Below are positions 1 through 64,000 of a stretch of 64,000 nucleotides of DNA, piece by piece (the stretch's first letter is position 1; each line of letters starts with the position of its first letter). The notes below the pieces were generated by a model. It saw only the letters and a list, made by a program, of their open reading frames with translations, did not search any database and had not been told where the DNA came from. Position numbers and translations under genes: made by a program. Origin of the DNA: Spirochaetota bacterium (GTDB lineage Bacteria; Spirochaetota; Brachyspiria; Brachyspirales; JACRPF01); NCBI GenBank assembly GCA_016214035.1, contig JACRPF010000017.1, positions 1 to 64,000 of the forward strand. The letters are read 5' to 3'.

Positions 1-1407
1 GCGCTCAAAGACATCGAGAATTATAAAGTTGACGCCGCGGTGCTGCTCGGCAACATCTACTACAGCAAGGGCAGCTACGATATGGCGATGAACGAGTATC
101 TTGACGTACTCAAAACAAAACCCGGACAGCCGGCCGCTAACTTCAATCTCGGTTTCATCTACTATAAAAAGAACAATCTCACCAAAGCGCTCGAGCACAT
201 CACCAAGGCGAAAGCGCTTTCATCGTCACCGGTATACAAAATGAATCTCGGCAAAGTGCTGTTCTATATGCAGGATTACGGCGCTGCGCTTGAGCAATTC
301 CGCGCCGCGTACGCTGTCATGAAAAATGCACCCGTTCAGGAAAGCATCGACTATAAATGGTGGTTTTCCAAGACGCTTGCGGCTCAATACAAAACGCGAA
401 AAACGGAATATGAGACCGTGCTGACGCTGCTTGATGAATGCATCGTCAACCGCGTGAACGAACGGATAAGTTATCTTGCCCGTCTCGAAAAACTGGCCAT
501 TGAAGGAAAAACGGCAACTGCATTCTATAATAACGCCCGGGTGGACGTACAGCGTACGCCTTCCATTGCCGGCGACCGTCAGTTTTTCGTCACCGCAGAC
601 AACGAGGTCATATGCCAGGAGCTTGAGACCGAAATTACCGTATGGCGCACCAACGACAATGTGCCGCTTTCATCATCCCCGGCTGTCGGCTCGTTTGTGT
701 TCTACGGACTTGAGAACAAGACGCTCGTTGCGCGCCGCATCGACAACGGTGAAAAGGCGTGGGAGGTCCGCGACTTTTATGCCGACCGCTACGTTGCCGC
801 GGATAACACCCTCGTCTGTGCGGGACCGAAGAACGAGCTGGTTGCTTTCCGCGACGGCTCGAAAGCGTGGACGAGGACAATGCCGGAAGGAAAGCCGTAT
901 ACAATGCATATCTCCGGCGGAACGCTCTTTGTACTTATGAAAAACGATCTACTGGCGCTGAAACCCGCGAACGGGGATACAATACTCGCCGTCAATGACA
1001 GCAAAGCAGCACTCGCCGGCGCGGTGAGAACGAGCGAGCATATCGCCGTTTTTTCGCAGGACGGCGGCAGGACGCTTGCAACCGTGTACCGGCCTGACGG
1101 AACACGACGATATCCCGCCGATATCGTCATCGACGGCGTCATTGCCCCCGTGATGCCGGTAGCAAGCGGTAATACGGCAACCTTCGCGCTTGCCGCACGG
1201 CTTGTCTCAGTATCACTATCGCTCAACAAAGTTCTCTGGAACGTTGAAACCGGAAAGATCGATTCACTGGCGCTCCTCGATGGAAAATTGTTTGCGGTAC
1301 AGGGACGCATATTGAAACACTATGGCGCCCTCAACGGCGCGGTCTCGGCGACATTCCCCGTCGCGGCGGACGACGGCAAATACATGACCATTTACGCCAA
1401 GAAATAG
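1..1407 (+). CDS. TPR and PQQ-type beta-propeller protein (5' end missing)
   Basis: The frame is open from base 1, so the N-terminus lies outside the window and 468 residues are visible. Residues about 10-120 are tetratricopeptide-like helical repeats, for example FNLGFIYYKKNNLTKALEHI and the following NLGKVLFYMQDYGAALEQF. From about residue 185 the protein becomes beta-rich with repeated units such as EKAWEV, AWTRTM and LWNVETG, each holding the W of PQQ/quinoprotein-type propeller blades. A TPR scaffold joined to a propeller suggests a protein-interaction role at the envelope; no catalytic motif is seen. The DUF374 gene follows after 17 bp, so the two are probably co-transcribed. The fold is reasonably supported; the function is unknown. 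Confidence 0.7.
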   Translation, partial: ALKDIENYKVDAAVLLGNIYYSKGSYDMAMNEYLDVLKTKPGQPAANFNLGFIYYKKNNLTKALEHITKAKALSSSPVYKMNLGKVLFYMQDYGAALEQFRAAYAVMKNAPVQESIDYKWWFSKTLAAQYKTRKTEYETVLTLLDECIVNRVNERISYLARLEKLAIEGKTATAFYNNARVDVQRTPSIAGDRQFFVTADNEVICQELETEITVWRTNDNVPLSSSPAVGSFVFYGLENKTLVARRIDNGEKAWEVRDFYADRYVAADNTLVCAGPKNELVAFRDGSKAWTRTMPEGKPYTMHISGGTLFVLMKNDLLALKPANGDTILAVNDSKAALAGAVRTSEHIAVFSQDGGRTLATVYRPDGTRRYPADIVIDGVIAPVMPVASGNTATFALAARLVSVSLSLNKVLWNVETGKIDSLALLDGKLFAVQGRILKHYGALNGAVSATFPVAADDGKYMTIYAKK

Positions 1408-1424
1408 CACGGAACGGCAGTACG

Positions 1425-2069
1425 ATGAAAAAAGCACTACTCCGATTTTTGAAGATCACCATCGCGCCATTCCTTTTCTTTTGTGTCACCAAATTCATCT
1501 ATGCCACGCTGAAACTTGAGATCATCGGCGCTGAACAGATCGCGTCCGGCAATGCGGTCATCGGCATCTGGCATTCCGACTTCGTAGTTTTCTCCGGTTT
1601 CTGCTCACGTCACCACCGCAACATCGTCATCATGACAAGTTATTCCGACGACGGTGAGGTGCTTTCGCGCAACATCAAGCTCCTCGGCGGCGATGTTGTG
1701 CGCGGCGATGAACGCAGACACGGCGCCCGTGCGCTCATCGGTATTCTCAACGCATACAGGAACGGCAACCACATCGTCTTCGCACTCGACGGCCCGCTCG
1801 GTCCGCGGCGCAAAGCGAAACCGGGAGCCGTGTTTGCATCGCGAAAACTCGAGCGGCCGCTGCAGCCCGTTATCTGCACCGCAGAAAAAGCGTGGCGTTT
1901 CAAGTCCTGGGACAGATTGTTCATACCGAAACCGTTTTCCCGCGCCCGGCTGGTCTTCGGCGGACCGCTGATATTTCCCGCCGGCGAGTCCGAGGATGTG
2001 TCATTACAGAAGATCGAACACGCGATGCAGGCGTTATATGATCGTTATGAATATACAAATCACTCATAA
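1425..2069 (+). CDS. DUF374-family lysophospholipid acyltransferase-like protein
   Basis: A 214-residue membrane-associated protein with a hydrophobic N-terminus (FLKITIAPFLFFCVTKFIYA). It shows the DUF374 signatures in order: an HSD motif near residue 50 (acyltransferase H-x-D type), SYSDDGEVLSRNIKLLGG, a VRGDERRHGARAL block, ALDGPLGPRRKAKPG, and SWDRLFIPKPFSRARL near the C-terminus. DUF374 proteins belong to the LPLAT/PlsC-like superfamily, and some relatives act on lipid A or Kdo, so an acyl or sugar-lipid transfer at the inner membrane is likely. It sits between the TPR/PQQ gene and a lipoprotein gene on the same strand. Family assignment is confident; the substrate is not known. Confidence 0.85.
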   Translation: MKKALLRFLKITIAPFLFFCVTKFIYATLKLEIIGAEQIASGNAVIGIWHSDFVVFSGFCSRHHRNIVIMTSYSDDGEVLSRNIKLLGGDVVRGDERRHGARALIGILNAYRNGNHIVFALDGPLGPRRKAKPGAVFASRKLERPLQPVICTAEKAWRFKSWDRLFIPKPFSRARLVFGGPLIFPAGESEDVSLQKIEHAMQALYDRYEYTNHS

Positions 2070-2079
2070 GGAAATATTT

Positions 2080-3198
2080 ATGCGCATCGAAAAAAAAACC
2101 ATCCAACGGCAAATCACATCACTCCCCGCGCTTATACTGTGCGTATCGGCGATGGTATTTCTCAATGCATGCAAACCGTTATCTAAAAACACATCGGCGG
2201 AGAAAAGTCTCTATCTCCTGTCGAACAACGACATCGTCATCGGCATGCTGCCTGAGGTCGGCGGACGCATCGCCGTGTTCCGTCCGGCGAACGGCGGGAA
2301 TATGATCAAAGCCGACACAGACCGGTTTGCAGAAAAAGATTCAGAACGTCTTGTCCCGCCCAAAGGCGCGCTGAAAAAAGAGTATCGTGAATATTTCGGA
2401 AATATCGTCATTACCGGGCCGCAAAGCCGCTGGTGGCAGGAACAGACCGTATTCCCCGATAAGAAAAAGAACAAGGGAAAATGGCCGTGGCCCCCGGACC
2501 CGTTCCTGATGTTCGGCGCATACAAGCTTGAGACGAATACCGCGGCGATGGTCCGTTTTACGGGACCGCAGAGTCCCGTCAGCGGAGTGACGCTCACACG
2601 CGAAATCACGCTTTCGGGTAAAAAAGCGCGCGTCATCACCACGGCGAGAAATATGCGGCGGGAGAATATCACCCGCGATCTCTGGTCGATGACAGCGCTT
2701 GAAGCGAACACGCACGTCTACATACCTGTCCGCGGCAACGCGGATGTGCGTTTCATCAGGCGGGGACAGAGCACCAATATCTCATGGGAAATAGCCGGTT
2801 CGCATTTCACCTGCCATGTGCGTCAATTCCTGACGAATGCATTCATTGAAAGCGACAAGGTGTTCATTACTGCGTCGTCCGGATATGTCGCAGTTTTCAA
2901 AGGAAATGCGATGCTTCTCATCACATTTCCCGTGGAGGACGCATCGGCGGTCTCGCCGGAACACGGAAGCATTGAACTTGCGGTGACCGTGAAAGCAACA
3001 CCGGCGGAATCGTTTCTTACGCTTTCGCATCATAGCGCTCTTGCCACACTGCAATCCGGCGCGGAGATGACATTGGATGAAACCTGGTATCTGTTCCCCT
3101 ATACCGGAAACAGCACGCTTGTCGATGAGACTGCGTTCCTGAAAAAGACGGTAAGCGACCTCAATCACGCCCTTGCGGTGACGAGTGATTTGAAATAA
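2080..3198 (+). CDS. Lipoprotein, DUF4380/mutarotase-like (uncertain)
   Basis: The ATG at 2080 is chosen because ATAAGGAA lies just upstream and a lipoprotein signal follows: a basic N-terminus, a hydrophobic stretch and the lipobox LNAC with Cys at residue 31. The mature part (about 340 residues) is beta-rich and begins with VIGMLPEVGGRIAVFRPANG, which resembles the first strands of DUF4380 or aldose-epimerase-like sugar-binding proteins. No catalytic His/Glu set could be assigned. It would be anchored to a membrane facing the periplasm. The last 34 bp overlap the convergent murD gene. The function is inferred weakly; the lipoprotein call is firm. Confidence 0.65.
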   Translation: MRIEKKTIQRQITSLPALILCVSAMVFLNACKPLSKNTSAEKSLYLLSNNDIVIGMLPEVGGRIAVFRPANGGNMIKADTDRFAEKDSERLVPPKGALKKEYREYFGNIVITGPQSRWWQEQTVFPDKKKNKGKWPWPPDPFLMFGAYKLETNTAAMVRFTGPQSPVSGVTLTREITLSGKKARVITTARNMRRENITRDLWSMTALEANTHVYIPVRGNADVRFIRRGQSTNISWEIAGSHFTCHVRQFLTNAFIESDKVFITASSGYVAVFKGNAMLLITFPVEDASAVSPEHGSIELAVTVKATPAESFLTLSHHSALATLQSGAEMTLDETWYLFPYTGNSTLVDETAFLKKTVSDLNHALAVTSDLK

Positions 3199-4532
3199 TC
3201 TCCGCGTTCCTCATAGTTTCTGAACCGGTCGTAACTCGTGCAGGCAGGCGAGAACAGGATGACATCTCCCGCTTTTGCGGCCTTTCGCGCGGCTGCCACA
3301 GCTTCATCAAAATCCCTGATATTCTGGGTATCCGGATGCATTATTGCTGCCGCTATCTCATCCGACGCCTCGCCGGTGACGATGAGCTTTTTGGCTTTCG
3401 CATGTATCTGATCTTTCAGCAGCCCGAAATCAAGCCCCTTGTTCCTGCCGCCCATGATAAGTATTACGCCGGCGGGAAATGATTCAAGCGCGCGCATGAC
3501 AGCCTGAAGCGTGGTCGCCTTGGAGTCGTTATACCAGCGGATACCGTCGTTCGTCGGCACGAGTTCTATGCGATGCGGCACACCTCGAAAATCGTTCACC
3601 GCCTTCTCGATGCGGTCAACCGGAACATCCATGCCAAGCGCGATAAGCGCCGCGGCCATGATGTTTTCGCGGTTATGCACACCGGCAATGCGGACATTCG
3701 AAAGTGAAAACAGCTGTTTGCCGTTATGCATGAGATAGTCGCCGTCAAGACACATATCCGCCTGCTTCGATGATGAAAAAGTCCGAACCGATGTATGTTG
3801 AATCTCGCGCGCGAATGCTGCAGTATACGCGTTATCGGCGTTCAGAATGAGCGTATCGTCCCTTGTCTGACGCAGCGTAATCCGCTTCTTTGCGGCAAAA
3901 TACTCGTCCATATTTTTATACCGGTCGAGATGGTCGTATGAAAGGTTCAGAAGAGCGGCGATATGCGGTCTGAAACGGTCCGTCATCTCAAGCTGAAAGC
4001 TGGATAACTCAAGCAGTACGATATCCTTCGGACGTATCGATGTTATCCTGTCGCAGAGCGCCACGCCGATATTGCCCAGCGTATGCACCGGATACGTCGT
4101 CGCCAGTATCTGCGAGGTAAGCGTTGTCGTCGTCGTTTTCCCGTCGGTGCCGGTTATACCGATGAACACGGCATCCCTGATGAGATTGAAACCCAGTTCT
4201 ATCTCACTGAGCACGGGGATACCGCGCCGCATCGCCTCTGTCACCAGCGGTATGTCGGGCGGCACGCCTGGGCTGAGAAGAACAATGTCGATACCGTCTA
4301 ACTGCTCAGGATTCTGTTCCCCGGAGAACAGCACCGCGTTTTTATTTTTCAGAAGCGCGATCGAATCCTTTATTCCGTCCTTCGGCTTGCTGTCGGACAG
4401 CGCGTAACGTATACCGAGGTCTTCGAACAGATTCGCCGCCGACACGCCGGTTCGCTTACCGAGTCCTACGATGAGAAACCGCTTGTCCTTGATCGACGCA
4501 AGATAGGTGCTGTTGATGTTATCAGTGTTCAT
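3165..4532 (-). CDS. murD: UDP-N-acetylmuramoylalanine--D-glutamate ligase
   Basis: A 455-residue Mur ligase that adds D-glutamate to UDP-MurNAc-L-Ala in cytoplasmic peptidoglycan precursor synthesis. The order is typical: an N-terminal nucleotide-binding fold ([17 protein letters not shown]), the central ATP loop [20 protein letters not shown] and [10 protein letters not shown], and the C-terminal domain with [20 protein letters not shown] and [20 protein letters not shown]. The length is normal for MurD. Its start codon overlaps the uvrB stop (shared bases 4529-4532, ATGA), so it is translationally coupled to uvrB. The usual dcw cell-wall neighbours are absent; pairing with uvrB is uncommon. 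Confidence 0.95.
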
Positions 4533-6598
4533 TCAATCGTACCTTTGTCGGTTATTTCTGCCGGGTCTTCATCTTTCAGCGGCACTGCAGACACGGTCTT
4601 TCCTTTCCTTTTACCGCTTTTACCGAGCGACGCTATTTTTTCACGAAGTTCTATCGCCTTTTCAAACTCGAGGTTTCCCGCTGCTTTGTGCATCTCCGCC
4701 TCAAGCGCCGCCAGATATCGTTTTTTATCCTTATCCGGATCGAGCTTGTTCTCATCGGCGAAACGCCGGAAATCGAAATGTATCGCGAGCTGTTTTTCAA
4801 CAACCACTTCCCGCTCTACGATATCCTGCACCTTTTTGATGATAGTCTTCGGTGTAATGCCGTTCGCCTCGTTATACGCGGTCTGTTTCTCACGGCGCCG
4901 CTGTGTCTCGCGGATGCACTTTTCCATAGCATCGCTCATGCGGTCGGCGTACATGATGACACGGCCTTCCACATTTCGCGCCGCGCGCCCGACAGTCTGT
5001 ATCAGCGATGTTGCCGAACGCAGAAAGCCAACTTTGTCAGCGTCGAGTATTGCCACAAGCGAGACCTCGGGCATATCAAGCCCTTCACGCAGGAGGTTGA
5101 TGCCGATGAGAACATTGAACACACCGAGCCTCAGATCGCGGATAATCTCAACACGTTCGATGGTCTCGATATCGGAGTGCAGATACCGCACGAGTACGCC
5201 GTTCTCGGAAAGATACTGCGTGAGGTCTTCCGCCATTTTTTTGGTGAGCGTAGTCACGAGCACCCGCGCACCGCTTTTCACCGTGCGGCTTATCTCGCCG
5301 AGCAGATGATCGATCTGGCCTTCGCACGGCTTGACCTCGATCATCGGGTCCACGAGTCCGGTGGGCCGGATGACCTGTTCGATGGGTGTGCCGCTCAGTG
5401 AAAGCTCATAGTCGCTCGGGGTAGCGCTCACATAGATGCGTTCATGTATGATGCTTTCGAACTCTTTGAAAATAAGCGGGCGATTATCAAGCGCCGACGG
5501 AAGCCTGAACCCGAAATCGACGAGCGTCTGTTTCCGGCTGCGGTCGCCGAAATACATGCCGCGCACCTGCGGAAGGGTTACATGCGATTCGTCGACAACG
5601 GTGAGGAATTCCTTCGGAAAATAGTCGAGAAGACACGCCGGCCGTTCGCCTTCCTTACGCCCTGAAAGCGGGCGGGAATAGTTCTCAATGCCGGAGCAAT
5701 ACCCCATTTCACGAAGCATCTCGATATCGTATCTCGTCCGCTGCATAATGCGCTCGGCTTCAAGAATTTTTTTCTGAGCGGTAAGCTCGGCATAGCGCGC
5801 GGCAAGTTCATCCTCGATGAGCTTCACCCCGCGGTCAATTTTCTCCCGCGTAGTTACGAAATGCTTGGCCGGATAGATGACCGCACGCGGAAGCGATGCC
5901 ACCCTGTTGCGCGTTATCGGATTAACGCGGCTGATGCGTTCCACGGTATTGCCGAACATCTCGATGCGGGTGATATCGTCCGAATACGCGCTCATCACCT
6001 CGATGACGTCGCCGATGACGCGAAACTGCGCCCGCTCGATGGATGCGGTGCTCCGCGTGTACTGGATCTTCACGAGCTGCTTGAGTATCTCGTCGCGGTC
6101 GTATTCCTTTCCCGCCTCTACGCCCACGTACAATTCCCGGTAATCCTCGGGTGAACCGAGACCGTAGATGCACGAGACGCTCGCCACGATGATGACATCA
6201 TTTCGTTCAAGAAGCGCGGTGGTTGCTTTGAGCCTGAGACGGTCTATCTCATCGTTTATCTGCGCGTCCTTATCGATATACAGGTCTTTGGACGGCACAT
6301 ATGCTTCGGGCTGATAATAATCGTAATATGATACGAAATACTCAACGGCGTTATCGGGGAAAAAATCACGAAACTCACGATACAATTGCGCCGCAAGCGT
6401 TTTATTATGCGACAGCACCAGAGTCGGCTTATTGAGCTTTTCGATTACATTCGCAATCGTGAATGTCTTGCCGCTTCCGGTAACACCGAGCAAAGTCTGA
6501 TGTGTTTTGCCCGAGCGGATGCCGTTGACAAGCGCATCAATAGCCTGGGGCTGGTCTCCCGCCGGGGGGAAGTCACTTTTAATTTTAAAATGGTTCAT
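4529..6598 (-). CDS. uvrB: UvrABC system protein B
   Basis: Excinuclease subunit UvrB, 689 residues, which verifies DNA damage in nucleotide excision repair. Walker A GVTGSGKT is at about 38-45. The beta-hairpin region contains [20 protein letters not shown]. Also present are [15 protein letters not shown] (motif II), [19 protein letters not shown] (motif VI) and a C-terminal UVR motif ([11 protein letters not shown]) for UvrA/UvrC contact. The ATG at 6598 is preferred over a GTG at 6613 because that GTG overlaps the predicted -10 box (6612-6617) and would not lie in the transcript. It is followed by murD with a 4-bp overlap. Confidence 0.97.
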
Positions 6599-6611
6599 AG
6601 TGTACGCACGC

Positions 6612-6640
6612 ACTATAACCTAACGCGGCTCAGCCGTCAA
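6612..6640 (-). promoter_or_regulatory. uvrB-murD promoter
   Basis: On the minus strand TTGACG (6635-6640), a 17-bp spacer and TATAGT (6612-6617) match a sigma70-type promoter. The predicted start is only about 6-7 nt before the uvrB ATG, so the leader is very short and no Shine-Dalgarno sequence is seen. Confidence 0.7.
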
Positions 6641-6670
6641 TAACATTTTATTATTTTTCAGAAATTCCGC

Positions 6671-6713
6671 TTGACTTTTATTAAATCGTGTATTAATTAT
6701 AAACTAGTTTATA
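6671..6713 (+). promoter_or_regulatory. Promoter with 16-bp palindromic operator
   Basis: TTGACT at 6671-6676 is followed by a plausible -10 (AATTAT, 6695-6700). A perfect 16-bp palindrome, TATAAACTAGTTTATA, lies at 6698-6713 over the likely transcription start. A further half-site (TATAAAC) lies just downstream at about 6715-6722. This is the layout of a repressor site; the winged-helix regulator encoded two genes downstream is the natural candidate ligand (inference). Confidence 0.55.
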
Positions 6714-6738
6714 TTATAAACCTTATTTTGAGGTCATT

Positions 6739-7411
6739 ATGGAAAATCGAAACATCAACGTCAAGCAGCTCATAAAAGACATTGAGGTATTGAAAACGGT
6801 CATAAAGAAGAACAATGCCATTATGCGTGAACTTTTCCTGCCCCGTGTATACCGCACACTGTCGCTGTTCTTCGGCACCGTTTTTATTGCGCTGACACTC
6901 GGGATGTATTATCTCATCACCAGGTACGGCAGCTATGAACAGATCCCGACGCCGGTTATCATCGGTTTCTGGGCATTGATCATCATCAGTCTGATTGTCG
7001 GCGGAATATTCAAAGGTGTACTCATCGATGTCCATGCAAAGAAGATCGATCCGTCGTTTTCGCTCTTCACCGTGTATAAAGAGATCATAGCCCTCCCCTT
7101 ATATCGGCATTGCATGGTACTCATCATCGCGCTCATGCTTTTTTTTCATCCCGTATCTTGTCATCTCCGGCAATGCGCTGTATATCGTTCCAATGGTAAT
7201 GCTCATGATCGCCGCGGGATGGATACTTATCGGCGCACAGATTGCGCTCTTCTCGTACCTGATAACCGGTTATTACATGCTTGTCACCAGCATGCTGTCA
7301 TTTGCCGTTTGCCGCACTGTTCATCCGCTGCTGATACTAGCATGTACGCTCGGCATCGGCATCGTCCTGTTCGGCATCGCCGGATTCTTTACATCACCTA
7401 CGCAAAAATAA
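6739..7411 (+). CDS. Multi-span membrane protein, frameshifted at a T8 tract
   Basis: From ATG 6739 the frame encodes a short helical N-terminus and hydrophobic segments (for example LSLFFGTVFIALTLGMYYL and VIIGFWALIIISLIVGGIF), up to an in-frame MLFF near 7135. At the run of eight T (7139-7146) the frame changes. Skipping one T continues straight into LVISGNALYIVPMVMLMIAA and more membrane segments, ending at TAA 7409-7411. Without the shift the protein runs through low-hydrophobicity nonsense to 7467, over the next gene. The intact product would be about 223 residues with five to six membrane spans. It precedes the winged-helix regulator by 24 bp, as in known regulator/membrane-protein pairs. 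The break could be a sequencing error, a mutation or slippage. Confidence 0.65.
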
Positions 7412-7435
7412 GAGATAAACACCGATGGAAAACCG

Positions 7436-7732
7436 ATGAACACCGAGCTAGATCCTGTCATTCATGAACGTTCCCGCCTGCTGATATTGTCCTATATCGC
7501 CTCGAATGAAAAGAAAAATATCGCGTTTAACGAGCTCAAAGCGGCGCTGTCGCTTACCGCGGGAAATCTTTCGATACAGTTGAAAACGCTTGAGAAAAAC
7601 GGCTACGTAACTATCACAAAAAAGTTTAGCGGCAATAAACCGCTCACCGAAGTATCGATGACAGCACAAGGAATACAGGCGCTCAAGGAGCACCTCACCG
7701 CAATCGAATCGCTCCTGAAGTCGCTGCGATGA
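7436..7732 (+). CDS. Winged-helix transcriptional regulator (HTH_34 / ArsR-MarR-like)
   Basis: A 98-residue single-domain DNA-binding protein. The pattern RSRLLILSYIASNEKKNIAF, FNELKAALSLTAGNLSIQLK, TLEKNGYVTITKKF and LTEVSMTAQGIQALKEHL is that of the compact winged-helix family (PF13601 type) often encoded beside a small membrane protein or ABC transporter. The recognition helix is SLTAGNLSIQLKTLE. There is no separate ligand domain. It lies after the frameshifted membrane protein and 73 bp before the ABC operon. It probably binds the palindrome at 6698-6713 and represses its own operon (inference). Confidence 0.8.
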   Translation: MNTELDPVIHERSRLLILSYIASNEKKNIAFNELKAALSLTAGNLSIQLKTLEKNGYVTITKKFSGNKPLTEVSMTAQGIQALKEHLTAIESLLKSLR

Positions 7733-7759
7733 GATAACACCATGAAAGCGAATATGAAT

Positions 7760-7786
7760 TTGACGCTCATGACATTCGAATATAAT
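7760..7786 (+). promoter_or_regulatory. Promoter of the ABC transport operon
   Basis: TTGACG (7760-7765) and a perfect TATAAT (7781-7786) are separated by 15 bp (16 bp if the -35 is read as TTTGAC). A GGAGG ribosome-binding site follows at about 7796-7800 before the ATG at 7806. Confidence 0.55.
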
Positions 7787-7805
7787 TTTGTTTATGGAGG
7801 AGCAT

Positions 7806-8492
7806 ATGAACATCCTGGATCTGAAAGGCGTAAAAAAGACATATCAGAAGGGCGAGAACGAAGTGCACGCGCTCGCGGGAATCGATCTTTCCATTGGCGC
7901 CGGTGAATTCCTCGCCGTTGTGGGACCATCGGGAAGCGGAAAGACGACATTGCTGAACATCATCGGCTGTCTCGACATACCTACTTCGGGAAATGTACTT
8001 TATAACGGCACTGAGCTCGGCGGCATGAACGAGGTAGGGCTTTCACGTTACCGCAAGGACAATATATCGTTCATCTTCCAGTCGTACAATCTCATACCGG
8101 TGCTCACCGTACGCGAGAACGTCGAGCTTCCGCTTGTCATTGAAAAAAATTTCACCGCCGATGAGATAAAAAAGCGTTCGCTCGAGATCATCGAAGCGGT
8201 GGGGCTCGGCACGATGGCCGACCGGCTGCCCCGGGAACTTTCCGGCGGACAGGAGCAGCGTGTAGCGATAGCCCGCGCACTCGTTAAAAAACCCATCGTC
8301 GTGCTTGCGGACGAGCCAACAGCAAATCTCGACAGCGTCACCGCCGAGGAGATCATCGGACTTATGCATGACGTCAACGAGAAGTTCAATGCCACCTTTG
8401 TGTTCTCGACGCACGATGCGCTGGTCATGAAACACGCGCGGCGGCTGGTGCGTCTTCACGACGGACGCATCGAATCCGATGAACGGAAATAG
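7806..8492 (+). CDS. ABC transporter ATPase, LolD/MacB type (module 1)
   Basis: A 228-residue ATPase. The ATG at 7806 is chosen over upstream in-frame starts because GGAGG lies 5 nt before it. Walker A is GPSGSGKTT, the signature is LSGGQEQRVAIARAL, Walker B is VVLADEPTANLD and the switch is STHD. This length and sequence are typical of the LolD/MacB/FtsE group, which powers FtsX-type permeases that pull or extrude substrates at the periplasmic face rather than translocate them through a channel. Two permease genes follow on the same strand. The signature has Glu in place of the second Gln (LSGGQEQ). Confidence 0.93.
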   Translation: MNILDLKGVKKTYQKGENEVHALAGIDLSIGAGEFLAVVGPSGSGKTTLLNIIGCLDIPTSGNVLYNGTELGGMNEVGLSRYRKDNISFIFQSYNLIPVLTVRENVELPLVIEKNFTADEIKKRSLEIIEAVGLGTMADRLPRELSGGQEQRVAIARALVKKPIVVLADEPTANLDSVTAEEIIGLMHDVNEKFNATFVFSTHDALVMKHARRLVRLHDGRIESDERK

Positions 8493-8501
8493 GAGCGGCG
8501 T

Positions 8502-9764
8502 ATGAACATGATATTCACCATAGCGCTCCGCAACGTGCTGCGGCAAAAGCGGCGCGTACTTATCACCTCCATAACCATAGCGGTCGGTATAACAGCATTC
8601 ATCGTCGTTGACGGCATGTTTGCCGGATGGGACGGCGATTCATTGAAGAACGTGGTAACGCTTACCGACGGCGCACTCGCCCTTTCAACCAGGGCATACG
8701 ATGACGACCGTGATTCACTGCCGCTGTCGCTCGATATGAAAAATGCCGACGAGATAACATCGTTCATCATGAAGGACAAGCATGTCGCAGGCGTCGCGCC
8801 GCGCACCACGTTCCGCGGCGAGCTCACCGACGGAGACAAAGCCATCCCCGTGCGAGGCATCGTCATCGACCCCGCGCGAGACACGACGGTTTTTTCGCTC
8901 ACCAATTTTCTGACAGGCGTATACCTTGATAATACAAGCTCGCGGACAATACTTGTCGGGTCGGCGCTTGCACACGAGCTAAACCTGAAAATCGGCGATT
9001 CCATCACCCTCTCCGCGCTCACGAAATATGAGAGTCACAATGCTGACGATTTCACCGTCACCGGCATCTTCGAAACGACGAATCCCGCGCTCAACGACGG
9101 CACGGTTATTATGAGTTTCGCCACGGCAAATGATTTCCTCGATCTCGACGGAGCGGTAAGCGAACTGTTCGTGGCAATCAGACAGCGTATGGACCGTCCC
9201 TTCACCGATCTGTATGTTCCGTCGCGTGAACTCAAGAAACAGGTGAACGGTGCATTCGCAAATCTCGCCGTCTATACGGCTGAAGAACGCAATGCGGTGT
9301 TCGTGAACCTCATGGCGATGAAAAAAAAGAACTCGGGCATCATCATGTTCGTTATATTGCTCATTGCCGCCGTTGGAATAGTCAATACGGTGCTCATGAG
9401 CGTCTATGAGCGGATACGCGAGGTCGGAGTGCTTCGCGCGCACGGATTCACCCCGAAGCAGGTTGTCCGCATGTTCATGATCGAAGGGACAGCCATCGGC
9501 GTTGTCGGAAGCCTTATGGGCATCGTGCTCGGCGGGCTCATCAATTTCTATCTCGTCTATGTCGGTATCGACTATACGCATTTACCGGGCATGGAAAAGC
9601 TCACGTCCGCGCTGCCCGTATGGGGAGCGATGCACAATGTCTGGAATCCCGCAGCATTTGTACAGAGCGCATGCTTCGGTATTGCTGTTGCGCTCATCGC
9701 GAGCATCATTCCCGCGCGCCGGGCCGGCAGGATAACCGTGACCAGCGCGCTCAGATTCCAATAA
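8502..9764 (+). CDS. FtsX/MacB-type ABC permease (module 1, first)
   Basis: A 420-residue permease with one N-terminal membrane span (VLITSITIAVGITAFIVVDG), a large periplasmic domain of roughly 230 residues, and three C-terminal spans. The cytoplasmic coupling segment YERIREVGVLRAHGF is the LolC/LolE/MacB signature. AGGAG overlapping the ATPase stop provides the ribosome-binding site. It is homologous to the first permease of module 2 (shared GI-DP-RD-VF and NAD blocks in the periplasmic domain), so the two modules arose by duplication. Confidence 0.9.
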   Translation: MNMIFTIALRNVLRQKRRVLITSITIAVGITAFIVVDGMFAGWDGDSLKNVVTLTDGALALSTRAYDDDRDSLPLSLDMKNADEITSFIMKDKHVAGVAPRTTFRGELTDGDKAIPVRGIVIDPARDTTVFSLTNFLTGVYLDNTSSRTILVGSALAHELNLKIGDSITLSALTKYESHNADDFTVTGIFETTNPALNDGTVIMSFATANDFLDLDGAVSELFVAIRQRMDRPFTDLYVPSRELKKQVNGAFANLAVYTAEERNAVFVNLMAMKKKNSGIIMFVILLIAAVGIVNTVLMSVYERIREVGVLRAHGFTPKQVVRMFMIEGTAIGVVGSLMGIVLGGLINFYLVYVGIDYTHLPGMEKLTSALPVWGAMHNVWNPAAFVQSACFGIAVALIASIIPARRAGRITVTSALRFQ

Positions 9765-9779
9765 CGGAGATGACGTTGT

Positions 9780-11018
9780 ATGAAAACGATAATAACCATG
9801 GCGTTCAGGAATCTGTTCCGCAACAGCCGCCGCACAATGCTTGCCGTAAGTTCCGTATCGCTGTCGATTGCGCTCATCGTATTCTTTCAGGGGTTCTATA
9901 ACGGATTCATGGTATCGATGATAAAAAACGCGACGCGGCAGGAAAGCGGTCATGTAAAAGTGACCACGCAGCGCTACATGGAAAACGAGCGTCTGATGCC
10001 GGTCAAAGAACTGATACCCGATTCGTCACGCATCATGCAAACGATAGAGAACGACCAAAGCCTCAAACGCGACGTATCGCTCGTGACAGAGCGGATACGT
10101 TTCGGTGTGCTTCTGCACAACAGGGACTATTCCTCGGCGGGGATGTGCATTGCGGGTGATCCGGGCAAGGAAGAAAATCTTCTCATGCTTCAGAAGTCTA
10201 TTATCACCGGCCGTTACATCACCAACGAACGTGAGACCATCATCGGCGCGACGCTCGCAAAAATACTGCATGTCGGTGTAGGGTCGAATATGACGATACT
10301 CACCGAAGGCAGCGACGGATCGCTTCGTCCACGGCGCCTGACCATCGTAGGCATCTTCAAGACCGGAGCCCCGCCCATCGACAAGGGTGTGTTCCAGATC
10401 ACCATCAAGGATGCTCACAAGCTTCTGCGCACCGGCGGGCGGCCGCAGGAGATCATCATCATGCTCAAAGACTATAACCGCTCGATAGCGTTCGGCACGC
10501 GGCTTCAGAAACTGCTGCATGACGACACTATCGCCGTTTCGCCCTGGCAGACGAAGAGCAGCATCGGCCGGCTTGAACAGTTCATGAAGGCCACGTTCGC
10601 CATACTCTTTTTCGTCATCGCGCTTCTCGGAGCCATCATCATCACCAACGTCATGATGATGGTGATACTGGAACGTAAACGCGAGATCGGCATCATGAAG
10701 TCGATGGGTTTCGGAAGCGGCGATATTCTCAGTCTCTTCCTCTCCGAAGGAGTCGCCATCGGCATCGTCGGCAGTATTGTCGGTACGGTGCTTGGAGCGG
10801 CAATCGTCATCGGCATGGCTATTCACGGCTTTGACCTGTCAAGCTTTTCTTCATCGTTCGGAGATTTCCCCATGGATAATGTCATCTATCCTACTATCGG
10901 TTTCGCGAACATCATAGGTTCATGTATGCTCGGCGCCGTCACGGCGGCAATCGTTTCCGTCATACCGTCGTCCCGTGCGGCGCGGATGCAGGTGATTGAT
11001 GCCATCAAAAGTGTCTGA
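9780..11018 (+). CDS. FtsX/MacB-type ABC permease (module 1, second)
   Basis: A 412-residue permease with the same four-span topology: N-terminal span near 20-40, a periplasmic domain, and three C-terminal spans. The coupling segment is LERKREIGIMKSMGFGSGDI. Its periplasmic domain differs from that of the preceding gene but resembles that of the last permease in the operon (TQRYMENERLMPV here, TKEYTKNERTLPL there). It probably forms a heterodimer with the upstream permease, as LolC does with LolE. It begins 15 bp after that gene. Confidence 0.9.
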   Translation: MKTIITMAFRNLFRNSRRTMLAVSSVSLSIALIVFFQGFYNGFMVSMIKNATRQESGHVKVTTQRYMENERLMPVKELIPDSSRIMQTIENDQSLKRDVSLVTERIRFGVLLHNRDYSSAGMCIAGDPGKEENLLMLQKSIITGRYITNERETIIGATLAKILHVGVGSNMTILTEGSDGSLRPRRLTIVGIFKTGAPPIDKGVFQITIKDAHKLLRTGGRPQEIIIMLKDYNRSIAFGTRLQKLLHDDTIAVSPWQTKSSIGRLEQFMKATFAILFFVIALLGAIIITNVMMMVILERKREIGIMKSMGFGSGDILSLFLSEGVAIGIVGSIVGTVLGAAIVIGMAIHGFDLSSFSSSFGDFPMDNVIYPTIGFANIIGSCMLGAVTAAIVSVIPSSRAARMQVIDAIKSV

Positions 11019-11066
11019 CGATTTTTCAAAGCTGCGGGAATCAATGTATTCCAACCGGAGAACCGC

Positions 11067-11753
11067 ATGACCATAGCCTCTTTTACGAACGTGAACAAAT
11101 CATATCACACCGGTGAAGTGCTCGTTCCGGTGCTGAGGGATATCACCGTCGCGGTGGACGCCGAGGACATGGTGGCATTCGTAGGCCCGTCTGGCAGCGG
11201 CAAGACCACCATGCTGAACCTGTTCGGACTGCTTGATGCGCCTGACAGCGGATCGATTACGCTCGACGGCACCGCCACAGGCAATGCCGATAAAAACCGC
11301 CGTGCTGAACTCCGTAATGAAAAACTCGGATTCATCTTCCAGAGCTTCAACCTCATTCCGGTGCTTACCGCTTTTGAGAATGTCGAATTCCCGCTTATCA
11401 TCTCCGGCATGCGCGACTATCACATCCGCAGGGACATGACCATGGAGATGCTCCGCCGCGTGGGCATCGATACACTCTCCGACCGCATGCCGTCGCAGCT
11501 TTCGGGCGGTCAGCAGCAGCGCGTTGCCATCGCCCGCGCGCTTGTAAAACGGCCGCGGTTAGTCCTTGCCGACGAACCGACGGCAAACCTCGACTCGAAA
11601 AGCGCCGGTGAAACACTCGACGTAATGCGCGCGATGAACGACGAACTGAAGACGACGTTCATTTTTTCAACACATGACGCCAAGATAATGCAGTTCGCCA
11701 AACGCGTGGTAACGCTCGTGGACGGCACCATAGCCGGAGATGTGCGTAAATGA
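11067..11753 (+). CDS. ABC transporter ATPase, LolD/MacB type (module 2)
   Basis: A 228-residue ATPase with Walker A GPSGSGKTT, Q-loop FIFQSFNLIPVLT, signature LSGGQQQRVAIARAL, Walker B LVLADEPTANLDSKSA and FSTHD. It is the same length as the module 1 ATPase and strongly similar to it. A GGAG site precedes the ATG. The stop overlaps the start of the next permease by 4 bp (ATGA), showing translational coupling. Likely role: energising the second permease pair at the inner membrane. Confidence 0.93.
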   Translation: MTIASFTNVNKSYHTGEVLVPVLRDITVAVDAEDMVAFVGPSGSGKTTMLNLFGLLDAPDSGSITLDGTATGNADKNRRAELRNEKLGFIFQSFNLIPVLTAFENVEFPLIISGMRDYHIRRDMTMEMLRRVGIDTLSDRMPSQLSGGQQQRVAIARALVKRPRLVLADEPTANLDSKSAGETLDVMRAMNDELKTTFIFSTHDAKIMQFAKRVVTLVDGTIAGDVRK

Positions 11754-13003
11754 TCAGTACGGTCACACTCGCGTGGCGCAATGTCCGGCGCAACAAACGG
11801 CGCACCGCGCTCACCTTTACTGCAATAACCGTCGGCATTGCCGCATTCCTGCTCTCGACAACCATCATCGGCGGCATCGATGAGACGTCGCTGCGCAATT
11901 TTATCAACACCGACACCGCGCATATCAGGATAATGACACCCGCGTATTTCACCGAACGGAGCGACAAACCGCTGACGAACTTCATCGATAATTACAGCGC
12001 GATTGTATCCGCACTTTCATCGAACGGCATTGCGGCTTGTCCGCGCATCAAGTACAACGCGTCGGTCATCAAAGATTCGCAGGAACTGTTCGCCAATGTG
12101 ACCGGCATAGACCCGGAACGCGACCGGAATGTGTTTACACTGCTGCGCTCAGTCGTATCGAACACTGCATTGCCGCCGGTGCAGGCTGTCGAACAATTCA
12201 CTGCAGGTACGAACCGCTGTCTCATCGGCCTGCGTCTTGCTTCAACACTCGGCGTATCGCCCGGCGATGAAATCACCGTCAGCACTCGGACACGTTATGG
12301 GGCGAACAACGCCGACACCTATGTCATTGCCGGAATGATATTCTGCGACAATCCGGAATACGACGCATTCGGCATCATACTCCCGCTGCAAAGCGCCGCC
12401 GCACTTGCAGACACCGGTGACGCGGCAAGCGAAATCGCCGTTGCCGCGCATTCACGTTCCGCGGACGATATCGAAAAAGTGCTATACGCCCTGCGCCCAT
12501 TACTCCCGAACACCGTAACGGCATTCAGCTGGCGCGAACAGCTCGCCGACGTTCTCCTTTTTTTCACGCTGCGTCAGGCAGGCCAGAAAATAATCCTGGC
12601 GCTGCTCCTGATCATGGCAATTGCCGGAGTCACCAATACCATGCTCATGGCGGTCTTCGAGCGCACCAAAGAGATAGGTACGCTTGCGGCCATGGGCATG
12701 AAGCAGATACATATCATGCGGTTATTTCTCGTTGAAGGCATCATCATCGGCGTTATCGGCAGTTTTTTCGCCATCATCGTCACCGCCGGCCCGGTGCTGT
12801 ACATACGATTCGCCGGCATCCCGCTCTTCGGTACTGACACGCTTGCCAACATGCCGGTTTCAAGCAGATTATACGGGTATCTTCAGGCATGGTATTATCC
12901 CGCCGCATTTCTCATAGGCATTATCGTATCTGCCGCGGCAACGATATATCCGTCATACAAGGCAGCGTCGCTGAATATCGCTGCCGTGCTGAGAGGGAAA
13001 TGA
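11750..13003 (+). CDS. FtsX/MacB-type ABC permease (module 2, first)
   Basis: A 417-residue four-span permease: N-terminal RRNKRRTALTFTAITVGIAA, a periplasmic domain with VTGIDPERDRNVFTLL, and three C-terminal spans with coupling segment FERTKEIGTLAAMGMKQIHI. It is a paralogue of the permease at 8502-9764. It overlaps the ATPase upstream and the permease downstream by 4 bp each, which implies tightly balanced subunit production. Confidence 0.9.
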   Translation: MISTVTLAWRNVRRNKRRTALTFTAITVGIAAFLLSTTIIGGIDETSLRNFINTDTAHIRIMTPAYFTERSDKPLTNFIDNYSAIVSALSSNGIAACPRIKYNASVIKDSQELFANVTGIDPERDRNVFTLLRSVVSNTALPPVQAVEQFTAGTNRCLIGLRLASTLGVSPGDEITVSTRTRYGANNADTYVIAGMIFCDNPEYDAFGIILPLQSAAALADTGDAASEIAVAAHSRSADDIEKVLYALRPLLPNTVTAFSWREQLADVLLFFTLRQAGQKIILALLLIMAIAGVTNTMLMAVFERTKEIGTLAAMGMKQIHIMRLFLVEGIIIGVIGSFFAIIVTAGPVLYIRFAGIPLFGTDTLANMPVSSRLYGYLQAWYYPAAFLIGIIVSAAATIYPSYKAASLNIAAVLRGK

Positions 13004-14229
13004 TGTACCTCATCATCTTTGCGGCGAAAAATCTCCTGCGCAACAAACGAAGAACGGCGCTGACACTGTTCAGCATAACTACCGCGGTCATCATCCTCAT
13101 GCTCGGCAATGCGTACCTCAACGGGATGCTCGGCACCATCATCGGACAGTCGATACGGGATAACGGGCATATCATCATCCAGACAAAAGAATACACGAAA
13201 AACGAACGGACATTGCCGCTCGATGCGCCGGTACCCGACATGCAGGCGGTCATCGATGCGCTCACGAAAAACCATGCGGTGCGGTATGCGTCTCCGCGCA
13301 TGAGCTTCGGCGCCGTCTTCATCAAAGGTGAACGCTCGGTGAAAGCGCTCGGCCACGCGTTCGATACCGATAAGGAGAAAAACTTTGTGCGGCTTTCCGA
13401 CGCGCTCGTGGACGGACATTATTTCACCGGCGGAAAGGACGTGATGCTCGGTGTTGAACTTGCACGTTCGCTCAATGTCAAACCGGGCGATACCGTGAGC
13501 ATGCTCACCCGCGACCGTTTCGGCGGATTCAAGGGAAGCCGGCTCACCGTCTGCGGTGTCACCGACCTCGGGGCATATCAGCTCAACCGCTCATTTTATT
13601 TGCCATTGCAGCGTGCATGGAAAGTCCTCGATGTAAAGGACAAACCGCAGCGCATCGCGGTCATCCTCACCGATTTCTCTCAGGCGCATGCCGTACAGCG
13701 TGCGCTGCTGCGCGACCACGCCGTCACATCGCGTTCACTCGATGTGTTCCGCGCCGACGAGGTTGGGTTATTCCAGACACTGTTCGTCTATATCATTTTC
13801 ATCATACGCCTTATATTCGGATTATTCCTGGCGGTTGCCGTAGTGGTCATCGCGAATACGATGATGATGACAGGCCTTGAACGCACCGGCGAGGTGGGCG
13901 TGCTTTCCGCCATGGGTATGAAGGCGCGGCATATCGCATTATCGTTCATGTTCGAAGCGATAAGTCTCGGCGTCATCGGCAGCATCATCGGTGCGGCGGC
14001 GGCACTGCCTGCGGCTCTCTACTTCCAGAAAAACGGCGTCGTGCTCGGTTCGGTGGCTCGCGGCATGCCCATTCCGATGAAGTCCGTCATCTATCCCGAG
14101 CTCAACACCGAGACCGCGCTCACTATCATCGGACTCGGTATTCTCATATCCATAATCGCCGGCATGATACCGGCACTGCGCGCGCTCCGGCTTAATCCCG
14201 CATCCGCGCTTCGCGACGGGAGTAAATGA
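13000..14229 (+). CDS. FtsX/MacB-type ABC permease (module 2, second)
   Basis: A 409-residue four-span permease. The ATGATG at 13000-13005 overlaps the previous stop, and GAGAGGGAAA just upstream can serve as ribosome-binding site; longer in-frame starts inside the previous gene are unlikely. The coupling segment is LERTGEVGVLSAMGMKARHI. The periplasmic domain resembles that of the permease at 9780-11018. Module 2 would therefore be a heterodimeric LolCE-like complex with the ATPase at 11067. Confidence 0.88.
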   Translation: MMYLIIFAAKNLLRNKRRTALTLFSITTAVIILMLGNAYLNGMLGTIIGQSIRDNGHIIIQTKEYTKNERTLPLDAPVPDMQAVIDALTKNHAVRYASPRMSFGAVFIKGERSVKALGHAFDTDKEKNFVRLSDALVDGHYFTGGKDVMLGVELARSLNVKPGDTVSMLTRDRFGGFKGSRLTVCGVTDLGAYQLNRSFYLPLQRAWKVLDVKDKPQRIAVILTDFSQAHAVQRALLRDHAVTSRSLDVFRADEVGLFQTLFVYIIFIIRLIFGLFLAVAVVVIANTMMMTGLERTGEVGVLSAMGMKARHIALSFMFEAISLGVIGSIIGAAAALPAALYFQKNGVVLGSVARGMPIPMKSVIYPELNTETALTIIGLGILISIIAGMIPALRALRLNPASALRDGSK

Positions 14230-14233
14230 ACAT

Positions 14234-14719
14234 ATGATACAGCTCATCACCGGATTCTTAGCTACGCTGCGGTTATTCATCACGGGACGCGTACAATTCA
14301 TCCGCCAAAGCCATACAAAAACGCTCTCCATGAAAGACGGCAGCACATTTTCGATTTTCCGGCACGTCGTTATTCGTACTCCAAGTCATACGCCTCCGCC
14401 GCAGGCAATGTTCATGGTGCGATTCAAACCGGCCGATATGACGTCACAGCAGAACATCAGCTTCTCTAGAATACCGATGATGATATTCATGGGTTTCAGG
14501 GGATTTCGTTCCAAATTCTGGGCGGTAAACCATGAGACCGGATTATGTCAGGGATTGTACGAATGGCAGACGAGAGAAGACGCCGAACGTTATGCGGCAT
14601 CAATCGCGATGCGGTTCATGTCGAACCGCTCGATACCGGAGTCCGTCTCGTACATTATCGTGGACCGCGCGGATGTCAGCTTCAACAGCACTGGCAATAC
14701 GATTCGAGTGAACATATAA
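14234..14719 (+). CDS. Small conserved protein of the ABC operon
   Basis: A 161-residue protein of unknown function, 4 bp after the last permease. The N-terminus is weakly hydrophobic (LITGFLATLRLFITG). The middle and end (FWAVNHETGLCQGLYEWQTREDAERYAASIA, split by eye into strand-turn-helix units) look like the dimeric alpha/beta-barrel fold of YdhR/antibiotic monooxygenase-like proteins, in which a YEW-x-s-x-EDA-x-x-Y pattern is common. No metal or flavin site is evident. Its place inside a transport operon suggests an accessory role, but nothing in the sequence defines it. Confidence 0.6.
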   Translation: MIQLITGFLATLRLFITGRVQFIRQSHTKTLSMKDGSTFSIFRHVVIRTPSHTPPPQAMFMVRFKPADMTSQQNISFSRIPMMIFMGFRGFRSKFWAVNHETGLCQGLYEWQTREDAERYAASIAMRFMSNRSIPESVSYIIVDRADVSFNSTGNTIRVNI

Positions 14720-14738
14720 TTTATCTCCGGAGGTTCTT

Positions 14739-15485
14739 ATGAAACGATCGATCTTATCCGCACTTTCCGCAGCAGTTCTCGTTGCCGTGGCCATACCGCT
14801 TATGGCCATCACCGGTGACGAAATCCTCACCCGCATGGACGGCAACCGTGCGTACAAGACCGTGTCATGTAATGCCGTCATGCGCATCTATCAGGGCAAG
14901 GAAGTTCGCACGAAAAAACTCACCATGCGCGGTATCGGCGACAAAAAAGCCATCACCAAGTTCACCAATCCCGAGGACGAAGGAACGAAATACCTCAAAC
15001 TCGGCAAGGACATGTGGATTTATTTTCCCGAGGAGCAGGAAACGGTCAAAATATCCGGCCATATGCTCAAAGAAGGCATGATGGGAAGCGATGTATCGTA
15101 CGAAGACGCGCTTGAATCCGATACGCTCAAAGAGAAGTATGACATCGTAATAACGAGTGAAAAGGAAATGTACGAAGGCCATGCGTGCTATCTTCTCACA
15201 CTGACGGCGAAGGTAAAGGACGCCCCCTACGAGGTGAGGAAGATGTGGGTAGACAAGGAAACGTTCGTCGGCTGGAAGCAGGAGCTGTATGCGAAAAGCG
15301 GCAAGCTCCTCAAGGAATCACGCGTTTTGAAAACTGATGTCGTCGGCGGGCGCATCTATCCGGTAAAAAGCGAGATGGTGAACAAGCTCCGCAAGGACAC
15401 GAAGACGGAATTCGAACAGACCGACCTTGTGTTCGACACACCGATGAACGAGGCGGAGTTTTCGCTGAGGTATTTGCAGAGGTAG
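14739..15485 (+). CDS. LolA-like outer membrane lipoprotein-sorting protein
   Basis: A 248-residue secreted protein with a clear signal peptide (ALSAAVLVAVAIPLMA) and a strong GGAGG site before the ATG. The mature part matches the LolA_like (PF17131) pattern: MRIYQGKEVRTKKLTMRG, KAITKFTNPEDEGTKYLKL, MWIYFPEEQETVKISGHM, MGSDVSYEDALE and VRKMWVDKETFVGWKQELY. Proteins of this family are usually encoded beside FtsX-type transporters, as here, and are thought to carry lipids or lipoproteins through the periplasm. It is the natural partner of the two ABC modules and the beta-barrel downstream. Confidence 0.88.
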   Translation: MKRSILSALSAAVLVAVAIPLMAITGDEILTRMDGNRAYKTVSCNAVMRIYQGKEVRTKKLTMRGIGDKKAITKFTNPEDEGTKYLKLGKDMWIYFPEEQETVKISGHMLKEGMMGSDVSYEDALESDTLKEKYDIVITSEKEMYEGHACYLLTLTAKVKDAPYEVRKMWVDKETFVGWKQELYAKSGKLLKESRVLKTDVVGGRIYPVKSEMVNKLRKDTKTEFEQTDLVFDTPMNEAEFSLRYLQR

Positions 15486-15701
15486 GAGGGATACGCGCAT
15501 GACGCTCGGTGAGAACAATCCTTCTTCGCACTGCGCACCGCCTCAGCTGTCCATCCATGGACAGATTCGGCTCACACGCGTCATCCTGACGCTCGCAATT
15601 TCAAGTAGTCTTCTATGGATGCGTATCACATTATATTTATTGCCGAAAATACGCAGTGCGAAGAAGAATTGTTCTCCCCTCGCTGTACGCGCTATTAAAA
15701 G
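15485..15701 (+). repeat. MITE-like repeat, copy A
   Basis: This gap between the LolA-like and beta-barrel genes is an inverted-repeat element. Left arm 15508-15535 and right arm 15652-15679 (28 nt each) are inverted copies with 26 matches, separated by 116 nt. Weaker symmetry continues outward. Near the left arm is a core hairpin, CTGTCCAT-CC-ATGGACAG (15547-15564). The reverse complement of the whole unit aligns with 57179-57391. The element starts directly on the upstream stop codon. A 70-codon open frame here is not considered real. Confidence 0.75.
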
Positions 15702-15716
15702 TTGGATGTGAAAAAT

Positions 15717-16892
15717 ATGATTAAAAGCCAATTTCAATCGTATGCACTTATCGTTGTCATTTCGTCGAGCCTCCTCTTCCCTGCCACGAAAGAAAAGGAC
15801 GGCGGGCTGGTCCTTCATGGGCGCATGTACCAGGATATCATTGCGCAGCAGACGGTGAATAATGATTTTTCGTACGCCGGTGATACGGTGGCGGTTCTCA
15901 ACATACATAATGCCGATGACACCTTTGCAAAAGTTGAAGCGAGCGTTGACATCAACCTCTATTACGGCGCGTATGCGGCGCAGTATTATCAGCGCATCGC
16001 ACCGGCGTTCGCGGCACTGCCGGCGGCATCGTCGCTCTTCGCGTACAACACCAAGGACATGTTTCTGTCGGTGGATCTGCGGAAACTGTATGCCGCGTTC
16101 TTTTTCGATATGGCGGACATATCGTTCGGCAGGCAGATCATCAGCCTCGGCAAGGGAATGGTGTTCTCCCCTATCGACGCATTTTCTACCGTGGAAGCGG
16201 CGGACCTTACACTGCAGCGCTCGGGCAGCGATGTGGTGCGTGTGAAAGTGCCCTTCACCGATACCACGGGTATAGACATGATCAGCACACTGTCCGCGTC
16301 AATGACGAATATACGTTCTGCGGTGAAACTGTTCGGCACGTTCTTCGGCTGGGACGTTGCAGCGCTCGGCATGTATAATCATACCGGTTATGAGACTACC
16401 GTCGGGATTGACTTCAAGGGTGACATCGAGGTCGGCGTTTATGGCGAAGCGGTTGTCCACCTAAAGGATTACGGGGCAACGCGTTCGTTCGAGGGAATGC
16501 TCGGCGCCGACTACTCCATCGATAAATACTGGATATTCCGCGCCGAGTATTACTACAACGAAGATATCATCAACGCATCACGGCTCACACCGGCATCAAT
16601 TGCGTCCGTCAATAAAGTATTTTTCGGCAAACATTATCTGTTCGCCAACGCCATGTACAGGATAGACGACCTCACCGATCTGTCGTTCTTCTGCATCCTT
16701 GAAATACCGGAGCTCTGGGGGTTATATACGCTGCAGTTCCATTACAACGTGTTCCAGAATACCGACTTCACCGCATACATCCGCTATTACGACCGGAACA
16801 TCAACGGGCTCACCGAACGGCAGATAACTATGTTCACCGGTGTAGTACCCACAAAGCTTGAATACGGATTGCGTGCGCAGGTGAAGTTCTAA
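15717..16892 (+). CDS. Outer membrane beta-barrel protein
   Basis: About 391 residues with a short signal peptide (SYALIVVISSSLLFPA) and alternating hydrophobic/aromatic strands to the end. The final residues GLRAQVKF end in Phe, as BAM-assembled barrels do. Starts at TTG 15702 and GTG 15708 are also possible; ATG 15717 has GGATG upstream and gives a cleaner signal peptide. It follows the LolA-like gene across the repeat element and probably belongs to the same functional set. The strand density suggests a mid-size porin-like barrel; no named family was recognised. Confidence 0.75.
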   Translation: MIKSQFQSYALIVVISSSLLFPATKEKDGGLVLHGRMYQDIIAQQTVNNDFSYAGDTVAVLNIHNADDTFAKVEASVDINLYYGAYAAQYYQRIAPAFAALPAASSLFAYNTKDMFLSVDLRKLYAAFFFDMADISFGRQIISLGKGMVFSPIDAFSTVEAADLTLQRSGSDVVRVKVPFTDTTGIDMISTLSASMTNIRSAVKLFGTFFGWDVAALGMYNHTGYETTVGIDFKGDIEVGVYGEAVVHLKDYGATRSFEGMLGADYSIDKYWIFRAEYYYNEDIINASRLTPASIASVNKVFFGKHYLFANAMYRIDDLTDLSFFCILEIPELWGLYTLQFHYNVFQNTDFTAYIRYYDRNINGLTERQITMFTGVVPTKLEYGLRAQVKF

Positions 16893-16902
16893 ATCGTCAA
16901 TC

Positions 16903-19329
16903 CTACTTTCCGAACCACGACAACATTTCCCGGTTCAGATGAATAAGGTTTTCCTTCCCTTCGATGATATGCGCTTCGCCATGATATCGCAGATACCGGA
17001 CTTTTTTCCCGAGCCGCGTTAATATAGTGAACATCATCTCTCCCTGCGCGGGGATGACGTAATCGTGGTCTCCGTGCACGATCATGAGCGGCGTATCGAT
17101 CTTGTCCGCATGCCAGAACGGGCTTTCATCGCGGTAAAGGTCCGGGTATTTCAGCGGATGTGAACCGAGCCGGGGCTGACTGGACTCGCAATATCGTACA
17201 CCGAACGGCAGAATACTATGCCGGCTGTGCGGAATGCCGTTTTCGTATAAACTCTGCGGCGCGAATGATCCGTACTTGACCGTAAAATCAGCAATACCTG
17301 CCAATGCCACCGCAGCGGTGAAGCGTTTCGTATGGGCGAGAAGTCCGTATACTGCATATCCTCCGTAACTGTGTCCCGCCAGATAGAGATCTTTCACGGT
17401 GAGGATATTCTGTGCAGCTGCCGCATCCACGGCGGACAATACTCCCACCGGAAGATCGGCGAATGTTTTGCCTGGTATTTCTGTATAATCCACCGGCATG
17501 TCCGGGAACAGCACCGCAAATCCGTTCGATGCAAAGAACTGCGGACTCAGCATCCCGTCTGCAGTAAAATAATCCTCCTGCACATACGTCCAGGGCAGCC
17601 ATGTGCCCGGAAGTTCCTGACCCGGATACACAATAACGATGACCGGGACCGGTATTTTCGGGTCATGTTCCGGCGGAAGCAGCAGCCAGCCGCTCGATTC
17701 CGCACCTTTTTCATTGGTATAGATAAAATGCTTTTCCGTGCCGAATTTATAGTGCTTCAACAGCGTATTCCCACGCACGATGACTCGCGGATGCTTTTTC
17801 GGAATGCAGCAATAAAGCGCGAACTCTCTATTATGACGGCTTCGAAACAGCAGCGCCCTGTTTTTCTGCGAGCTTCCGGAATATACATGATTACACGGCT
17901 CATACCTGCCGGATACGTCGAACACATTACCCGTTATCATACCGGAAGCGTACTCACCGGTTTTCAGCTTGACTGCGCAGTATACGGCATCCATCGCGCC
18001 TGCAAGTTTTTCAAACGTGAGTACTTTCTCAATCTTCATTTCTGCGTCATATAGCAATTGATGCACAGCGCCGTCACGGTCGATACTGTACAATCTATCA
18101 TCGGCGAGAAATACGGTGTATCCTGTGACGCCGGTGTAGAGCTTTCCGGGAACCGTGATGCATCCCATATCGATACGTTCTGCACCGTCATTGTTGATAC
18201 GCCACCAATGCGGCGTCCCGTACCGTTCATCGGGGATGAGTCCATTCACGGATAGAGCATAAATATCAGCCTTTTTCTTCTCACCCGCTTCATCCCATGC
18301 CGGTCCGAAGGCAAGGATGTTACCGTTACCGTCGAAGCATACGCTATTTACCATCGCCTCTTTCGGTGCTATGACGGCAGTTGTACGTGTCGTAATGGAG
18401 TGACTGACATACTGCTGCGTAATATCATCGCTGCGGTCTGCATTGATTTCCGTGATCCTGCGTACAATGAATGTGTCTTCATTAAAGCAAACCGATTCAA
18501 TATCCGAAATCGCCGATACGATATCAGTCCGGTACACGTTATGTGCACCGTCGACAACGTATAACTCTTTTCTGGTTATCTGCTGGCTGCCGATGCGCTC
18601 CATGGATGCATTCAGTCGTGCGACAGTCCCCAGCACGGCAAGTATCACATACCTGCCGCAGGGTGAAAAAACGGCGCAGAAATGAGCAGGCACATCGGCA
18701 AGTTTCCGGAGTTTTTTCGTCCGCACATTGTACGCATATAAGCCTGCCCGCTCATCCGGCGCGGCAGTCAGGTCATTTGAATCGTATGCATCATAACAGG
18801 CATGCTGCTGTTCATGCGCAGCAAGGACACCGCGAACGGTCTTCACACCCGGAAGGAAGTTGCTGAGCTCGGGGTCATATGAACATTTCCGTCTGATCGC
18901 CAAAAACCTGACTTCGTCGGCAGAAGTCCAGGCATGTGACATATGCCAATCGATAATAAGTTCACTGAATGCTGTCTCACGCTTGGTTTTGGTATCGATG
19001 ACGACCGGATATTTCTTCTCTTCGGTAGAACACGTCACAATAATATGGCGGCTGTCGGGCGACCATAGCGACTTGTTCCGGATATCCTGTTTTGCATACC
19101 CTTTACCCTTCGGCTCGCCGTCGGTGACCGCTTCATGTACACCGGTATTGAGATCGTACATCCACAGGTCGGAGATATATCCTGTTGCCTGCGTAAGCCG
19201 TTTTCGGCGCGTACTGTTCGCGCTACGGATACGTTGATACAGGACTTTCCCGCCGTAGGGAGAAACATCGAATCCGGTGAATCCTTCCAGATTGCATAAT
19301 GCATCTATCGTAAGCGGTTTCTTTTTCAT
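16903..19329 (-). CDS. S9-family prolyl oligopeptidase / acylaminoacyl peptidase
   Basis: About 808 residues with an N-terminal seven-bladed-propeller-like region (repeats such as LWSPDSRHIIVT and VFSPCGRYVILA) and a C-terminal alpha/beta-hydrolase domain. The catalytic residues are visible: Ser near 654 in GHSYGG, Asp near 756 in HGDHDYVIP, and His near 787 in GEAH. No signal peptide is seen, so it is likely cytoplasmic and degrades peptides. The ATG at 19329 has GGAGG 11 nt upstream; a GTG at 19347 is the alternative. It converges with the barrel gene (10-bp gap) and is divergent from lhr. Confidence 0.9.
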   Translation of the reverse strand: MKKKPLTIDALCNLEGFTGFDVSPYGGKVLYQRIRSANSTRRKRLTQATGYISDLWMYDLNTGVHEAVTDGEPKGKGYAKQDIRNKSLWSPDSRHIIVTCSTEEKKYPVVIDTKTKRETAFSELIIDWHMSHAWTSADEVRFLAIRRKCSYDPELSNFLPGVKTVRGVLAAHEQQHACYDAYDSNDLTAAPDERAGLYAYNVRTKKLRKLADVPAHFCAVFSPCGRYVILAVLGTVARLNASMERIGSQQITRKELYVVDGAHNVYRTDIVSAISDIESVCFNEDTFIVRRITEINADRSDDITQQYVSHSITTRTTAVIAPKEAMVNSVCFDGNGNILAFGPAWDEAGEKKKADIYALSVNGLIPDERYGTPHWWRINNDGAERIDMGCITVPGKLYTGVTGYTVFLADDRLYSIDRDGAVHQLLYDAEMKIEKVLTFEKLAGAMDAVYCAVKLKTGEYASGMITGNVFDVSGRYEPCNHVYSGSSQKNRALLFRSRHNREFALYCCIPKKHPRVIVRGNTLLKHYKFGTEKHFIYTNEKGAESSGWLLLPPEHDPKIPVPVIVIVYPGQELPGTWLPWTYVQEDYFTADGMLSPQFFASNGFAVLFPDMPVDYTEIPGKTFADLPVGVLSAVDAAAAQNILTVKDLYLAGHSYGGYAVYGLLAHTKRFTAAVALAGIADFTVKYGSFAPQSLYENGIPHSRHSILPFGVRYCESSQPRLGSHPLKYPDLYRDESPFWHADKIDTPLMIVHGDHDYVIPAQGEMMFTILTRLGKKVRYLRYHGEAHIIEGKENLIHLNREMLSWFGK

Positions 19330-19401
19330 CGGATGTAGAACCTCCACTTCTGCGGTAAGGAATATTTCGCAGTTTATTATATCTGTACAACAACGTCAAG
19401 C

Positions 19402-19429
19402 TTCACTTTCCATCGATTTCCGATATACT
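19402..19429 (+). promoter_or_regulatory. lhr promoter, leaderless type
   Basis: TTCACT (19402-19407), a 16-bp spacer and TATACT (19424-19429). Only six bases separate the -10 box from the ATG at 19436, so the transcript would begin at or next to the start codon; no Shine-Dalgarno sequence is present. Confidence 0.55.
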
Positions 19430-19435
19430 TACGGC

Positions 19436-22400
19436 ATGTCATCACTGCAGTCATTCCACCCACTCGTTCTGCAATGGTTCACCGAGCGCATCGGAACGCC
19501 TACAGATGTTCAGGAACGCTCTTGGGAAGCCGTCGCGAGAGGCGAACACATTCTGATGACAGCTCCCACCGGCAGCGGTAAAACACTCGCCGCATTTCTC
19601 ACCGCCGTCAATTCGCTCATCACGAAACCGCGCGAAGGCGCATACCGCATACTGTATATATCACCGCTCAAGGCGCTCAATAACGATATTCGCCGGAATC
19701 TGGAAACGCCTATTGATGAGATACGCGGATACTTCAGCCGTTCCGGCGAGGCATTCCGCGACATAAGCGTGGGCGTGAGAAGCGGTGACACAAGCAGCGA
19801 GGAACGCCGTCGCATGCAGCGCCGTCCGCCCGATATTTTCATCACCACACCGGAAAGCCTCAGCATACTTCTTACATCGGCCGGCGGCGAACCGCTCGTG
19901 TCGTCCATCGGCACCGTCATACTCGATGAGATACACGCGGTCGCCGGCACCAAGCGCGGGGCATTCCTCATGACGGCTATTGAGCGCCTTACCGTGCTTA
20001 ACGGAGAATTCAGGCGCATTGCCGTCTCGGCCACCGTGAACCCGCTGCCGCGCATCGCGGATATCATCGGCGGTTATCGGCATGTCGGTACGGGAGTTGA
20101 AACCGGATATGAGAAACGGCGCGTCAGCATCATCCGCTCCGACATCGAGAAGCGCTATGACATTTCAGTGTCGTTCCCGGATCTCGGCGAGGACACATCG
20201 CGCGACGACTGGTGGCTGGCGCTGTCAAAGACATTCAGGGCTATCATCACACGTAATAGTTCAACGCTGCTCTTCGCCAACAGCCGCCGCATGGTTGAGA
20301 AGATCACACGCTTCCTCAACGAAAGCACCGACGCTCCCGACGTCTATTCGCATCACGGCTCGCTCTCGCGCGAGATACGCTCCGTCGTCGAAGAGCGTTT
20401 CAAGAAGGGAGAACTGGCCGCCGTCGTTGCGACCAGTTCACTCGAACTCGGCATCGATATCGGCGACGTAAGCGAGGTGATACTCGTAGAACCGCCGTTC
20501 TCGGTTTCGGCTGCTATACAACGCATCGGTCGCGCGGGACATGCTGTAGGTTCGGTATCGCGTTCCACGTTCTACGCGCTTCACGCGCATGACCTTATCA
20601 GCGCCGCCGTGCTCGCCGCGCATACGTCGAGTGAATTCATCGAAGAGATAATTCCGCCGGTATGCCCGCTCGATGTGCTCGCGCAGGTCATACTCTCGAT
20701 GACGGTAAACCGGACACGCACGGTCACCGAAGTGTTCGATGAGGTACGCACCTCGTGGTATTATCATACGCTCACGAGAAGCGATTTCGACCTCGTCATC
20801 GAAATGCTCGCCGGACGCTACGCGGACAGCCGCATACGCGAGCTTTCGCCGCGCATCATACTCGACAAGACGAACGGAACACTCCGCGCACGCGACGGCA
20901 CGGCCATGCTCATCTATCTTTCCGGCGGCGTCATCCCCGACCGCGGCTACTACACCATGCGTGAGGCGGGAACGAAAGCTGTGATCGGCGAACTCGACGA
21001 GGAGTTCGTCTGGGAACGCTCGCTCGGCGATGTATTCCCGTTCGGCAACAGGCTCTGGCGCATCATCCGCATATCGCACAACGATGTCGATGTAGTACCC
21101 GTGGGCGACAAGGCATCCGCGCTCCCGTTCTGGAAAGCTGACAGCGTGAGCCGTCCGTTCGCGTTTTCGGAGAAGATCGGCAGCTTTCTGGAGTACGCCG
21201 AAACGCATATACACGACGCTGCATTCCGCGCATCACTTTCAACGAGATATCATATGAACGACCATGCGGCGGAATCGCTTATCGCGTATCTGCTGCTCCA
21301 GCGCGCGAAAACGAATGCACCACTCCCCCATCGCCATCATCTTCTCATCGAGCACTGCAGCGACCCGAACAACATGCGCGACACGAAACAGGTGATACTG
21401 CACACACTCTGGGGACTTGCCGTCAACCGTCCATTCGCTTTTGCGCTTGCTGCCGCCTGGGAAAAGAAACACGGTTATCCATTAGTGTTCTTTGCCGGCA
21501 ACGATGCTATCATGCTCGAACTTCCGCATGAGTTCTCGGCAGCGGATGTGCTCTCGCTCGTTACACCCGAAAACGCAGCGAAACTCATCCGTGAAAAACT
21601 GGAAAGCCATGAGTTCTTCGGCGGCCATTTCCGCGAGAACGCGCAGCGTGCACTGCTCCTCCCCCGCAATTTCAAGAAACGCATGCCGCTATGGCTTAAC
21701 CGGCTCAGGTCGAAAAAACTCCTTGAAGCGACGGCGAAATATGACGATTTCCCCGTGATTCTCGAGACATGGCGAAGCTGCCTCCGCGATGAATCAGACC
21801 TTGCCGCACTTGATACCGTGCTCACCGGACTCGCCGACGGAAGCATCGCCGTAACCGAGACAATTACCTCCGCGCCCTCGCCGTTCGCGGGAGATGTGGC
21901 CTGGCGTCAGACAAACACCTACATGTACGAGGACGATACACCGCTCTCGAAATTCCACAGCAACCTGCGCGGCGACCTCATCAAGAACATCTTTTCCGCA
22001 GGCACATTCCCCACGTTCACCGATGAGCTGCTCTCACGCTATGAATCGAAACGCAAACGCATAGCCCCTGGTTATTCACCGGACAGTATCGATGAGCTTT
22101 TTCTCTGGGTAAAGGAACGGCGATTCATACCGCTCACGGAATGGGCAGATCTCCTCGCCGCCATAACCCGCGACCATGGAATCACTTTTGAAGACAGCGA
22201 ACTATCAAAGAGCATTATCATATCCAACGGAGTCTATGCACGAGAAGATGAAACGTCCATGGCTGCAATATTCGGCACAACGGCACCCGTCGATGGTGAC
22301 GCCGGTGAAATGCGCGCTCAGTTCATATCTGAATTCCTCCGTTTTTATTCACCGATGCCTTCCGATCGCCTGTCATCCCTGCTCCCGATTGATACGGCGC

Positions 22401-23767
22401 TTACGCAGGCAGCCGTTACGGCACTGCTTGAAAACGGCGATATCATCACCGGACAGTTCCACGGGCCTGACTGTATCACCGAGATATGCGAAGCGGGTAC
22501 GCTTGAAACGCTCCTTCGTCTGCGGAGAACGGAAGACCGCGCTGTGGTCACCGCAAAGCCTGTCACGGCACTGCCCGCATTCCTCGCACGCAGGCAGGGC
22601 GTAGGTATTTCCGGGGCATCTACACAAGACCTTGAGCGATGTATGGAACGCCTCTTCGGGTTTTCCGCCAAGGCATCGTTCTGGGAGTCGGAAATATTCC
22701 CCGCGAGACTCACCCCGTATTACACCGCATGGCTCGACACCGTGCTCGGTGAAAGCGACTGCATATGGTTCGGCACGGGCAAGGAGCGTATTTCATTCTG
22801 CTTCGCCACAGACCACGAATTATTCGCCACATCAAGTCCGGTAAAAAGCACACTGGCCGATTTCTTTGCGGGAAAGAACGGCCGCTACACACTCGCTGAT
22901 ATCCTGAAAGAAACCGGTCTCGATTCAAGCACTACCGCAGCATCCCTCTGGGAGCTTGCATTCCACGGGCACATCACCAACGACGATTTCAAATCGATAC
23001 GCCTCGGCGTACAGAACGGTTTCGCCGCAGACACGCCGCCGGCAGCAGATCACAAAACACACCAGCGTATAGGTGGACGATCTGGCTTCAATCGCTGGAA
23101 GACCTCACGTCCGTTCACCGGTGCGTGGTATTCGCTTCCCGGCAAAGACGAACGCGACCCGCTTGAGGAACAGGAGCTCATCAAAGACCGCGCGCGCATG
23201 GTGCTTTCACGATACGGCATCGTATTCCGCGAACTGCTCGCGCATGAACTGCCGATGCTCCGGTGGAAGTCATTGTTCACGGCATTCCGCCTCATGGAAC
23301 TTTCAGGCGAGATCGTGAGCGGACGGTTCTTCGACGATGTGCTCGGCCTGCAGTTCGCATCACCCGACGCGCTCAAGGATTTTACCGCGGACGCCGGCGA
23401 TAATGTCTGGTGGATAAATGCAGCCGATCCAGCATCTGCAGCGGGCATAGATATACCGCAGCTAAAATCGCAGCTGCCGGAACGCCTCGCATCGACACAC
23501 ATCGTGTATCGCGGGGAAACCATCGTGCTTGTTTCCCGCAGAAACGGCAAAGAGGTCACCGTTTATGCATCAGCGGATGACACACGTTTTCAGGAATACT
23601 GCGGCGTGTTCCGCACACTCGTTTCCCGCGAGTTCGAACCGCTTTCCGTCGTCCGTATCGAAACGATAAACGACGCACCCGCCGTCACCAGCGACTACAG
23701 CCGGGCATTCACTGCAGCGGGTTTTCAAAGCGACGGTAAATCGCTGGTGCTCGTGAAAAGATACTGA
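19436..23767 (+). CDS. lhr: Large helicase-related protein Lhr
   Basis: A 1443-residue superfamily 2 helicase. Motifs in order: Q-motif region (PTDVQERSWEAVARGE), Walker A APTGSGKT near 43-50, ISPLKALNND, TTPESLSILL, DEIH (VILDEIHAVAGTKRGAF), SATV, SSLELGIDIG and motif VI QRIGRAGH. The long C-terminal part is typical of full-length bacterial Lhr (E. coli Lhr is about 1500 residues), which is linked to DNA repair. The ATG at 19436 is chosen over an upstream in-frame start at 19277, which lies inside the divergent peptidase gene and has no promoter. Confidence 0.93.
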   Translation: MSSLQSFHPLVLQWFTERIGTPTDVQERSWEAVARGEHILMTAPTGSGKTLAAFLTAVNSLITKPREGAYRILYISPLKALNNDIRRNLETPIDEIRGYFSRSGEAFRDISVGVRSGDTSSEERRRMQRRPPDIFITTPESLSILLTSAGGEPLVSSIGTVILDEIHAVAGTKRGAFLMTAIERLTVLNGEFRRIAVSATVNPLPRIADIIGGYRHVGTGVETGYEKRRVSIIRSDIEKRYDISVSFPDLGEDTSRDDWWLALSKTFRAIITRNSSTLLFANSRRMVEKITRFLNESTDAPDVYSHHGSLSREIRSVVEERFKKGELAAVVATSSLELGIDIGDVSEVILVEPPFSVSAAIQRIGRAGHAVGSVSRSTFYALHAHDLISAAVLAAHTSSEFIEEIIPPVCPLDVLAQVILSMTVNRTRTVTEVFDEVRTSWYYHTLTRSDFDLVIEMLAGRYADSRIRELSPRIILDKTNGTLRARDGTAMLIYLSGGVIPDRGYYTMREAGTKAVIGELDEEFVWERSLGDVFPFGNRLWRIIRISHNDVDVVPVGDKASALPFWKADSVSRPFAFSEKIGSFLEYAETHIHDAAFRASLSTRYHMNDHAAESLIAYLLLQRAKTNAPLPHRHHLLIEHCSDPNNMRDTKQVILHTLWGLAVNRPFAFALAAAWEKKHGYPLVFFAGNDAIMLELPHEFSAADVLSLVTPENAAKLIREKLESHEFFGGHFRENAQRALLLPRNFKKRMPLWLNRLRSKKLLEATAKYDDFPVILETWRSCLRDESDLAALDTVLTGLADGSIAVTETITSAPSPFAGDVAWRQTNTYMYEDDTPLSKFHSNLRGDLIKNIFSAGTFPTFTDELLSRYESKRKRIAPGYSPDSIDELFLWVKERRFIPLTEWADLLAAITRDHGITFEDSELSKSIIISNGVYAREDETSMAAIFGTTAPVDGDAGEMRAQFISEFLRFYSPMPSDRLSSLLPIDTALTQAAVTALLENGDIITGQFHGPDCITEICEAGTLETLLRLRRTEDRAVVTAKPVTALPAFLARRQGVGISGASTQDLERCMERLFGFSAKASFWESEIFPARLTPYYTAWLDTVLGESDCIWFGTGKERISFCFATDHELFATSSPVKSTLADFFAGKNGRYTLADILKETGLDSSTTAASLWELAFHGHITNDDFKSIRLGVQNGFAADTPPAADHKTHQRIGGRSGFNRWKTSRPFTGAWYSLPGKDERDPLEEQELIKDRARMVLSRYGIVFRELLAHELPMLRWKSLFTAFRLMELSGEIVSGRFFDDVLGLQFASPDALKDFTADAGDNVWWINAADPASAAGIDIPQLKSQLPERLASTHIVYRGETIVLVSRRNGKEVTVYASADDTRFQEYCGVFRTLVSREFEPLSVVRIETINDAPAVTSDYSRAFTAAGFQSDGKSLVLVKRY

Positions 23768-23820
23768 GCGATGTATATACCCTTCCAGCGATCGCATACC
23801 ATACCCGCCGTCACTGATGC

Positions 23821-23848
23821 TTTACATCTTCATGCATTTGGGTATACT
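23821..23848 (+). promoter_or_regulatory. Promoter of HerA-like ATPase gene
   Basis: TTTACA (23821-23826), a 16-bp spacer and TATACT (23843-23848), about 96 bp before the ATG at 23945, which has its own GGAGG site. The rest of the 177-bp gap shows no other feature. Confidence 0.55.
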
Positions 23849-23944
23849 ATTGTTCAACACACGATATTTTCGTGCGGCATGGACTGAAGTACTAAGCGCG
23901 TTTCGAATAGGCGCATCGAAGATTCTGATTACCGGAGGACGCTG

Positions 23945-25399
23945 ATGGCTGCACATGGATTTCACGTTGCAAAATCGAAAAATGAGATATCGCTTCTGCT
24001 GCCGATGGCAAATCGCCATGGGTTGATCGCAGGCGCAACCGGCACCGGCAAAACGGTATCGCTCAAGGTGCTTGCCGAATCGTTCAGCGCCGCGGGCGTT
24101 CCCGTGTTCATGGCCGATGTCAAGGGCGATCTCGCCGGAATAGCGATGAGCGGAACGCCGTCGCCGAAAATGGATGAGCGCTGCAAGACGATCGGCACGC
24201 CGGTACCCGCATTCCGCGCATTCCCCGTCATGCTCTGGGACGTGTTCGGCGCGAAGGGACACCCGGTACGCACCACCATATCGGATATGGGGCCGCTGCT
24301 GTTCTCACGGCTGCTCGATCTGAACGAAGTACAGACGGGCGTTTTGAACATCGTCTTCAAAGTTGCCGACGATAACGGACTCCTGCTGCTCGACATGAAA
24401 GACCTCAGAGCGATGCTTGAATATGTTGGCAATAATGCGGGTCAGTTCACCACCGAATATGGAACCGTCTCGAAACAGACTATCGGCGCCATCCAGCGGC
24501 CGCTCCTCACACTCGACGGACAGGGCGCTGATAAATTCTTCGGCGAACCGGCGCTCAATATCACCGACTTCATGAAAACCGACGCCGCCGGAACCGGATA
24601 TATCAACATACTCGCCGCCGATGCGCTGATACAATCACCCTCGCTGTATGCTACATTCCTCCTCTGGCTCATGTCGGAACTCTTCGAACACCTGCCCGAG
24701 GCGGGCGATCTTGACAAACCGAAGATGGTTTTCTTTTTCGATGAAGCGCATCTTCTGTTCGACGGTGCGCCAAAGATACTCCTCGACAAAATTGAACAGG
24801 TGGTGCGCCTCATCCGTTCCAAGGGTGTCGGCATTTATTTCGTAACGCAGAACCCGCTCGATATACCCGATGATATCCTTGGTCAGCTCGGCAACCGCAT
24901 TCAGCATGCGCTCCGTGCGTTCACACCGCGCGACCAGAAAGCGGTGCGTGCGGCAGCGGAAACATTCCGCGCAAACCCCGGACTCGATGTGGCAGCCACC
25001 ATAACCGAACTCGGCGTGGGCGAAGCGCTGGTATCATTCCTTGATGAAGCAGGACGCCCTGCGCCGGTGGAACGCGCGTTTATCCTCCCTCCGCAAAGCC
25101 GCATCGGTGTCATCACGCCGGAGGAATCTGATCGTATTCTGAAAAGTTCACCGTGCACCGGTATATACGACCGGACCGTCGACCGTGAATCCGCGTATGA
25201 AGTACTTCAGAAACGCGCAACGGCTCCCGTGGAACAGCCCGCCGCGCAGCCCGTTGAACGGCAGTACCTGGACCCGTCATACCGGGGACGTCCGCGCCGT
25301 ACCGTACTCGAAACGGTAGCACAATCAGCAGCGTCGTCCATCGGCCGAAGGGTTGGAACGGAAATAATACGGGGCATACTCGGATCGTTTTTGAGGTAG
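23945..25399 (+). CDS. HerA-like ATPase, DUF853 (YjgR) family
   Basis: A 484-residue P-loop ATPase. Walker A GATGTGKT is at residues 30-37, followed by [17 protein letters not shown]; the Walker B region is [16 protein letters not shown], with [40 protein letters not shown] and a C-terminal basic, Gly/Arg-rich tail. This order matches the DUF853/YjgR family, related to HerA and FtsK-type DNA pumps but of unproven role. GGAGG precedes the ATG. The hydrolase lipoprotein follows after 5 bp. Confidence 0.88.
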
Positions 25400-25404
25400 T
25401 GAGT

Positions 25405-26859
25405 ATGTTACAGATATCCCGTATCCTTCTCGTTCTGATTCTTCCGATTATCATCATCGCATGCTCCGGCATACCCGGCGACGGCTACAACTATGCCGGC
25501 GCCGATAAAAGTGCCGGCGGTCTTGCCGGCAGCTACGGCGGCACACTTAACGTTCTTATGGTTCAACGGCTCAAACTCGTGATGAATATCACCAACGACA
25601 ACGGAAAATGGCGCGCAACGCTTGATAGTCCCGACCAGGGGGCGATGAACATACCGGTGAACAGGGTAACCGTCAGCAACGACACCATCCGCCTCGATAT
25701 AAAAATGCTGCAGGCGGTTTTCGAAGGCAAAATCTCCGGCAATCAGATCAAGGGCAAATTCACCCAGCGCGGTCTGGGGATGGATCTTACGCTCGGCCGC
25801 CTGAAAGCGCCGTATACAATCAAACGGCCGCAGGAACCTATCAAGCCATATCCCTATACCGATGCGGAAGTATTTATCACCAATTCGGTTGACGGTATCG
25901 TACTCGCCGGCACATTGACCAAACCATCCGGCGGCGGCAGATACCCCGCCGTCGTATTGATAACCGGCTCCGGCGCACAGGACCGCGATGAATCACTCCT
26001 CGGACACAAACCGTTCCTGGTGCTGGCGGACTATCTTACACGGCATGGCTTTGCGGTACTCCGCATGGATGACCGCGGTTTCGGAAAATCCGGCGGCGTG
26101 TTCGCTACAGCCACGTCCGCCGACTTTACCCGCGACATCCTTGCCGCTGTCGATTTTCTGAAAATGAGAAACGATGTTCTTACCGCCAAAATCGGATTGA
26201 TCGGCCACAGCGAAGGCGGTGAGATAGCACCGATGGCCGCCAACCGCTCCACCAACGTAGCGTTCATCGTGCTCCTGGCTGCACCCGGCATCACCGGCTC
26301 GGAGATAAACCTGCTTCAGAACCGCGCGGCGTTTGCGGGAAGCTTTGTTGACAAGCGATTTCTTCAGGATTATCTTGCCATGCTTAAAAGCATTCATACG
26401 ATAATCATCAATGAACCGGACAATGACGCTGCACGAAAAAAAGCGATAGCCGAATATGAGCAGTATGCGGCGAATAAGGATGCCGCCAAACTGAAGAAAT
26501 ACAATATCACTTCCGAGAACATGACGCGAAGCATCGCAACATTCACAACGCCATGGTTCCGCTACTTTCTCGAGCATGACCCCGCGCTTGAGCTTGAGAA
26601 GCTGAAATGTCCGGTATTGGTGCTTAACGGATCGCTAGACACCCAGGTGGACCCGAAAGCCAATCTGTCGGCGATACGGACCGCTCTTGCAAAAGGTCAA
26701 AACGCCGACTACGAAGTCATTGAATTACCGGGCTTGAATCACCTGTTCCAGAAAGCCAAAACCGGGAAGGCATATGAATACGGCATCATCGCCGAGACGA
26801 TCAACCGGTCGGCGCTGGATGTAATGGGGACATGGCTTAAGAAGAAAACGGAAAAATAA
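25405..26859 (+). CDS. Alpha/beta-hydrolase lipoprotein
   Basis: A 484-residue protein with a lipoprotein signal (hydrophobic stretch, lipobox IIAC, Cys near residue 20), a beta-sandwich-like N-terminal region of about 110 residues, and an alpha/beta-hydrolase domain. The nucleophile is Ser near 269 in GHSEGGE. An acid in NGSLDTQVDP and a His in LPGLNHLFQ complete the triad. The DDRGFGKSGG block is typical of this esterase/peptidase-like group. It would act in the periplasm on an unknown ester or amide. The ATG at 25405 is preferred to a GTG at 25399 that overlaps the upstream stop. It ends one base before the convergent DUF6448 gene. Confidence 0.85.
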   Translation: MLQISRILLVLILPIIIIACSGIPGDGYNYAGADKSAGGLAGSYGGTLNVLMVQRLKLVMNITNDNGKWRATLDSPDQGAMNIPVNRVTVSNDTIRLDIKMLQAVFEGKISGNQIKGKFTQRGLGMDLTLGRLKAPYTIKRPQEPIKPYPYTDAEVFITNSVDGIVLAGTLTKPSGGGRYPAVVLITGSGAQDRDESLLGHKPFLVLADYLTRHGFAVLRMDDRGFGKSGGVFATATSADFTRDILAAVDFLKMRNDVLTAKIGLIGHSEGGEIAPMAANRSTNVAFIVLLAAPGITGSEINLLQNRAAFAGSFVDKRFLQDYLAMLKSIHTIIINEPDNDAARKKAIAEYEQYAANKDAAKLKKYNITSENMTRSIATFTTPWFRYFLEHDPALELEKLKCPVLVLNGSLDTQVDPKANLSAIRTALAKGQNADYEVIELPGLNHLFQKAKTGKAYEYGIIAETINRSALDVMGTWLKKKTEK

Positions 26860-27429
26860 TCAGTGGTGATGATGTTCGTTACCTTCATCTTCGCCTTCTG
26901 CGAACTTGAAGAACTGCACATACGCCTCGATATACGCTCTTCCCGCCTTGACATTATTGACGTCATGTTTTTTCAACGATAACGCTTTATCAAATCGTTT
27001 CTGCACCTCGGCGGTTTTATCTTTTGGAACAAGCCCGTTCAATGGTGATAGATTTCCAATCGCTAGTGCTTTATCGGCGGCAAGTATCTTCCTGTCAATC
27101 GGCGTCCCCGACGGCTTCACGCCGGTGAACGGTACCCCTTCGCCATTCCGGTGTATCCTTACGAGCGTGTCGAAAAAATATCTGTCCGACAGCACTTTTG
27201 CGTCGGAATTCAATGTACGTACTTTCATCGTCAGTGAAAACACCTGCTTGATATCCTTCTCGCTTTCAGGCGCCACCCATTTCAACACATAATTTACATT
27301 ATTGCTTTCAATCGCCTTTTTGGCGTCGGCGATTAACGGCCCATCCATGGTGTCACAGTGAGCGAATACGGCCTGGCTGCACAACACTGAAAACAACACC
27401 GCAGCCGTGCATGAAAACTTTTTATTCAT
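26860..27429 (-). CDS. DUF6448 family secreted protein
   Basis: A 189-residue protein with a signal peptide (AAVLFSVLCSQAVFA) and the family block AHCDTMDGPLIADAKKAIES at the mature N-terminus, then NVNYVLKWV, YFFDTLVRIHRNGEG and AGRAYIEAYVQFFKF. The acidic, His-rich tail ends in HHHH. His and Cys at the mature N-terminus and the tail suggest metal binding, but the role of DUF6448 is unknown. GGAGG precedes the ATG at 27429; the longer frame start at 27486 lies in the promoter. The neighbouring hemerythrin gene suggests an iron or redox context. Confidence 0.85.
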   Translation of the reverse strand: MNKKFSCTAAVLFSVLCSQAVFAHCDTMDGPLIADAKKAIESNNVNYVLKWVAPESEKDIKQVFSLTMKVRTLNSDAKVLSDRYFFDTLVRIHRNGEGVPFTGVKPSGTPIDRKILAADKALAIGNLSPLNGLVPKDKTAEVQKRFDKALSLKKHDVNNVKAGRAYIEAYVQFFKFAEGEDEGNEHHHH

Positions 27430-27453
27430 AATTTCCTCCACAATAATGATACC

Positions 27454-27486
27454 TAAATAAGTTACCAACTTTATTATTATTGTCAA
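27454..27486 (-). promoter_or_regulatory. Promoter and operator of the DUF6448 gene
   Basis: On the minus strand TTGACA (27481-27486) lies 17 bp before a weak -10. The -10 region falls inside an imperfect palindrome at 27454-27476, with perfect inner arms AAGTT-N3-AACTT (27459-27471). This looks like a repressor site covering the promoter. Confidence 0.45.
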
Positions 27487-27528
27487 CCGTAATACCGGTA
27501 TATCCCGTTACGCCCATTGTCTGCGGCT

Positions 27529-28311
27529 TCACTTCCGAAAATGCACTTCGAGTGATGCAACAACTGTTTCATATCGCTGCACGATAAAGCTGTTCGCGTT
27601 ATTCACTTCGGCAAATCGGGAATATAATTCACCGATCTGATTCATGGATAGATTTCTGTCCATCCAGGGATAGAGTATCGTGTCTTCCCTGCGGATATGA
27701 TCGATCAGCAGGTCGTGATACCCTTTCATATGGGCGACAGCCTGTGTTGTGTTTTTTGTTTTACCCGCCTCGACAATCTGCTGCACATGCGACCTCCCCG
27801 CCACATGGTCCTGCAGTATAACCTGAATTACCGGATCTGTAGTGCTGAAATAGTGAAAAAGAATATCCTCTTCCTTCGCATGATGAAATCGATCGGCGAA
27901 TGACCGGATGAAATCGGCACTGACATCAAGCAGGTCGCGCTGTGACGGTATGCCCAAATCGATTTGATCCGCAAACACCGATACGACTGCGAGTACCCGC
28001 TTGATCAGATCATGTTCTTTCACCAGTTCCGCAAGCGGCGGCGAATACGTCAGCGGCTGAGCTGTCTTTTGTTTCTTTTCTGTAATCACCCGCATAACGA
28101 CATCACGCTGCGGGTATATCGCTTTTTCAATGCGGTACATAAGCTCGGCTTCATCGTGCGGCGACAGATTATGAATGGATACGATATCCTTGAGAAGACA
28201 TGTCCCGACCGCGCAGGGCACACACCCGATATTAAACTCGTTCAGTATCGCTGCCACGGCGGGAAATTGTTCGATTACGGATTTAATGCCCGTATTTAAA
28301 TAGTGCTCCAT
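27529..28311 (-). CDS. Hemerythrin-domain protein with Cys-containing N-terminal domain
   Basis: A 260-residue protein. The first 75 residues (PAVAAILNEFNIGCVPCAVG plus TCLLKDIV) look like a divergent ScdA/DUF542 or DUF1858 helical domain with three Cys. The C-terminal part is a four-helix hemerythrin HHE domain: EHDLIKRV, FHHAKEED, QDHVAGRSH and YHDLLIDHIRREDTILYPW supply the His/Glu/Asp ligands of a di-iron site. Such proteins sense or carry O2, or repair iron centres under NO stress (the RIC/YtfE group). A TGGAG site precedes the ATG. Confidence 0.88.
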   Translation of the reverse strand: MEHYLNTGIKSVIEQFPAVAAILNEFNIGCVPCAVGTCLLKDIVSIHNLSPHDEAELMYRIEKAIYPQRDVVMRVITEKKQKTAQPLTYSPPLAELVKEHDLIKRVLAVVSVFADQIDLGIPSQRDLLDVSADFIRSFADRFHHAKEEDILFHYFSTTDPVIQVILQDHVAGRSHVQQIVEAGKTKNTTQAVAHMKGYHDLLIDHIRREDTILYPWMDRNLSMNQIGELYSRFAEVNNANSFIVQRYETVVASLEVHFRK

Positions 28312-29001
28312 GTTGTCTCCATAGTCGATATGGTAGTAAACAGTTCCTTAATGTCAAGATACATTTTATAAACGTGCCACAATTTCAACTCCAGTGACGT
28401 GATAGTGCAATCCTTTGAAAACGACATATCGCGCATGATAGGCATATTTTACCGGATTGCAGAAAGACGCACGGGTGGCGGCGGGAAACACATATTTTCG
28501 GCAGCAGAATATTCTGGAACGCTATCCCGGCGATTGCAGGCAAGGCAGCTTCGATACGCTCCTATACCTCCAAACAGCGTCCTAATTAATCCCATAACCC
28601 GATTCAGCCGACCAAAATGCTCGAATCGATGTCCAAGTATCTAAACAACAACGATAATATTCCCGTGTACGCGCAACGCACACCATCTCATGCAGTCCGT
28701 AAGGGGGTGTGGTAGGCTGGAAATATCATGTTTTTATCTTGGGGAAAGTGCAGCGAACGAGAAAAACGCATACCACGCATAGGCAGGGCGTAGCGGGGAT
28801 GTTTTCGGAGCGCGGCATCGCTGTGCGAACGAAACATCCTCAAATCAACGAACCGGCACGCCGGGCCGAAGGTCGATACATGGAAATAAAACAGCAGTGA
28901 GTTTGCGCGCCGCGAGAAGAATATATTCCCGCTATGCCCGCGCCATCGGGGAATACTTATGCCGAGTGAGCGGAGCGGTTGGGGCGGGGCGCCCCCTCCC
29001 C
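28312..29001. other. Non-coding region with hairpins
   Basis: No convincing gene is seen. Short open frames at 28399-28644 and 28709-28900 have no ribosome-binding site or family signal. The region contains an imperfect hairpin (arms 28797-28807 and 28830-28839, around GGATGTTTTCG), a second inverted pair (AATATATTCCC near 28920 with GGGGAATACTT near 28949), and a GC-rich block at 28981-29000. The last part resembles one end of the repeat family described at 15485 and 57179. It could be a decayed copy or an RNA gene; I cannot decide. Confidence 0.4.
28330..28357 (-). promoter_or_regulatory. Hemerythrin gene promoter
   Basis: On the minus strand TTGACA (28352-28357), a 16-bp spacer and TACCAT (28330-28335), with a leader of about 15 nt and a TGGAG ribosome-binding site. 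Confidence 0.5.
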
Positions 29002-29030
29002 TTGATTAATATCACCGGAATATATATAGT
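29002..29030 (+). promoter_or_regulatory. Leaderless-type promoter of HExxH gene
   Basis: TTGATT (29002-29007), a 17-bp spacer and TATAGT (29025-29030). The ATG is at 29037, six bases after the -10 box, so transcription would start at the codon itself. No Shine-Dalgarno sequence is present. Confidence 0.6.
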
Positions 29031-29036
29031 TTTCCC

Positions 29037-29834
29037 ATGAACCAGGACCAAACAAAAACACTGCTGCTCAAACTTTCCGACCCCAAGGAAGCCTTCACCG
29101 TCATATTCTCCGGCAAGCAAAGCGACAAGGTGCATGGCTTATACAAACCGGAAACGCGCGAGATCATCATCCATAACAGAAATTTCGATAACGACAATCA
29201 GCTTATGTATACGGCGATACACGAGTTCGCGCACCATGTGCAGTTCACCGAATCACCGGTGCCGACGTATTCACGCGCGCACACGGGAAATTTCTGGCGG
29301 ATATTTCACGCGCTTCTTGAGAAAGCGGAATCTGAAGGCATATATCGCAACATCTTCAAGGACACTCCCGCATTCACCGAACTTTCGGCTACGATACGCT
29401 CTAAGTTCCTCACCGGCAATGCGTCGCTCATGCAGGAGTTCGGCGAGGTGCTCATCAAAGCGCATGCACTCTGCGAACAGTACCGCGTTGAGTTCGACGA
29501 TTACATGGACCGCGAACTCGGATTCCACCGGAGTACCGCGAAGACTATCATGAAAGTAAGCACCATCAAGGCCGATCCCGCCGTGGGTTTTGAGAACATG
29601 AAGATGCTCGCACGCATACGCGAACCGGAAGACCGCGAACGTGCGGAAAAGGCGCTCCTCTCGGGAAAAAGCCCGGACACCGTGCGCATGGAATATGTTG
29701 TGAAATCTTCATCCGACGACAAGCTTGAAAACCTCATCGCAGAAAAGCGCCGTGTGGCGACGACGATAGAACGCCTCCAGAGCCGCCTCACTACTCTGGA
29801 ACGGGAAATAAACACCTTATCTGAGAAAGCATAG
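29037..29834 (+). CDS. HExxH putative zinc metallopeptidase with C-terminal coiled coil
   Basis: A 265-residue protein. HEFAHHVQ near residue 62 is a zinc-peptidase HExxH motif, preceded by a beta-hairpin-like segment (VHGLYKPETREIIIHNRNF). A downstream Glu/His third ligand cannot be fixed by eye; HTGNFWR and FTELSATIR are candidates. Residues from about 215 (DDKLENLIAEKRRVATTIER onward) form a coiled coil. No signal peptide is seen, so it is likely cytoplasmic. It is followed 15 bp later by an AraC-type regulator. I do not recognise a named family; the metallopeptidase call rests on the motif. Confidence 0.7.
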   Translation: MNQDQTKTLLLKLSDPKEAFTVIFSGKQSDKVHGLYKPETREIIIHNRNFDNDNQLMYTAIHEFAHHVQFTESPVPTYSRAHTGNFWRIFHALLEKAESEGIYRNIFKDTPAFTELSATIRSKFLTGNASLMQEFGEVLIKAHALCEQYRVEFDDYMDRELGFHRSTAKTIMKVSTIKADPAVGFENMKMLARIREPEDRERAEKALLSGKSPDTVRMEYVVKSSSDDKLENLIAEKRRVATTIERLQSRLTTLEREINTLSEKA

Positions 29835-29849
29835 CCCGGGGATTACATC

Positions 29850-30671
29850 ATGAGTGCGTCAGAAAATAAAAGCGCGTCACCATTCAGGATATTGCCGGAA
29901 CAGGTTATCTGCACCATCGCCGACGTGTACTATTACGATACGGTCAGCCCCGACTGGGTCATCGACAACCGCCTTTTCGCCGACTATGACATCTTCATCT
30001 GCACCGAGGGCGAGGCTCTCTTCATCATCAACGGCAAAGAATATCAGATGTCCCGGGGAAAAGCGTTTCTCATGCGTAAAGGTCTCACGCTAACCGCACA
30101 GCACACTAAAAAAAGGCATTTCAGGACATTCGCGCAGCACTTCGAGGCAAAGCTCTTCGGCGTCATCGACATTTTCAGCTTGCTGCGCTGCCCCACACTT
30201 GTCACGCTTACAAATCCCGATGCTACGATACGTACGGTCGATGAATATACCGCGTTGAAAAAAAATGCCGCCGAGCCGTTCAGGCAGCACGGCCTCTTTC
30301 TGACAATGCTCTCTGATTATCTCCGCGACGGAAACGCATTGCCCGCCGAGCAGGCGGATGAGAACGGCTTCATCAATGAGATGGTGCAGCAGATAAACAG
30401 CGGTGCCGCCGATGAAACCGCGCTCGCAAAAGCCCTCGCCCGCTCTCCGTACGGCCCGCGGTACACGGCCGCGCTCTTCAAAAAGGTCGTAGGTCTTACG
30501 CCGAAGAAGTTCCTGCTGCACTCACGCATACGCATCGCCAAGGATATGCTCTATCGCGGCGCAAGCGTGAAGGAAGCCGCACATACCGCAGGTTATGATG
30601 ATGAACTCTATTTCAGCCGCCTTTTCAAGCGCTATGAAGGGCTGTCACCGGAGCATTACCGGCAATTCTGA
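29850..30671 (+). CDS. AraC-family transcriptional regulator
   Basis: A 273-residue protein with an N-terminal cupin-like sensor domain (IFICTEGEALFIINGKEYQM, then SRGKAFLMRKG) and a C-terminal double HTH of AraC/XylS type. The second HTH has the familiar SVKEAAHTAGYDDELYFSRL then FKRYEGLSPEHYRQF. The sensor domain suggests that it binds a sugar or related ligand. It lies just after the HExxH gene; no clear operator was identified. Confidence 0.92.
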   Translation: MSASENKSASPFRILPEQVICTIADVYYYDTVSPDWVIDNRLFADYDIFICTEGEALFIINGKEYQMSRGKAFLMRKGLTLTAQHTKKRHFRTFAQHFEAKLFGVIDIFSLLRCPTLVTLTNPDATIRTVDEYTALKKNAAEPFRQHGLFLTMLSDYLRDGNALPAEQADENGFINEMVQQINSGAADETALAKALARSPYGPRYTAALFKKVVGLTPKKFLLHSRIRIAKDMLYRGASVKEAAHTAGYDDELYFSRLFKRYEGLSPEHYRQF

Positions 30672-30705
30672 CGCTATTTCATCTTTTCTTTTTCATAAAA
30701 AGCGT

Positions 30706-30711
30706 TATAAT
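30706..30711 (+). promoter_or_regulatory. -10 box of the glycosyltransferase gene
   Basis: A perfect TATAAT lies 26 bp before the ATG at 30738, which also has an AAGGAAG ribosome-binding site. The -35 region is poor. Confidence 0.4.
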
Positions 30712-30737
30712 GGACATATAACCTCAAAGGAAGATAC

Positions 30738-31940
30738 ATGAGCATACTCATTACCGTCCTGTTCGTTATGAACTCAATTATCATCGCCGTGGCCTTTTCT
30801 CTCGTTTTTTTCACGGAAATGTATCCCGCCATCTATCGGAAATTCCGCCTTGCGAAGTACGATACGTCGTATACCCCGTCGATCGTGCTGTTTCTGCCGT
30901 GTAAAGGCGCCGATGACAGTTTCAAGCAGAACATCGAGGCTACGCTCACGCTGAAGTATCCGCGACACCGTATATTCTATCTTGTCGAAGACATCCATGA
31001 CCCCGCGTATCCCATCATTAAAAAGACGATAGCCGGTAAAAAGCATGTCAAACTGGTGATAACCGGACATGCGGTGAAATGCGGCCAGAAGAACCACAAC
31101 CTCATCAAGGGCATCGAGGCCGCCGGAACAAAGGACGAAGTATTCGTGTTCATGGACAGCGACATTGAGATAACCGAACGCTGGCTCACCGACCTTGTGG
31201 CGCCTTTGTCAAACCCGAAAGTAACGCTTGCCACCGGATGCATGTGGCTTTCGCTCAAATATCACACCCTCGGCGAGCGCATACACACGTTCATGATAGC
31301 ATTACAGCGCGCGCTCATCTACTTCATGCCAATCGGCAGCGTCTGGGGCGGCTGCATGGCAATACGCCGCACCGATTTCTACCGGCTCGGACTGAAAAAG
31401 ATCTGGGCCAACAACATCTCCGACGACATGGGCATGATGGCTAAGCTCAATCAGGAAAAAGCGAAGGCGGTGCTCGTGCCCACCTGTGAGGGCAGCGCAC
31501 GCGACCCCATATCGTCGCTGACCGGATCGCTCAACTGGATAACACGCCAGGTGCTCATGATAAAATACTACCTGCGCCCGCTCTGGGTCTTTGCGATGAT
31601 ACTCATCGTCTATGCGGTATCGCAGTTCTTCCTGCTCCCGTTCGCGATACATAAATCCATCGTCAGCGGTGCACCCGAGTTCGAGAAAATAGCGGTTATC
31701 ATCCTCTCAACGGTTTTCCTGCTCATGTGTGCGCTCACATTGATGCGCCGTAAGGTAAAGGACAATCATCCGCTCTTGGTATGGTTCATCCTGTGTCCGG
31801 TCTATTTTCTGCTCACCGCTTTTGCGCTTCTCAGGTCACCGTTCACCTCGGTGGTTCACTGGAGCAATATCTCCTACTACATGGCGTTTGACGGCAGCGT
31901 GAAGAAAATAGTACGCCCCGAGCCCAACCGTGGCCGCTAA
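30738..31940 (+). CDS. Membrane glycosyltransferase, GT2 (ceramide glucosyltransferase-like)
   Basis: A 400-residue processive-type glycosyltransferase with an N-terminal membrane span, a cytosolic GT-A domain and about four C-terminal spans. Key motifs: VLFLPCKGADD, the metal-binding FMDSDIEI (DxD), VWGGCMAIRR, the catalytic-base region NNISDDMGM, and LNWITRQ in the place of the usual QxxRW. This arrangement fits GT21/GT2 ceramide- or lipid-glucosyltransferase-like enzymes that glycosylate membrane lipids. The stop overlaps the glgA start by 11 bp, so the two are co-expressed. The acceptor is unknown. Confidence 0.87.
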   Translation: MSILITVLFVMNSIIIAVAFSLVFFTEMYPAIYRKFRLAKYDTSYTPSIVLFLPCKGADDSFKQNIEATLTLKYPRHRIFYLVEDIHDPAYPIIKKTIAGKKHVKLVITGHAVKCGQKNHNLIKGIEAAGTKDEVFVFMDSDIEITERWLTDLVAPLSNPKVTLATGCMWLSLKYHTLGERIHTFMIALQRALIYFMPIGSVWGGCMAIRRTDFYRLGLKKIWANNISDDMGMMAKLNQEKAKAVLVPTCEGSARDPISSLTGSLNWITRQVLMIKYYLRPLWVFAMILIVYAVSQFFLLPFAIHKSIVSGAPEFEKIAVIILSTVFLLMCALTLMRRKVKDNHPLLVWFILCPVYFLLTAFALLRSPFTSVVHWSNISYYMAFDGSVKKIVRPEPNRGR

Positions 31941-33519
31941 AAAACCTGCCGCACCGAAAAAAAAGTCTGCGGCGGCACAGCCGAAGCCGACAATTGAGCG
32001 TGCGGTAAAACAGAAACCGGCTGTAATCGCCACCAGGGAAACGAACCCGAGCGCGATGAACATACTCTTCGTCGCCGCTGAAATGGCGCCGTTCATAAAA
32101 TCCGGCGGACTTGCCGACGTCGTTGGCGCGCTTCCGCATTATCTCCGCATGCGCGGCCATGACGTACGTGTTGTTATACCGAAATACCGCGACAATGATT
32201 ACCATGGACTGCCGCTCACGCCGGTGGTATCACCGATGGGCGTGTGGATGGGAACGAACCAGGAATGGTGTTCGGTGCTTCAGACGGTCATCAACGGCGT
32301 CATCGTCTATTTCGTGGAACATGACGCATACTTCAACCGCTTCGGCATGTATCACGACGCTGGCATGCACGATTACCACGACAACCCGCACCGCTACGGT
32401 TTCCTCTGCCAGGCGGCGCTGCAATTATGCCACGATGTTGCGTTCACACCGGACCTTGTCCATGCCCACGACTGGCAGACAGCTCCGGTGTGCGCGTATC
32501 TGAAAGTATGGCATCAGAACGATCCGTTGTTCGTCAACACGCGCTCCATGCTCACGATACACAACGCCGCGTATCAGGGCGTGTATCCCGCCGCACCGCA
32601 TTACGATTATCTCGGGTTGAACTGGGAGAATTTCACGCCGGATAAATTCGAGGATCACGGCAGACTGAACCTCCTCAAAGGCGGCGTGCATTTCGCCGAC
32701 ATGGTGAACACGGTAAGCCGGACGTATGCGCATGAGATATCACGTCCGTTCGGTGCATTCGGGCTTGCGCCGTATCTCTCGGCAAAAGCGGGCAGGTTCT
32801 TCGGCATCATCAACGGCGTCGATTACCGGACCTGGTCGCCGGAGAACGATACCTTCATCGCATCAAAATTCTCCCGGAAAGACCGGTCCGGAAAGAAACA
32901 GTGCAAGCGCGATTTACAGAAGCGTTTTCTCCTCGCCGAGGATGATGATGTCGCAATCATCGGCGCCGTCGGCCGTTTTGTGCATCAGAAAGGATACGAC
33001 CTTCTCGCGGAAAAAATAGCCGACATCGTGAACAATATGCGCGTACAGGTTGTCATTCTCGGCACCGGGGATCCGGGACTCGAACGCTTCTTCGGCGATC
33101 TCCCGAAGTCGTTTCCCGGGCGCATAGGCTCCTATATCGGTTTCAGCAATGAGCTTGCACACGTCATCGAAGCGGGCTCCGACTTCTTCATCATGCCGTC
33201 GCTCTATGAACCGTGCGGATTGAACCAGATATACTCGCTTCGCTACGGTACGCTTCCCATAGTGCGCGCCACCGGCGGCCTTGACGATACTGTTAAAAAC
33301 TATAATGAGGTGTCCGCTGAAGGCAACGGATTCAAGTTCTGGGATGCCACCGGCACGGCGCTCTATTACACCGTCGGCTGGGCGATAAGCACCTATTACG
33401 ACCGGCCGGCACATATGGCAACGCTTATCGACAATGCCATGAGCGAGGACTTCTCCTGGGAAAAGACCGCCGCGGAATATGAAACGGCATACCGGCGTGT
33501 CCTTGAGCACCAGCACTGA
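31930..33519 (+). CDS. glgA: Glycogen synthase (ADP-glucose type, GT5)
   Basis: A 529-residue enzyme that transfers glucose from ADP-glucose to growing glycogen. KSGGLADVVGALP (ADP-glucose loop) is near residue 58. HDWQTAPVCAYL, the FFGIINGVDYRTWSPEND block, AVGRFVHQKGYD and the C-terminal SLYEPCGLNQIYSLRYGTLP are all diagnostic. The GTG at 31930 gives an unusual 42-residue Lys/Ala/Pro-rich N-terminal extension; an ATG at 32056 (MNILFVAAEMAPF) would give the normal enzyme. The overlap with the upstream glycosyltransferase favours the longer form, but either start is possible. Confidence 0.93.
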   Translation: MAAKKPAAPKKKSAAAQPKPTIERAVKQKPAVIATRETNPSAMNILFVAAEMAPFIKSGGLADVVGALPHYLRMRGHDVRVVIPKYRDNDYHGLPLTPVVSPMGVWMGTNQEWCSVLQTVINGVIVYFVEHDAYFNRFGMYHDAGMHDYHDNPHRYGFLCQAALQLCHDVAFTPDLVHAHDWQTAPVCAYLKVWHQNDPLFVNTRSMLTIHNAAYQGVYPAAPHYDYLGLNWENFTPDKFEDHGRLNLLKGGVHFADMVNTVSRTYAHEISRPFGAFGLAPYLSAKAGRFFGIINGVDYRTWSPENDTFIASKFSRKDRSGKKQCKRDLQKRFLLAEDDDVAIIGAVGRFVHQKGYDLLAEKIADIVNNMRVQVVILGTGDPGLERFFGDLPKSFPGRIGSYIGFSNELAHVIEAGSDFFIMPSLYEPCGLNQIYSLRYGTLPIVRATGGLDDTVKNYNEVSAEGNGFKFWDATGTALYYTVGWAISTYYDRPAHMATLIDNAMSEDFSWEKTAAEYETAYRRVLEHQH

Positions 33520-33524
33520 TTCGA

Positions 33525-33552
33525 TTGATATTCTATTACCTGCGCATATAAT
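33525..33552 (+). promoter_or_regulatory. Promoter of the 33583 gene and queH
   Basis: TTGATA (33525-33530), a 16-bp spacer and a perfect TATAAT (33547-33552), followed by an AAGGAG site before the ATG at 33583. Confidence 0.65.
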
Positions 33553-33582
33553 AACATCAAACACGTTTATAAGGAGTCTGCC

Positions 33583-34272
33583 ATGAGAAAAAGCCTGTTT
33601 CTGCTGTCACTTATCGCCACCGCAACCATCTATGCGCAATTCGACCTCGCCTTCCTTCCCGCGTTTGAACACCGGACGTACCAGCGCATCACCACTGACG
33701 GTACCACGGTCGCACATACATATCTCACACGCACCGGCGATACCGTAAAGATAGCATATACCAACGGCAATGACAGCAGCGCCTATGGATTTACAGTAAC
33801 GGGCAAACCGCTGGACTACCGGCATTACCTCAACGGCAAACTCACGGAAACCGTTATCTACGACTGGAATATGAAAAAAATACATTTCGACGGCATTGTT
33901 GACGGAGCGCAGATCAAGGAAACACATGATCTCAAAGACAATACCATATGCGCGTTCATGGTCTCCGAGGTATTCCGCGGATATCCCTGGGGCAAGGATA
34001 ATTCAAAAGATTTCAATATTTTCAGCGTTGAAAAAGGCAGAAAATATTTTGACGCTGTGCTCAAAGTAAGCAGAAAAGATGTCGCCGTTCCGGGCACATC
34101 GTACAAGGCAAACATCGTAAAACTATCAGCGGGCTTCGGATTCATCAAACTTGAACAGAAATACGACTTCTATTACAGCACCACCGGCACGCACGCACTT
34201 GTCTACTACGACGGCGTTGACGGCCTTGACCGCAAACTCACCTCCACGCTGAAGACCAACGAAACACGCTGA
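33583..34272 (+). CDS. Secreted protein of unknown function
   Basis: A 229-residue protein with a signal peptide (SLFLLSLIATATIYA) and a beta-rich mature part. Repeated short strands (TYLTRTGDTVKIAYTNG, VTGKPLDYRHYLNGKLTETV) recall DUF3108-like periplasmic beta proteins, but the match is weak. AAGGAG precedes the ATG. The stop is immediately followed by the queH start codon, so both are translated from one mRNA although the functions look unrelated. Confidence 0.6.
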   Translation: MRKSLFLLSLIATATIYAQFDLAFLPAFEHRTYQRITTDGTTVAHTYLTRTGDTVKIAYTNGNDSSAYGFTVTGKPLDYRHYLNGKLTETVIYDWNMKKIHFDGIVDGAQIKETHDLKDNTICAFMVSEVFRGYPWGKDNSKDFNIFSVEKGRKYFDAVLKVSRKDVAVPGTSYKANIVKLSAGFGFIKLEQKYDFYYSTTGTHALVYYDGVDGLDRKLTSTLKTNETR

Positions 34273-34830
34273 ATGGCGTCTGTCGTTGTCCACGCCTGCT
34301 GCGCTCCGTGCGCAATCTATCCGCACAGGGTAATGAGCGGCATCTACAGGACCACCTTCTTCTTTTTCAACCCGAACATCGAACCGGACGATGAATATAA
34401 CCGGCGCTTAAGCGAGTTGAAACGTTATGCCACCGAAGACGGGATGACGCTTGTCGTCGACCGCGGCGGACGCGAGCAGTGGCTTGAGGCGGTCCGCGGG
34501 CTGGAAGACGAACCGGAAGGCGGAAAACGCTGCGAACAGTGTTTCCGGTTCAGGCTTGCGAGGACCGTACAGTTCGCAAAAGCGAACAACGCCGATCTCT
34601 GCACTACGGTTATGAGCATCAGCCCCCACAAGAACAGCGATGTGATCAACAGGATCGGATTGGATCTTGTCAACGGCAGCGGCGTCACATGGCTTGAGGC
34701 CGATTTCAAAAAGGGCGGCGGTTTTCAGAAATCGCTGACGCTTTCGAAACAGGAGAACCTGTACCGCCAGAACTACTGCGGCTGTCTGGCTTCACTGCGG
34801 CGGCGAAGCGGCCGTCTTGACAAACAATGA
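34273..34830 (+). CDS. queH: Epoxyqueuosine reductase QueH
   Basis: A 185-residue QueH (formerly DUF208) that reduces epoxyqueuosine to queuosine in tRNA, replacing the B12-dependent QueG. Diagnostic features: the N-terminal CC-x2-C (HACCAPC, Cys 9, 10, 13), YRTTFFFFNPNIEPDDEYNR, the central KRCEQCFRFRL, TTVMSISPHKN and the C-terminal YCGC. The Cys set binds an iron-sulfur cluster and an extra metal site. Its ATG abuts the preceding stop codon. Confidence 0.93.
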   Translation: MASVVVHACCAPCAIYPHRVMSGIYRTTFFFFNPNIEPDDEYNRRLSELKRYATEDGMTLVVDRGGREQWLEAVRGLEDEPEGGKRCEQCFRFRLARTVQFAKANNADLCTTVMSISPHKNSDVINRIGLDLVNGSGVTWLEADFKKGGGFQKSLTLSKQENLYRQNYCGCLASLRRRSGRLDKQ

Positions 34831-34832
34831 AA

Positions 34833-34877
34833 ATATAATACATTACCTTTTCCCCCGATTAACATAATACATAGTAG
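34833..34877 (+). promoter_or_regulatory. Possible NrdR-box pair upstream of nrdJ
   Basis: Two AT-rich sites sharing ATAATACAT (34835-34843 and 34864-34872) lie 29 bp apart. The second, ACATAATACATAGTAG (34862-34877), agrees with the NrdR-box consensus at 12 of 16 positions; the first at about 10. Paired NrdR boxes about three helical turns apart normally control ribonucleotide reductase genes. The spacing is slightly short. This is a suggestion only. Confidence 0.3.
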
Positions 34878-34888
34878 CAGGTCTGATA

Positions 34889-37174
34889 ATGAAAAAGAAC
34901 ATCGAGCTTTCGGCAAATGCGCGGCATGTACTCAACAAACGATATCTCAAACGCGATGATGACGGTACCGCAACGGAAACACCGGAAGACATGTTCCGCC
35001 GTGTGGCGAAAAACATCGCCGAAGCCGATGCGCTCTACGGCTCGAAAGCCGATGTTGAGGCTGCAGCGGAGGCGTTCTATGACATCATGATAACGCGCGT
35101 GTTCATGCCGAACTCGCCTACGCTCATGAACGCCGGACGCGAGCTTCAGCAGCTTGCAGCCTGCTTCGTACTTCCCGTCGAAGACTCGATGGAAAAAATA
35201 TTTGAAAGCATCAAGAATTCCGCCCTCATCCATAAATCCGGCGGCGGCACCGGCTATTCATTCTCGCGTCTGCGCCCGAAAAACGACAGCGTAAAATCGA
35301 CATCCGGGGTATCGAGCGGCCCTATGTCGTTCATGAAGGTTTTCAATGCCGCCACCGAGGTCATCAAACAGGGCGGCACACGCCGCGGCGCAAACATGGG
35401 AATTCTCCGCATCGACCATCCGGACATCCTGGAATTCATCACGTCAAAATCCGACACGAAAGACCTTACCAACTTCAATATATCTGTTGCCGTCACGGAT
35501 GCGTTCATGAAAGCCGTCGCGAACAACACGATGTATGACCTCATCAACCCGCGGACAAAAAAAATCGCCCGTCAGGAGAACGCTGTCGATGTGTTCAACC
35601 TCATGACGCAGCTTGCATGGCAGAACGGCGAGCCGGGCATCGTGTTCATCGACCGCATCAACGCGTATAATCCCACGCCGGCCGTCGGCGAAATTGAAAG
35701 CACCAACCCCTGCGGTGAACAGCCGCTGCTCCCGTATGAAGCGTGCAATCTCGGCTCGCTCAATGTGTCACTGTTCGTCAACGACAAAAAGATAGATTAT
35801 GCCGGCATGAAAAAGGCGATACATACCGCGGTTCATTTCCTCGACAACGTCATCGATATGAGCAAGTATCCGCTCCCCGAGATCGATGCGCTGGTGAAAG
35901 CAAACAGAAAGATCGGCCTCGGCCTCATGGGTTTTGCCGACATGCTCTATTTGATGGAAGTCGCCTACGACAGTCCCGAGGCCGAGAAAATAGCCCGGGA
36001 AGTCATGGAATTCATACAGACGGAAAGTAAGATTAAGAGCGATGAACTCGCAGCTGTCCGCGGTACGTTTCCGAATTACGATAAAAGCATCTATAAAGGC
36101 AAACGGAAGATTCGCAATGCCACGACAACGACCATCGCGCCCACCGGCACCATCAGCATCATAGCCGCGGCTTCCAGCGGTATCGAACCGGTGTTCGGCC
36201 TTGCATTCATCAGAAATGTTCTAGACGGCACTGAAATGCTCGAAATAAACCCTGTTTTTGAGGCCATTGCAAAACGTGAAGGTTTCTATTCCGAAGATCT
36301 GATGAAAAAGGTGGCAAAAGCCGGAACAGTGAAACATCTTGCCGAAGTTCCTGAAAAATGGCGCACGGTGTTCCGCACCTCGCACGATATCAGCCCCGAA
36401 TGGCATATACGCCTGCAGGCGGCTTTCCAGGCATATACCGACAACGCCGTGTCAAAGACCATCAACTTCCCAAAAACAGCCACCGTAGACGACGTTAAAG
36501 AGACCTATATGATGGCCTATTCGCTCAACTGCAAAGGCGTCACCGTTTATCGCGACGGATCACGCGAGAATCAGGTATTGAACATCGGCGAAGTGAACAA
36601 GACCGGCACGAAAGCTGAGGATGTTCAGGTTGACCATGAGGTGGTAGTCCACGGTCACATCAAACCCCGCGAACGTCCGAAACGCACATTCGGTTCGACC
36701 CAGAAAATACCCACCGCCTGCGGAAATCTGTATGTAACTATCAATGAGGACGACCATGGCCTCTGCGAACTATTCGCCACCATTGGAAAATCCGGCGGCT
36801 GCGCATCTTCGCAGGCCGAAGGCATCAGCCGCATGATATCGCTCACGCTCAGAAGCGGTATTGAAGTGGGTTCCGTCGTCAAGCAGCTTCGCGGTATACG
36901 CTGCACCTCTCCCATCTGGGAAGACGGTGAGATGATACTCTCCTGCCCGGACGCCATCGGGCGGGCGCTAGACATGTACATGCAGCATCGCGATGAGAAT
37001 GCACCGGCGATTAGCGGCGTGAAAGTCTCAATTGAAGAGCGTGAAAACGAGCATGCGAAACCGTCATCGGCGGCAACAGTACAGACCGGCGGCTGCCCGG
37101 AATGCGGCGGAGTACTTGAACGTTCAGAAGGATGCATGAAATGCCGCACGTGCGGCTATTCCAAGTGTGATTAA
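34889..37174 (+). CDS. nrdJ: Adenosylcobalamin-dependent ribonucleotide reductase (class II)
   Basis: A 761-residue class II reductase that makes deoxyribonucleotides without oxygen dependence. Seen in order: FMPNSPTLMNAG, the substrate Cys in AACFVLPVEDS, HKSGGGTGYSFSRLRP, GGTRRGANMGIL, the active-site NPCGEQPLLPYEACNLGSLN (N-x-C-x-E) and ATTTIAPTGTISIIAAAS. A TSCPD domain follows (TACGNLYVTINEDDHG), then a C-terminal Cys-rich ribbon (CPECGG-x-CMKCRTCGYSKC) that carries the reducing thiols. It needs vitamin B12; no cobalamin riboswitch fits in the 58-bp gap upstream. A terminator follows. Confidence 0.96.
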   Translation: MKKNIELSANARHVLNKRYLKRDDDGTATETPEDMFRRVAKNIAEADALYGSKADVEAAAEAFYDIMITRVFMPNSPTLMNAGRELQQLAACFVLPVEDSMEKIFESIKNSALIHKSGGGTGYSFSRLRPKNDSVKSTSGVSSGPMSFMKVFNAATEVIKQGGTRRGANMGILRIDHPDILEFITSKSDTKDLTNFNISVAVTDAFMKAVANNTMYDLINPRTKKIARQENAVDVFNLMTQLAWQNGEPGIVFIDRINAYNPTPAVGEIESTNPCGEQPLLPYEACNLGSLNVSLFVNDKKIDYAGMKKAIHTAVHFLDNVIDMSKYPLPEIDALVKANRKIGLGLMGFADMLYLMEVAYDSPEAEKIAREVMEFIQTESKIKSDELAAVRGTFPNYDKSIYKGKRKIRNATTTTIAPTGTISIIAAASSGIEPVFGLAFIRNVLDGTEMLEINPVFEAIAKREGFYSEDLMKKVAKAGTVKHLAEVPEKWRTVFRTSHDISPEWHIRLQAAFQAYTDNAVSKTINFPKTATVDDVKETYMMAYSLNCKGVTVYRDGSRENQVLNIGEVNKTGTKAEDVQVDHEVVVHGHIKPRERPKRTFGSTQKIPTACGNLYVTINEDDHGLCELFATIGKSGGCASSQAEGISRMISLTLRSGIEVGSVVKQLRGIRCTSPIWEDGEMILSCPDAIGRALDMYMQHRDENAPAISGVKVSIEERENEHAKPSSAATVQTGGCPECGGVLERSEGCMKCRTCGYSKCD

Positions 37175-37200
37175 AAAGACCTCAAATTATTCACATAAAA

Positions 37201-37230
37201 AAAGAGCCGGCGGATAACCGCCGGCTCTTT
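37201..37230. terminator. Bidirectional rho-independent terminator
   Basis: A 13-bp perfect stem (37201-37213 with 37218-37230; AGAGCCGGCGG core) with loop ATAA lies between convergent nrdJ and gdhA. An A-run on the left and T-rich sequence on the right let it stop both transcripts. Confidence 0.9.
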
Positions 37231-37254
37231 CGTTTTCCAACGTTGAAAAGTGAC

Positions 37255-38613
37255 TCAGACAATACCGTACGCGTGCATCGCCTTTGCAACTTTGACGAAT
37301 CCGGCGATATTTGCGCCCATAAGATAGTCGCCTTTCTTGCCGTACGCTTCCGCGGCACCGATACACTGCTTGTGAATGTCCTTCATGATCCGGCTGAGGT
37401 TCTGATCGACCTCTTCGCGGCTCCAGTAGAAACGTTGGCTCTGCTGAGCCATTTCAAGACCCGATGTGGCGACACCGCCCGCGTTCGCGGCCTTGGCCGG
37501 TCCGTAGAGGACGTTGCCGGACTGATAGATCTTGATAGCGTCAAGATCGGACGGCATATTCGCGCCTTCAGAGACGCAGAAACAGCCGTTCTTGACCATC
37601 GCCTGCGCATTCGCGGCGTTGATCTCGTTCTGGGTTGCCGAGGGGAACGCGCAATCAAGTTTGATGCCCTGTTCGCGCACGACATCCCATACACCCTTGC
37701 CGTCGAAATATTTAGCCGATTTGTATTCGGCTGCATATTCCTTGATGCGGCCGCGGCGTTTTTCCTTCAGGTCGATGATGAAAGCGAGCTTTTTCGCGTC
37801 TATGCCTTCCTCGTCGATGATGGTGCCGTTCGAATCTGAAACGCTGATGCATTTGCCGCCGAGGTGGTTTACTTTTTCTATCGTGTACTGGGCCACATTG
37901 CCCGAACCCGACACGATGCAGCGAAGACCCTTCATCTCTTTAGTGCGCGTCGCAAGCATCTCTGCCGCGAAATACACGGCGCCGTATCCGGTTGCTTCCG
38001 GACGTATGAGACTTCCGCCGTACTCAAGGGCGCGGCCGGTCAGAACGCCGGTGTGCTCGTTACGCAGTTTCTTGTAATAGCCGTACATGTAGCCTATCTC
38101 GCGTCCGCCCACGCCGATATCTCCGGCGGGTACGTCGGTGTCCTGGCCGATATGGCGGAACAGCTCGCGCATGAAGGCCTGGCAGAAACGCATCACTTCA
38201 TAGTCGGACTTCCCTTTCGGATCGAAATCGCAGCCGCCCTTGGCGCCGCCCATCGGGAGCGTCGTAAGCGAGTTCTTGAAGATCTGTTCGAAACCGAGGA
38301 ATTTGATGATGCCGAGATTTACCGACGGATGGAAACGGAGTCCCCCTTTATAGGGTCCGATCGCATTGTTGAACTGCACGCGCATGCCGCGGTTGACCTG
38401 CACTTCGCCCTTGTCGTCCGTCCAGGGCACGCGGAACGTTATGGCACGATCCGGCTCGACGATACGCTCATAGATCTTCGACTTGACGAATTCAGGATGC
38501 TTCTGGACGGTGGGTTCCAGCGTCTCAAGCACTTCCTTGACCGCCTGGTGAAATTCCGCTTCACCGGGGTTCTTCGCCTTCACTTTTTCAATCACTTCTG
38601 AAATGACCGACAT
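37255..38613 (-). CDS. gdhA: Glutamate dehydrogenase, NADP-type hexameric
   Basis: A 452-residue enzyme interconverting 2-oxoglutarate plus ammonia and glutamate; E. coli GdhA has 447 residues. Diagnostic blocks: GPYKGGLRFHPSVNL, the catalytic-Lys segment LPMGGAKGGCDFDPKG, DVPAGDIGVGGREIGYMYG, RPEATGYGAVYF and the dinucleotide fold VSGSGNVAQYTIEK. AAGGAG precedes the ATG at 38613; an upstream in-frame extension would run through the promoter and operators. The length and the GGAKGGCD form favour the NADP-linked biosynthetic class. Confidence 0.96.
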   Translation of the reverse strand: MSVISEVIEKVKAKNPGEAEFHQAVKEVLETLEPTVQKHPEFVKSKIYERIVEPDRAITFRVPWTDDKGEVQVNRGMRVQFNNAIGPYKGGLRFHPSVNLGIIKFLGFEQIFKNSLTTLPMGGAKGGCDFDPKGKSDYEVMRFCQAFMRELFRHIGQDTDVPAGDIGVGGREIGYMYGYYKKLRNEHTGVLTGRALEYGGSLIRPEATGYGAVYFAAEMLATRTKEMKGLRCIVSGSGNVAQYTIEKVNHLGGKCISVSDSNGTIIDEEGIDAKKLAFIIDLKEKRRGRIKEYAAEYKSAKYFDGKGVWDVVREQGIKLDCAFPSATQNEINAANAQAMVKNGCFCVSEGANMPSDLDAIKIYQSGNVLYGPAKAANAGGVATSGLEMAQQSQRFYWSREEVDQNLSRIMKDIHKQCIGAAEAYGKKGDYLMGANIAGFVKVAKAMHAYGIV

Positions 38614-38638
38614 AGTGGGTCTCCTTATTGTTAATATA

Positions 38639-38706
38639 GGCAATGCCTTGCCTATATTGATACTACCACACCTGCCAATATTGTCAAGATACGGCAATAC
38701 ATTGCC
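38639..38706 (-). promoter_or_regulatory. gdhA promoter flanked by two GGCAA-N4-TTGCC operators
   Basis: On the minus strand TTGACA (38682-38687), a 16-bp spacer and TAGTAT (38660-38665). Two copies of GGCAA-N4-TTGCC, at 38639-38652 and 38693-38706, sit just downstream of the -10 and just upstream of the -35. The first is extended to 11-bp arms (AATATAGGCAA, 38633-38658) around TGCC. A repressor bound to both sites could loop the promoter. The regulator is unknown. Confidence 0.65.
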
Positions 38707-38731
38707 TATGTATTTCGGCAGGTGCAGTCAA

Positions 38732-38759
38732 TTGATTTTCCGATGGAATTAGATATTAT
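38732..38759 (+). promoter_or_regulatory. Leaderless-type promoter of DUF116 gene
   Basis: TTGATT (38732-38737), a 16-bp spacer and TATTAT (38754-38759). The ATG at 38767 is seven bases further on, with no Shine-Dalgarno sequence, so a leaderless transcript is likely. Confidence 0.55.
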
Positions 38760-38766
38760 ATGATAT

Positions 38767-39588
38767 ATGAACGATGAAAAACAAAAGAACAAGCTTCCGG
38801 CCGGCACAAAACTCGGCGACCAGTGGAGCGGATGGGACGGAAACCTCAAACGCGAACATGTGGATGCGCGCACTACCCCGCTCCTGTTCGGACTCCTGTT
38901 CCTCTTCGCGGTACTGCTCAGCAGCATCGGCATCGCCTTCATCCTGTACATGATATCTCCGCGCGTCTCCGGCTGGGGAAGCGCCGTCAACGCCGCGGTC
39001 ACCAACAGTTTTCTCGCCGTTATCACCATCGTCATCATCGCACATGCAATCGTTCAGATCGCGGCGATATTCAAAATATCGCTGTTCTCATATTTCATAT
39101 ACCGCTTTTTCCCGCGGCTTATCACGCTGAACATCCCCATGCTTGCCGCCCGGCTCTTGGGCATACCCAAAGACCGCATGAGCAATTCATATGTGCGGTT
39201 TCATAACAATATCGTGCGCGGCATGCGGAAAAAAATACCTCCGGAACGTCTGCTGGTGCTTCTGCCGCGCTGTCTTACCAAGGAGACACGTGAACGGATT
39301 TTATCACTCTGCGCATCACGGGGCTGTCCGGTAATCGTCGCGGCCGGCGGTGAGATGGCGCGGGATAAAGTGCGCGATGTAAACCCGGCGGCGGTCATCG
39401 CGGTCGCCTGTGAGCGCGATCTGCACAGCGGCATTCTCGAGGTTATGCGCAAAGTAACTGTTGTCGGTGTCGCCAATACACGCCCCAAGGGTCCCTGTGC
39501 GCTCACCGAAGTCGATATCGCCGAAATCGAAGCATGGATGCGCCATTTTCTCGGCGATGCTGCAGCTGTCGTTCAGCCGAAAGCCTAG
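38767..39588 (+). CDS. DUF116 family membrane protein
   Basis: A 273-residue protein with two N-terminal membrane spans (LLFGLLFLFAVLLSSIGIAF and SFLAVITIVIIAHAIVQIAA) and a cytoplasmic DUF116 domain. The signature runs RFHNNIVRGMRKKIPPERLL, VLLPRCLTKETRERI, CASRGCPVIVAAGGEMARD, AVIAVACERDLHSGI and NTRPKGPCALTEVD. The conserved Cys residues suggest metal or cluster binding. DUF116 proteins have no settled function. The last 4 bp overlap the convergent Gfo/Idh gene. Confidence 0.88.
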   Translation: MNDEKQKNKLPAGTKLGDQWSGWDGNLKREHVDARTTPLLFGLLFLFAVLLSSIGIAFILYMISPRVSGWGSAVNAAVTNSFLAVITIVIIAHAIVQIAAIFKISLFSYFIYRFFPRLITLNIPMLAARLLGIPKDRMSNSYVRFHNNIVRGMRKKIPPERLLVLLPRCLTKETRERILSLCASRGCPVIVAAGGEMARDKVRDVNPAAVIAVACERDLHSGILEVMRKVTVVGVANTRPKGPCALTEVDIAEIEAWMRHFLGDAAAVVQPKA

Positions 39589-40874
39589 TAAAACTCTTTC
39601 AGCAACTCGGCAATCGTCACCGATCGTTTTTCCTTCACCGACTTCCATACGGCTTCGCCGGTACAAACAGCCATAGCTCCCACATTCGCATTTGACATAA
39701 TTTCATAGCCGCGTTTCGGATCCGGGCCGAGGAAGAGATCCTCCTGCAGAATCGGATCGGCACCGCCGTGCCCGCCTTCACGCTCAAGCACGTCTATCAT
39801 ATCGCGCGCGCCGCCGAACAGCGGCATATAGGAAAGCGTATATTCTTTTGCAGGGAACGGCGTACGTGACACCGCGTGATTGACATTCAGTTCTATGCGC
39901 CCTTTCGTGCCGTTGATGACCGCAAGAAATCCCTCGTACGGCGCCGAGAAATTGACGCTGTAACTGAAAAGCGCCCCTTTATCGTACTTTATGGCCGCCG
40001 TGTAGGTGTCTTCGATGTTTATCGCACTGTCGAATATGCACATATCGGGACGATAATTCGTATATGCCGCTTTCACCGTTCCGAGATGATCATCCTTCGG
40101 CCCCTGTGTTGCCGACCGGGCTGCCCAGCGCATGTAATATGCGCAATCATTACGTACCGCACAGGTGCCGCAATGGCGCCCGTCACCCTTCAGCGGATTC
40201 GTCTCGCCGTTAGCACCGAAGTAGTTGAGCGCCCCGAATGCAAATACCTCCACCGGTTTCTGATCAAGCCACCATGACACCAGATCGAAATGATGCGTGG
40301 ATTTGTGTATTGACAATCCGCCGGAATTTTCGCGCATGCGGTTCCATCGCTTGAAATAGCTCGCGCCGTGATAGGTGTCGATATACCAGTTCAAATCGAC
40401 CGACGTTATTCGGCCCACTTTGCCTTCAAGAATAAGCTCCTTAACCTTGCGGCAATGCGCTGCATAGCGGTAATTGAACGTAACCGTCACCCTGCCTTTG
40501 CTTTGCTTTTCCGCTTCAAGTACACGACGGCAGTCCTCGGATGTGGTGACCATCGGCTTTTCACAGATAACGTTCAGGTTCTTTGCAAGCGCCTTCAGTA
40601 TATAGATGACATGCGTACGGTCCATACTGGTCACGATGACGGTGTCCGGATTCGTCTTTGCCACCATGTCGTCGAACGAATCCTCACCGATGAATGTGGG
40701 TATCTGTTTCATATCGGGGAACTGTTCACAGCACACCTCGAACCTGCGTGCGTCGATATCGAGCATCGCCACGATTTCGCCCTGTTCGCGGAATTTCTTC
40801 TGCAGCGCTCCGATGAACATATGTATCCCTCTGCCGCTCACACCGCATACCGCATAGCGTTTTTTCGCCGTCAT
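39585..40874 (-). CDS. Gfo/Idh/MocA-family oxidoreductase
   Basis: A 429-residue NAD(P)-dependent sugar or inositol dehydrogenase-like enzyme. The N-terminal Rossmann segment is YAVCGVSGRGIHMFIGAL. CEKPMV carries the family EKP motif, and the C-terminal alpha/beta domain has GGLSIHKSTHHFDLVSWWL (the catalytic His region). An extra Cys set (GRHCGTCAVRNDCAYYM) is inserted in the second domain. It is 15 bp downstream of the lacI-type gene, which probably controls it in response to a sugar derivative. Confidence 0.9.
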   Translation of the reverse strand: MTAKKRYAVCGVSGRGIHMFIGALQKKFREQGEIVAMLDIDARRFEVCCEQFPDMKQIPTFIGEDSFDDMVAKTNPDTVIVTSMDRTHVIYILKALAKNLNVICEKPMVTTSEDCRRVLEAEKQSKGRVTVTFNYRYAAHCRKVKELILEGKVGRITSVDLNWYIDTYHGASYFKRWNRMRENSGGLSIHKSTHHFDLVSWWLDQKPVEVFAFGALNYFGANGETNPLKGDGRHCGTCAVRNDCAYYMRWAARSATQGPKDDHLGTVKAAYTNYRPDMCIFDSAINIEDTYTAAIKYDKGALFSYSVNFSAPYEGFLAVINGTKGRIELNVNHAVSRTPFPAKEYTLSYMPLFGGARDMIDVLEREGGHGGADPILQEDLFLGPDPKRGYEIMSNANVGAMAVCTGEAVWKSVKEKRSVTIAELLKEFY

Positions 40875-40889
40875 GATCTGCTCCTGTTT

Positions 40890-41861
40890 TTATAGTACTG
40901 GTATTGATACGCCTGTCGAGGCGCGTTCAACGAATGTCGTCGGGACAGTCATCCCCGAAACCTCTTTGCCGTCAATGCGTGCGGCTATCATCTCAGCCGC
41001 GCGTAATGCCACCGTGTCGACGGATTGGCTTACAGTGGATAATGATACATACATATGCCGTGCATAATCGTCGTCGTCAAACCCCACGACACCGATGGTC
41101 CCGGGGATTTTTATATTCAGCTCATAGAGCCGCTTCATGAGCCCCACGGCAGTTTTGTCGCTGTAGCAGAATACCAGAGCGCTGCCGAGCGCCGCGGCTG
41201 CTACCGCATCACCGGCTGCATAGCCGCCGCTCGCGCCTTCGGCCGGAGCCGTTATTATAGTCCCGTCCTTTTTCAACGCCTTCATGCTGCCGGTAAACGC
41301 CATACGCCGCTCTTCATCCGGCTGAACGGACGGGGTCAGAAAAACATACCGGTCATACCGCGAGGCCAGTTTTGTAAATGCTTCACGAATACCCGCGGAC
41401 CGGTCTATCATCACCGACGGCACTTTTGCATTGCCGCAGTCAACAGAAATATACGGGATACTAATCCTGTCTGCACACACCTGGCTCAAATCATATTGCA
41501 CGGCGATGATACCGTCGCAAACCTGATTAAAGTCACTTATGAACTGCTGTACGCGCTCATCCTGCCAATAGGTGATGCCGAGTACCGGGCGATACCCGCG
41601 GGCATTGAGCGCAACGCACAGCGACGCTATTTTTTTCGATGTCACCTCGGTTGACAAATTACCGGCAAGAATACCAATCATATTCGTTTTTTTCGTTCGC
41701 AGAGCCTGTGCCAGCAGATTGGGCGTATATCCGAGTTCGGCAATCGCCCGTTTTACCTCATCGCGTTTTGTCTGCGCAACATGCGGATGATTGTTCAAAA
41801 CGCGCGCAACTGTGCGTATCGATACATTCGCTTTTTTTGCAATGTCTTTTAAATTTGCCAT
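40890..41861 (-). CDS. LacI-family transcriptional regulator
   Basis: A 323-residue regulator. The N-terminal HTH and hinge are classic: NLKDIAKKANVSIRTVARVL then NNHPHVAQTKRDEV and LAQALRTKKTNMIG. The periplasmic-binding-protein-like core ends in GVVGFDDDDYARHMYVSL and STVSQSVDTVALRAAE. It presumably represses itself and the Gfo/Idh gene, since it is first in this two-gene operon and an operator lies in its leader. Confidence 0.94.
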   Translation of the reverse strand: MANLKDIAKKANVSIRTVARVLNNHPHVAQTKRDEVKRAIAELGYTPNLLAQALRTKKTNMIGILAGNLSTEVTSKKIASLCVALNARGYRPVLGITYWQDERVQQFISDFNQVCDGIIAVQYDLSQVCADRISIPYISVDCGNAKVPSVMIDRSAGIREAFTKLASRYDRYVFLTPSVQPDEERRMAFTGSMKALKKDGTIITAPAEGASGGYAAGDAVAAAALGSALVFCYSDKTAVGLMKRLYELNIKIPGTIGVVGFDDDDYARHMYVSLSTVSQSVDTVALRAAEMIAARIDGKEVSGMTVPTTFVERASTGVSIPVL

Positions 41862-41872
41862 AAATTAACCAT

Positions 41873-41926
41873 TGCCATCGTTGGCATGCATTGATAACAA
41901 TTTAATACATAATCAGTAAAAGTCAA
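41873..41926 (-). promoter_or_regulatory. lacI promoter with LacI-type operator
   Basis: On the minus strand TTGACT (41921-41926), a 16-bp spacer and TAAATT (41899-41904). The near-perfect palindrome TGCCATCGTTGGCA (41873-41886), with central CG as in LacI-family sites, lies between the start point and the ATG. Autorepression is inferred. Confidence 0.6.
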
Positions 41927-41932
41927 GTAATA

Positions 41933-43120
41933 TTACGCCGTCTCGCCGCCAAGTACTTCTTTTACGAAAATATTGCGCGTTTCCTTGAGATCGACAATTA
42001 CGAGATCCTGCATCGCTATGCCCTGTGCGTCTTTCAAGACCTGAACGATTGGATATATCAGCACCGTCGGATTCTGGTCTATAACACGTGTAATACGACC
42101 ATCAGAGAGCCTGACAATACTACCATTGGGATATATGCCCATAACCTGCTGAAACGCCTTTGCAATGTTCATATCGAAATGGCTTCCCGCCTCACCCATG
42201 ATAACCTGCATGGCCTTGTATGGCTGAAACGGCGGCCTGTAGAGCGATTGCGTCACCAACGCGCTGTATACGTCGCATACCGCCAATATTTTGCCATAGT
42301 ACGTAATACCTCGGTCCTGCAGCTGAGCCGGATAACCCTTTCCGTTCACCCATTCATGGTGATGAAGCACCGCCTGCGAAATACGCGATTCGATCTGCTG
42401 CTTTATAAGCTTGTCATATCCTTCAACCACATGACGTTGAACCTGCTGCCGTTCGGCATCGGTCAAGCGCCCGGCTTTATTGGTAATAGAGGATGCTACC
42501 GTCAGTATACCGATATCATGCAAAAGGCCCGCCAGACCAATTTCAACAATCTCAATTTCCTTCATATTCAGCGCTTTCGCGAGTATTACCGACAGCGCCG
42601 ACACATCAACACTGTGCTGATAGGTGTACATATCCCGTGAGCGAAGTCCTCGCAGACTGGAAAATGCCTGGGTGTTTGCAAGGATGGCCTGTACGAGCGC
42701 GTTCGCATTATCCTTAACCTGCTTTACATCGATCGATCCGCTTTTCCTGACAGCATCGAATATTTTTGCCGTCTGCTGCACCGATGCCGCATGAAATTCC
42801 TGCGCGCGGACACTGTCGATCTTTATGATCGTTTTCCCGCCTTCCTGCATCGTATTTCTGTCAATTATCTCCTTCTTAGCCAGGGGCACCGGTGCTGTCG
42901 GTATCGGTTTCGGAAGCGGCGCGGCAGCCGGCTTATCAGTCTCCTCACCCGCTTTCCGTATGAAAACAAACCATACTTCGTGCTTCTTCAGTGTATCGAT
43001 CAATTTATCTGTCAGTATCGTATTCGCCTCAATCAATGTGGCATTATTCCGGTCGCTGGTCACCGCAGCTCCCACCACCATCCCCGGGCGAAGATCATTT
43101 GCATCACAACGTTCAAGCAT
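41933..43120 (-). CDS. HD-GYP domain cyclic-di-GMP phosphodiesterase
   Basis: A 395-residue protein. The N-terminal 80 residues (LRPGMVVGAAVTSDRNNATL) are a DUF3391-like input domain, followed by a Pro-rich linker. The HD-GYP domain has LLHDIGILTVASSI (HD), HVVEGYD, HHEWVNGKGYP (the HHE-x4-GYP signature) and ILAVCDVYSALVTQ. It should hydrolyse cyclic-di-GMP in the cytoplasm. It is the last gene of the aroE operon, with a good AAGGAG site 22 bp after the acyltransferase. Confidence 0.93.
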   Translation of the reverse strand: MLERCDANDLRPGMVVGAAVTSDRNNATLIEANTILTDKLIDTLKKHEVWFVFIRKAGEETDKPAAAPLPKPIPTAPVPLAKKEIIDRNTMQEGGKTIIKIDSVRAQEFHAASVQQTAKIFDAVRKSGSIDVKQVKDNANALVQAILANTQAFSSLRGLRSRDMYTYQHSVDVSALSVILAKALNMKEIEIVEIGLAGLLHDIGILTVASSITNKAGRLTDAERQQVQRHVVEGYDKLIKQQIESRISQAVLHHHEWVNGKGYPAQLQDRGITYYGKILAVCDVYSALVTQSLYRPPFQPYKAMQVIMGEAGSHFDMNIAKAFQQVMGIYPNGSIVRLSDGRITRVIDQNPTVLIYPIVQVLKDAQGIAMQDLVIVDLKETRNIFVKEVLGGETA

Positions 43121-43142
43121 GTGCGTGCTCCTTACTCATCGG

Positions 43143-44066
43143 TCAACTCCTGCATTCTTCTTCACGCGGCCGTGTGCTCCAGCGTCCGTGAGCCCAAAGC
43201 CACTGTTCCGGATGCTGGCGGATAATATCTTCATACATCTTCGTATATTTAGCGGTATTATACCTGATGGTTTCCTCGTCATTCTCTTTGTGCTCAAGCA
43301 CCATCTCCCGCACGAAATATGCGGTATGCGTCACATCATCGCTGTTGCGCACATCATAGGTTATAAGAACCTTTGCGCCGGTCTTCATGGCGAACTGAAT
43401 CGGGCCTTTCGCGGTTGCCGCAAGCCGGCCGAAAAACGGCACGAACACACCGCCCGCCGCCCAGTTCTGATCTACCAGGAATGCCACCGGATGATTCTCC
43501 TTCAATGCTTCGAATATTTTTCGAAGCGCATTATCACGCGGGATAACATTGATACCTTTTTTCGCGCGCGCCGATGCTGTCACCGTCTGGAAAAACGGAT
43601 TATCCATACGCCGCGACACCGCATGTACCGGATTTCCTGAAATGCCGATGTAGGCGCCGGGAAATTCCGGATTTCCCATATGTATTGAAAGCGCTACTAT
43701 TCCTTTCCCCTCCGCAAGCAATTTTTCTACAATTTCATGATTTACCGGACGGATAAGCCGCTTCAGGATATACCGGTTCGACAACTTGGGAAAAAGCACG
43801 ACCTCGAGAAAATACATGCCCATATGTTCGAATGAACGAAGCGCGGTTTCACGCACACGCTCCGGACTCCAGTCAGGGAACGATGCGGTCAGACCGGCAA
43901 TCGCGTCATTCCGTGCGCTTGCCGCATATTTGAAACCGATACGCCCGAGCACTTTACCGAATTGAACGCCCCAGCGGTACGGGAAGAGCCACAGTATCCC
44001 CAGAATAACGAGTGCGGGAATGAATTCCAGCAATGCGATGAAGATACTTTTCCCGTTACGCGCCAC
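43143..44066 (-). CDS. Lipid A biosynthesis acyltransferase, LpxL/HtrB family
   Basis: A 307-residue inner-membrane acyltransferase: an N-terminal span (ALLEFIPALVILGILWLFPY), the family catalytic H-x4-E motif in SIHMGNPE, NVIPRDNALRKIFEALKENH, FLVDQNW and a C-terminal QHPEQWLWAHGRW. The family transfers acyl chains to Kdo-lipid A, so its presence suggests an LPS-type outer leaflet, though some relatives act on other glycolipids. The GTG at 44066 is chosen because AAGGAG lies 7 nt upstream; a TTG at 44087 would include that site. It overlaps the preceding gene by 11 bp. Confidence 0.9.
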   Translation of the reverse strand: MARNGKSIFIALLEFIPALVILGILWLFPYRWGVQFGKVLGRIGFKYAASARNDAIAGLTASFPDWSPERVRETALRSFEHMGMYFLEVVLFPKLSNRYILKRLIRPVNHEIVEKLLAEGKGIVALSIHMGNPEFPGAYIGISGNPVHAVSRRMDNPFFQTVTASARAKKGINVIPRDNALRKIFEALKENHPVAFLVDQNWAAGGVFVPFFGRLAATAKGPIQFAMKTGAKVLITYDVRNSDDVTHTAYFVREMVLEHKENDEETIRYNTAKYTKMYEDIIRQHPEQWLWAHGRWSTRPREEECRS

Positions 44067-44523
44067 AGCCAAGCTCCTTGAATTCAATCACATACGATCC
44101 GTTCTCGAATGTGGCTATAATATACTCGCCCTTGGTCACCGTTCCGGGATTATACAGTTCAACACCGTCCTTTTTTTTGCAGACCGGCGCATGCGTGTGT
44201 CCGAAAAAACCGATAGCGGCATCATGTTCTTTCACGTGGGAATGCAGGAGATCGAGCGAACTCTTAACACCGTACAGATCACCATGCGTTGCATACACAC
44301 GGACATCGTGAACCGTAAGCGTGATCTTCTTTTCACCGGTGGACGCATCGCAATTCCCGTGGACGCAATGAATATCAATTCCGGAGGGTATCGACGCGGC
44401 GTGAAGATCTTCAACCGTATCCCCGAGATGAAGAATGCCGTGAATATCCTGCTCGCGCCCGACGATGCGTTCTACAGCCTCAATATCGTTATGTGTATCG
44501 GAGATGACGAGCAGTTTATACAT
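44056..44523 (-). CDS. YfcE/MJ0936-family metallophosphoesterase
   Basis: A 155-residue calcineurin-like phosphodiesterase. The metal-ligand motifs are DTHND (residues about 8-12), GDTVEDL, GNCD, THGD and GHTHAP. The ATG at 44523 has GGAGG upstream; an upstream in-frame extension lies inside aroE. The first 8 bp overlap the aroE end. It likely acts on a small phosphodiester; the natural substrate of this family is not established. Confidence 0.92.
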   Translation of the reverse strand: MYKLLVISDTHNDIEAVERIVGREQDIHGILHLGDTVEDLHAASIPSGIDIHCVHGNCDASTGEKKITLTVHDVRVYATHGDLYGVKSSLDLLHSHVKEHDAAIGFFGHTHAPVCKKKDGVELYNPGTVTKGEYIIATFENGSYVIEFKELGCGA

Positions 44524-45400
44524 GCGTCCTCCGTTTGAGCGCGGCGGTAAGCGCTTTTCTGGCGACACCAAGCGGCATCGCCTGTTTTGTCCAGAGTTCA
44601 AACTGCACGGCTGCCTGATGCAGGAGCATTTCATACCCGAAAACGACAGCCGCGCGTTTCTCGCGCGCATACTTCAGAAGCTTAGTGTACTGCGGCGTGT
44701 AGACAATATCGAACACCGTATGGCGCGATTCAATAATATCACGCGACAGCGGCGACGCGTCTATTTCGGGATGCATCCCCACGGGAGTCGTATTGATAAT
44801 AATATCCGCTTCGTGTACCCGGGATGAAAAATCGCTGCCGTCAAAACTGCAATGCTCTACCGGTTTGCCGGAACGTTTCGTGAGCATACCGGCAAATGCA
44901 GCACTTTTTTCAGGAGTTCTTCCCACCACAACAAGCCGTACGGGTTTCTCAGTCATCAGCATCGTCATGGCGATGCCGCATGCGCTGCCGCCCGTTCCGA
45001 GCACCAAGACCGATGCGTTCTCGACCGCCGCTTTTTGCTTCAGCGCCCGCAGCGCACCGTATCCGTCGGTATTGTATCCGGTCAGTCTGCCATTATCATT
45101 CACGACCGTATTCACCGCCCCCACCGCTTCCGCCGCGGCATCAATCGCGTCAAGATGCTTCATGACATCCTGCTTGAACGGTATGGTGACTGAAACGCCG
45201 CGTATTCCGAGTGCGCGCACGCCTGCGACAGCATCCTCTATATCGTTTACAAGGAACGGGACATATACGGCGTTGCAGCCGCACGCGGCGAAAGCGCTGT
45301 TATGGATGATCGGCGACAGTGAATGCGAGACCGGATTGCCGATCACTCCGACAACGGCAGTTGCTCCGTTTATGGATTTTTTTTTATCAAGTGCAGACAT
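44516..45400 (-). CDS. aroE: Shikimate dehydrogenase
   Basis: A 294-residue enzyme reducing 3-dehydroshikimate to shikimate (aromatic amino acid pathway). GNPVSHSLSPIIHNSAF (substrate Ser motif), VTIPFKQDVMKHLD (catalytic Lys), GAVNTVV, GYNTDGYGAL (Asp), the NADP loop VLGTGGSACG and NTTPVGMHPE are all present. The ATG at 45400 follows a strong promoter. It heads an operon of four genes with mostly overlapping borders. Confidence 0.95.
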   Translation of the reverse strand: MSALDKKKSINGATAVVGVIGNPVSHSLSPIIHNSAFAACGCNAVYVPFLVNDIEDAVAGVRALGIRGVSVTIPFKQDVMKHLDAIDAAAEAVGAVNTVVNDNGRLTGYNTDGYGALRALKQKAAVENASVLVLGTGGSACGIAMTMLMTEKPVRLVVVGRTPEKSAAFAGMLTKRSGKPVEHCSFDGSDFSSRVHEADIIINTTPVGMHPEIDASPLSRDIIESRHTVFDIVYTPQYTKLLKYAREKRAAVVFGYEMLLHQAAVQFELWTKQAMPLGVARKALTAALKRRTHV

Positions 45401-45412
45401 GGGCTTATTGCT

Positions 45413-45441
45413 ATTGTACGAAAACAAGGGTAAAATGTCAA
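45413..45441 (-). promoter_or_regulatory. aroE operon promoter
   Basis: On the minus strand TTGACA (45436-45441), a 17-bp spacer and TACAAT (45413-45418): near consensus. The leader to the ATG at 45400 would be about 5 nt, too short for a normal ribosome-binding site. Confidence 0.75.
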
Positions 45442-45480
45442 TGAGCTAAAAAAAGCGTGTAATCGACACGGATATCTGAA

Positions 45481-46431
45481 ATGCAATTACATAAAACGTT
45501 CCTGTTACTTCTGCTTGTGATGAACGCCGCCGCATCACTCACCGCCCGTACCGTATTCGTTCTGCCGTTCGAGAACAAAGAACGCAGCGCAGAGCGGTAT
45601 AAACTGCCCGAGGCGCTGGCGGTAACGTTCGGCGACATGCTCCGCGAGAACGGACGATTCACCGTTTACGACCGCGAACGCATCAAAGCCGCTCTTTTTG
45701 AAAAGAAAATACCCCTCAAGTCCGGACGCCAGCTCTTTGACCTGCTCTCCGATTCATTCACCGTGGATTATATCTTTTCGGGAGAAGTACGATCGTTTCG
45801 CGTTTCGGAACGCATCACCGGCAGACAGACAAATACCGTTGCTTCCGTCGAAATAAGCATCAGGGTTATCGATGCGGATTCCGGGCGAACCGTGCAGCAG
45901 CTTTCAGCCCGCGCGGAGACGAACGGCTCCGGTATATTTCATACCGCTGAGGACAGCATGTTCACGTCATCGGCTCCGGGAGTTGCGGTTCGCGAAACAT
46001 TCCTCAAACTCATCGCCGGTACGGTTGAAGCGCTTCGATTCCCGCCGCTTGCCGGCACGGTTATCAAGGTTGACGGCAGAAGGATGTATCTCAATATCGG
46101 CAAAGACAGCGCCGCGGTCATCGGCGATATGTTTGAGTTATTCCGTTATGAAACGAACACCGTGCAGGAAGACAGTACGGTGTCAACGAATGCCCCGATA
46201 ATTGAAAAAAACAGGCTTTCCACCAATACGAATGCGGCATTACTTGAGGCGAAAAAAGAGACGCTGCGCCGTATGCTTAAACCGCCGGCGATGAAAGCGG
46301 CGATACTCGGAACGGTTCGTATCGTTGATATCTACTCGCGTTTTTCCATAGCAGAAACGGTAACGCTCACCGCTCCGCTTCCGGCATCAGGAATGATCTT
46401 TGTCAGAGAGCTTCCGCTATCCGCTTATTGA
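45481..46431 (+). CDS. CsgG/FlgT-like secreted protein
   Basis: A 316-residue protein with a signal peptide (TFLLLLLVMNAAASLTA). The N-terminal domain (VFVLPFENKE, VYDRERIKAALFEKK, DYIFSGEVRSFRVS, ISIRVIDADSGRTV) is the CsgG/TolB_N-like fold used by outer-membrane lipoproteins and FlgT. The later part (GTVIKVDGRRMYLNIGKDSA then VIGDMFELFRYE) resembles the FlgT C-terminal domain. It lacks a lipobox. The role is unknown; an envelope scaffold is likely. It is divergent from aroE. Confidence 0.75.
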   Translation: MQLHKTFLLLLLVMNAAASLTARTVFVLPFENKERSAERYKLPEALAVTFGDMLRENGRFTVYDRERIKAALFEKKIPLKSGRQLFDLLSDSFTVDYIFSGEVRSFRVSERITGRQTNTVASVEISIRVIDADSGRTVQQLSARAETNGSGIFHTAEDSMFTSSAPGVAVRETFLKLIAGTVEALRFPPLAGTVIKVDGRRMYLNIGKDSAAVIGDMFELFRYETNTVQEDSTVSTNAPIIEKNRLSTNTNAALLEAKKETLRRMLKPPAMKAAILGTVRIVDIYSRFSIAETVTLTAPLPASGMIFVRELPLSAY

Positions 46432-46492
46432 ACACCGCAAACAGTGCGTATGCTATATCGAGTATAGTAAAAACGTGTAACGGATAATGTAA

Positions 46493-49168
46493 TCAGAACT
46501 GCTGGCTCATGCTCACGACAAACTGCCAGCCGCGTCCCAGCGGTTCCCAGTTCATCCAGTTGCCGACCATATCACCCAGAAACGCCTTGCCGCCCTTGTC
46601 TCCGTCAAAGTCCTTGAACCGGTACCCGTCGAACACAAAGCGTTTGGCGAGAAAAAATCGTATCGGCAGCATGGGTATCAGCACACGAATGCCGAGGCCC
46701 GTGGAATAGATATAATTGCGTGCATCGAGGATATACCCCGGATTAAAACCGATATCGTTCTGCCAGCCGCTCGCTTTCGCATAGGCGGGATTGAACTCCG
46801 GGTGCCAGCCCTTGGGATTATACCATGTCTGGCCCATATCAAGGAACGCAACACCGCTGAGCACATTGGGAACGAAGGTATACCGGTATTCAGCGGACAG
46901 CCGCAGGCGGCTTCTGCCGAAACTGTAATAATTCGTGGATGAGTTGGTATTTGTCCCGTCATAGGATGAAGATAGTGTCGTATATCGCTGCAGTCCGTGT
47001 TGTGTCTTGAACGCGGTATAGACATCACCCGACCAGCCGCGCACATCCTCGAGATAATTGATGAAGAAAAGCGTGCTGCCTTCATTACTCATTGAGCTCG
47101 AAAACGGATTATCGAGCAATGCTCCGTATTCACCGTAAACGACGAATGCACTACCCAACGGCAGCGGCTGTACATATGAGGCGTTCAGCGTTACTTTCGT
47201 CAGCGTAGTCTCACCGAAATAGATATCGGCGTTGAAACCGGCCATCCATCCGCGTGTTGGATTCAGCGTATTATTCCTGCTGTCTCGCGTTAAATTAAAC
47301 GTAAGAATAAACGTATTGTACCAGTATTTCGAATACCACTCAGTGAACGTCTCCGAATAGTTCGTACCGCCGTCATAACGTTTATACAGATTCCGTTCCG
47401 TCAATTTATTGGCGATGTCGATCGGCAGATACCGCGGCGCGATGCTGTTTGCCCCCATATTTGTTGACTGATAATACGTGGCAATGGAATAACGCCCTGA
47501 TATCGACGTGAGGAAATAATCCCAGAAATAGTATCCGAATCTCAGATAAAAATCGAAGCTTCTGGTACCATACTTCGCATAATTAGTGCCGTCATCCAAA
47601 AGTGTATCCAACTGCGTCTGATAGTCGTTATATGATATTTCGCTGGCAAAATAGAACGGCAAGCCGAGCACATACGGCTCAACGAATCCGCCCGACACTC
47701 TGCGCGTGAACTGCCCGAATTCGATCTTGCCGTTCACCGTCTGCCCGTTGCCGAAGAAATTGATCTCGCGAATCTCGAAATTAAGTCCGAAGCCGCTTGC
47801 CGTCCCCCAGCTGCCGCCGCCGGACACCATACCGGTCTGGCCTTCCTCGATCTTGAAAATGAGCGTCATGAGCCCTTCGGTTGTTCCCGGTTTCGCGTCG
47901 AGTGCCACATCCTTGAAAAACTGCGTATTGAAAACTTTTTCACGGCTCGCCTGAATTTTCAGCGCATTGAATATTTCGCCTTCCTGAACATCGAGATACC
48001 GCCGGATGATGTTTTCTTTCGTCTTGGTCATACCCTCGATGCGTATGTTCTCGATGTGAGCCTTGTCACCTTCATAAATGTCATATTTGATATTGACAAT
48101 ACGGTTCGAATCATCAACGTCGGTGACCGGACGGACACGGCTGAAAATATATCCGCGCTCCGAATATTTCATCTGCAGGAACTGCTGATCCATCGTGGCG
48201 ATCTCGAAATTGTATGTATCGCCTTTTTTGGCCTTGAAATCCGAGACGATGGTGTCAAGCGTGATGAGCCTGTTACCCTCCACCGTGATGTCGCCGAACA
48301 GATACCTATCACCCTCATAGACATCGATATCGATAATCATGTCTTTTGCGGTCTTTTCCTGCGGATTGCGCCAGCGGTAATCGATTCGCACATTGCGGAT
48401 GCGCGCCTTGTAATACCCGCGCGTCTTGTACAGCTTGACTATCTTTTCCTTATCGAGTTCAAAACTTGCCTGCTTGAATTTACCCTCGCTGATGAAAAAG
48501 AAATCCTCTTTCGTCTCCATCGCGCCTTTCAGGTCGCCTTCATTGATCTCTTTATTGCCATGAAAGCGTATCGAACGCACCCGGATATCGCGTCCTTCTT
48601 CGATGAAAAAGGTGATGCTCACCGAGCCGGATTTTTCGTCCATGGAAACGTCCGGCCGCACCGTCGCCGAAAGATAGCCGTCATCGTGATAGAGCGCGAC
48701 AAGCGCATCAACCGCCTCATCAACCCTGCGCCTGCTGTAGGTTGCGCCGGCTTTGATGCTGTATGTCTCCACCAGCTCTTTGAACTGCTCCGGTGTTTTT
48801 TTGTTGTACCCGGAATATTCCACCTTGACGATAATAGGCCGTTCCTCGACGTTCACCGTGAGCGCAACACCGCCGCTTGAGGTCTGCGCCTCGACGGAAA
48901 CATTGTCAAAATTACCGGTGGAAAAAAGATTCTTTATATCATTATCGAGCACGCTGAGCTCAAGTTTCCTGCCCTTGCCGGTGACCATGAGTCCCGTCAC
49001 GAACGATGTCGATTGCCGTATGTTGCCTTTAACGGTCACCGATGTTACGGTCAGACCCTCATAAACGGCAGTGTTTTCCGCATCTTTGACGCGATCAGCT
49101 GCAAAACTGAACGATGCTGCAAGCGCACCGAGCAAAATAAAAAGCGCGCTCACTCGTCGAAGACACAT
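46493..49168 (-). CDS. bamA: Outer membrane protein assembly factor BamA
   Basis: An 891-residue Omp85 protein: a signal peptide, about five POTRA domains (residues roughly 35-410, for example VTVKGNIRQSTSF, IRFHGNKEINEGDL, ITVEGNRLITLDTI and IRIEGMTKTKENII), and a C-terminal 16-strand barrel with GGSWGTASGFG, GWMAGFNADIYFGETTL and a final SMSQQF ending in Phe. It inserts beta-barrels into the outer membrane. The ATG at 49168 shares its A with the tamB stop (TGATG), with GGAG 7 nt upstream. It is the last gene of the exbD operon. Confidence 0.95.
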   Translation of the reverse strand: MCLRRVSALFILLGALAASFSFAADRVKDAENTAVYEGLTVTSVTVKGNIRQSTSFVTGLMVTGKGRKLELSVLDNDIKNLFSTGNFDNVSVEAQTSSGGVALTVNVEERPIIVKVEYSGYNKKTPEQFKELVETYSIKAGATYSRRRVDEAVDALVALYHDDGYLSATVRPDVSMDEKSGSVSITFFIEEGRDIRVRSIRFHGNKEINEGDLKGAMETKEDFFFISEGKFKQASFELDKEKIVKLYKTRGYYKARIRNVRIDYRWRNPQEKTAKDMIIDIDVYEGDRYLFGDITVEGNRLITLDTIVSDFKAKKGDTYNFEIATMDQQFLQMKYSERGYIFSRVRPVTDVDDSNRIVNIKYDIYEGDKAHIENIRIEGMTKTKENIIRRYLDVQEGEIFNALKIQASREKVFNTQFFKDVALDAKPGTTEGLMTLIFKIEEGQTGMVSGGGSWGTASGFGLNFEIREINFFGNGQTVNGKIEFGQFTRRVSGGFVEPYVLGLPFYFASEISYNDYQTQLDTLLDDGTNYAKYGTRSFDFYLRFGYYFWDYFLTSISGRYSIATYYQSTNMGANSIAPRYLPIDIANKLTERNLYKRYDGGTNYSETFTEWYSKYWYNTFILTFNLTRDSRNNTLNPTRGWMAGFNADIYFGETTLTKVTLNASYVQPLPLGSAFVVYGEYGALLDNPFSSSMSNEGSTLFFINYLEDVRGWSGDVYTAFKTQHGLQRYTTLSSSYDGTNTNSSTNYYSFGRSRLRLSAEYRYTFVPNVLSGVAFLDMGQTWYNPKGWHPEFNPAYAKASGWQNDIGFNPGYILDARNYIYSTGLGIRVLIPMLPIRFFLAKRFVFDGYRFKDFDGDKGGKAFLGDMVGNWMNWEPLGRGWQFVVSMSQQF

Positions 49169-52100
49169 CAGAATCTCCATTTCGTGCTTAAATTAACACT
49201 GACATTGGTCATATTGAAGGGGTCCATTGTATATTCGAAAATCAAATTTGCAAGGTCGGAGAACTGAGCAAGATCGAGTTCCACCGCGAGTTCATGCTGG
49301 AATAGTCTGTCATATGTGGTAGAACCGGGACTTCCCGCAATGGTTAAATTATATTTGATGAAAAAGTCGGGCATGAAATCGACATATTTATTCATGGAAA
49401 AATATTTTCCGAGAGAAAACCGTGTATCCTGTATGTAATACCCCGGATTTTCCGCAATCATCATCAGATTGGTGGCGCCGAGCAGTGACAGCGACATTTT
49501 ATTGAATGCACCGGTCTCAATGCCGAAATAATCCAGCCCCGTGAACCGCCGCAGATTCCGTTCGATGGGCCTGAGGACGCCTTCACGCAGCAGGAGGTCA
49601 GCCGGAAGGACATTCGCGAGCGCACCCATCACCTGGCCGGTCTCACTGCCCGCCGCAATCTCGCTCTTCACCGCCGGAAGGCCCACCAGTTCCCTGACAT
49701 ATTCGTCCTTAAGCGACGGTATCGTATAGAACCGTATCGGGAGCGAATCACCTGACACCTGATTTTTTATGATCGCCGACAACCTCGATGAGACCTCGAG
49801 ATACAGCGTCACATCGAGCGTTTCATTCCCCGCTTTGTATTTTTTTCTCGTCCGTCCGCGTCCGGTGATTATCGGATCGAGGCTGTTGACTTCGGGAAAC
49901 GTCACCGATAGCGTCTCAACCTGGTAATTATTATTGAGATAATACGCGACTCCACGCTGCGCCTCAAGGGTGCCGCGGAGCGCGAGCGTGGAATCGATGG
50001 AACGGCCGAGGATGCGGAGCGCCGCGCCGTCTTTCACATACACGTCGCCGGCATACATCGACGAGAAGTGAACGGCGTTACCGCCCTGTACGTTGATATT
50101 CCATGCGGCATTTCTGAAAAAATCGCCGTACCGCGGACGATAATTCTCTTTTGTCTTTTCGAACATGATATCGCTGTTGCGCGTAAGCACATTCCCGCTG
50201 ATGCGCGGATAGTTGAAGCTGTCATTGAATTCAAGATCAAAACTCACCGGGCCTTCCACCCGTACAAACCCGAGCTGAGCCAGCGCCGGTAGCGCATAGC
50301 GGCCCGCGGTGCTTTCGAGTTTGAGCTGAAGCCTGTCGATGAAGTTACGCGCGAGAAAAACGGCGCCGGAAACCGTTATTGCACGATCGCCCTCGCGAAG
50401 TTCAAACTCGTTGATAAATATCTTTTTCTTTTCGAAATACACATCAAAGACAGAACCGTTGAAATCCATATTGAACAGATTCAGCCGTATTTTGCCTTTG
50501 CTTCGGAACCTGCCGTTGAACTCAAGATCGTTGACCGGACCTGTGGCCGTAAGAAACAGCGTATATTTTTCACCCTTCCGTTCGAAGGGATATGCCTCGC
50601 CGTCAATGCGCGCGAATAGGACGCGGTTGACGAACTGCAGGAAGGTGGCGTCAAGCTCATCGGACGTCAGAAGCAGATCGGCATTCCCCGCGCGTATTGT
50701 CCCTTTTGCAGCAACATAATCGATGCCGTCATAAAAATAAGTCACGTTGACGAGCGACCGATCCGGAACATTTGCGTCGCGTTTTACCACACCGCGTAAT
50801 CCGTGCTTGGTCTCGGAGACGATGGTCGTAACGCCGCGTTCCTCTTCGATGAATGCGGAGAACGGCGTTATTTTTTTCTTATTGAGCATGATATCGCTGG
50901 TAAGCACCGAGGTAATCCGCCGTTTGCCGCGCTGCTGCGAGGTATATGACAGCTTGCCGTCGATGATACTGAACAGCTCGAAATTCCTGAACTCCGCTTT
51001 CAGCTCCTGTTTCTGCGGCGACAGAATGGCCCGGTATATCTGTATTATCTGCTCGTTGGGAACAAAGTATCCGCGAGCGCCTGTTTTTTTCACGAGCGCG
51101 TCGCTTATCTCAAGCTGCTGCCCGCGCCATTGGGCACGCCCGGTGATATCATACCGCTCGGCATAAAAATCCGTTCCGAGCAGAGAACATTTCTGAACCA
51201 GAACCAGCGGATCCTGCAGCGTTCCGGAGATGCTAACCTTTGCCTGTACCAAACCTTCAAAATACGGCAGATGAAAGAACTGCCGCGTTGAGATATTATT
51301 AATATTCAATTCACCGAGAATATTGTCCTTATTGAAATCAAGAAAAAAAACCAGCATTCCGTTGGATGATGTATTTGCAAGCGTACCCTCAATTCGCAGC
51401 GCCTCGTCCGCATATATCCTGCCCGTTCCGGTCAACGTATCACCGCCCCAGGCATAGGAGAGCCGATCGATGATAAGACCGTCAGCATAATGGAACCGCG
51501 CGAGCACATCGATGGGAGTCTGCCCTTTGCGGCGCAGATGCGCATCACCGGTGAAGCGCGCCTCGGGTTTTGCCCTGGTGGCAAGCGTGCATGATGCCGA
51601 CGCCTCGAAATCTTTTGCCAGTGAAATAAATCCGGTACGAAGCGCGAGATACACGCCTTCAGGATCCGCTGTGCCGCGGATCGTAATGCTCCCGTTCTGT
51701 GCAGACACGAGCACCGTGCGCTGCCTGCCGCCGGAAACATTCCCCGTGACCGCGGTGCGCATACCGGGCGCATCGATCATGCCGCGTATCGCATAGCCAC
51801 CGTCCGCGGTGCGCTCAGCCGAACCGTTCACGCCGATGGACCCTCCGGGAAGTTTCACAGAAAGATACGGCACGGCAATCGTGTTCTTCGAAGCGCTGAA
51901 CGCGAGCGTCGCATTGGTTACGCCGGTATATGATTCTCTCACAAATGCCTTCAAGCCGTGCTGCTGTCCAGAACGAAGTGTGTAATCCGCATCAATGAAA
52001 AGATCCGAGGCAAATGAACCGGCGCCGATGTAGGAGGAGAGTAATACCAGCGGCAGACTTCTGAGTGATATCGAAAGTATATTGGTTGATGCCGTGCCGA

Positions 52101-53466
52101 GATCAAGCACGGCGTCAACACGCATGACATTGCCGTTCGTATCATGGAAGGAAAAAAGCTTCCGCTGTGCATCGTACAGGAAACCGAAATCAGACCGGGC
52201 GCTGTAATACGTCCCGTACCGGAGATCGAGCACCGACAGGAGATACCCGTCACGCTCCGCGTCGGCATACGGCATGAACAGCACCGAGGCATCAAGACTC
52301 GACCCGCCGAGGCGCACACCGTGCACCGTAACCGATGCGCGACCGGGAACGAGTCCTTTTGACAGCCGCCATGCGGCCGATGCCCGAAGCCATGCCGCAT
52401 CATAGGATACGAACAGACGCCCGTCGACGGCATCACCATCACCGCCGAGTGCCGCCTGCACGACACTGCGCCTGCTGCGCATATCGAACGAACCTGAAAA
52501 CCGGGTTACGCCGTTGCTTCGCGATGCGGTCAGCGACAAAGCGTTGGTCGTGATCGCGTTGATCTCAGTGTCAAACGCCGATGCTATGATATTCACCGCA
52601 TTCGTATGGAATAACCAGGGCAGCGCCGCAACTGATATTTTTTTCACCATGGTCGGATTCAGGCGCGTCGACTGGAATGCCGCTGCGCCGGTCTGTGAGC
52701 CTAAATCATACGAGAATGATCCGAGAGTTTCACCGAACTCCGTCATTCCGCCCGAAACCAAGGTGCCGCTGCGCTGTATGGAAAGATACCAGGAAAACAT
52801 ACTGTTACCCGCATCATAGCCGGTGAACATGCCGTTGAACGCGGTAAGTGCTGCATCGGCGGCAACGCGAAACGTCAGGCGTGTCTTTTCATCGGGCGAA
52901 AAAAATACCGCCGCCAGAAAACCATGCATCGCCACATGCATATCGATATCGATGTTTGAGACGATGGTCAGCGGAGCACTGCGCCCCGGCACACCAACCG
53001 CAATGCTCACATCATGCACCGCAACAGCTGTACCGAAATAGCGCGCCGCCACATCGGTCATCGACGGAACGGTGAAGTTGCTCACCGCGGAGTTTCCCCC
53101 GCCGTAGGATATGACCTGCACGCCGTATGCGTCGATCGAGCCGATGATGTATCGGGCATTGAATGTAGTGACCAGTTTCGCATAATCCGGCATGACGCGC
53201 AGTTCATTGACGGTGACGAACCGCTCATCGCGTTTCTCGGCACGCGCCGCCGACAATCTGCCGATACGCACGCCGTCCCAGAACGAAAAAGTCACCCATG
53301 ATTTTTTGAGGAGATAACCGGAGCGTTTTGCCTCGGCCATAAGCGAGCGCACCTGAACATCCACTATCGCGGCCATGACCAGCTGAAAACAGAACAGCAG
53401 CATCGCCGCAGTGACCAATGCCGCCACGAGTTTGTGTTTGCCGATAAATGTCAGGAATGCCTTCAT
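49168..53466 (-). CDS. tamB: TamB-like translocation/assembly protein (DUF490)
   Basis: About 1432 residues: an N-terminal signal anchor (KLVAALVTAAMLLFCFQLVM), then a very long repetitive beta region (AsmA/TamB fold, a lipid-binding groove), and a C-terminal DUF490 domain (PVSFDLEFNDSFNYPRISGN, VTFPEVNSLDPIITGRGRTR, VSSRLSAIIKNQVSG, FTGLDYFGIETGAFN), ending in NLSTKWRF. It is thought to move phospholipids or help insert barrels with BamA/TamA. ATG 53466 or GTG 53472 (overlapping the tonB stop) are both possible. It partners bamA directly downstream. Confidence 0.92.
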   Translation of the reverse strand: MKAFLTFIGKHKLVAALVTAAMLLFCFQLVMAAIVDVQVRSLMAEAKRSGYLLKKSWVTFSFWDGVRIGRLSAARAEKRDERFVTVNELRVMPDYAKLVTTFNARYIIGSIDAYGVQVISYGGGNSAVSNFTVPSMTDVAARYFGTAVAVHDVSIAVGVPGRSAPLTIVSNIDIDMHVAMHGFLAAVFFSPDEKTRLTFRVAADAALTAFNGMFTGYDAGNSMFSWYLSIQRSGTLVSGGMTEFGETLGSFSYDLGSQTGAAAFQSTRLNPTMVKKISVAALPWLFHTNAVNIIASAFDTEINAITTNALSLTASRSNGVTRFSGSFDMRSRRSVVQAALGGDGDAVDGRLFVSYDAAWLRASAAWRLSKGLVPGRASVTVHGVRLGGSSLDASVLFMPYADAERDGYLLSVLDLRYGTYYSARSDFGFLYDAQRKLFSFHDTNGNVMRVDAVLDLGTASTNILSISLRSLPLVLLSSYIGAGSFASDLFIDADYTLRSGQQHGLKAFVRESYTGVTNATLAFSASKNTIAVPYLSVKLPGGSIGVNGSAERTADGGYAIRGMIDAPGMRTAVTGNVSGGRQRTVLVSAQNGSITIRGTADPEGVYLALRTGFISLAKDFEASASCTLATRAKPEARFTGDAHLRRKGQTPIDVLARFHYADGLIIDRLSYAWGGDTLTGTGRIYADEALRIEGTLANTSSNGMLVFFLDFNKDNILGELNINNISTRQFFHLPYFEGLVQAKVSISGTLQDPLVLVQKCSLLGTDFYAERYDITGRAQWRGQQLEISDALVKKTGARGYFVPNEQIIQIYRAILSPQKQELKAEFRNFELFSIIDGKLSYTSQQRGKRRITSVLTSDIMLNKKKITPFSAFIEEERGVTTIVSETKHGLRGVVKRDANVPDRSLVNVTYFYDGIDYVAAKGTIRAGNADLLLTSDELDATFLQFVNRVLFARIDGEAYPFERKGEKYTLFLTATGPVNDLEFNGRFRSKGKIRLNLFNMDFNGSVFDVYFEKKKIFINEFELREGDRAITVSGAVFLARNFIDRLQLKLESTAGRYALPALAQLGFVRVEGPVSFDLEFNDSFNYPRISGNVLTRNSDIMFEKTKENYRPRYGDFFRNAAWNINVQGGNAVHFSSMYAGDVYVKDGAALRILGRSIDSTLALRGTLEAQRGVAYYLNNNYQVETLSVTFPEVNSLDPIITGRGRTRKKYKAGNETLDVTLYLEVSSRLSAIIKNQVSGDSLPIRFYTIPSLKDEYVRELVGLPAVKSEIAAGSETGQVMGALANVLPADLLLREGVLRPIERNLRRFTGLDYFGIETGAFNKMSLSLLGATNLMMIAENPGYYIQDTRFSLGKYFSMNKYVDFMPDFFIKYNLTIAGSPGSTTYDRLFQHELAVELDLAQFSDLANLIFEYTMDPFNMTNVSVNLSTKWRF

Positions 53467-53468
53467 GA

Positions 53469-54383
53469 TCACTTCGGCGAAAAGGTAATGGTGATAGTTC
53501 CCGTATCGATGCGTTCGGAGCTTATTGCCGCGAATCGATAGCGGCGCAGCGCCTCAACCGCACTGCGGTCGAATTCATTATACCCGGAACTTTTTACTAC
53601 TATCGGTGCGTATACCTTGCCGTCGGGGGATACTTTTATCGAAACAACAACCGTTCCGCCGATGCCGTTCTGCTTGAGCCGTGCGGGATATTCCGGCATC
53701 TGCGATGCAACCGGCTTGCCGCGCGAGGTACCGTCCCATTGTATTGCGGAATCATTTTTATCATCTTTGACGCCGGACTTGCCGCGTCCGTCATCTTTCC
53801 CCGGCGCAAAGAGTGACTTATCATCGCCGCCTCCCCGGAGGAATTCACCGAGCCTGTCCTTCGTTTTTTTTCCCGTACTGCCCGCCGTCCCCGTTCCTGA
53901 GCCTGCAGCCGTTCCCGATGCGGTGCTGCCGCTTTGCCCATCGCCTTCCGAAGCTGTTTTGTCATGCGGTGTGGTCTTCATGACGATATCATCAGGGTTT
54001 ATCCGCTCAGGTTTACCCGAACCGGCGGCCGCGGCGTTTCCCGATGATGCGGGGGTCAGCGTCTCGGGAGTAAGTGTTTCCGGCTCAAGCGTCTCGGGCG
54101 ACGGAATGGCCGGCGTACCGGTTGATCGCGCGGTGCTCCGGACCGGAACTGTTGCGCTTCCGCTTCGAGCTGTCACCGGTGATGTATCGGAACGCGGTTT
54201 GTAATCGGGGTTTGCGTAGAATTTCACATCATCGGCAACGACAATACTTGTCTGTCTGCCGATGGCCGAGGATATATCGTTCCGATAGAAGAGCCCTATC
54301 AGTGCGAGAAGTATGACATGAAAAACAAACGATACTCCGAACGCAAACGGCAGCGTATCGTCATGCAGAAATAGTTTTCTCAT
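53469..54383 (-). CDS. tonB: TonB family protein
   Basis: A 304-residue protein with one N-terminal span (GVSFVFHVILLALIGLFY), a long low-complexity Pro/Thr/Ser/Gly linker crossing the periplasm, and a C-terminal TonB domain (MPEYPARLKQNGIGGTVVVS, then IKVSPDGKVYAPIVVKSSGY and FDRSAVEALRRYRF). It would pass energy from an ExbBD motor to outer-membrane partners. Its start overlaps exbD by 4 bp and its end overlaps tamB. No TonB-dependent receptor is in the window. Confidence 0.92.
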   Translation of the reverse strand: MRKLFLHDDTLPFAFGVSFVFHVILLALIGLFYRNDISSAIGRQTSIVVADDVKFYANPDYKPRSDTSPVTARSGSATVPVRSTARSTGTPAIPSPETLEPETLTPETLTPASSGNAAAAGSGKPERINPDDIVMKTTPHDKTASEGDGQSGSTASGTAAGSGTGTAGSTGKKTKDRLGEFLRGGGDDKSLFAPGKDDGRGKSGVKDDKNDSAIQWDGTSRGKPVASQMPEYPARLKQNGIGGTVVVSIKVSPDGKVYAPIVVKSSGYNEFDRSAVEALRRYRFAAISSERIDTGTITITFSPK

Positions 54384-54811
54384 CGCCCTCGCTCTTTAGC
54401 TTTTGTCGCAAGACTGAGCTTGACGAATCCGGCATTCTTCGCCATATCCATAACATCCATAAGCCGGCCATAGGGAATTTTCTCGTCGCCGCGTATGATG
54501 ATGGGACTTTCCACCCCGCGCTCACCGGCAAGTGCCCGCATCTTCGCCGCAAGTTCCGAAGGAGTCACGCGCTCCTGATTCAGGTGATATATGCCCTCTT
54601 CGCTGATCGTGACGATGATGCCTTCGTTCTTCACTTTTTCAGCGGTGCCCGTTTTCGGAAGCTGTATCTTTATCTGCGGCGTATTGAGCATCGTGGTGCT
54701 CACAAGCAGGAACAGGACCAGATTAAAAAGGATATCGATCATGTTGGTCATATTGATAAGTGAACCGATGTCGCCGTCGGAACTACTTGAATAACTGCGT
54801 TTGAATTTCAT
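54380..54811 (-). CDS. exbD: ExbD/TolR family biopolymer transport protein
   Basis: A 143-residue motor subunit with one membrane span (INMTNMIDILFNLVLFLLVS) containing the essential Asp near residue 26 that carries protons, then the periplasmic domain (KIQLPKTGTA, ISEEGIYHLNQERVTPSEL, PIIIRGDEKIPYGRLMDVMD). The usual Pro before the Asp is absent. The ExbB/TolQ channel partner is not encoded next to it and must lie elsewhere. It has a consensus promoter. Confidence 0.93.
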   Translation of the reverse strand: MKFKRSYSSSSDGDIGSLINMTNMIDILFNLVLFLLVSTTMLNTPQIKIQLPKTGTAEKVKNEGIIVTISEEGIYHLNQERVTPSELAAKMRALAGERGVESPIIIRGDEKIPYGRLMDVMDMAKNAGFVKLSLATKAKERGR

Positions 54812-54840
54812 AATGCCGACCTCAAAAGAGTGATGTATTC

Positions 54841-54898
54841 ATTATAATTGCCGATTGGAAACTGTCAACCTTGACAATTCGCTTTTTTCGCATACGAT
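54841..54898. promoter_or_regulatory. Back-to-back divergent promoters (exbD and flotillin-like)
   Basis: Minus strand: TTGACA (54863-54868), 16 bp, TATAAT (54841-54846), perfect hexamers for exbD. Plus strand: TTGACA (54871-54876), 16 bp, TACGAT (54893-54898) for the flotillin-like gene. The two -35 boxes are 2 bp apart and form the palindrome TGTCAACCTTGACA, so RNA polymerase could serve only one direction at a time. Confidence 0.75.
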
Positions 54899-54933
54899 AC
54901 GCCTCACGTCACTTTGAGACAGGAGACTATCGT

Positions 54934-55746
54934 ATGAGCGTGCTTTTTCCGGTACTTCTCGCAAGCGGCGGTGTTCTTGCCGCGCTTATCATTTTTTTCG
55001 TCATCATTAAACTCCGCTATTACCGCATAAAACCCAACGAAATCATCATCGTGTACGGACGCCGTCAGCATCCGGACGATATGTCCTCGGGTGACACCGC
55101 AGGTTTCCGCATCGTCGAGAACGGCGGCACTTTTGTGATCCCGCTCATCGAACGCGTAACCTCGCTCTCGCTTGCAACGATGACGATATCGTTCTCGCTC
55201 AAAGGCGTGCTCACCAAGCTCGGCGTACCGGTAAACCTCATGGGCATTGCCGAGATTAAACTGCGCGCCGATGCAAAAGCCATCGCCAAAGCGGCACCGC
55301 TCATCCTCGACAAACCGCTTGACGAGATCAAACGCATGGCGGTTAATATCCTCGAAGGACATCTCATCGAAGCGCTCGGCACTATCGATCCCGAGATGCT
55401 TTTCCTCAGACTGCCGGAAGTAAATAAAAAGTTCATTGAAGCATCACGCGACGATCTGCTTAAGATCGGCTATGAAACAGTAACACTCACCGTGGAAAAA
55501 GCGTGGGACGACAACGGCTACTTCGAAGCGCTCGGCAGATCGCAGCTTGCCGACGTGAAAGCGGAAGCGTCCATCGGCGAGGCGAAAGCGAATGTGAAAC
55601 GGCTCAAAGCCGAACGCGATCTTGCCGAAGCCACCAAGGGCTACGAAGCCGAGATTGCGCAGTATCAGCGCATCATCAATGAGAACAGGGCAAAATCAGA
55701 ACTCGCATATGAAATAGAGAAGACTAAGGCCGAACGCGGCAGATAG
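54934..55746 (+). CDS. Flotillin-like SPFH/band-7 protein, short form
   Basis: A 270-residue membrane protein. The ATG at 54934 has AGGAG upstream. One N-terminal span (VLAALIIFFVIIKLRYY) is followed by an SPFH domain (IKPNEIIIVYGRRQ, MTISFSLKGVLTKLGVPVNL, MGIAEIKLRADAKAIAKAAP) and the start of the EA-rich coiled coil (DVKAEASIGEAKANVKRLKA). Bacterial flotillins are usually about 500 residues; this one stops after some 50 coiled-coil residues. It may be a natural short form or a truncation; no frameshifted continuation is visible before ribD. Such proteins organise membrane microdomains. Confidence 0.82.
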   Translation: MSVLFPVLLASGGVLAALIIFFVIIKLRYYRIKPNEIIIVYGRRQHPDDMSSGDTAGFRIVENGGTFVIPLIERVTSLSLATMTISFSLKGVLTKLGVPVNLMGIAEIKLRADAKAIAKAAPLILDKPLDEIKRMAVNILEGHLIEALGTIDPEMLFLRLPEVNKKFIEASRDDLLKIGYETVTLTVEKAWDDNGYFEALGRSQLADVKAEASIGEAKANVKRLKAERDLAEATKGYEAEIAQYQRIINENRAKSELAYEIEKTKAERGR

Positions 55747-55772
55747 ACGCAGACGCGGGCTGTTTCCGGCAA

Positions 55773-56882
55773 CTACTTCTTCCGTGCGTGCAGAAGCGCA
55801 TTATCCCCAATACGCTCGATATCGAACGATGAGAAACGTATGGCATCCTTGACGACGGACGCCCCTTTCCCTTCATACGGCGACACCGCATCCTTACCGC
55901 CGATAAGCACCGGCGCAACGATCGCAAACACTTCATCAACCGCATCCGCTTCGAAAAACCGCGCTATCGTCCCGCCGCCGCCTTCAACAAGTATACTGAG
56001 GACACCGAGCCCGTAAAGCTTCAGTTTCATATCGTCAATATCCAGAGCGCCGTGTCGCTCTTTCACCGCTACGACCTTCGTGTTGGTACGTTTCTGAATA
56101 ATTTTTGCGGCCCGTGCCGTCGTCATTATCACCGCAGGACCGCCGTCATTGAACATCTCGCCGTTAAGCTTAAGTAACGCGTCCGAGCAGACAACTATAC
56201 GCACCGGCATATGCCCTTTCTTTGCGCCGTAGCGTACATTCAGTTTCGGATTATCGCTGCGATACGTAGACGCGCCCACAAGCACCGCGTCCGCATAGCC
56301 GCGAAGCTCATGCGCGAACTGACGCGCCGGCAGCGAGCTTATCCATTTGGAATCGCCGGTACGCGTGGCAATTTTTCCGTCCATGCTCATCGCATATTTT
56401 ACGATAACATACGGACGCTTCGTGATGATGGCGTTGAAAAAATCGCGGTAGAAATAATCGGTCTCATCGACGAGTACACCGGCAAACGCCTTCACGCCGT
56501 TCGCCCTGAGCTTTTTTACACCAGCGCCGTTCACTTTGGGATTCCTGTCGATACTGCCGATATACACCTGCCGTAAACCTGCGGCTATTATTGCGTCACA
56601 GCACGGCGGTGTTTTCTTGCCGGGATACATCTTCGCGCACGGCTCAAGCGTTACGAACATATCCGCACCGCGCAGTTTCTTTCTGTCGCGCACGCTTTTC
56701 AGCGCCATCACTTCCGCGTGGTCGCTCCCGTATTTCTGCGTTGCGCCGCTTCCGATGATGCGGCCGTTACGTACGATGACGGCTCCGACTGCCGGGTTCG
56801 GCGATGTGGTTCCTTTCACGCGGTAGGCAAACGCGAATGCCTTGCGCATGAATGATTGTTGCTGGTCTTTGGTATAGCTCAT
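55773..56882 (-). CDS. ribD: Bifunctional riboflavin biosynthesis deaminase/reductase
   Basis: A 369-residue RibD that deaminates and then reduces the pyrimidine intermediate of riboflavin synthesis. The zinc site is HAEV (His 55, Glu 57) and the Cys pair of LEPCAKMYPGKKTPPC (Cys 82 and 94); the Cys spacing is 12, about three residues longer than in typical RibD. The reductase domain has VKYAMSMDGKIATRTGDSKW, ADAVLVGASTYRSDNPKLNV and LVEGGGGTIARFFEADAVDE. It is not linked to ribE/ribA/ribH, and no FMN riboswitch is seen upstream. Confidence 0.94.
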   Translation of the reverse strand: MSYTKDQQQSFMRKAFAFAYRVKGTTSPNPAVGAVIVRNGRIIGSGATQKYGSDHAEVMALKSVRDRKKLRGADMFVTLEPCAKMYPGKKTPPCCDAIIAAGLRQVYIGSIDRNPKVNGAGVKKLRANGVKAFAGVLVDETDYFYRDFFNAIITKRPYVIVKYAMSMDGKIATRTGDSKWISSLPARQFAHELRGYADAVLVGASTYRSDNPKLNVRYGAKKGHMPVRIVVCSDALLKLNGEMFNDGGPAVIMTTARAAKIIQKRTNTKVVAVKERHGALDIDDMKLKLYGLGVLSILVEGGGGTIARFFEADAVDEVFAIVAPVLIGGKDAVSPYEGKGASVVKDAIRFSSFDIERIGDNALLHARKK

Positions 56883-56891
56883 AATGTATGA

Positions 56892-56897
56892 ATTATA
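56892..56897 (-). promoter_or_regulatory. ribD -10 box
   Basis: On the minus strand TATAAT lies 9 bases before the ribD ATG, predicting a leader of two or three bases. No convincing -35 is seen at normal spacing. Confidence 0.4.
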
Positions 56898-57020
56898 GTA
56901 TTGGTTTTTTGGGTAAAATGCAAATCATACACTTACCACAGTCGTTGTCGTTGTCGGATGGAAAATATAGATTCGACTACGACATTGCTGAAACGGATAT
57001 GATATCGCCCCTATCCTCCA

Positions 57021-57051
57021 GCTCCTTTCCCCGCCGTGCAGGGAAAGGAGC
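57021..57051. other. Strong hairpin in intergenic region
   Basis: A perfect 11-bp inverted repeat (GCTCCTTTCCC with GGGAAAGGAGC) around a 9-nt loop. No T-run follows, so it is not a standard terminator. It lies in the 600-bp gap 56883-57482 between divergent ribD and the GH42 gene. Apart from this hairpin, the repeat copy B and the two promoters, I see nothing in that gap. Confidence 0.6.
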
Positions 57052-57178
57052 GCGCCTGTTGAATGATGAAAGCCGATGCTCTTTTTATTAATTCACATTC
57101 AGGCAGGTGTAAACCAGAAGACACAACAGCGTTCGAGCGTAAGAAGAACAATAACATAGAATTTCAATACCACCATCA

Positions 57179-57391
57179 CTAACAACAGCGCGTAATGCGA
57201 GGGAGAAATGTGTTTCTGAGCACCGCGTTTATTTGCGATATGACATCGCATTACATTACCTATAATTTGCGATAAATAAAAACGAGCGCCACGATGGCGC
57301 GATCGCGGCGAATCTGTCCACGGAAGGACAGCTGAGCCGCACACGCGGTGCGAAGAAATACATTTCCCCCGAGCTCAACCGCGCTCCCTCC
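57179..57391 (-). repeat. MITE-like repeat, copy B
   Basis: Inverted copy of the element at 15485-15701. Arms 57197-57227 and 57344-57374 (31 nt, about 25 matches as an inverted pair) enclose 116 nt, the same spacing as in copy A. The core CTGTCC-ACGGAA-GGACAG is at 57314-57331. The 31-nt block 57309-57339 matches the reverse complement of 15539-15569 at 28 positions. Matching continues to both ends (GGAGGGA at one, TACGCGCT at the other). Confidence 0.75.
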
Positions 57392-57429
57392 CCTTACCAC
57401 CACAGATATTCATCTTGCAGAAACGGACA

Positions 57430-57458
57430 TTTACGTATAAACCGTATCCTGTTATTAT
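57430..57458 (+). promoter_or_regulatory. GH42 gene promoter
   Basis: TTTACG (57430-57435), a 17-bp spacer and TATTAT (57453-57458), then an AAGGAG site before the ATG at 57483. Confidence 0.5.
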
Positions 57459-57482
57459 TCTGTATCACTGCAAGGAGCTTTT

Positions 57483-59618
57483 ATGATAACCCTCGGCACC
57501 CAATATTACCGCGCACCGTTCCCCGAAAATCGCTACTGGGAACAGGACCTCAAACAGATGAAGGAATCGGGTCTTAACACCGTGCAGTTGTGGGTGCTCT
57601 GGGGATGGGTGGAAGCAAAACAGGGAACGTATAACTTCAGCGATTATGACCGCCTTGTGGATATCGCCCAGAAATACGGCCTCGGTGTGGTGTTGAGCAC
57701 CATCGCCGAGATTCATCCATACTGGATACACGACGCCGTACCCGGCAGCGAAATGGTCACCAACATGGGCGTGAAAGTGGTGTCATCAAATCGCGGCGAA
57801 TGTCATTACGGAATCACTCCCGGAGGATGCTTCGACCATCCCGGCGTCTGGGAGCGGATGCAGTCGTTCATACGCGCAACTGCTGAGCGTTTCGGCAAAG
57901 CACCGCACCTTCGCGGCTGGGACGCATGGAACGAACTGCGCTGGAATGTGAATGCGGACGGTCTTGTCTGTTATTGCGACAACACGCTCGCAACGTTCCG
58001 CGCGTGGCTTGAGATGCAATACGGCACGCTCGACGGACTTAACAAAGCATGGCGCAGACGCTATAGCAGCTTCAAGGAAGTGATGCCGGGTAAGATGGTA
58101 GGACGTCCCTATACGGAGATGATGGCATTCAACCATTTCATCACGGCGCGGGCGAACGCTCATGCCAAACTCAGATACGACACCATCAAAACTATCGATA
58201 AAATACATCCGGTCACCGTCCACGGCGCACAGCCGTCACCATATTACGCCGGCGATATGAACGCACCGCATTATGTCATGCCGCTCGACCGCGGCAACGA
58301 CTGGTCGTTCGTCGAGAACACCGACGGCATGGGTTTCTCAAGCTTCCCGAAATGGGGCAATCAGGACGACACCACATTCGCCGTACGCGTTTCCATCGGC
58401 GCTTCGGCGGCGACGAGCAACAATAAACGCATGTGGCTTTCAGAACTTCAGGGCGGTCGCTCGTCGATAGGTTTTGTGGAGCCGCATCTTGTCGTCGATG
58501 CTAAATCACAGCAGCGCTGGCTCTGGAACGGCATCGCCGGCGGAGCTGACACCGTGCTCTTCTGGTGCTGGCGCGACGAGGTCTTCGGCTGTGAGTCGAA
58601 CGGTTTCGGCATCATCGGCAATGACGGCCGTCGTGACGAACGGGTTGTTGCACTCAAACGCACCGGTAAAATGCTCGTAGACCATGAAGCGCTGCTCGCT
58701 GCGTATAAACCGCTGAAAGGTTCGGTGGGTGTGCTCTTCAGTCCGCAGACGTACTATCTCTACGGCGCACAGGACGGCAAAGCGGGCAGAGTGTTCAACG
58801 CGATGGAAGGATATTGCCGCGCGCTTTCACGGCTCAACATCCCCTACACGGTGGTCGAGGAAGAGCATCTCGCCGTACTCGACGGCATCAAACTGCTCTT
58901 CATCCCGAAGACGATGGTCATCGCCGAAAAAACCGAAAAGGTCATCGAAGCGTTCATCAACAATGGCGGCACGGTTGTCTGTGAATCCGAGTTCGGCGCA
59001 TTCGACACCGCCGGAGTCTATCGCTATCCGGAAGACCGTTTTATCACCAGACTTACCGGCATCCGCGAGATTGGACGCCGTAATCTGCCGAAAGGAAACA
59101 CAAAAAATAAAGACCTGCCGGCACCGGCAGCATATACGATAAACGGTATCAAAGCATCGCTCTTCCCTGCCCAGTGGATAACACCGCTCACCGGCAGCGG
59201 CACCGTGCTTGCGCGGCATGACGAAGGCGCGCTGGCGCTCGAAACACAATGCGGTAATGGCCGCGTGATAATGATCGGCACCTATCTCGGCGAGAACAAT
59301 CGCGATTCGCTAGAAATGGAACGTTTTATCGGAGCAATAGTCGCAGGAGCAAAGATAGCCGCACCCGTGAGCGTCCAGTCACCCGTACCCTCCGGAAGAA
59401 ATTTCGTGCAGATCATCGCCGGAAAATCGAGCGATAAGCGTGTGGTCTTTGTGTTTTTCCCGCGAGAATGCGAATGCAAAAGCGCCGCATTATCCATGAC
59501 GGACGGCTTCACCGGCGTTCTTGCCGATGCCGTTTCGGGAGAAAATATCCGGGTCACAAATGGCCGCTGTACGGTAAAAAACACCGACCTCGCGTTTGCG
59601 ATGCTGATCGAAAGCTAA
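57483..59618 (+). CDS. Glycoside hydrolase family 42 beta-galactosidase
   Basis: A 711-residue retaining glycosidase. The TIM barrel starts LGTQYYRAPFPENRYWEQDL and carries the acid/base Glu near 151 in WDAWNELRW and the nucleophile Glu near 321 in MWLSELQGG. A trimerisation domain (VGVLFSPQTYYLYG, IKLLFIPKTMVIAEK, GGTVVCESEFGAFDTAG) and a small C-terminal beta domain follow. No signal peptide, so it acts in the cytoplasm on galactosides taken up by the cell. It ends with a 4-bp overlap with the convergent CsgG/P13 gene. An AraC gene nearby may control it. Confidence 0.92.
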   Translation: MITLGTQYYRAPFPENRYWEQDLKQMKESGLNTVQLWVLWGWVEAKQGTYNFSDYDRLVDIAQKYGLGVVLSTIAEIHPYWIHDAVPGSEMVTNMGVKVVSSNRGECHYGITPGGCFDHPGVWERMQSFIRATAERFGKAPHLRGWDAWNELRWNVNADGLVCYCDNTLATFRAWLEMQYGTLDGLNKAWRRRYSSFKEVMPGKMVGRPYTEMMAFNHFITARANAHAKLRYDTIKTIDKIHPVTVHGAQPSPYYAGDMNAPHYVMPLDRGNDWSFVENTDGMGFSSFPKWGNQDDTTFAVRVSIGASAATSNNKRMWLSELQGGRSSIGFVEPHLVVDAKSQQRWLWNGIAGGADTVLFWCWRDEVFGCESNGFGIIGNDGRRDERVVALKRTGKMLVDHEALLAAYKPLKGSVGVLFSPQTYYLYGAQDGKAGRVFNAMEGYCRALSRLNIPYTVVEEEHLAVLDGIKLLFIPKTMVIAEKTEKVIEAFINNGGTVVCESEFGAFDTAGVYRYPEDRFITRLTGIREIGRRNLPKGNTKNKDLPAPAAYTINGIKASLFPAQWITPLTGSGTVLARHDEGALALETQCGNGRVIMIGTYLGENNRDSLEMERFIGAIVAGAKIAAPVSVQSPVPSGRNFVQIIAGKSSDKRVVFVFFPRECECKSAALSMTDGFTGVLADAVSGENIRVTNGRCTVKNTDLAFAMLIES

Positions 59619-60739
59619 TATCGCGCTGTCATCCGCAGGCCGAGATACTCTTCCTGAATACCGAGCGCATACCGTGTGCCAGTATGTATGTTGTAGTCGA
59701 ACACAAGCGGTATACCGAGCGACTTCGACATGGCGTCGTTGAACGACAACGTATAGACAATAGGCCGTACTATCTGATACACTTTATTCCCGAAGAAAAG
59801 CACAAAGAACGATGTCAGTATAAATCCGCGCTGTCTATCAAGGTCCTGGTACGTCTTATAATCCTGACTATTGCTGTAAACCGAGCCGTTTGTATATTTA
59901 TAATACATAGTTGATCCGCTGCTAGAGTAAAACAGCGATGAGGTCGGGGGTATCCATTTATACTCGTCTTCCTTTGCGGATATCCCCAATTGCGTAAAGA
60001 ATGCCGCCCACGCAACTACATCGACGCCGAGGCCGACAAGTCCGCCCCAGCCGTCACCCTGCGTGAATGAACCGATACCGAAACCGGGAGCTATACCGAG
60101 CCATAACGGACTCCAGAAATCCTTTTTGAATTCGCGTACCAGCTGAACCTTTTCAGCGTCAGTGATATACGGCGCTTCTTTGACTATCGTGTTGGTATTC
60201 GCAAAGATGTCATCCGCAATCAATTTTCTTACTTTCAGAAACGGCGACACACCGGACTGTACGATACGTTTACCGCCGACAAGCTGATCGACCACGCGTT
60301 TGATGGCCTTGGCAAGATCATCGAGACCTTCTGTGGAATCGCTCACCGATTTCTCAACCTTGGACGTCTCAATATCCACCACGGTGATAATAAGATAATA
60401 TTTTGCCCCGAGCTTGCTCATCGTGCCGTACATCATCTTCTGCATGTTGAGCATTTTTCCTATTTGTACCGCGCACTCGGTTGATGTGCAGCCGGACTGC
60501 TGAAACGACTGCTCCTTGAGTATCTCGTCCATCTTCCCGCGCTCGAGCACGGTATACACGTTCGCATTCACGAGTTCATTGCGAAATATCTCCGACACGG
60601 TTTTAACATCCGCAGGAGCTATGCCCGCACCGCCCTGAAATTCGATGATACCTATGTTTACCGGCTTTGCTGCGGGAGTCTGCGCCCCGAGCATTATTGA
60701 CAACAACAGAAACAACGGGATGATATGATGTGATCTCAT
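59615..60739 (-). CDS. CsgG-like protein with P13-porin-like C-terminus
   Basis: A 374-residue protein with a signal peptide (HIIPLFLLLSIMLGAQ). The N-terminal domain (GIIEFQGGAGI, VYTVLERGKMDEILKEQSF, GCTSTECAVQIGKMLNMQKM, IITVVDIETSKVEKSVSDST) is the CsgG/TolB-like fold. The second half has FWSPLWLGIAPGFGIGSFTQ then GDGWGG and hydrophobic strands, resembling the P13 porin family of spirochaetes. It ends RMTARY. AAGGAG precedes the ATG at 60739. It is probably at the outer membrane. The fusion is inferred from motif resemblance. Confidence 0.72.
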   Translation of the reverse strand: MRSHHIIPLFLLLSIMLGAQTPAAKPVNIGIIEFQGGAGIAPADVKTVSEIFRNELVNANVYTVLERGKMDEILKEQSFQQSGCTSTECAVQIGKMLNMQKMMYGTMSKLGAKYYLIITVVDIETSKVEKSVSDSTEGLDDLAKAIKRVVDQLVGGKRIVQSGVSPFLKVRKLIADDIFANTNTIVKEAPYITDAEKVQLVREFKKDFWSPLWLGIAPGFGIGSFTQGDGWGGLVGLGVDVVAWAAFFTQLGISAKEDEYKWIPPTSSLFYSSSGSTMYYKYTNGSVYSNSQDYKTYQDLDRQRGFILTSFFVLFFGNKVYQIVRPIVYTLSFNDAMSKSLGIPLVFDYNIHTGTRYALGIQEEYLGLRMTARY

Positions 60740-60813
60740 ACGACACTCCTTGCAATCCTGCTTCATCTGGCCTTCTTAAAGCGGATGAACGGATACAGAA
60801 TCACCTGATACAC

Positions 60814-60841
60814 ACTTTACCAAATCAAAGCAGGATGTCAA
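60814..60841 (-). promoter_or_regulatory. Promoter of CsgG/P13 gene
   Basis: On the minus strand TTGACA (60836-60841), a 16-bp spacer and TAAAGT (60814-60819), about 74 bp before the ATG. Confidence 0.5.
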
Positions 60842-60876
60842 TAGTGCACCCCGCATCGTAAGCGTAATCGCCACTA

Positions 60877-61443
60877 TCATTTTCCCAGCAGATGTTCAAC
60901 CAGTATCTTTATACCGATGCCGATGAGGATTACTCCCCCGGCAAACTCAATCTTGTTCTCAAAAAGCTTTCCGAACGCTTTGCCCGCATAGACCCCGGCG
61001 AACGACAACAGCGCTGTTGTTGCTCCGATGATGAGAACCGGCAATGCGATGCTCACTTTGAGCACGCCGAATGTCACGCCGACGGCAAGCGCATCGATAC
61101 TGGTGGCTATCGCGAGTACGAACAACGTGCGCAGCCGCATTTCGCACTTCGTATCCTTCTCCGCCTCGTCAATGACAAATGATTCGTATATCATCTTGCC
61201 GCCGATGAACGCGAGCAGTCCGAACGCCACCCAATGATCGAACGAAGTGATATAGCTTTTCAGCGTCATGCCGGCCAGCCAGCCGAGGAACGGCATAAGC
61301 GCCTGAAATCCGCCGAAAAACAGCGCCATACGGAATGCATGCCGGAAACGCATACCGCGCATGGTTACGCCGCTTGCAATTGATACCGCGAGCGCATCCA
61401 TGGAAAGGCCTATCGCAATTAGAAAAAAAGTCAGTATGCCCAT
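60877..61443 (-). CDS. mntP: Manganese efflux pump MntP
   Basis: A 188-residue protein with six predicted spans in two repeats. Each repeat starts with the metal-path motif: LSMDALAVSIASGV in the first and TSIDALAVGVTFGV in the second. GGFQALMPFLGWLAG and the length match MntP (DUF204). It exports Mn2+ from the cytoplasm. The 55-bp upstream gap is too short for a yybP-ykoY Mn riboswitch. Confidence 0.95.
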   Translation of the reverse strand: MGILTFFLIAIGLSMDALAVSIASGVTMRGMRFRHAFRMALFFGGFQALMPFLGWLAGMTLKSYITSFDHWVAFGLLAFIGGKMIYESFVIDEAEKDTKCEMRLRTLFVLAIATSIDALAVGVTFGVLKVSIALPVLIIGATTALLSFAGVYAGKAFGKLFENKIEFAGGVILIGIGIKILVEHLLGK

Positions 61444-61469
61444 TGAAAATCCTTGCGTAACGTGACGTC

Positions 61470-61497
61470 AGTATACAATAAGACAATGCTTTGTCCA
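61470..61497 (-). promoter_or_regulatory. mntP promoter
   Basis: On the minus strand TGGACA (61492-61497), a 16-bp spacer and TATACT (61470-61475), followed by an AAGGA ribosome-binding site. It begins just after the AraC gene ends, so mntP can be expressed alone. Confidence 0.55.
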
Positions 61498-61498
61498 G

Positions 61499-62338
61499 TT
61501 ATTCTTTCTCCGCGGCAGTCCGATTGCCGCGCTTGGGAAGAGTTCCGTATTCCCGTTTATAGTTCGCGAGGAATGTTGCATAATTTGAAAAACCGGACAG
61601 ATGCGCTGCTTCATTCGCGCTCATGTTTTTTTCGGTGATCAGTATATATGCATTCTTCAGTCTGCGTTCGGCGATATAATCAAGCGGACTTTTGCCGGTG
61701 TATTCCCTGAATCGTTTTCTGAAATGGGATTCACTCATACGGGTGATATCGGCAAGATCGCGGACCGCCATCTTTTTTTCAAAATGCCGGTTAATGTAGT
61801 CGTAAACGGACAGCAATGATTCGGCAAATGCATCCGGAGTTGCGCCTACATCAAACTGCTTTTCAAAACGCCGCACCAGGAGCACCATCACATCGGCCAT
61901 CACGGCCCGTATCCTGGGCTTCCACTGAGATGCCTGCCGCTCATTTTCCCGGAACACCTCGATGATACGTGCCCCGATGACATCATCCCTGAACAGATTG
62001 GTGAACTGCGAACCGCCGAGCGTGACAAGCCGGTAATAGCCGATATTGCCGGTAAGCGATATAAGATCGGCAAGAAAGGTATCACTCACATAAATAAAAA
62101 CGGCGCGCGCTTTTGCCGTACCCGTCGACTTCGCCCGATGCGATTCATGGCGGTTGATGAGCACCATATCGCCCTTCGTAAATCCGAACACTTTGCGGTC
62201 CACATGGAATTCGCCTGTCCCGCTTTCCACCAGACCTATCTCCATGCAGTCATGAAGATGCAGGTCTTTCAATGTTCCGGGTATATCATACGAAAATATG
62301 ATAAACGGGAAATCAGCGGGAAACGTCAATTCTTGCAT
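61499..62338 (-). CDS. AraC-family transcriptional regulator
   Basis: A 279-residue regulator: an N-terminal cupin sensor (HDCMEIGLVESGTGEFHVDR then GDMVLINRHESHRAKS) and a C-terminal double HTH (AVRDLADITRMSESHFRKRF, REYTGKSPLDYIAERRLKNA, NEAAHLSGFSNYATFLANYK). The cupin His/Glu pattern fits a sugar-sensing regulator of GH gene clusters. Targets are not shown; the nearby GH42 gene is a candidate. Confidence 0.93.
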   Translation of the reverse strand: MQELTFPADFPFIIFSYDIPGTLKDLHLHDCMEIGLVESGTGEFHVDRKVFGFTKGDMVLINRHESHRAKSTGTAKARAVFIYVSDTFLADLISLTGNIGYYRLVTLGGSQFTNLFRDDVIGARIIEVFRENERQASQWKPRIRAVMADVMVLLVRRFEKQFDVGATPDAFAESLLSVYDYINRHFEKKMAVRDLADITRMSESHFRKRFREYTGKSPLDYIAERRLKNAYILITEKNMSANEAAHLSGFSNYATFLANYKREYGTLPKRGNRTAAEKE

Positions 62339-62344
62339 GTTTTC

Positions 62345-62372
62345 AGTATACCCTCAGCCGTATCTTTGTAAA
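62345..62372 (-). promoter_or_regulatory. Leaderless-type promoter of AraC gene
   Basis: On the minus strand TTTACA (62367-62372), a 16-bp spacer and TATACT (62345-62350). Six bases (GAAAAC) separate the -10 from the ATG, and no Shine-Dalgarno sequence is present. Confidence 0.6.
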
Positions 62373-62440
62373 GTCCATGATATTCTCAGATAATTGCATA
62401 AAATCACAGAAATAATATAGAATAAAAGGCTTCATTTTCC

Positions 62441-62470
62441 TTGACAAATTTGCCCGATTTTTCGTATACT
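62441..62470 (+). promoter_or_regulatory. Promoter of UPF0164-like gene
   Basis: TTGACA (62441-62446), an 18-bp spacer and TATACT (62465-62470). The leader of about 60 nt carries an AGGAGG site (62523-62528) before the ATG at 62537. Confidence 0.75.
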
Positions 62471-62536
62471 GAATTCATAGTTCATTGATTGTCAATCTGG
62501 TTTACTGCCCGTGAAAACAGGCAGGAGGATATGGTT

Positions 62537-63742
62537 ATGCGTAACATGAAAACGCTTACCGCTCTTACACTTGTACTTACATTGACCGTTGGCACTTCAC
62601 TTCATCCCGCCACAAGTGATTCTTTTGACTTCCTCAATATCGGCATGGGCGGCATCTCCGCATCCATGGGGCGCGCATCGGCAGCAGATGTAAAAACAAT
62701 TGAAGGTATTTATAACAATCCGGCATCGCTTGGTTCACTCGAAGGCATGACATTCGCCGGAGCATACAACCCGTACCTGTCGATGTCGCTCTGGAACGTT
62801 GCCGGTGCCGTTGCTCTCGCAAAAGGATTGAACGTCGCCGCCGCCGTCTACGGCCTTGCATATGATGACATCATCGGCGACATACAGTATAACGGCGATG
62901 TCGGCCGCAAGCTTCCCGCCGGGGACATGATAGCCAGCGTCAGCGCCGCCGCAAACCTCGGCGCACTCCTCGGTCTCCCGCTCAATATCGACATCGGGGC
63001 CAATGGAAAATACGCCTCGGAAACGCTCGATGATCTTTCACTTTCAGGCGTCATGTTCGACATCGGCGCCATCATCCGTTTTGATAATGTCTTCGGCAAG
63101 GATACGCTCTCGTTCGGCGCAACCGCAAAAAACATCGGCGTTGCCTTCTCATCGTCTCCCTCGGAGCTCGCGCTTCCCTCAACGATTGTCGCCGGAGCCG
63201 CATACGATTTCGCGGTAGGCAATTCGTTCAGCCTCAAAATGCTCACCGATATTGAAGCAAGCCTGAACAGCAATCCGCTGCGCGGCGCCATCGGCGCGGA
63301 AGCGGGACTCTTCAACCTTATATTCATACGCGCAGGATATCTTATCGGCGGTGACGCGCGCGGCTTCACCATGGGTACCGGCATACATGTGACGCTCGGC
63401 GGCATGGCGGCACGCTTCGACTACGCATTTATCCCGCTCGGCGATCTCGGCGCACAGCACAATATGCAGTTCGGTGTATCGTTCGGCGACAATGCGCCTG
63501 CCGCAGCGACGGCTGAGAAAAAAGCGGAAACGGCAAGGGCTTCCGCACCTGAAGCCGCAACATCGGATATGAGTGACGAAGACCTGCTGAAAGCCGGTGT
63601 TGAATATGCAAAAAATAAGGACTTGGAAAAGGCGATAAAATCGTGGAAAAAGATCGGTCCGGATTCGGAATATTACGAAAAAGCACAGCGGAACATAAAG
63701 AAGGCAAATCAGAAACTCCGCGAGGTCGAGGACGATCTCTAA
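62537..63742 (+). CDS. UPF0164/PorV-like outer membrane protein
   Basis: A 401-residue protein. The ATG at 62537 is 8 nt after AGGAGG; the ATG at 62531 is too close. A signal peptide (TALTLVLTLTVGTSLHPA) is followed by FLNIGMGGISASMGRASAAD and IYNNPASLGSLEG, the start of the UPF0164/PorV FadL-like barrel family common in spirochaetes. An Ala-rich linker near 330-350 leads to a C-terminal TPR-like helical pair (DEDLLKAGVEYAKNKDLEKA), unusual for a pure barrel. It is probably abundant, given the strong promoter. Confidence 0.85.
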   Translation: MRNMKTLTALTLVLTLTVGTSLHPATSDSFDFLNIGMGGISASMGRASAADVKTIEGIYNNPASLGSLEGMTFAGAYNPYLSMSLWNVAGAVALAKGLNVAAAVYGLAYDDIIGDIQYNGDVGRKLPAGDMIASVSAAANLGALLGLPLNIDIGANGKYASETLDDLSLSGVMFDIGAIIRFDNVFGKDTLSFGATAKNIGVAFSSSPSELALPSTIVAGAAYDFAVGNSFSLKMLTDIEASLNSNPLRGAIGAEAGLFNLIFIRAGYLIGGDARGFTMGTGIHVTLGGMAARFDYAFIPLGDLGAQHNMQFGVSFGDNAPAAATAEKKAETARASAPEAATSDMSDEDLLKAGVEYAKNKDLEKAIKSWKKIGPDSEYYEKAQRNIKKANQKLREVEDDL

Positions 63743-64000
63743 ACGGACCGTCGTCCCGTTTCATAAACGCATTATCAGTAACCTGGGCGATAAACACGTT
63801 TGCCTATTCGATAGTTTTTCCGTTTCTGCCCATCTATCTTCATTCGATCCGCGGCATTCCGCTTGAACTGGTCGGTCTCGTATTCCCCGTCATGGGCATT
63901 GCCGCCATCATCGGTTCACCGCTGGCCGGCTTTACCGCGGACCGCTTGGACCGCAAGCAGCTTCTGATCGGCGCACCGTTCGCGCGCGGCATCACATTCA
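63643..64000 (+). CDS. MFS transporter, N-terminal fragment
   Basis: The frame runs off the right edge. From about 63760 it encodes FINALSVTWAINTFAYSIVF, PFLPIYLHS, ELVGLVFPVMGIAAIIGSPL and the MFS loop motif GFTADRLDRKQLL. The first two membrane spans are clear. No ATG, TTG or other standard codon precedes this in the frame except a GTG at 63643 inside the upstream gene, so the true start is unclear and the 5' limit given is the longest option. The substrate is unknown. Confidence 0.65.
   Translation, partial: MEKDRSGFGILRKSTAEHKEGKSETPRGRGRSLNGPSSRFINALSVTWAINTFAYSIVFPFLPIYLHSIRGIPLELVGLVFPVMGIAAIIGSPLAGFTADRLDRKQLLIGAPFARGITF

Follow-up and report, generated by a model that had tools for sequence, protein, structure and literature searches.

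Ton motor genes linked to tamB and bamA in Spirochaetota, with exbB of the source family on another contig

Could a TonB motor energise the assembly of the outer membrane, or the delivery of lipid to it? According to the general view, BAM operates without any energy source (PMC13067283), which counts against TonB-energised assembly, and the periplasm is described as being without obvious energy sources (PMC10900882). The question is raised by a locus in a spirochaete genome (G000; 5.2 Mb, 22 contigs), which together with one other sampled genome, G001, makes up family f1. In a 64,000-nt stretch of this genome, the whole of which was analysed and is called the window below, four overlapping genes, exbD, tonB, tamB and bamA, lie on the minus strand from 54811 to 46493. 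A sequence-only reading had proposed that these genes form one operon that joins a proton-driven TonB-ExbD pair to TamB and BamA without the channel protein ExbB. We therefore examined the identity of the genes, the conservation of their linkage and the whereabouts of exbB.

The four genes and their products

The operon and its upstream region contain the following features:

54811-54380, minus strand: exbD, 143 aa; PF02472, 97 bits against a cut-off of 25.4
54383-53469, minus strand: tonB, 304 aa; PF03544, 61 bits against 24.6; TIGR01352, 68.5 against 27.1
53472-49168, minus strand: tamB, 1434 aa, GTG start; assigned by profile and fold evidence
49180-46493, minus strand: bamA, 895 aa; TIGR03303, 414 against a cut-off of 297; PF07244 five times, and PF01103
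54868-54841, minus strand: promoter-like site TTGACA-16 bp-TATAAT, about 30 bp ahead of exbD
54871-54898, plus strand: second promoter-like site, ahead of the divergent SPFH gene and back to back with the exbD site
54871-55746, plus strand: stretch with the divergent flotillin/SPFH-type gene, the promoter-like −35 of which is the immediate neighbour of the exbD operon's −35

Curated models, profiles and fold comparison thus confirmed all four genes at the positions first proposed. The consensus promoter claimed ahead of the operon was also recovered, with 12/12 positions matching in a consensus scan, and is a putative promoter called by consensus match only. An overlap of 1-4 bp had been reported for all junctions; this was correct for exbD/tonB and tonB/tamB (4 bp each), while tamB and bamA overlap by 13 bp when bamA is started at the ATG common to its relatives (MEIL...), and by 1 bp only if an internal ATG (TGATG) is used. 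Such overlaps are compatible with co-transcription of the motor genes with tamB and bamA.

The operon ExbD has a single transmembrane helix, the aspartate of which (D26) is invariant among 12 aligned ExbDs from the clusters described below. A profile of cluster ExbDs, built without family f1, scored it at 104.6 bits, versus 71 for its paralogue on contig C11. It fell below the NCBIfam equivalog cut-offs of both TolR (70.9 of 127.3) and ExbD_1 (55.2 of 152.95), and is a member of the superfamily assignable to neither equivalog. TonB consists of a transmembrane helix with the SxxxH signature (S18-H22), a Ser/Thr/Gly-rich linker, an IQWDGTSRG motif and a C-terminal domain at residues 230-301. It was recovered by a leave-one-out profile with E=1.6e-36, and the divergent TonBs of other clusters also passed such tests, with E from 1e-8 to 4e-40. 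SxxxH was present in 9/10 cluster TonBs, and the [IV]xW...R motif was found in its W form in 6/10 and in its F form in 2/10.

TamB was the least straightforward assignment, and scanning the operon protein alone against Pfam and NCBIfam gave no match to a TamB model. Nevertheless, PF04357 was matched by 8/15 members of its alignment, a profile made from the TamBs of other families recovered it with E=2e-52, and the family profile matched a solved TamB in the PDB (9xdc_B, E=2e-9). When the last 480 residues were modelled (pLDDT 68, moderate), the best fold matches were 9xdc_B and 9xdd_B, from the solved TamAB complex. Since these relatives, profiles and fold searches agree, and through them the C-terminal (DUF490) domain and the beta-taco fold were recognised, the protein is TamB, and a mis-assignment, as the silent direct scans might imply, was rejected. 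BamA has five POTRA domains and an Omp85 barrel, and the operon copy was the one BamA match in the whole genome. In G001, a second, short Omp85-type protein of 498 aa (contig C66, L049:4731-6227) aligned only to the barrel of the BamA query, without POTRA domains.

Linkage of motor genes to bamA among relatives

The same four genes in the same order were found in the sister genus (G001, L010), with identities of 77% for ExbD, 50% for TonB, 41% for TamB and 61% for BamA. The flanking genes differ between the two genomes, with another gene in the place of the SPFH gene, while the four genes stay together, which indicates that the operon is a unit. In its leader at L010, a long inverted repeat (GATGCAGAACACGGGGC...GCCCCGTGCTCTGCATC) lies at ~6280-6330, just before the exbD start codon.

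Across the phylum, exbD was located within 12 kb of bamA in 7/24 sampled families, compared with 0.39 expected by chance (P ~6e-8, under a rough null in which gene placement is assumed to be random), and chance adjacency was therefore rejected. The linkage persists from family to family while the flanking genes change. Of the named bamA loci, 58 had 4 kb or more of upstream sequence, and 18 of these carried exbD, Leptospiraceae included; the 18 comprised barrel-exbB-exbD (9), exbB-exbD (6), exbD-tonB-tamB (2) and exbD-tamB (1) arrangements, in which the barrel is an outer-membrane protein described in the following section. TonB and TamB were not both present in every cluster, and exbB-exbD-bamA was the commonest arrangement. 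Gene orders at individual loci were as follows:

exbD-tonB-tamB-bamA: L010, L024
exbB-exbD-tonB-tamB-bamA: L034
exbB...exbD-tamB-bamA: L045
exbB...exbD-tonB-bamA: L028, L032
exbB-exbD-tonB-bamA: L041
tonB-tamB-bamA: L040
exbD-tonB-tamB: L070
barrel-exbB-exbD-bamA: L020, L048

At L028, L032 and L045, an RNase R-like gene and a pair of transporter-like genes of DUF21 type stand between exbB and exbD, and two families share the order of these inserted genes. In a Leptospira-type genome (L041:8258-12885) and in G056 (L071:118-4653), exbB-exbD-tonB is preceded by genes for a 972-aa TPR protein and a barrel-like protein of ~540-570 aa, and at L041 this set leads into bamA.

The order exbD-tonB-tamB-bamA was also found on a contig of Candidatus Desantisbacteria (L143), so that it is not confined to one phylum. 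This is a single contig, for which transfer or a binning error is possible; the second of the two sampled Desantisbacteria genomes also has tamB-bamA, on a contig that begins inside tamB. The gene order thus proved to be kept in G001, and the linkage of the motor to bamA in several Spirochaetota families and on one contig of another phylum, so that the refutation foreseen in the sequence-only reading, an order absent from relatives, did not occur.

exbB and the plug-less barrel

That ExbB is missing from the operon was borne out, as no exbB was detected in the operon or within the 64,000-nt window. The suggestion that it be sought elsewhere was rewarded in both genomes of the family. Non-flagellar ExbBs of G000 numbered two, on contigs C11 and C20, plus one short weak match. 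C11 carries a complete exbB-exbD-tonB-plug receptor operon, separate from the tamB-bamA operon, and C20 encodes, in this order, a barrel protein (542 aa), a DUF4019 protein (132 aa) and ExbB (216 aa). The C20 ExbB matched PF01618 (MotA_ExbB) with 121.7 bits, and alignment showed its GLLGT and GISEALI segments to be intact. Judged by their sequences, the motor parts accordingly keep their functional residues, namely the ExbD aspartate, the TonB SxxxH and these ExbB segments. The same barrel-DUF4019-exbB set was found on C66 of G001 (L055), where the only other ExbB-family gene is of MotA size.

A first comparison of the barrels of families f1 and f9 gave a weak match. A profile was built from the barrels of seven loci of other families, with the C20 barrel left out, and this retrieved the C20 barrel among 5,666 ORFs at E=4.7e-12. 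Because the C20 barrel is homologous to the barrels that precede exbB in the clusters, the barrel-exbB half has been separated from exbD-tonB-tamB-bamA in family f1. G001 possesses a single non-flagellar ExbB and just one copy each of ExbD and TonB; as it has no Ton motor genes other than the split halves, any working motor in this genome must combine them. From this single-copy logic and the cluster homology, we infer that the C20 ExbB probably pairs with the operon's ExbD in G000. In the ExbB tree, the ExbBs of C20 and G001 were closest to those of L071, L074 and L045, the last of which is linked to bamA, and lay far away from that of C11, with weak support and some long branches. A motor without a channel was thus rejected, as ExbB is encoded on C20, and the missing exbB is a local rearrangement.

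The barrel belongs to a bamA-linked, uncharacterised family without a Pfam model. The AF2 model of its L104 homologue (20 homologues; pLDDT 87) showed 22 strands and no plug, and its best PDB matches were BtuB-type receptors. No plug domain was matched by Pfam in the exbB-adjacent barrel, and in the 476-residue model the first strand begins at residue 39. In nine named loci the barrel gene is found immediately ahead of exbB. It also adjoins bamA (at L101, L107, L108, L111, L113 and L115, among others), even in eight loci without exbB-exbD, and metK is often upstream of the full barrel clusters. The G000 barrel has a TonB-box-like segment, LVLPDVKVEG, near its start; as this is not conserved in the cluster barrels, little weight is placed on it.

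Possible partners of the motor and comparison with known systems

Our main reading, to which we assign a probability of about 0.4, is that an old Spirochaetota cluster, which comprised an ExbB-ExbD-TonB motor, TamB, BamA and a plug-less barrel of TonB-receptor type, survives with its larger half in the operon, its barrel-exbB half having moved to another contig in family f1. The C20 ExbB would form a channel around the operon's ExbD, and the two would drive TonB, which its SxxxH helix would anchor. From there TonB would span the periplasm to its co-encoded outer-membrane partners (the TamB-BamA bridge, the plug-less barrel or both), and its force would deliver lipid or protein into the outer membrane. 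That an ExbBD-driven TonB acts on one or other of these partners is a composite proposal of the same tentative standing, in which the nature of the moved substrate is conjectural too. We are more hesitant about the wider proposition that a dedicated TonB-ExbBD couples the proton gradient to TamB-BamA, the barrel or both throughout Spirochaetota, and perhaps in Desantisbacteria, such that lipid delivery or protein insertion would be actively driven. For the energising of outer-membrane assembly and of lipid flow through TamB-type proteins, the linkage gives concrete partners, residues (TonB H22 and ExbD D26) and lineages.

The operon's ExbD and TonB, with an ExbB from elsewhere, might instead constitute a housekeeping Ton system that energises nutrient receptors, such as that for B12; the promoter common to this system and tamB-bamA would then reflect no more than that all of them are outer-membrane functions, required in proportion to growth. 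G001 fits such an arrangement: it has three plug receptors, one adjoining B12-uptake genes, to be served by a single ExbB, ExbD and TonB, no other TonB being found, so that the operon's TonB type must serve ordinary receptors there too, and by elimination TonB probably energises the plug-type receptors of this genome. Likewise, none of the 61 genomes was found to bear the cluster without having plug receptors, and TonB_C was missing from genomes without plug receptors, except for one weak case (G054). However, G000 has a full Ton operon apart from this one, receptor included, and the genomes of family f18 (G047 and G058) keep two TonBs for one ExbB-ExbD pair, one beside the sole plug receptor and without the W..R motif, the other in the bamA cluster and with the motif; these two observations suggest a dedicated role for the bamA-linked motor. 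With a linkage to bamA that outlasts changes of flanking genes, and a partner barrel that has no plug, we consider the housekeeping explanation somewhat unlikely. Against the main reading stand, besides the uneven presence of TonB and TamB in the clusters, Brachyspira and its relatives, in which tamB-bamA is kept without adjacent exbD or tonB; as no TonB was detectable in Brachyspira-type genomes, TamB-BamA does not need TonB there. Each Brachyspira-type genome (L056, L057 and L058, in G018 and G002) contains one ExbB and one ExbD, which stand alone and far apart, with no recognisable TonB.

It is doubtful, though conceivable, that the motor serves mainly the 22-strand barrel, with TonB opening it or pulling a substrate through, and that bamA and tamB are neighbours because the barrel itself is an envelope-biogenesis factor. 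Its position ahead of exbB or beside bamA, its predicted BtuB-like fold, the conserved barrel-DUF4019-exbB set of family f1 and the TonB-box-like start of the G000 protein would all agree with this, but the cluster barrels do not conserve that start, the barrel lacks the very part on which TonB acts in known receptors, tonB adjoins tamB or bamA rather than the barrel, and the tonB and tamB clusters L024 and L045 have no recognised barrel of the same family nearby. A Tol-like motor, in which ExbB-ExbD-TonB would tether or move the outer membrane and hence be encoded with assembly genes in a phylum mostly without Tol-Pal, appears improbable. TolB_N gave only weak matches, in 7/61 genomes (six of them in G000, to proteins of ~290-430 aa), and ExbB and ExbD scored higher against the TolQ/TolR than the ExbB/ExbD models, none over the cut-off; yet the ExbB and ExbD of the C11 receptor operon also scored best against TolQ/TolR, so the scores fail to tell the two kinds apart, the C-terminal domain belongs to the TonB type (TIGR01352), and a convincing TolB partner was not found in most of the 61 Spirochaetota genomes.

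Compared with known systems, the operon resembles the established TamB-BamA operons of Spirochaetes (Heinz et al. 2015, PMC4494059; PMC5007114) in having tamB directly upstream of a single five-POTRA bamA, and differs in that exbD-tonB precede tamB and that relatives' clusters add exbB, with or without the plug-less barrel. TonB, ExbB, ExbD and TolR are nowhere mentioned in that study of TAM evolution (PMC4494059). Contact between TamB and BamA in Borrelia is an established finding, examined in PMC11361582 and cited, with references, in PMC12045153. The TamB/BamA/Skp cluster of diderm Firmicutes (Antunes et al. 2016, PMC5007114) likewise has a conserved tamB-bamA, but TonB, ExbB and ExbD are not named there, and no relevant report linking TamB or BamA to a TonB/ExbB/ExbD motor was found in the open-access literature. 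With Tol-Pal (TolQRA-TolB-Pal), a PMF-driven motor for outer-membrane upkeep, the locus shares related channel proteins, but most of the phylum sample has no convincing TolB, and the C-terminal domain is of TonB type instead of TolA type. With the TonB-ExbB-ExbD system of nutrient uptake, represented in G000 by the classic receptor-linked copy on C11, it shares the TonB C-terminal domain, the SxxxH anchor, the ExbD aspartate and the ExbB channel motifs, whereas the operon pairs its motor with TamB and BamA instead of a plug receptor, has its ExbB elsewhere and belongs with a plug-less cluster barrel. The parts are therefore of known kinds, and the new element is the conserved combination of the motor with TamB-BamA.
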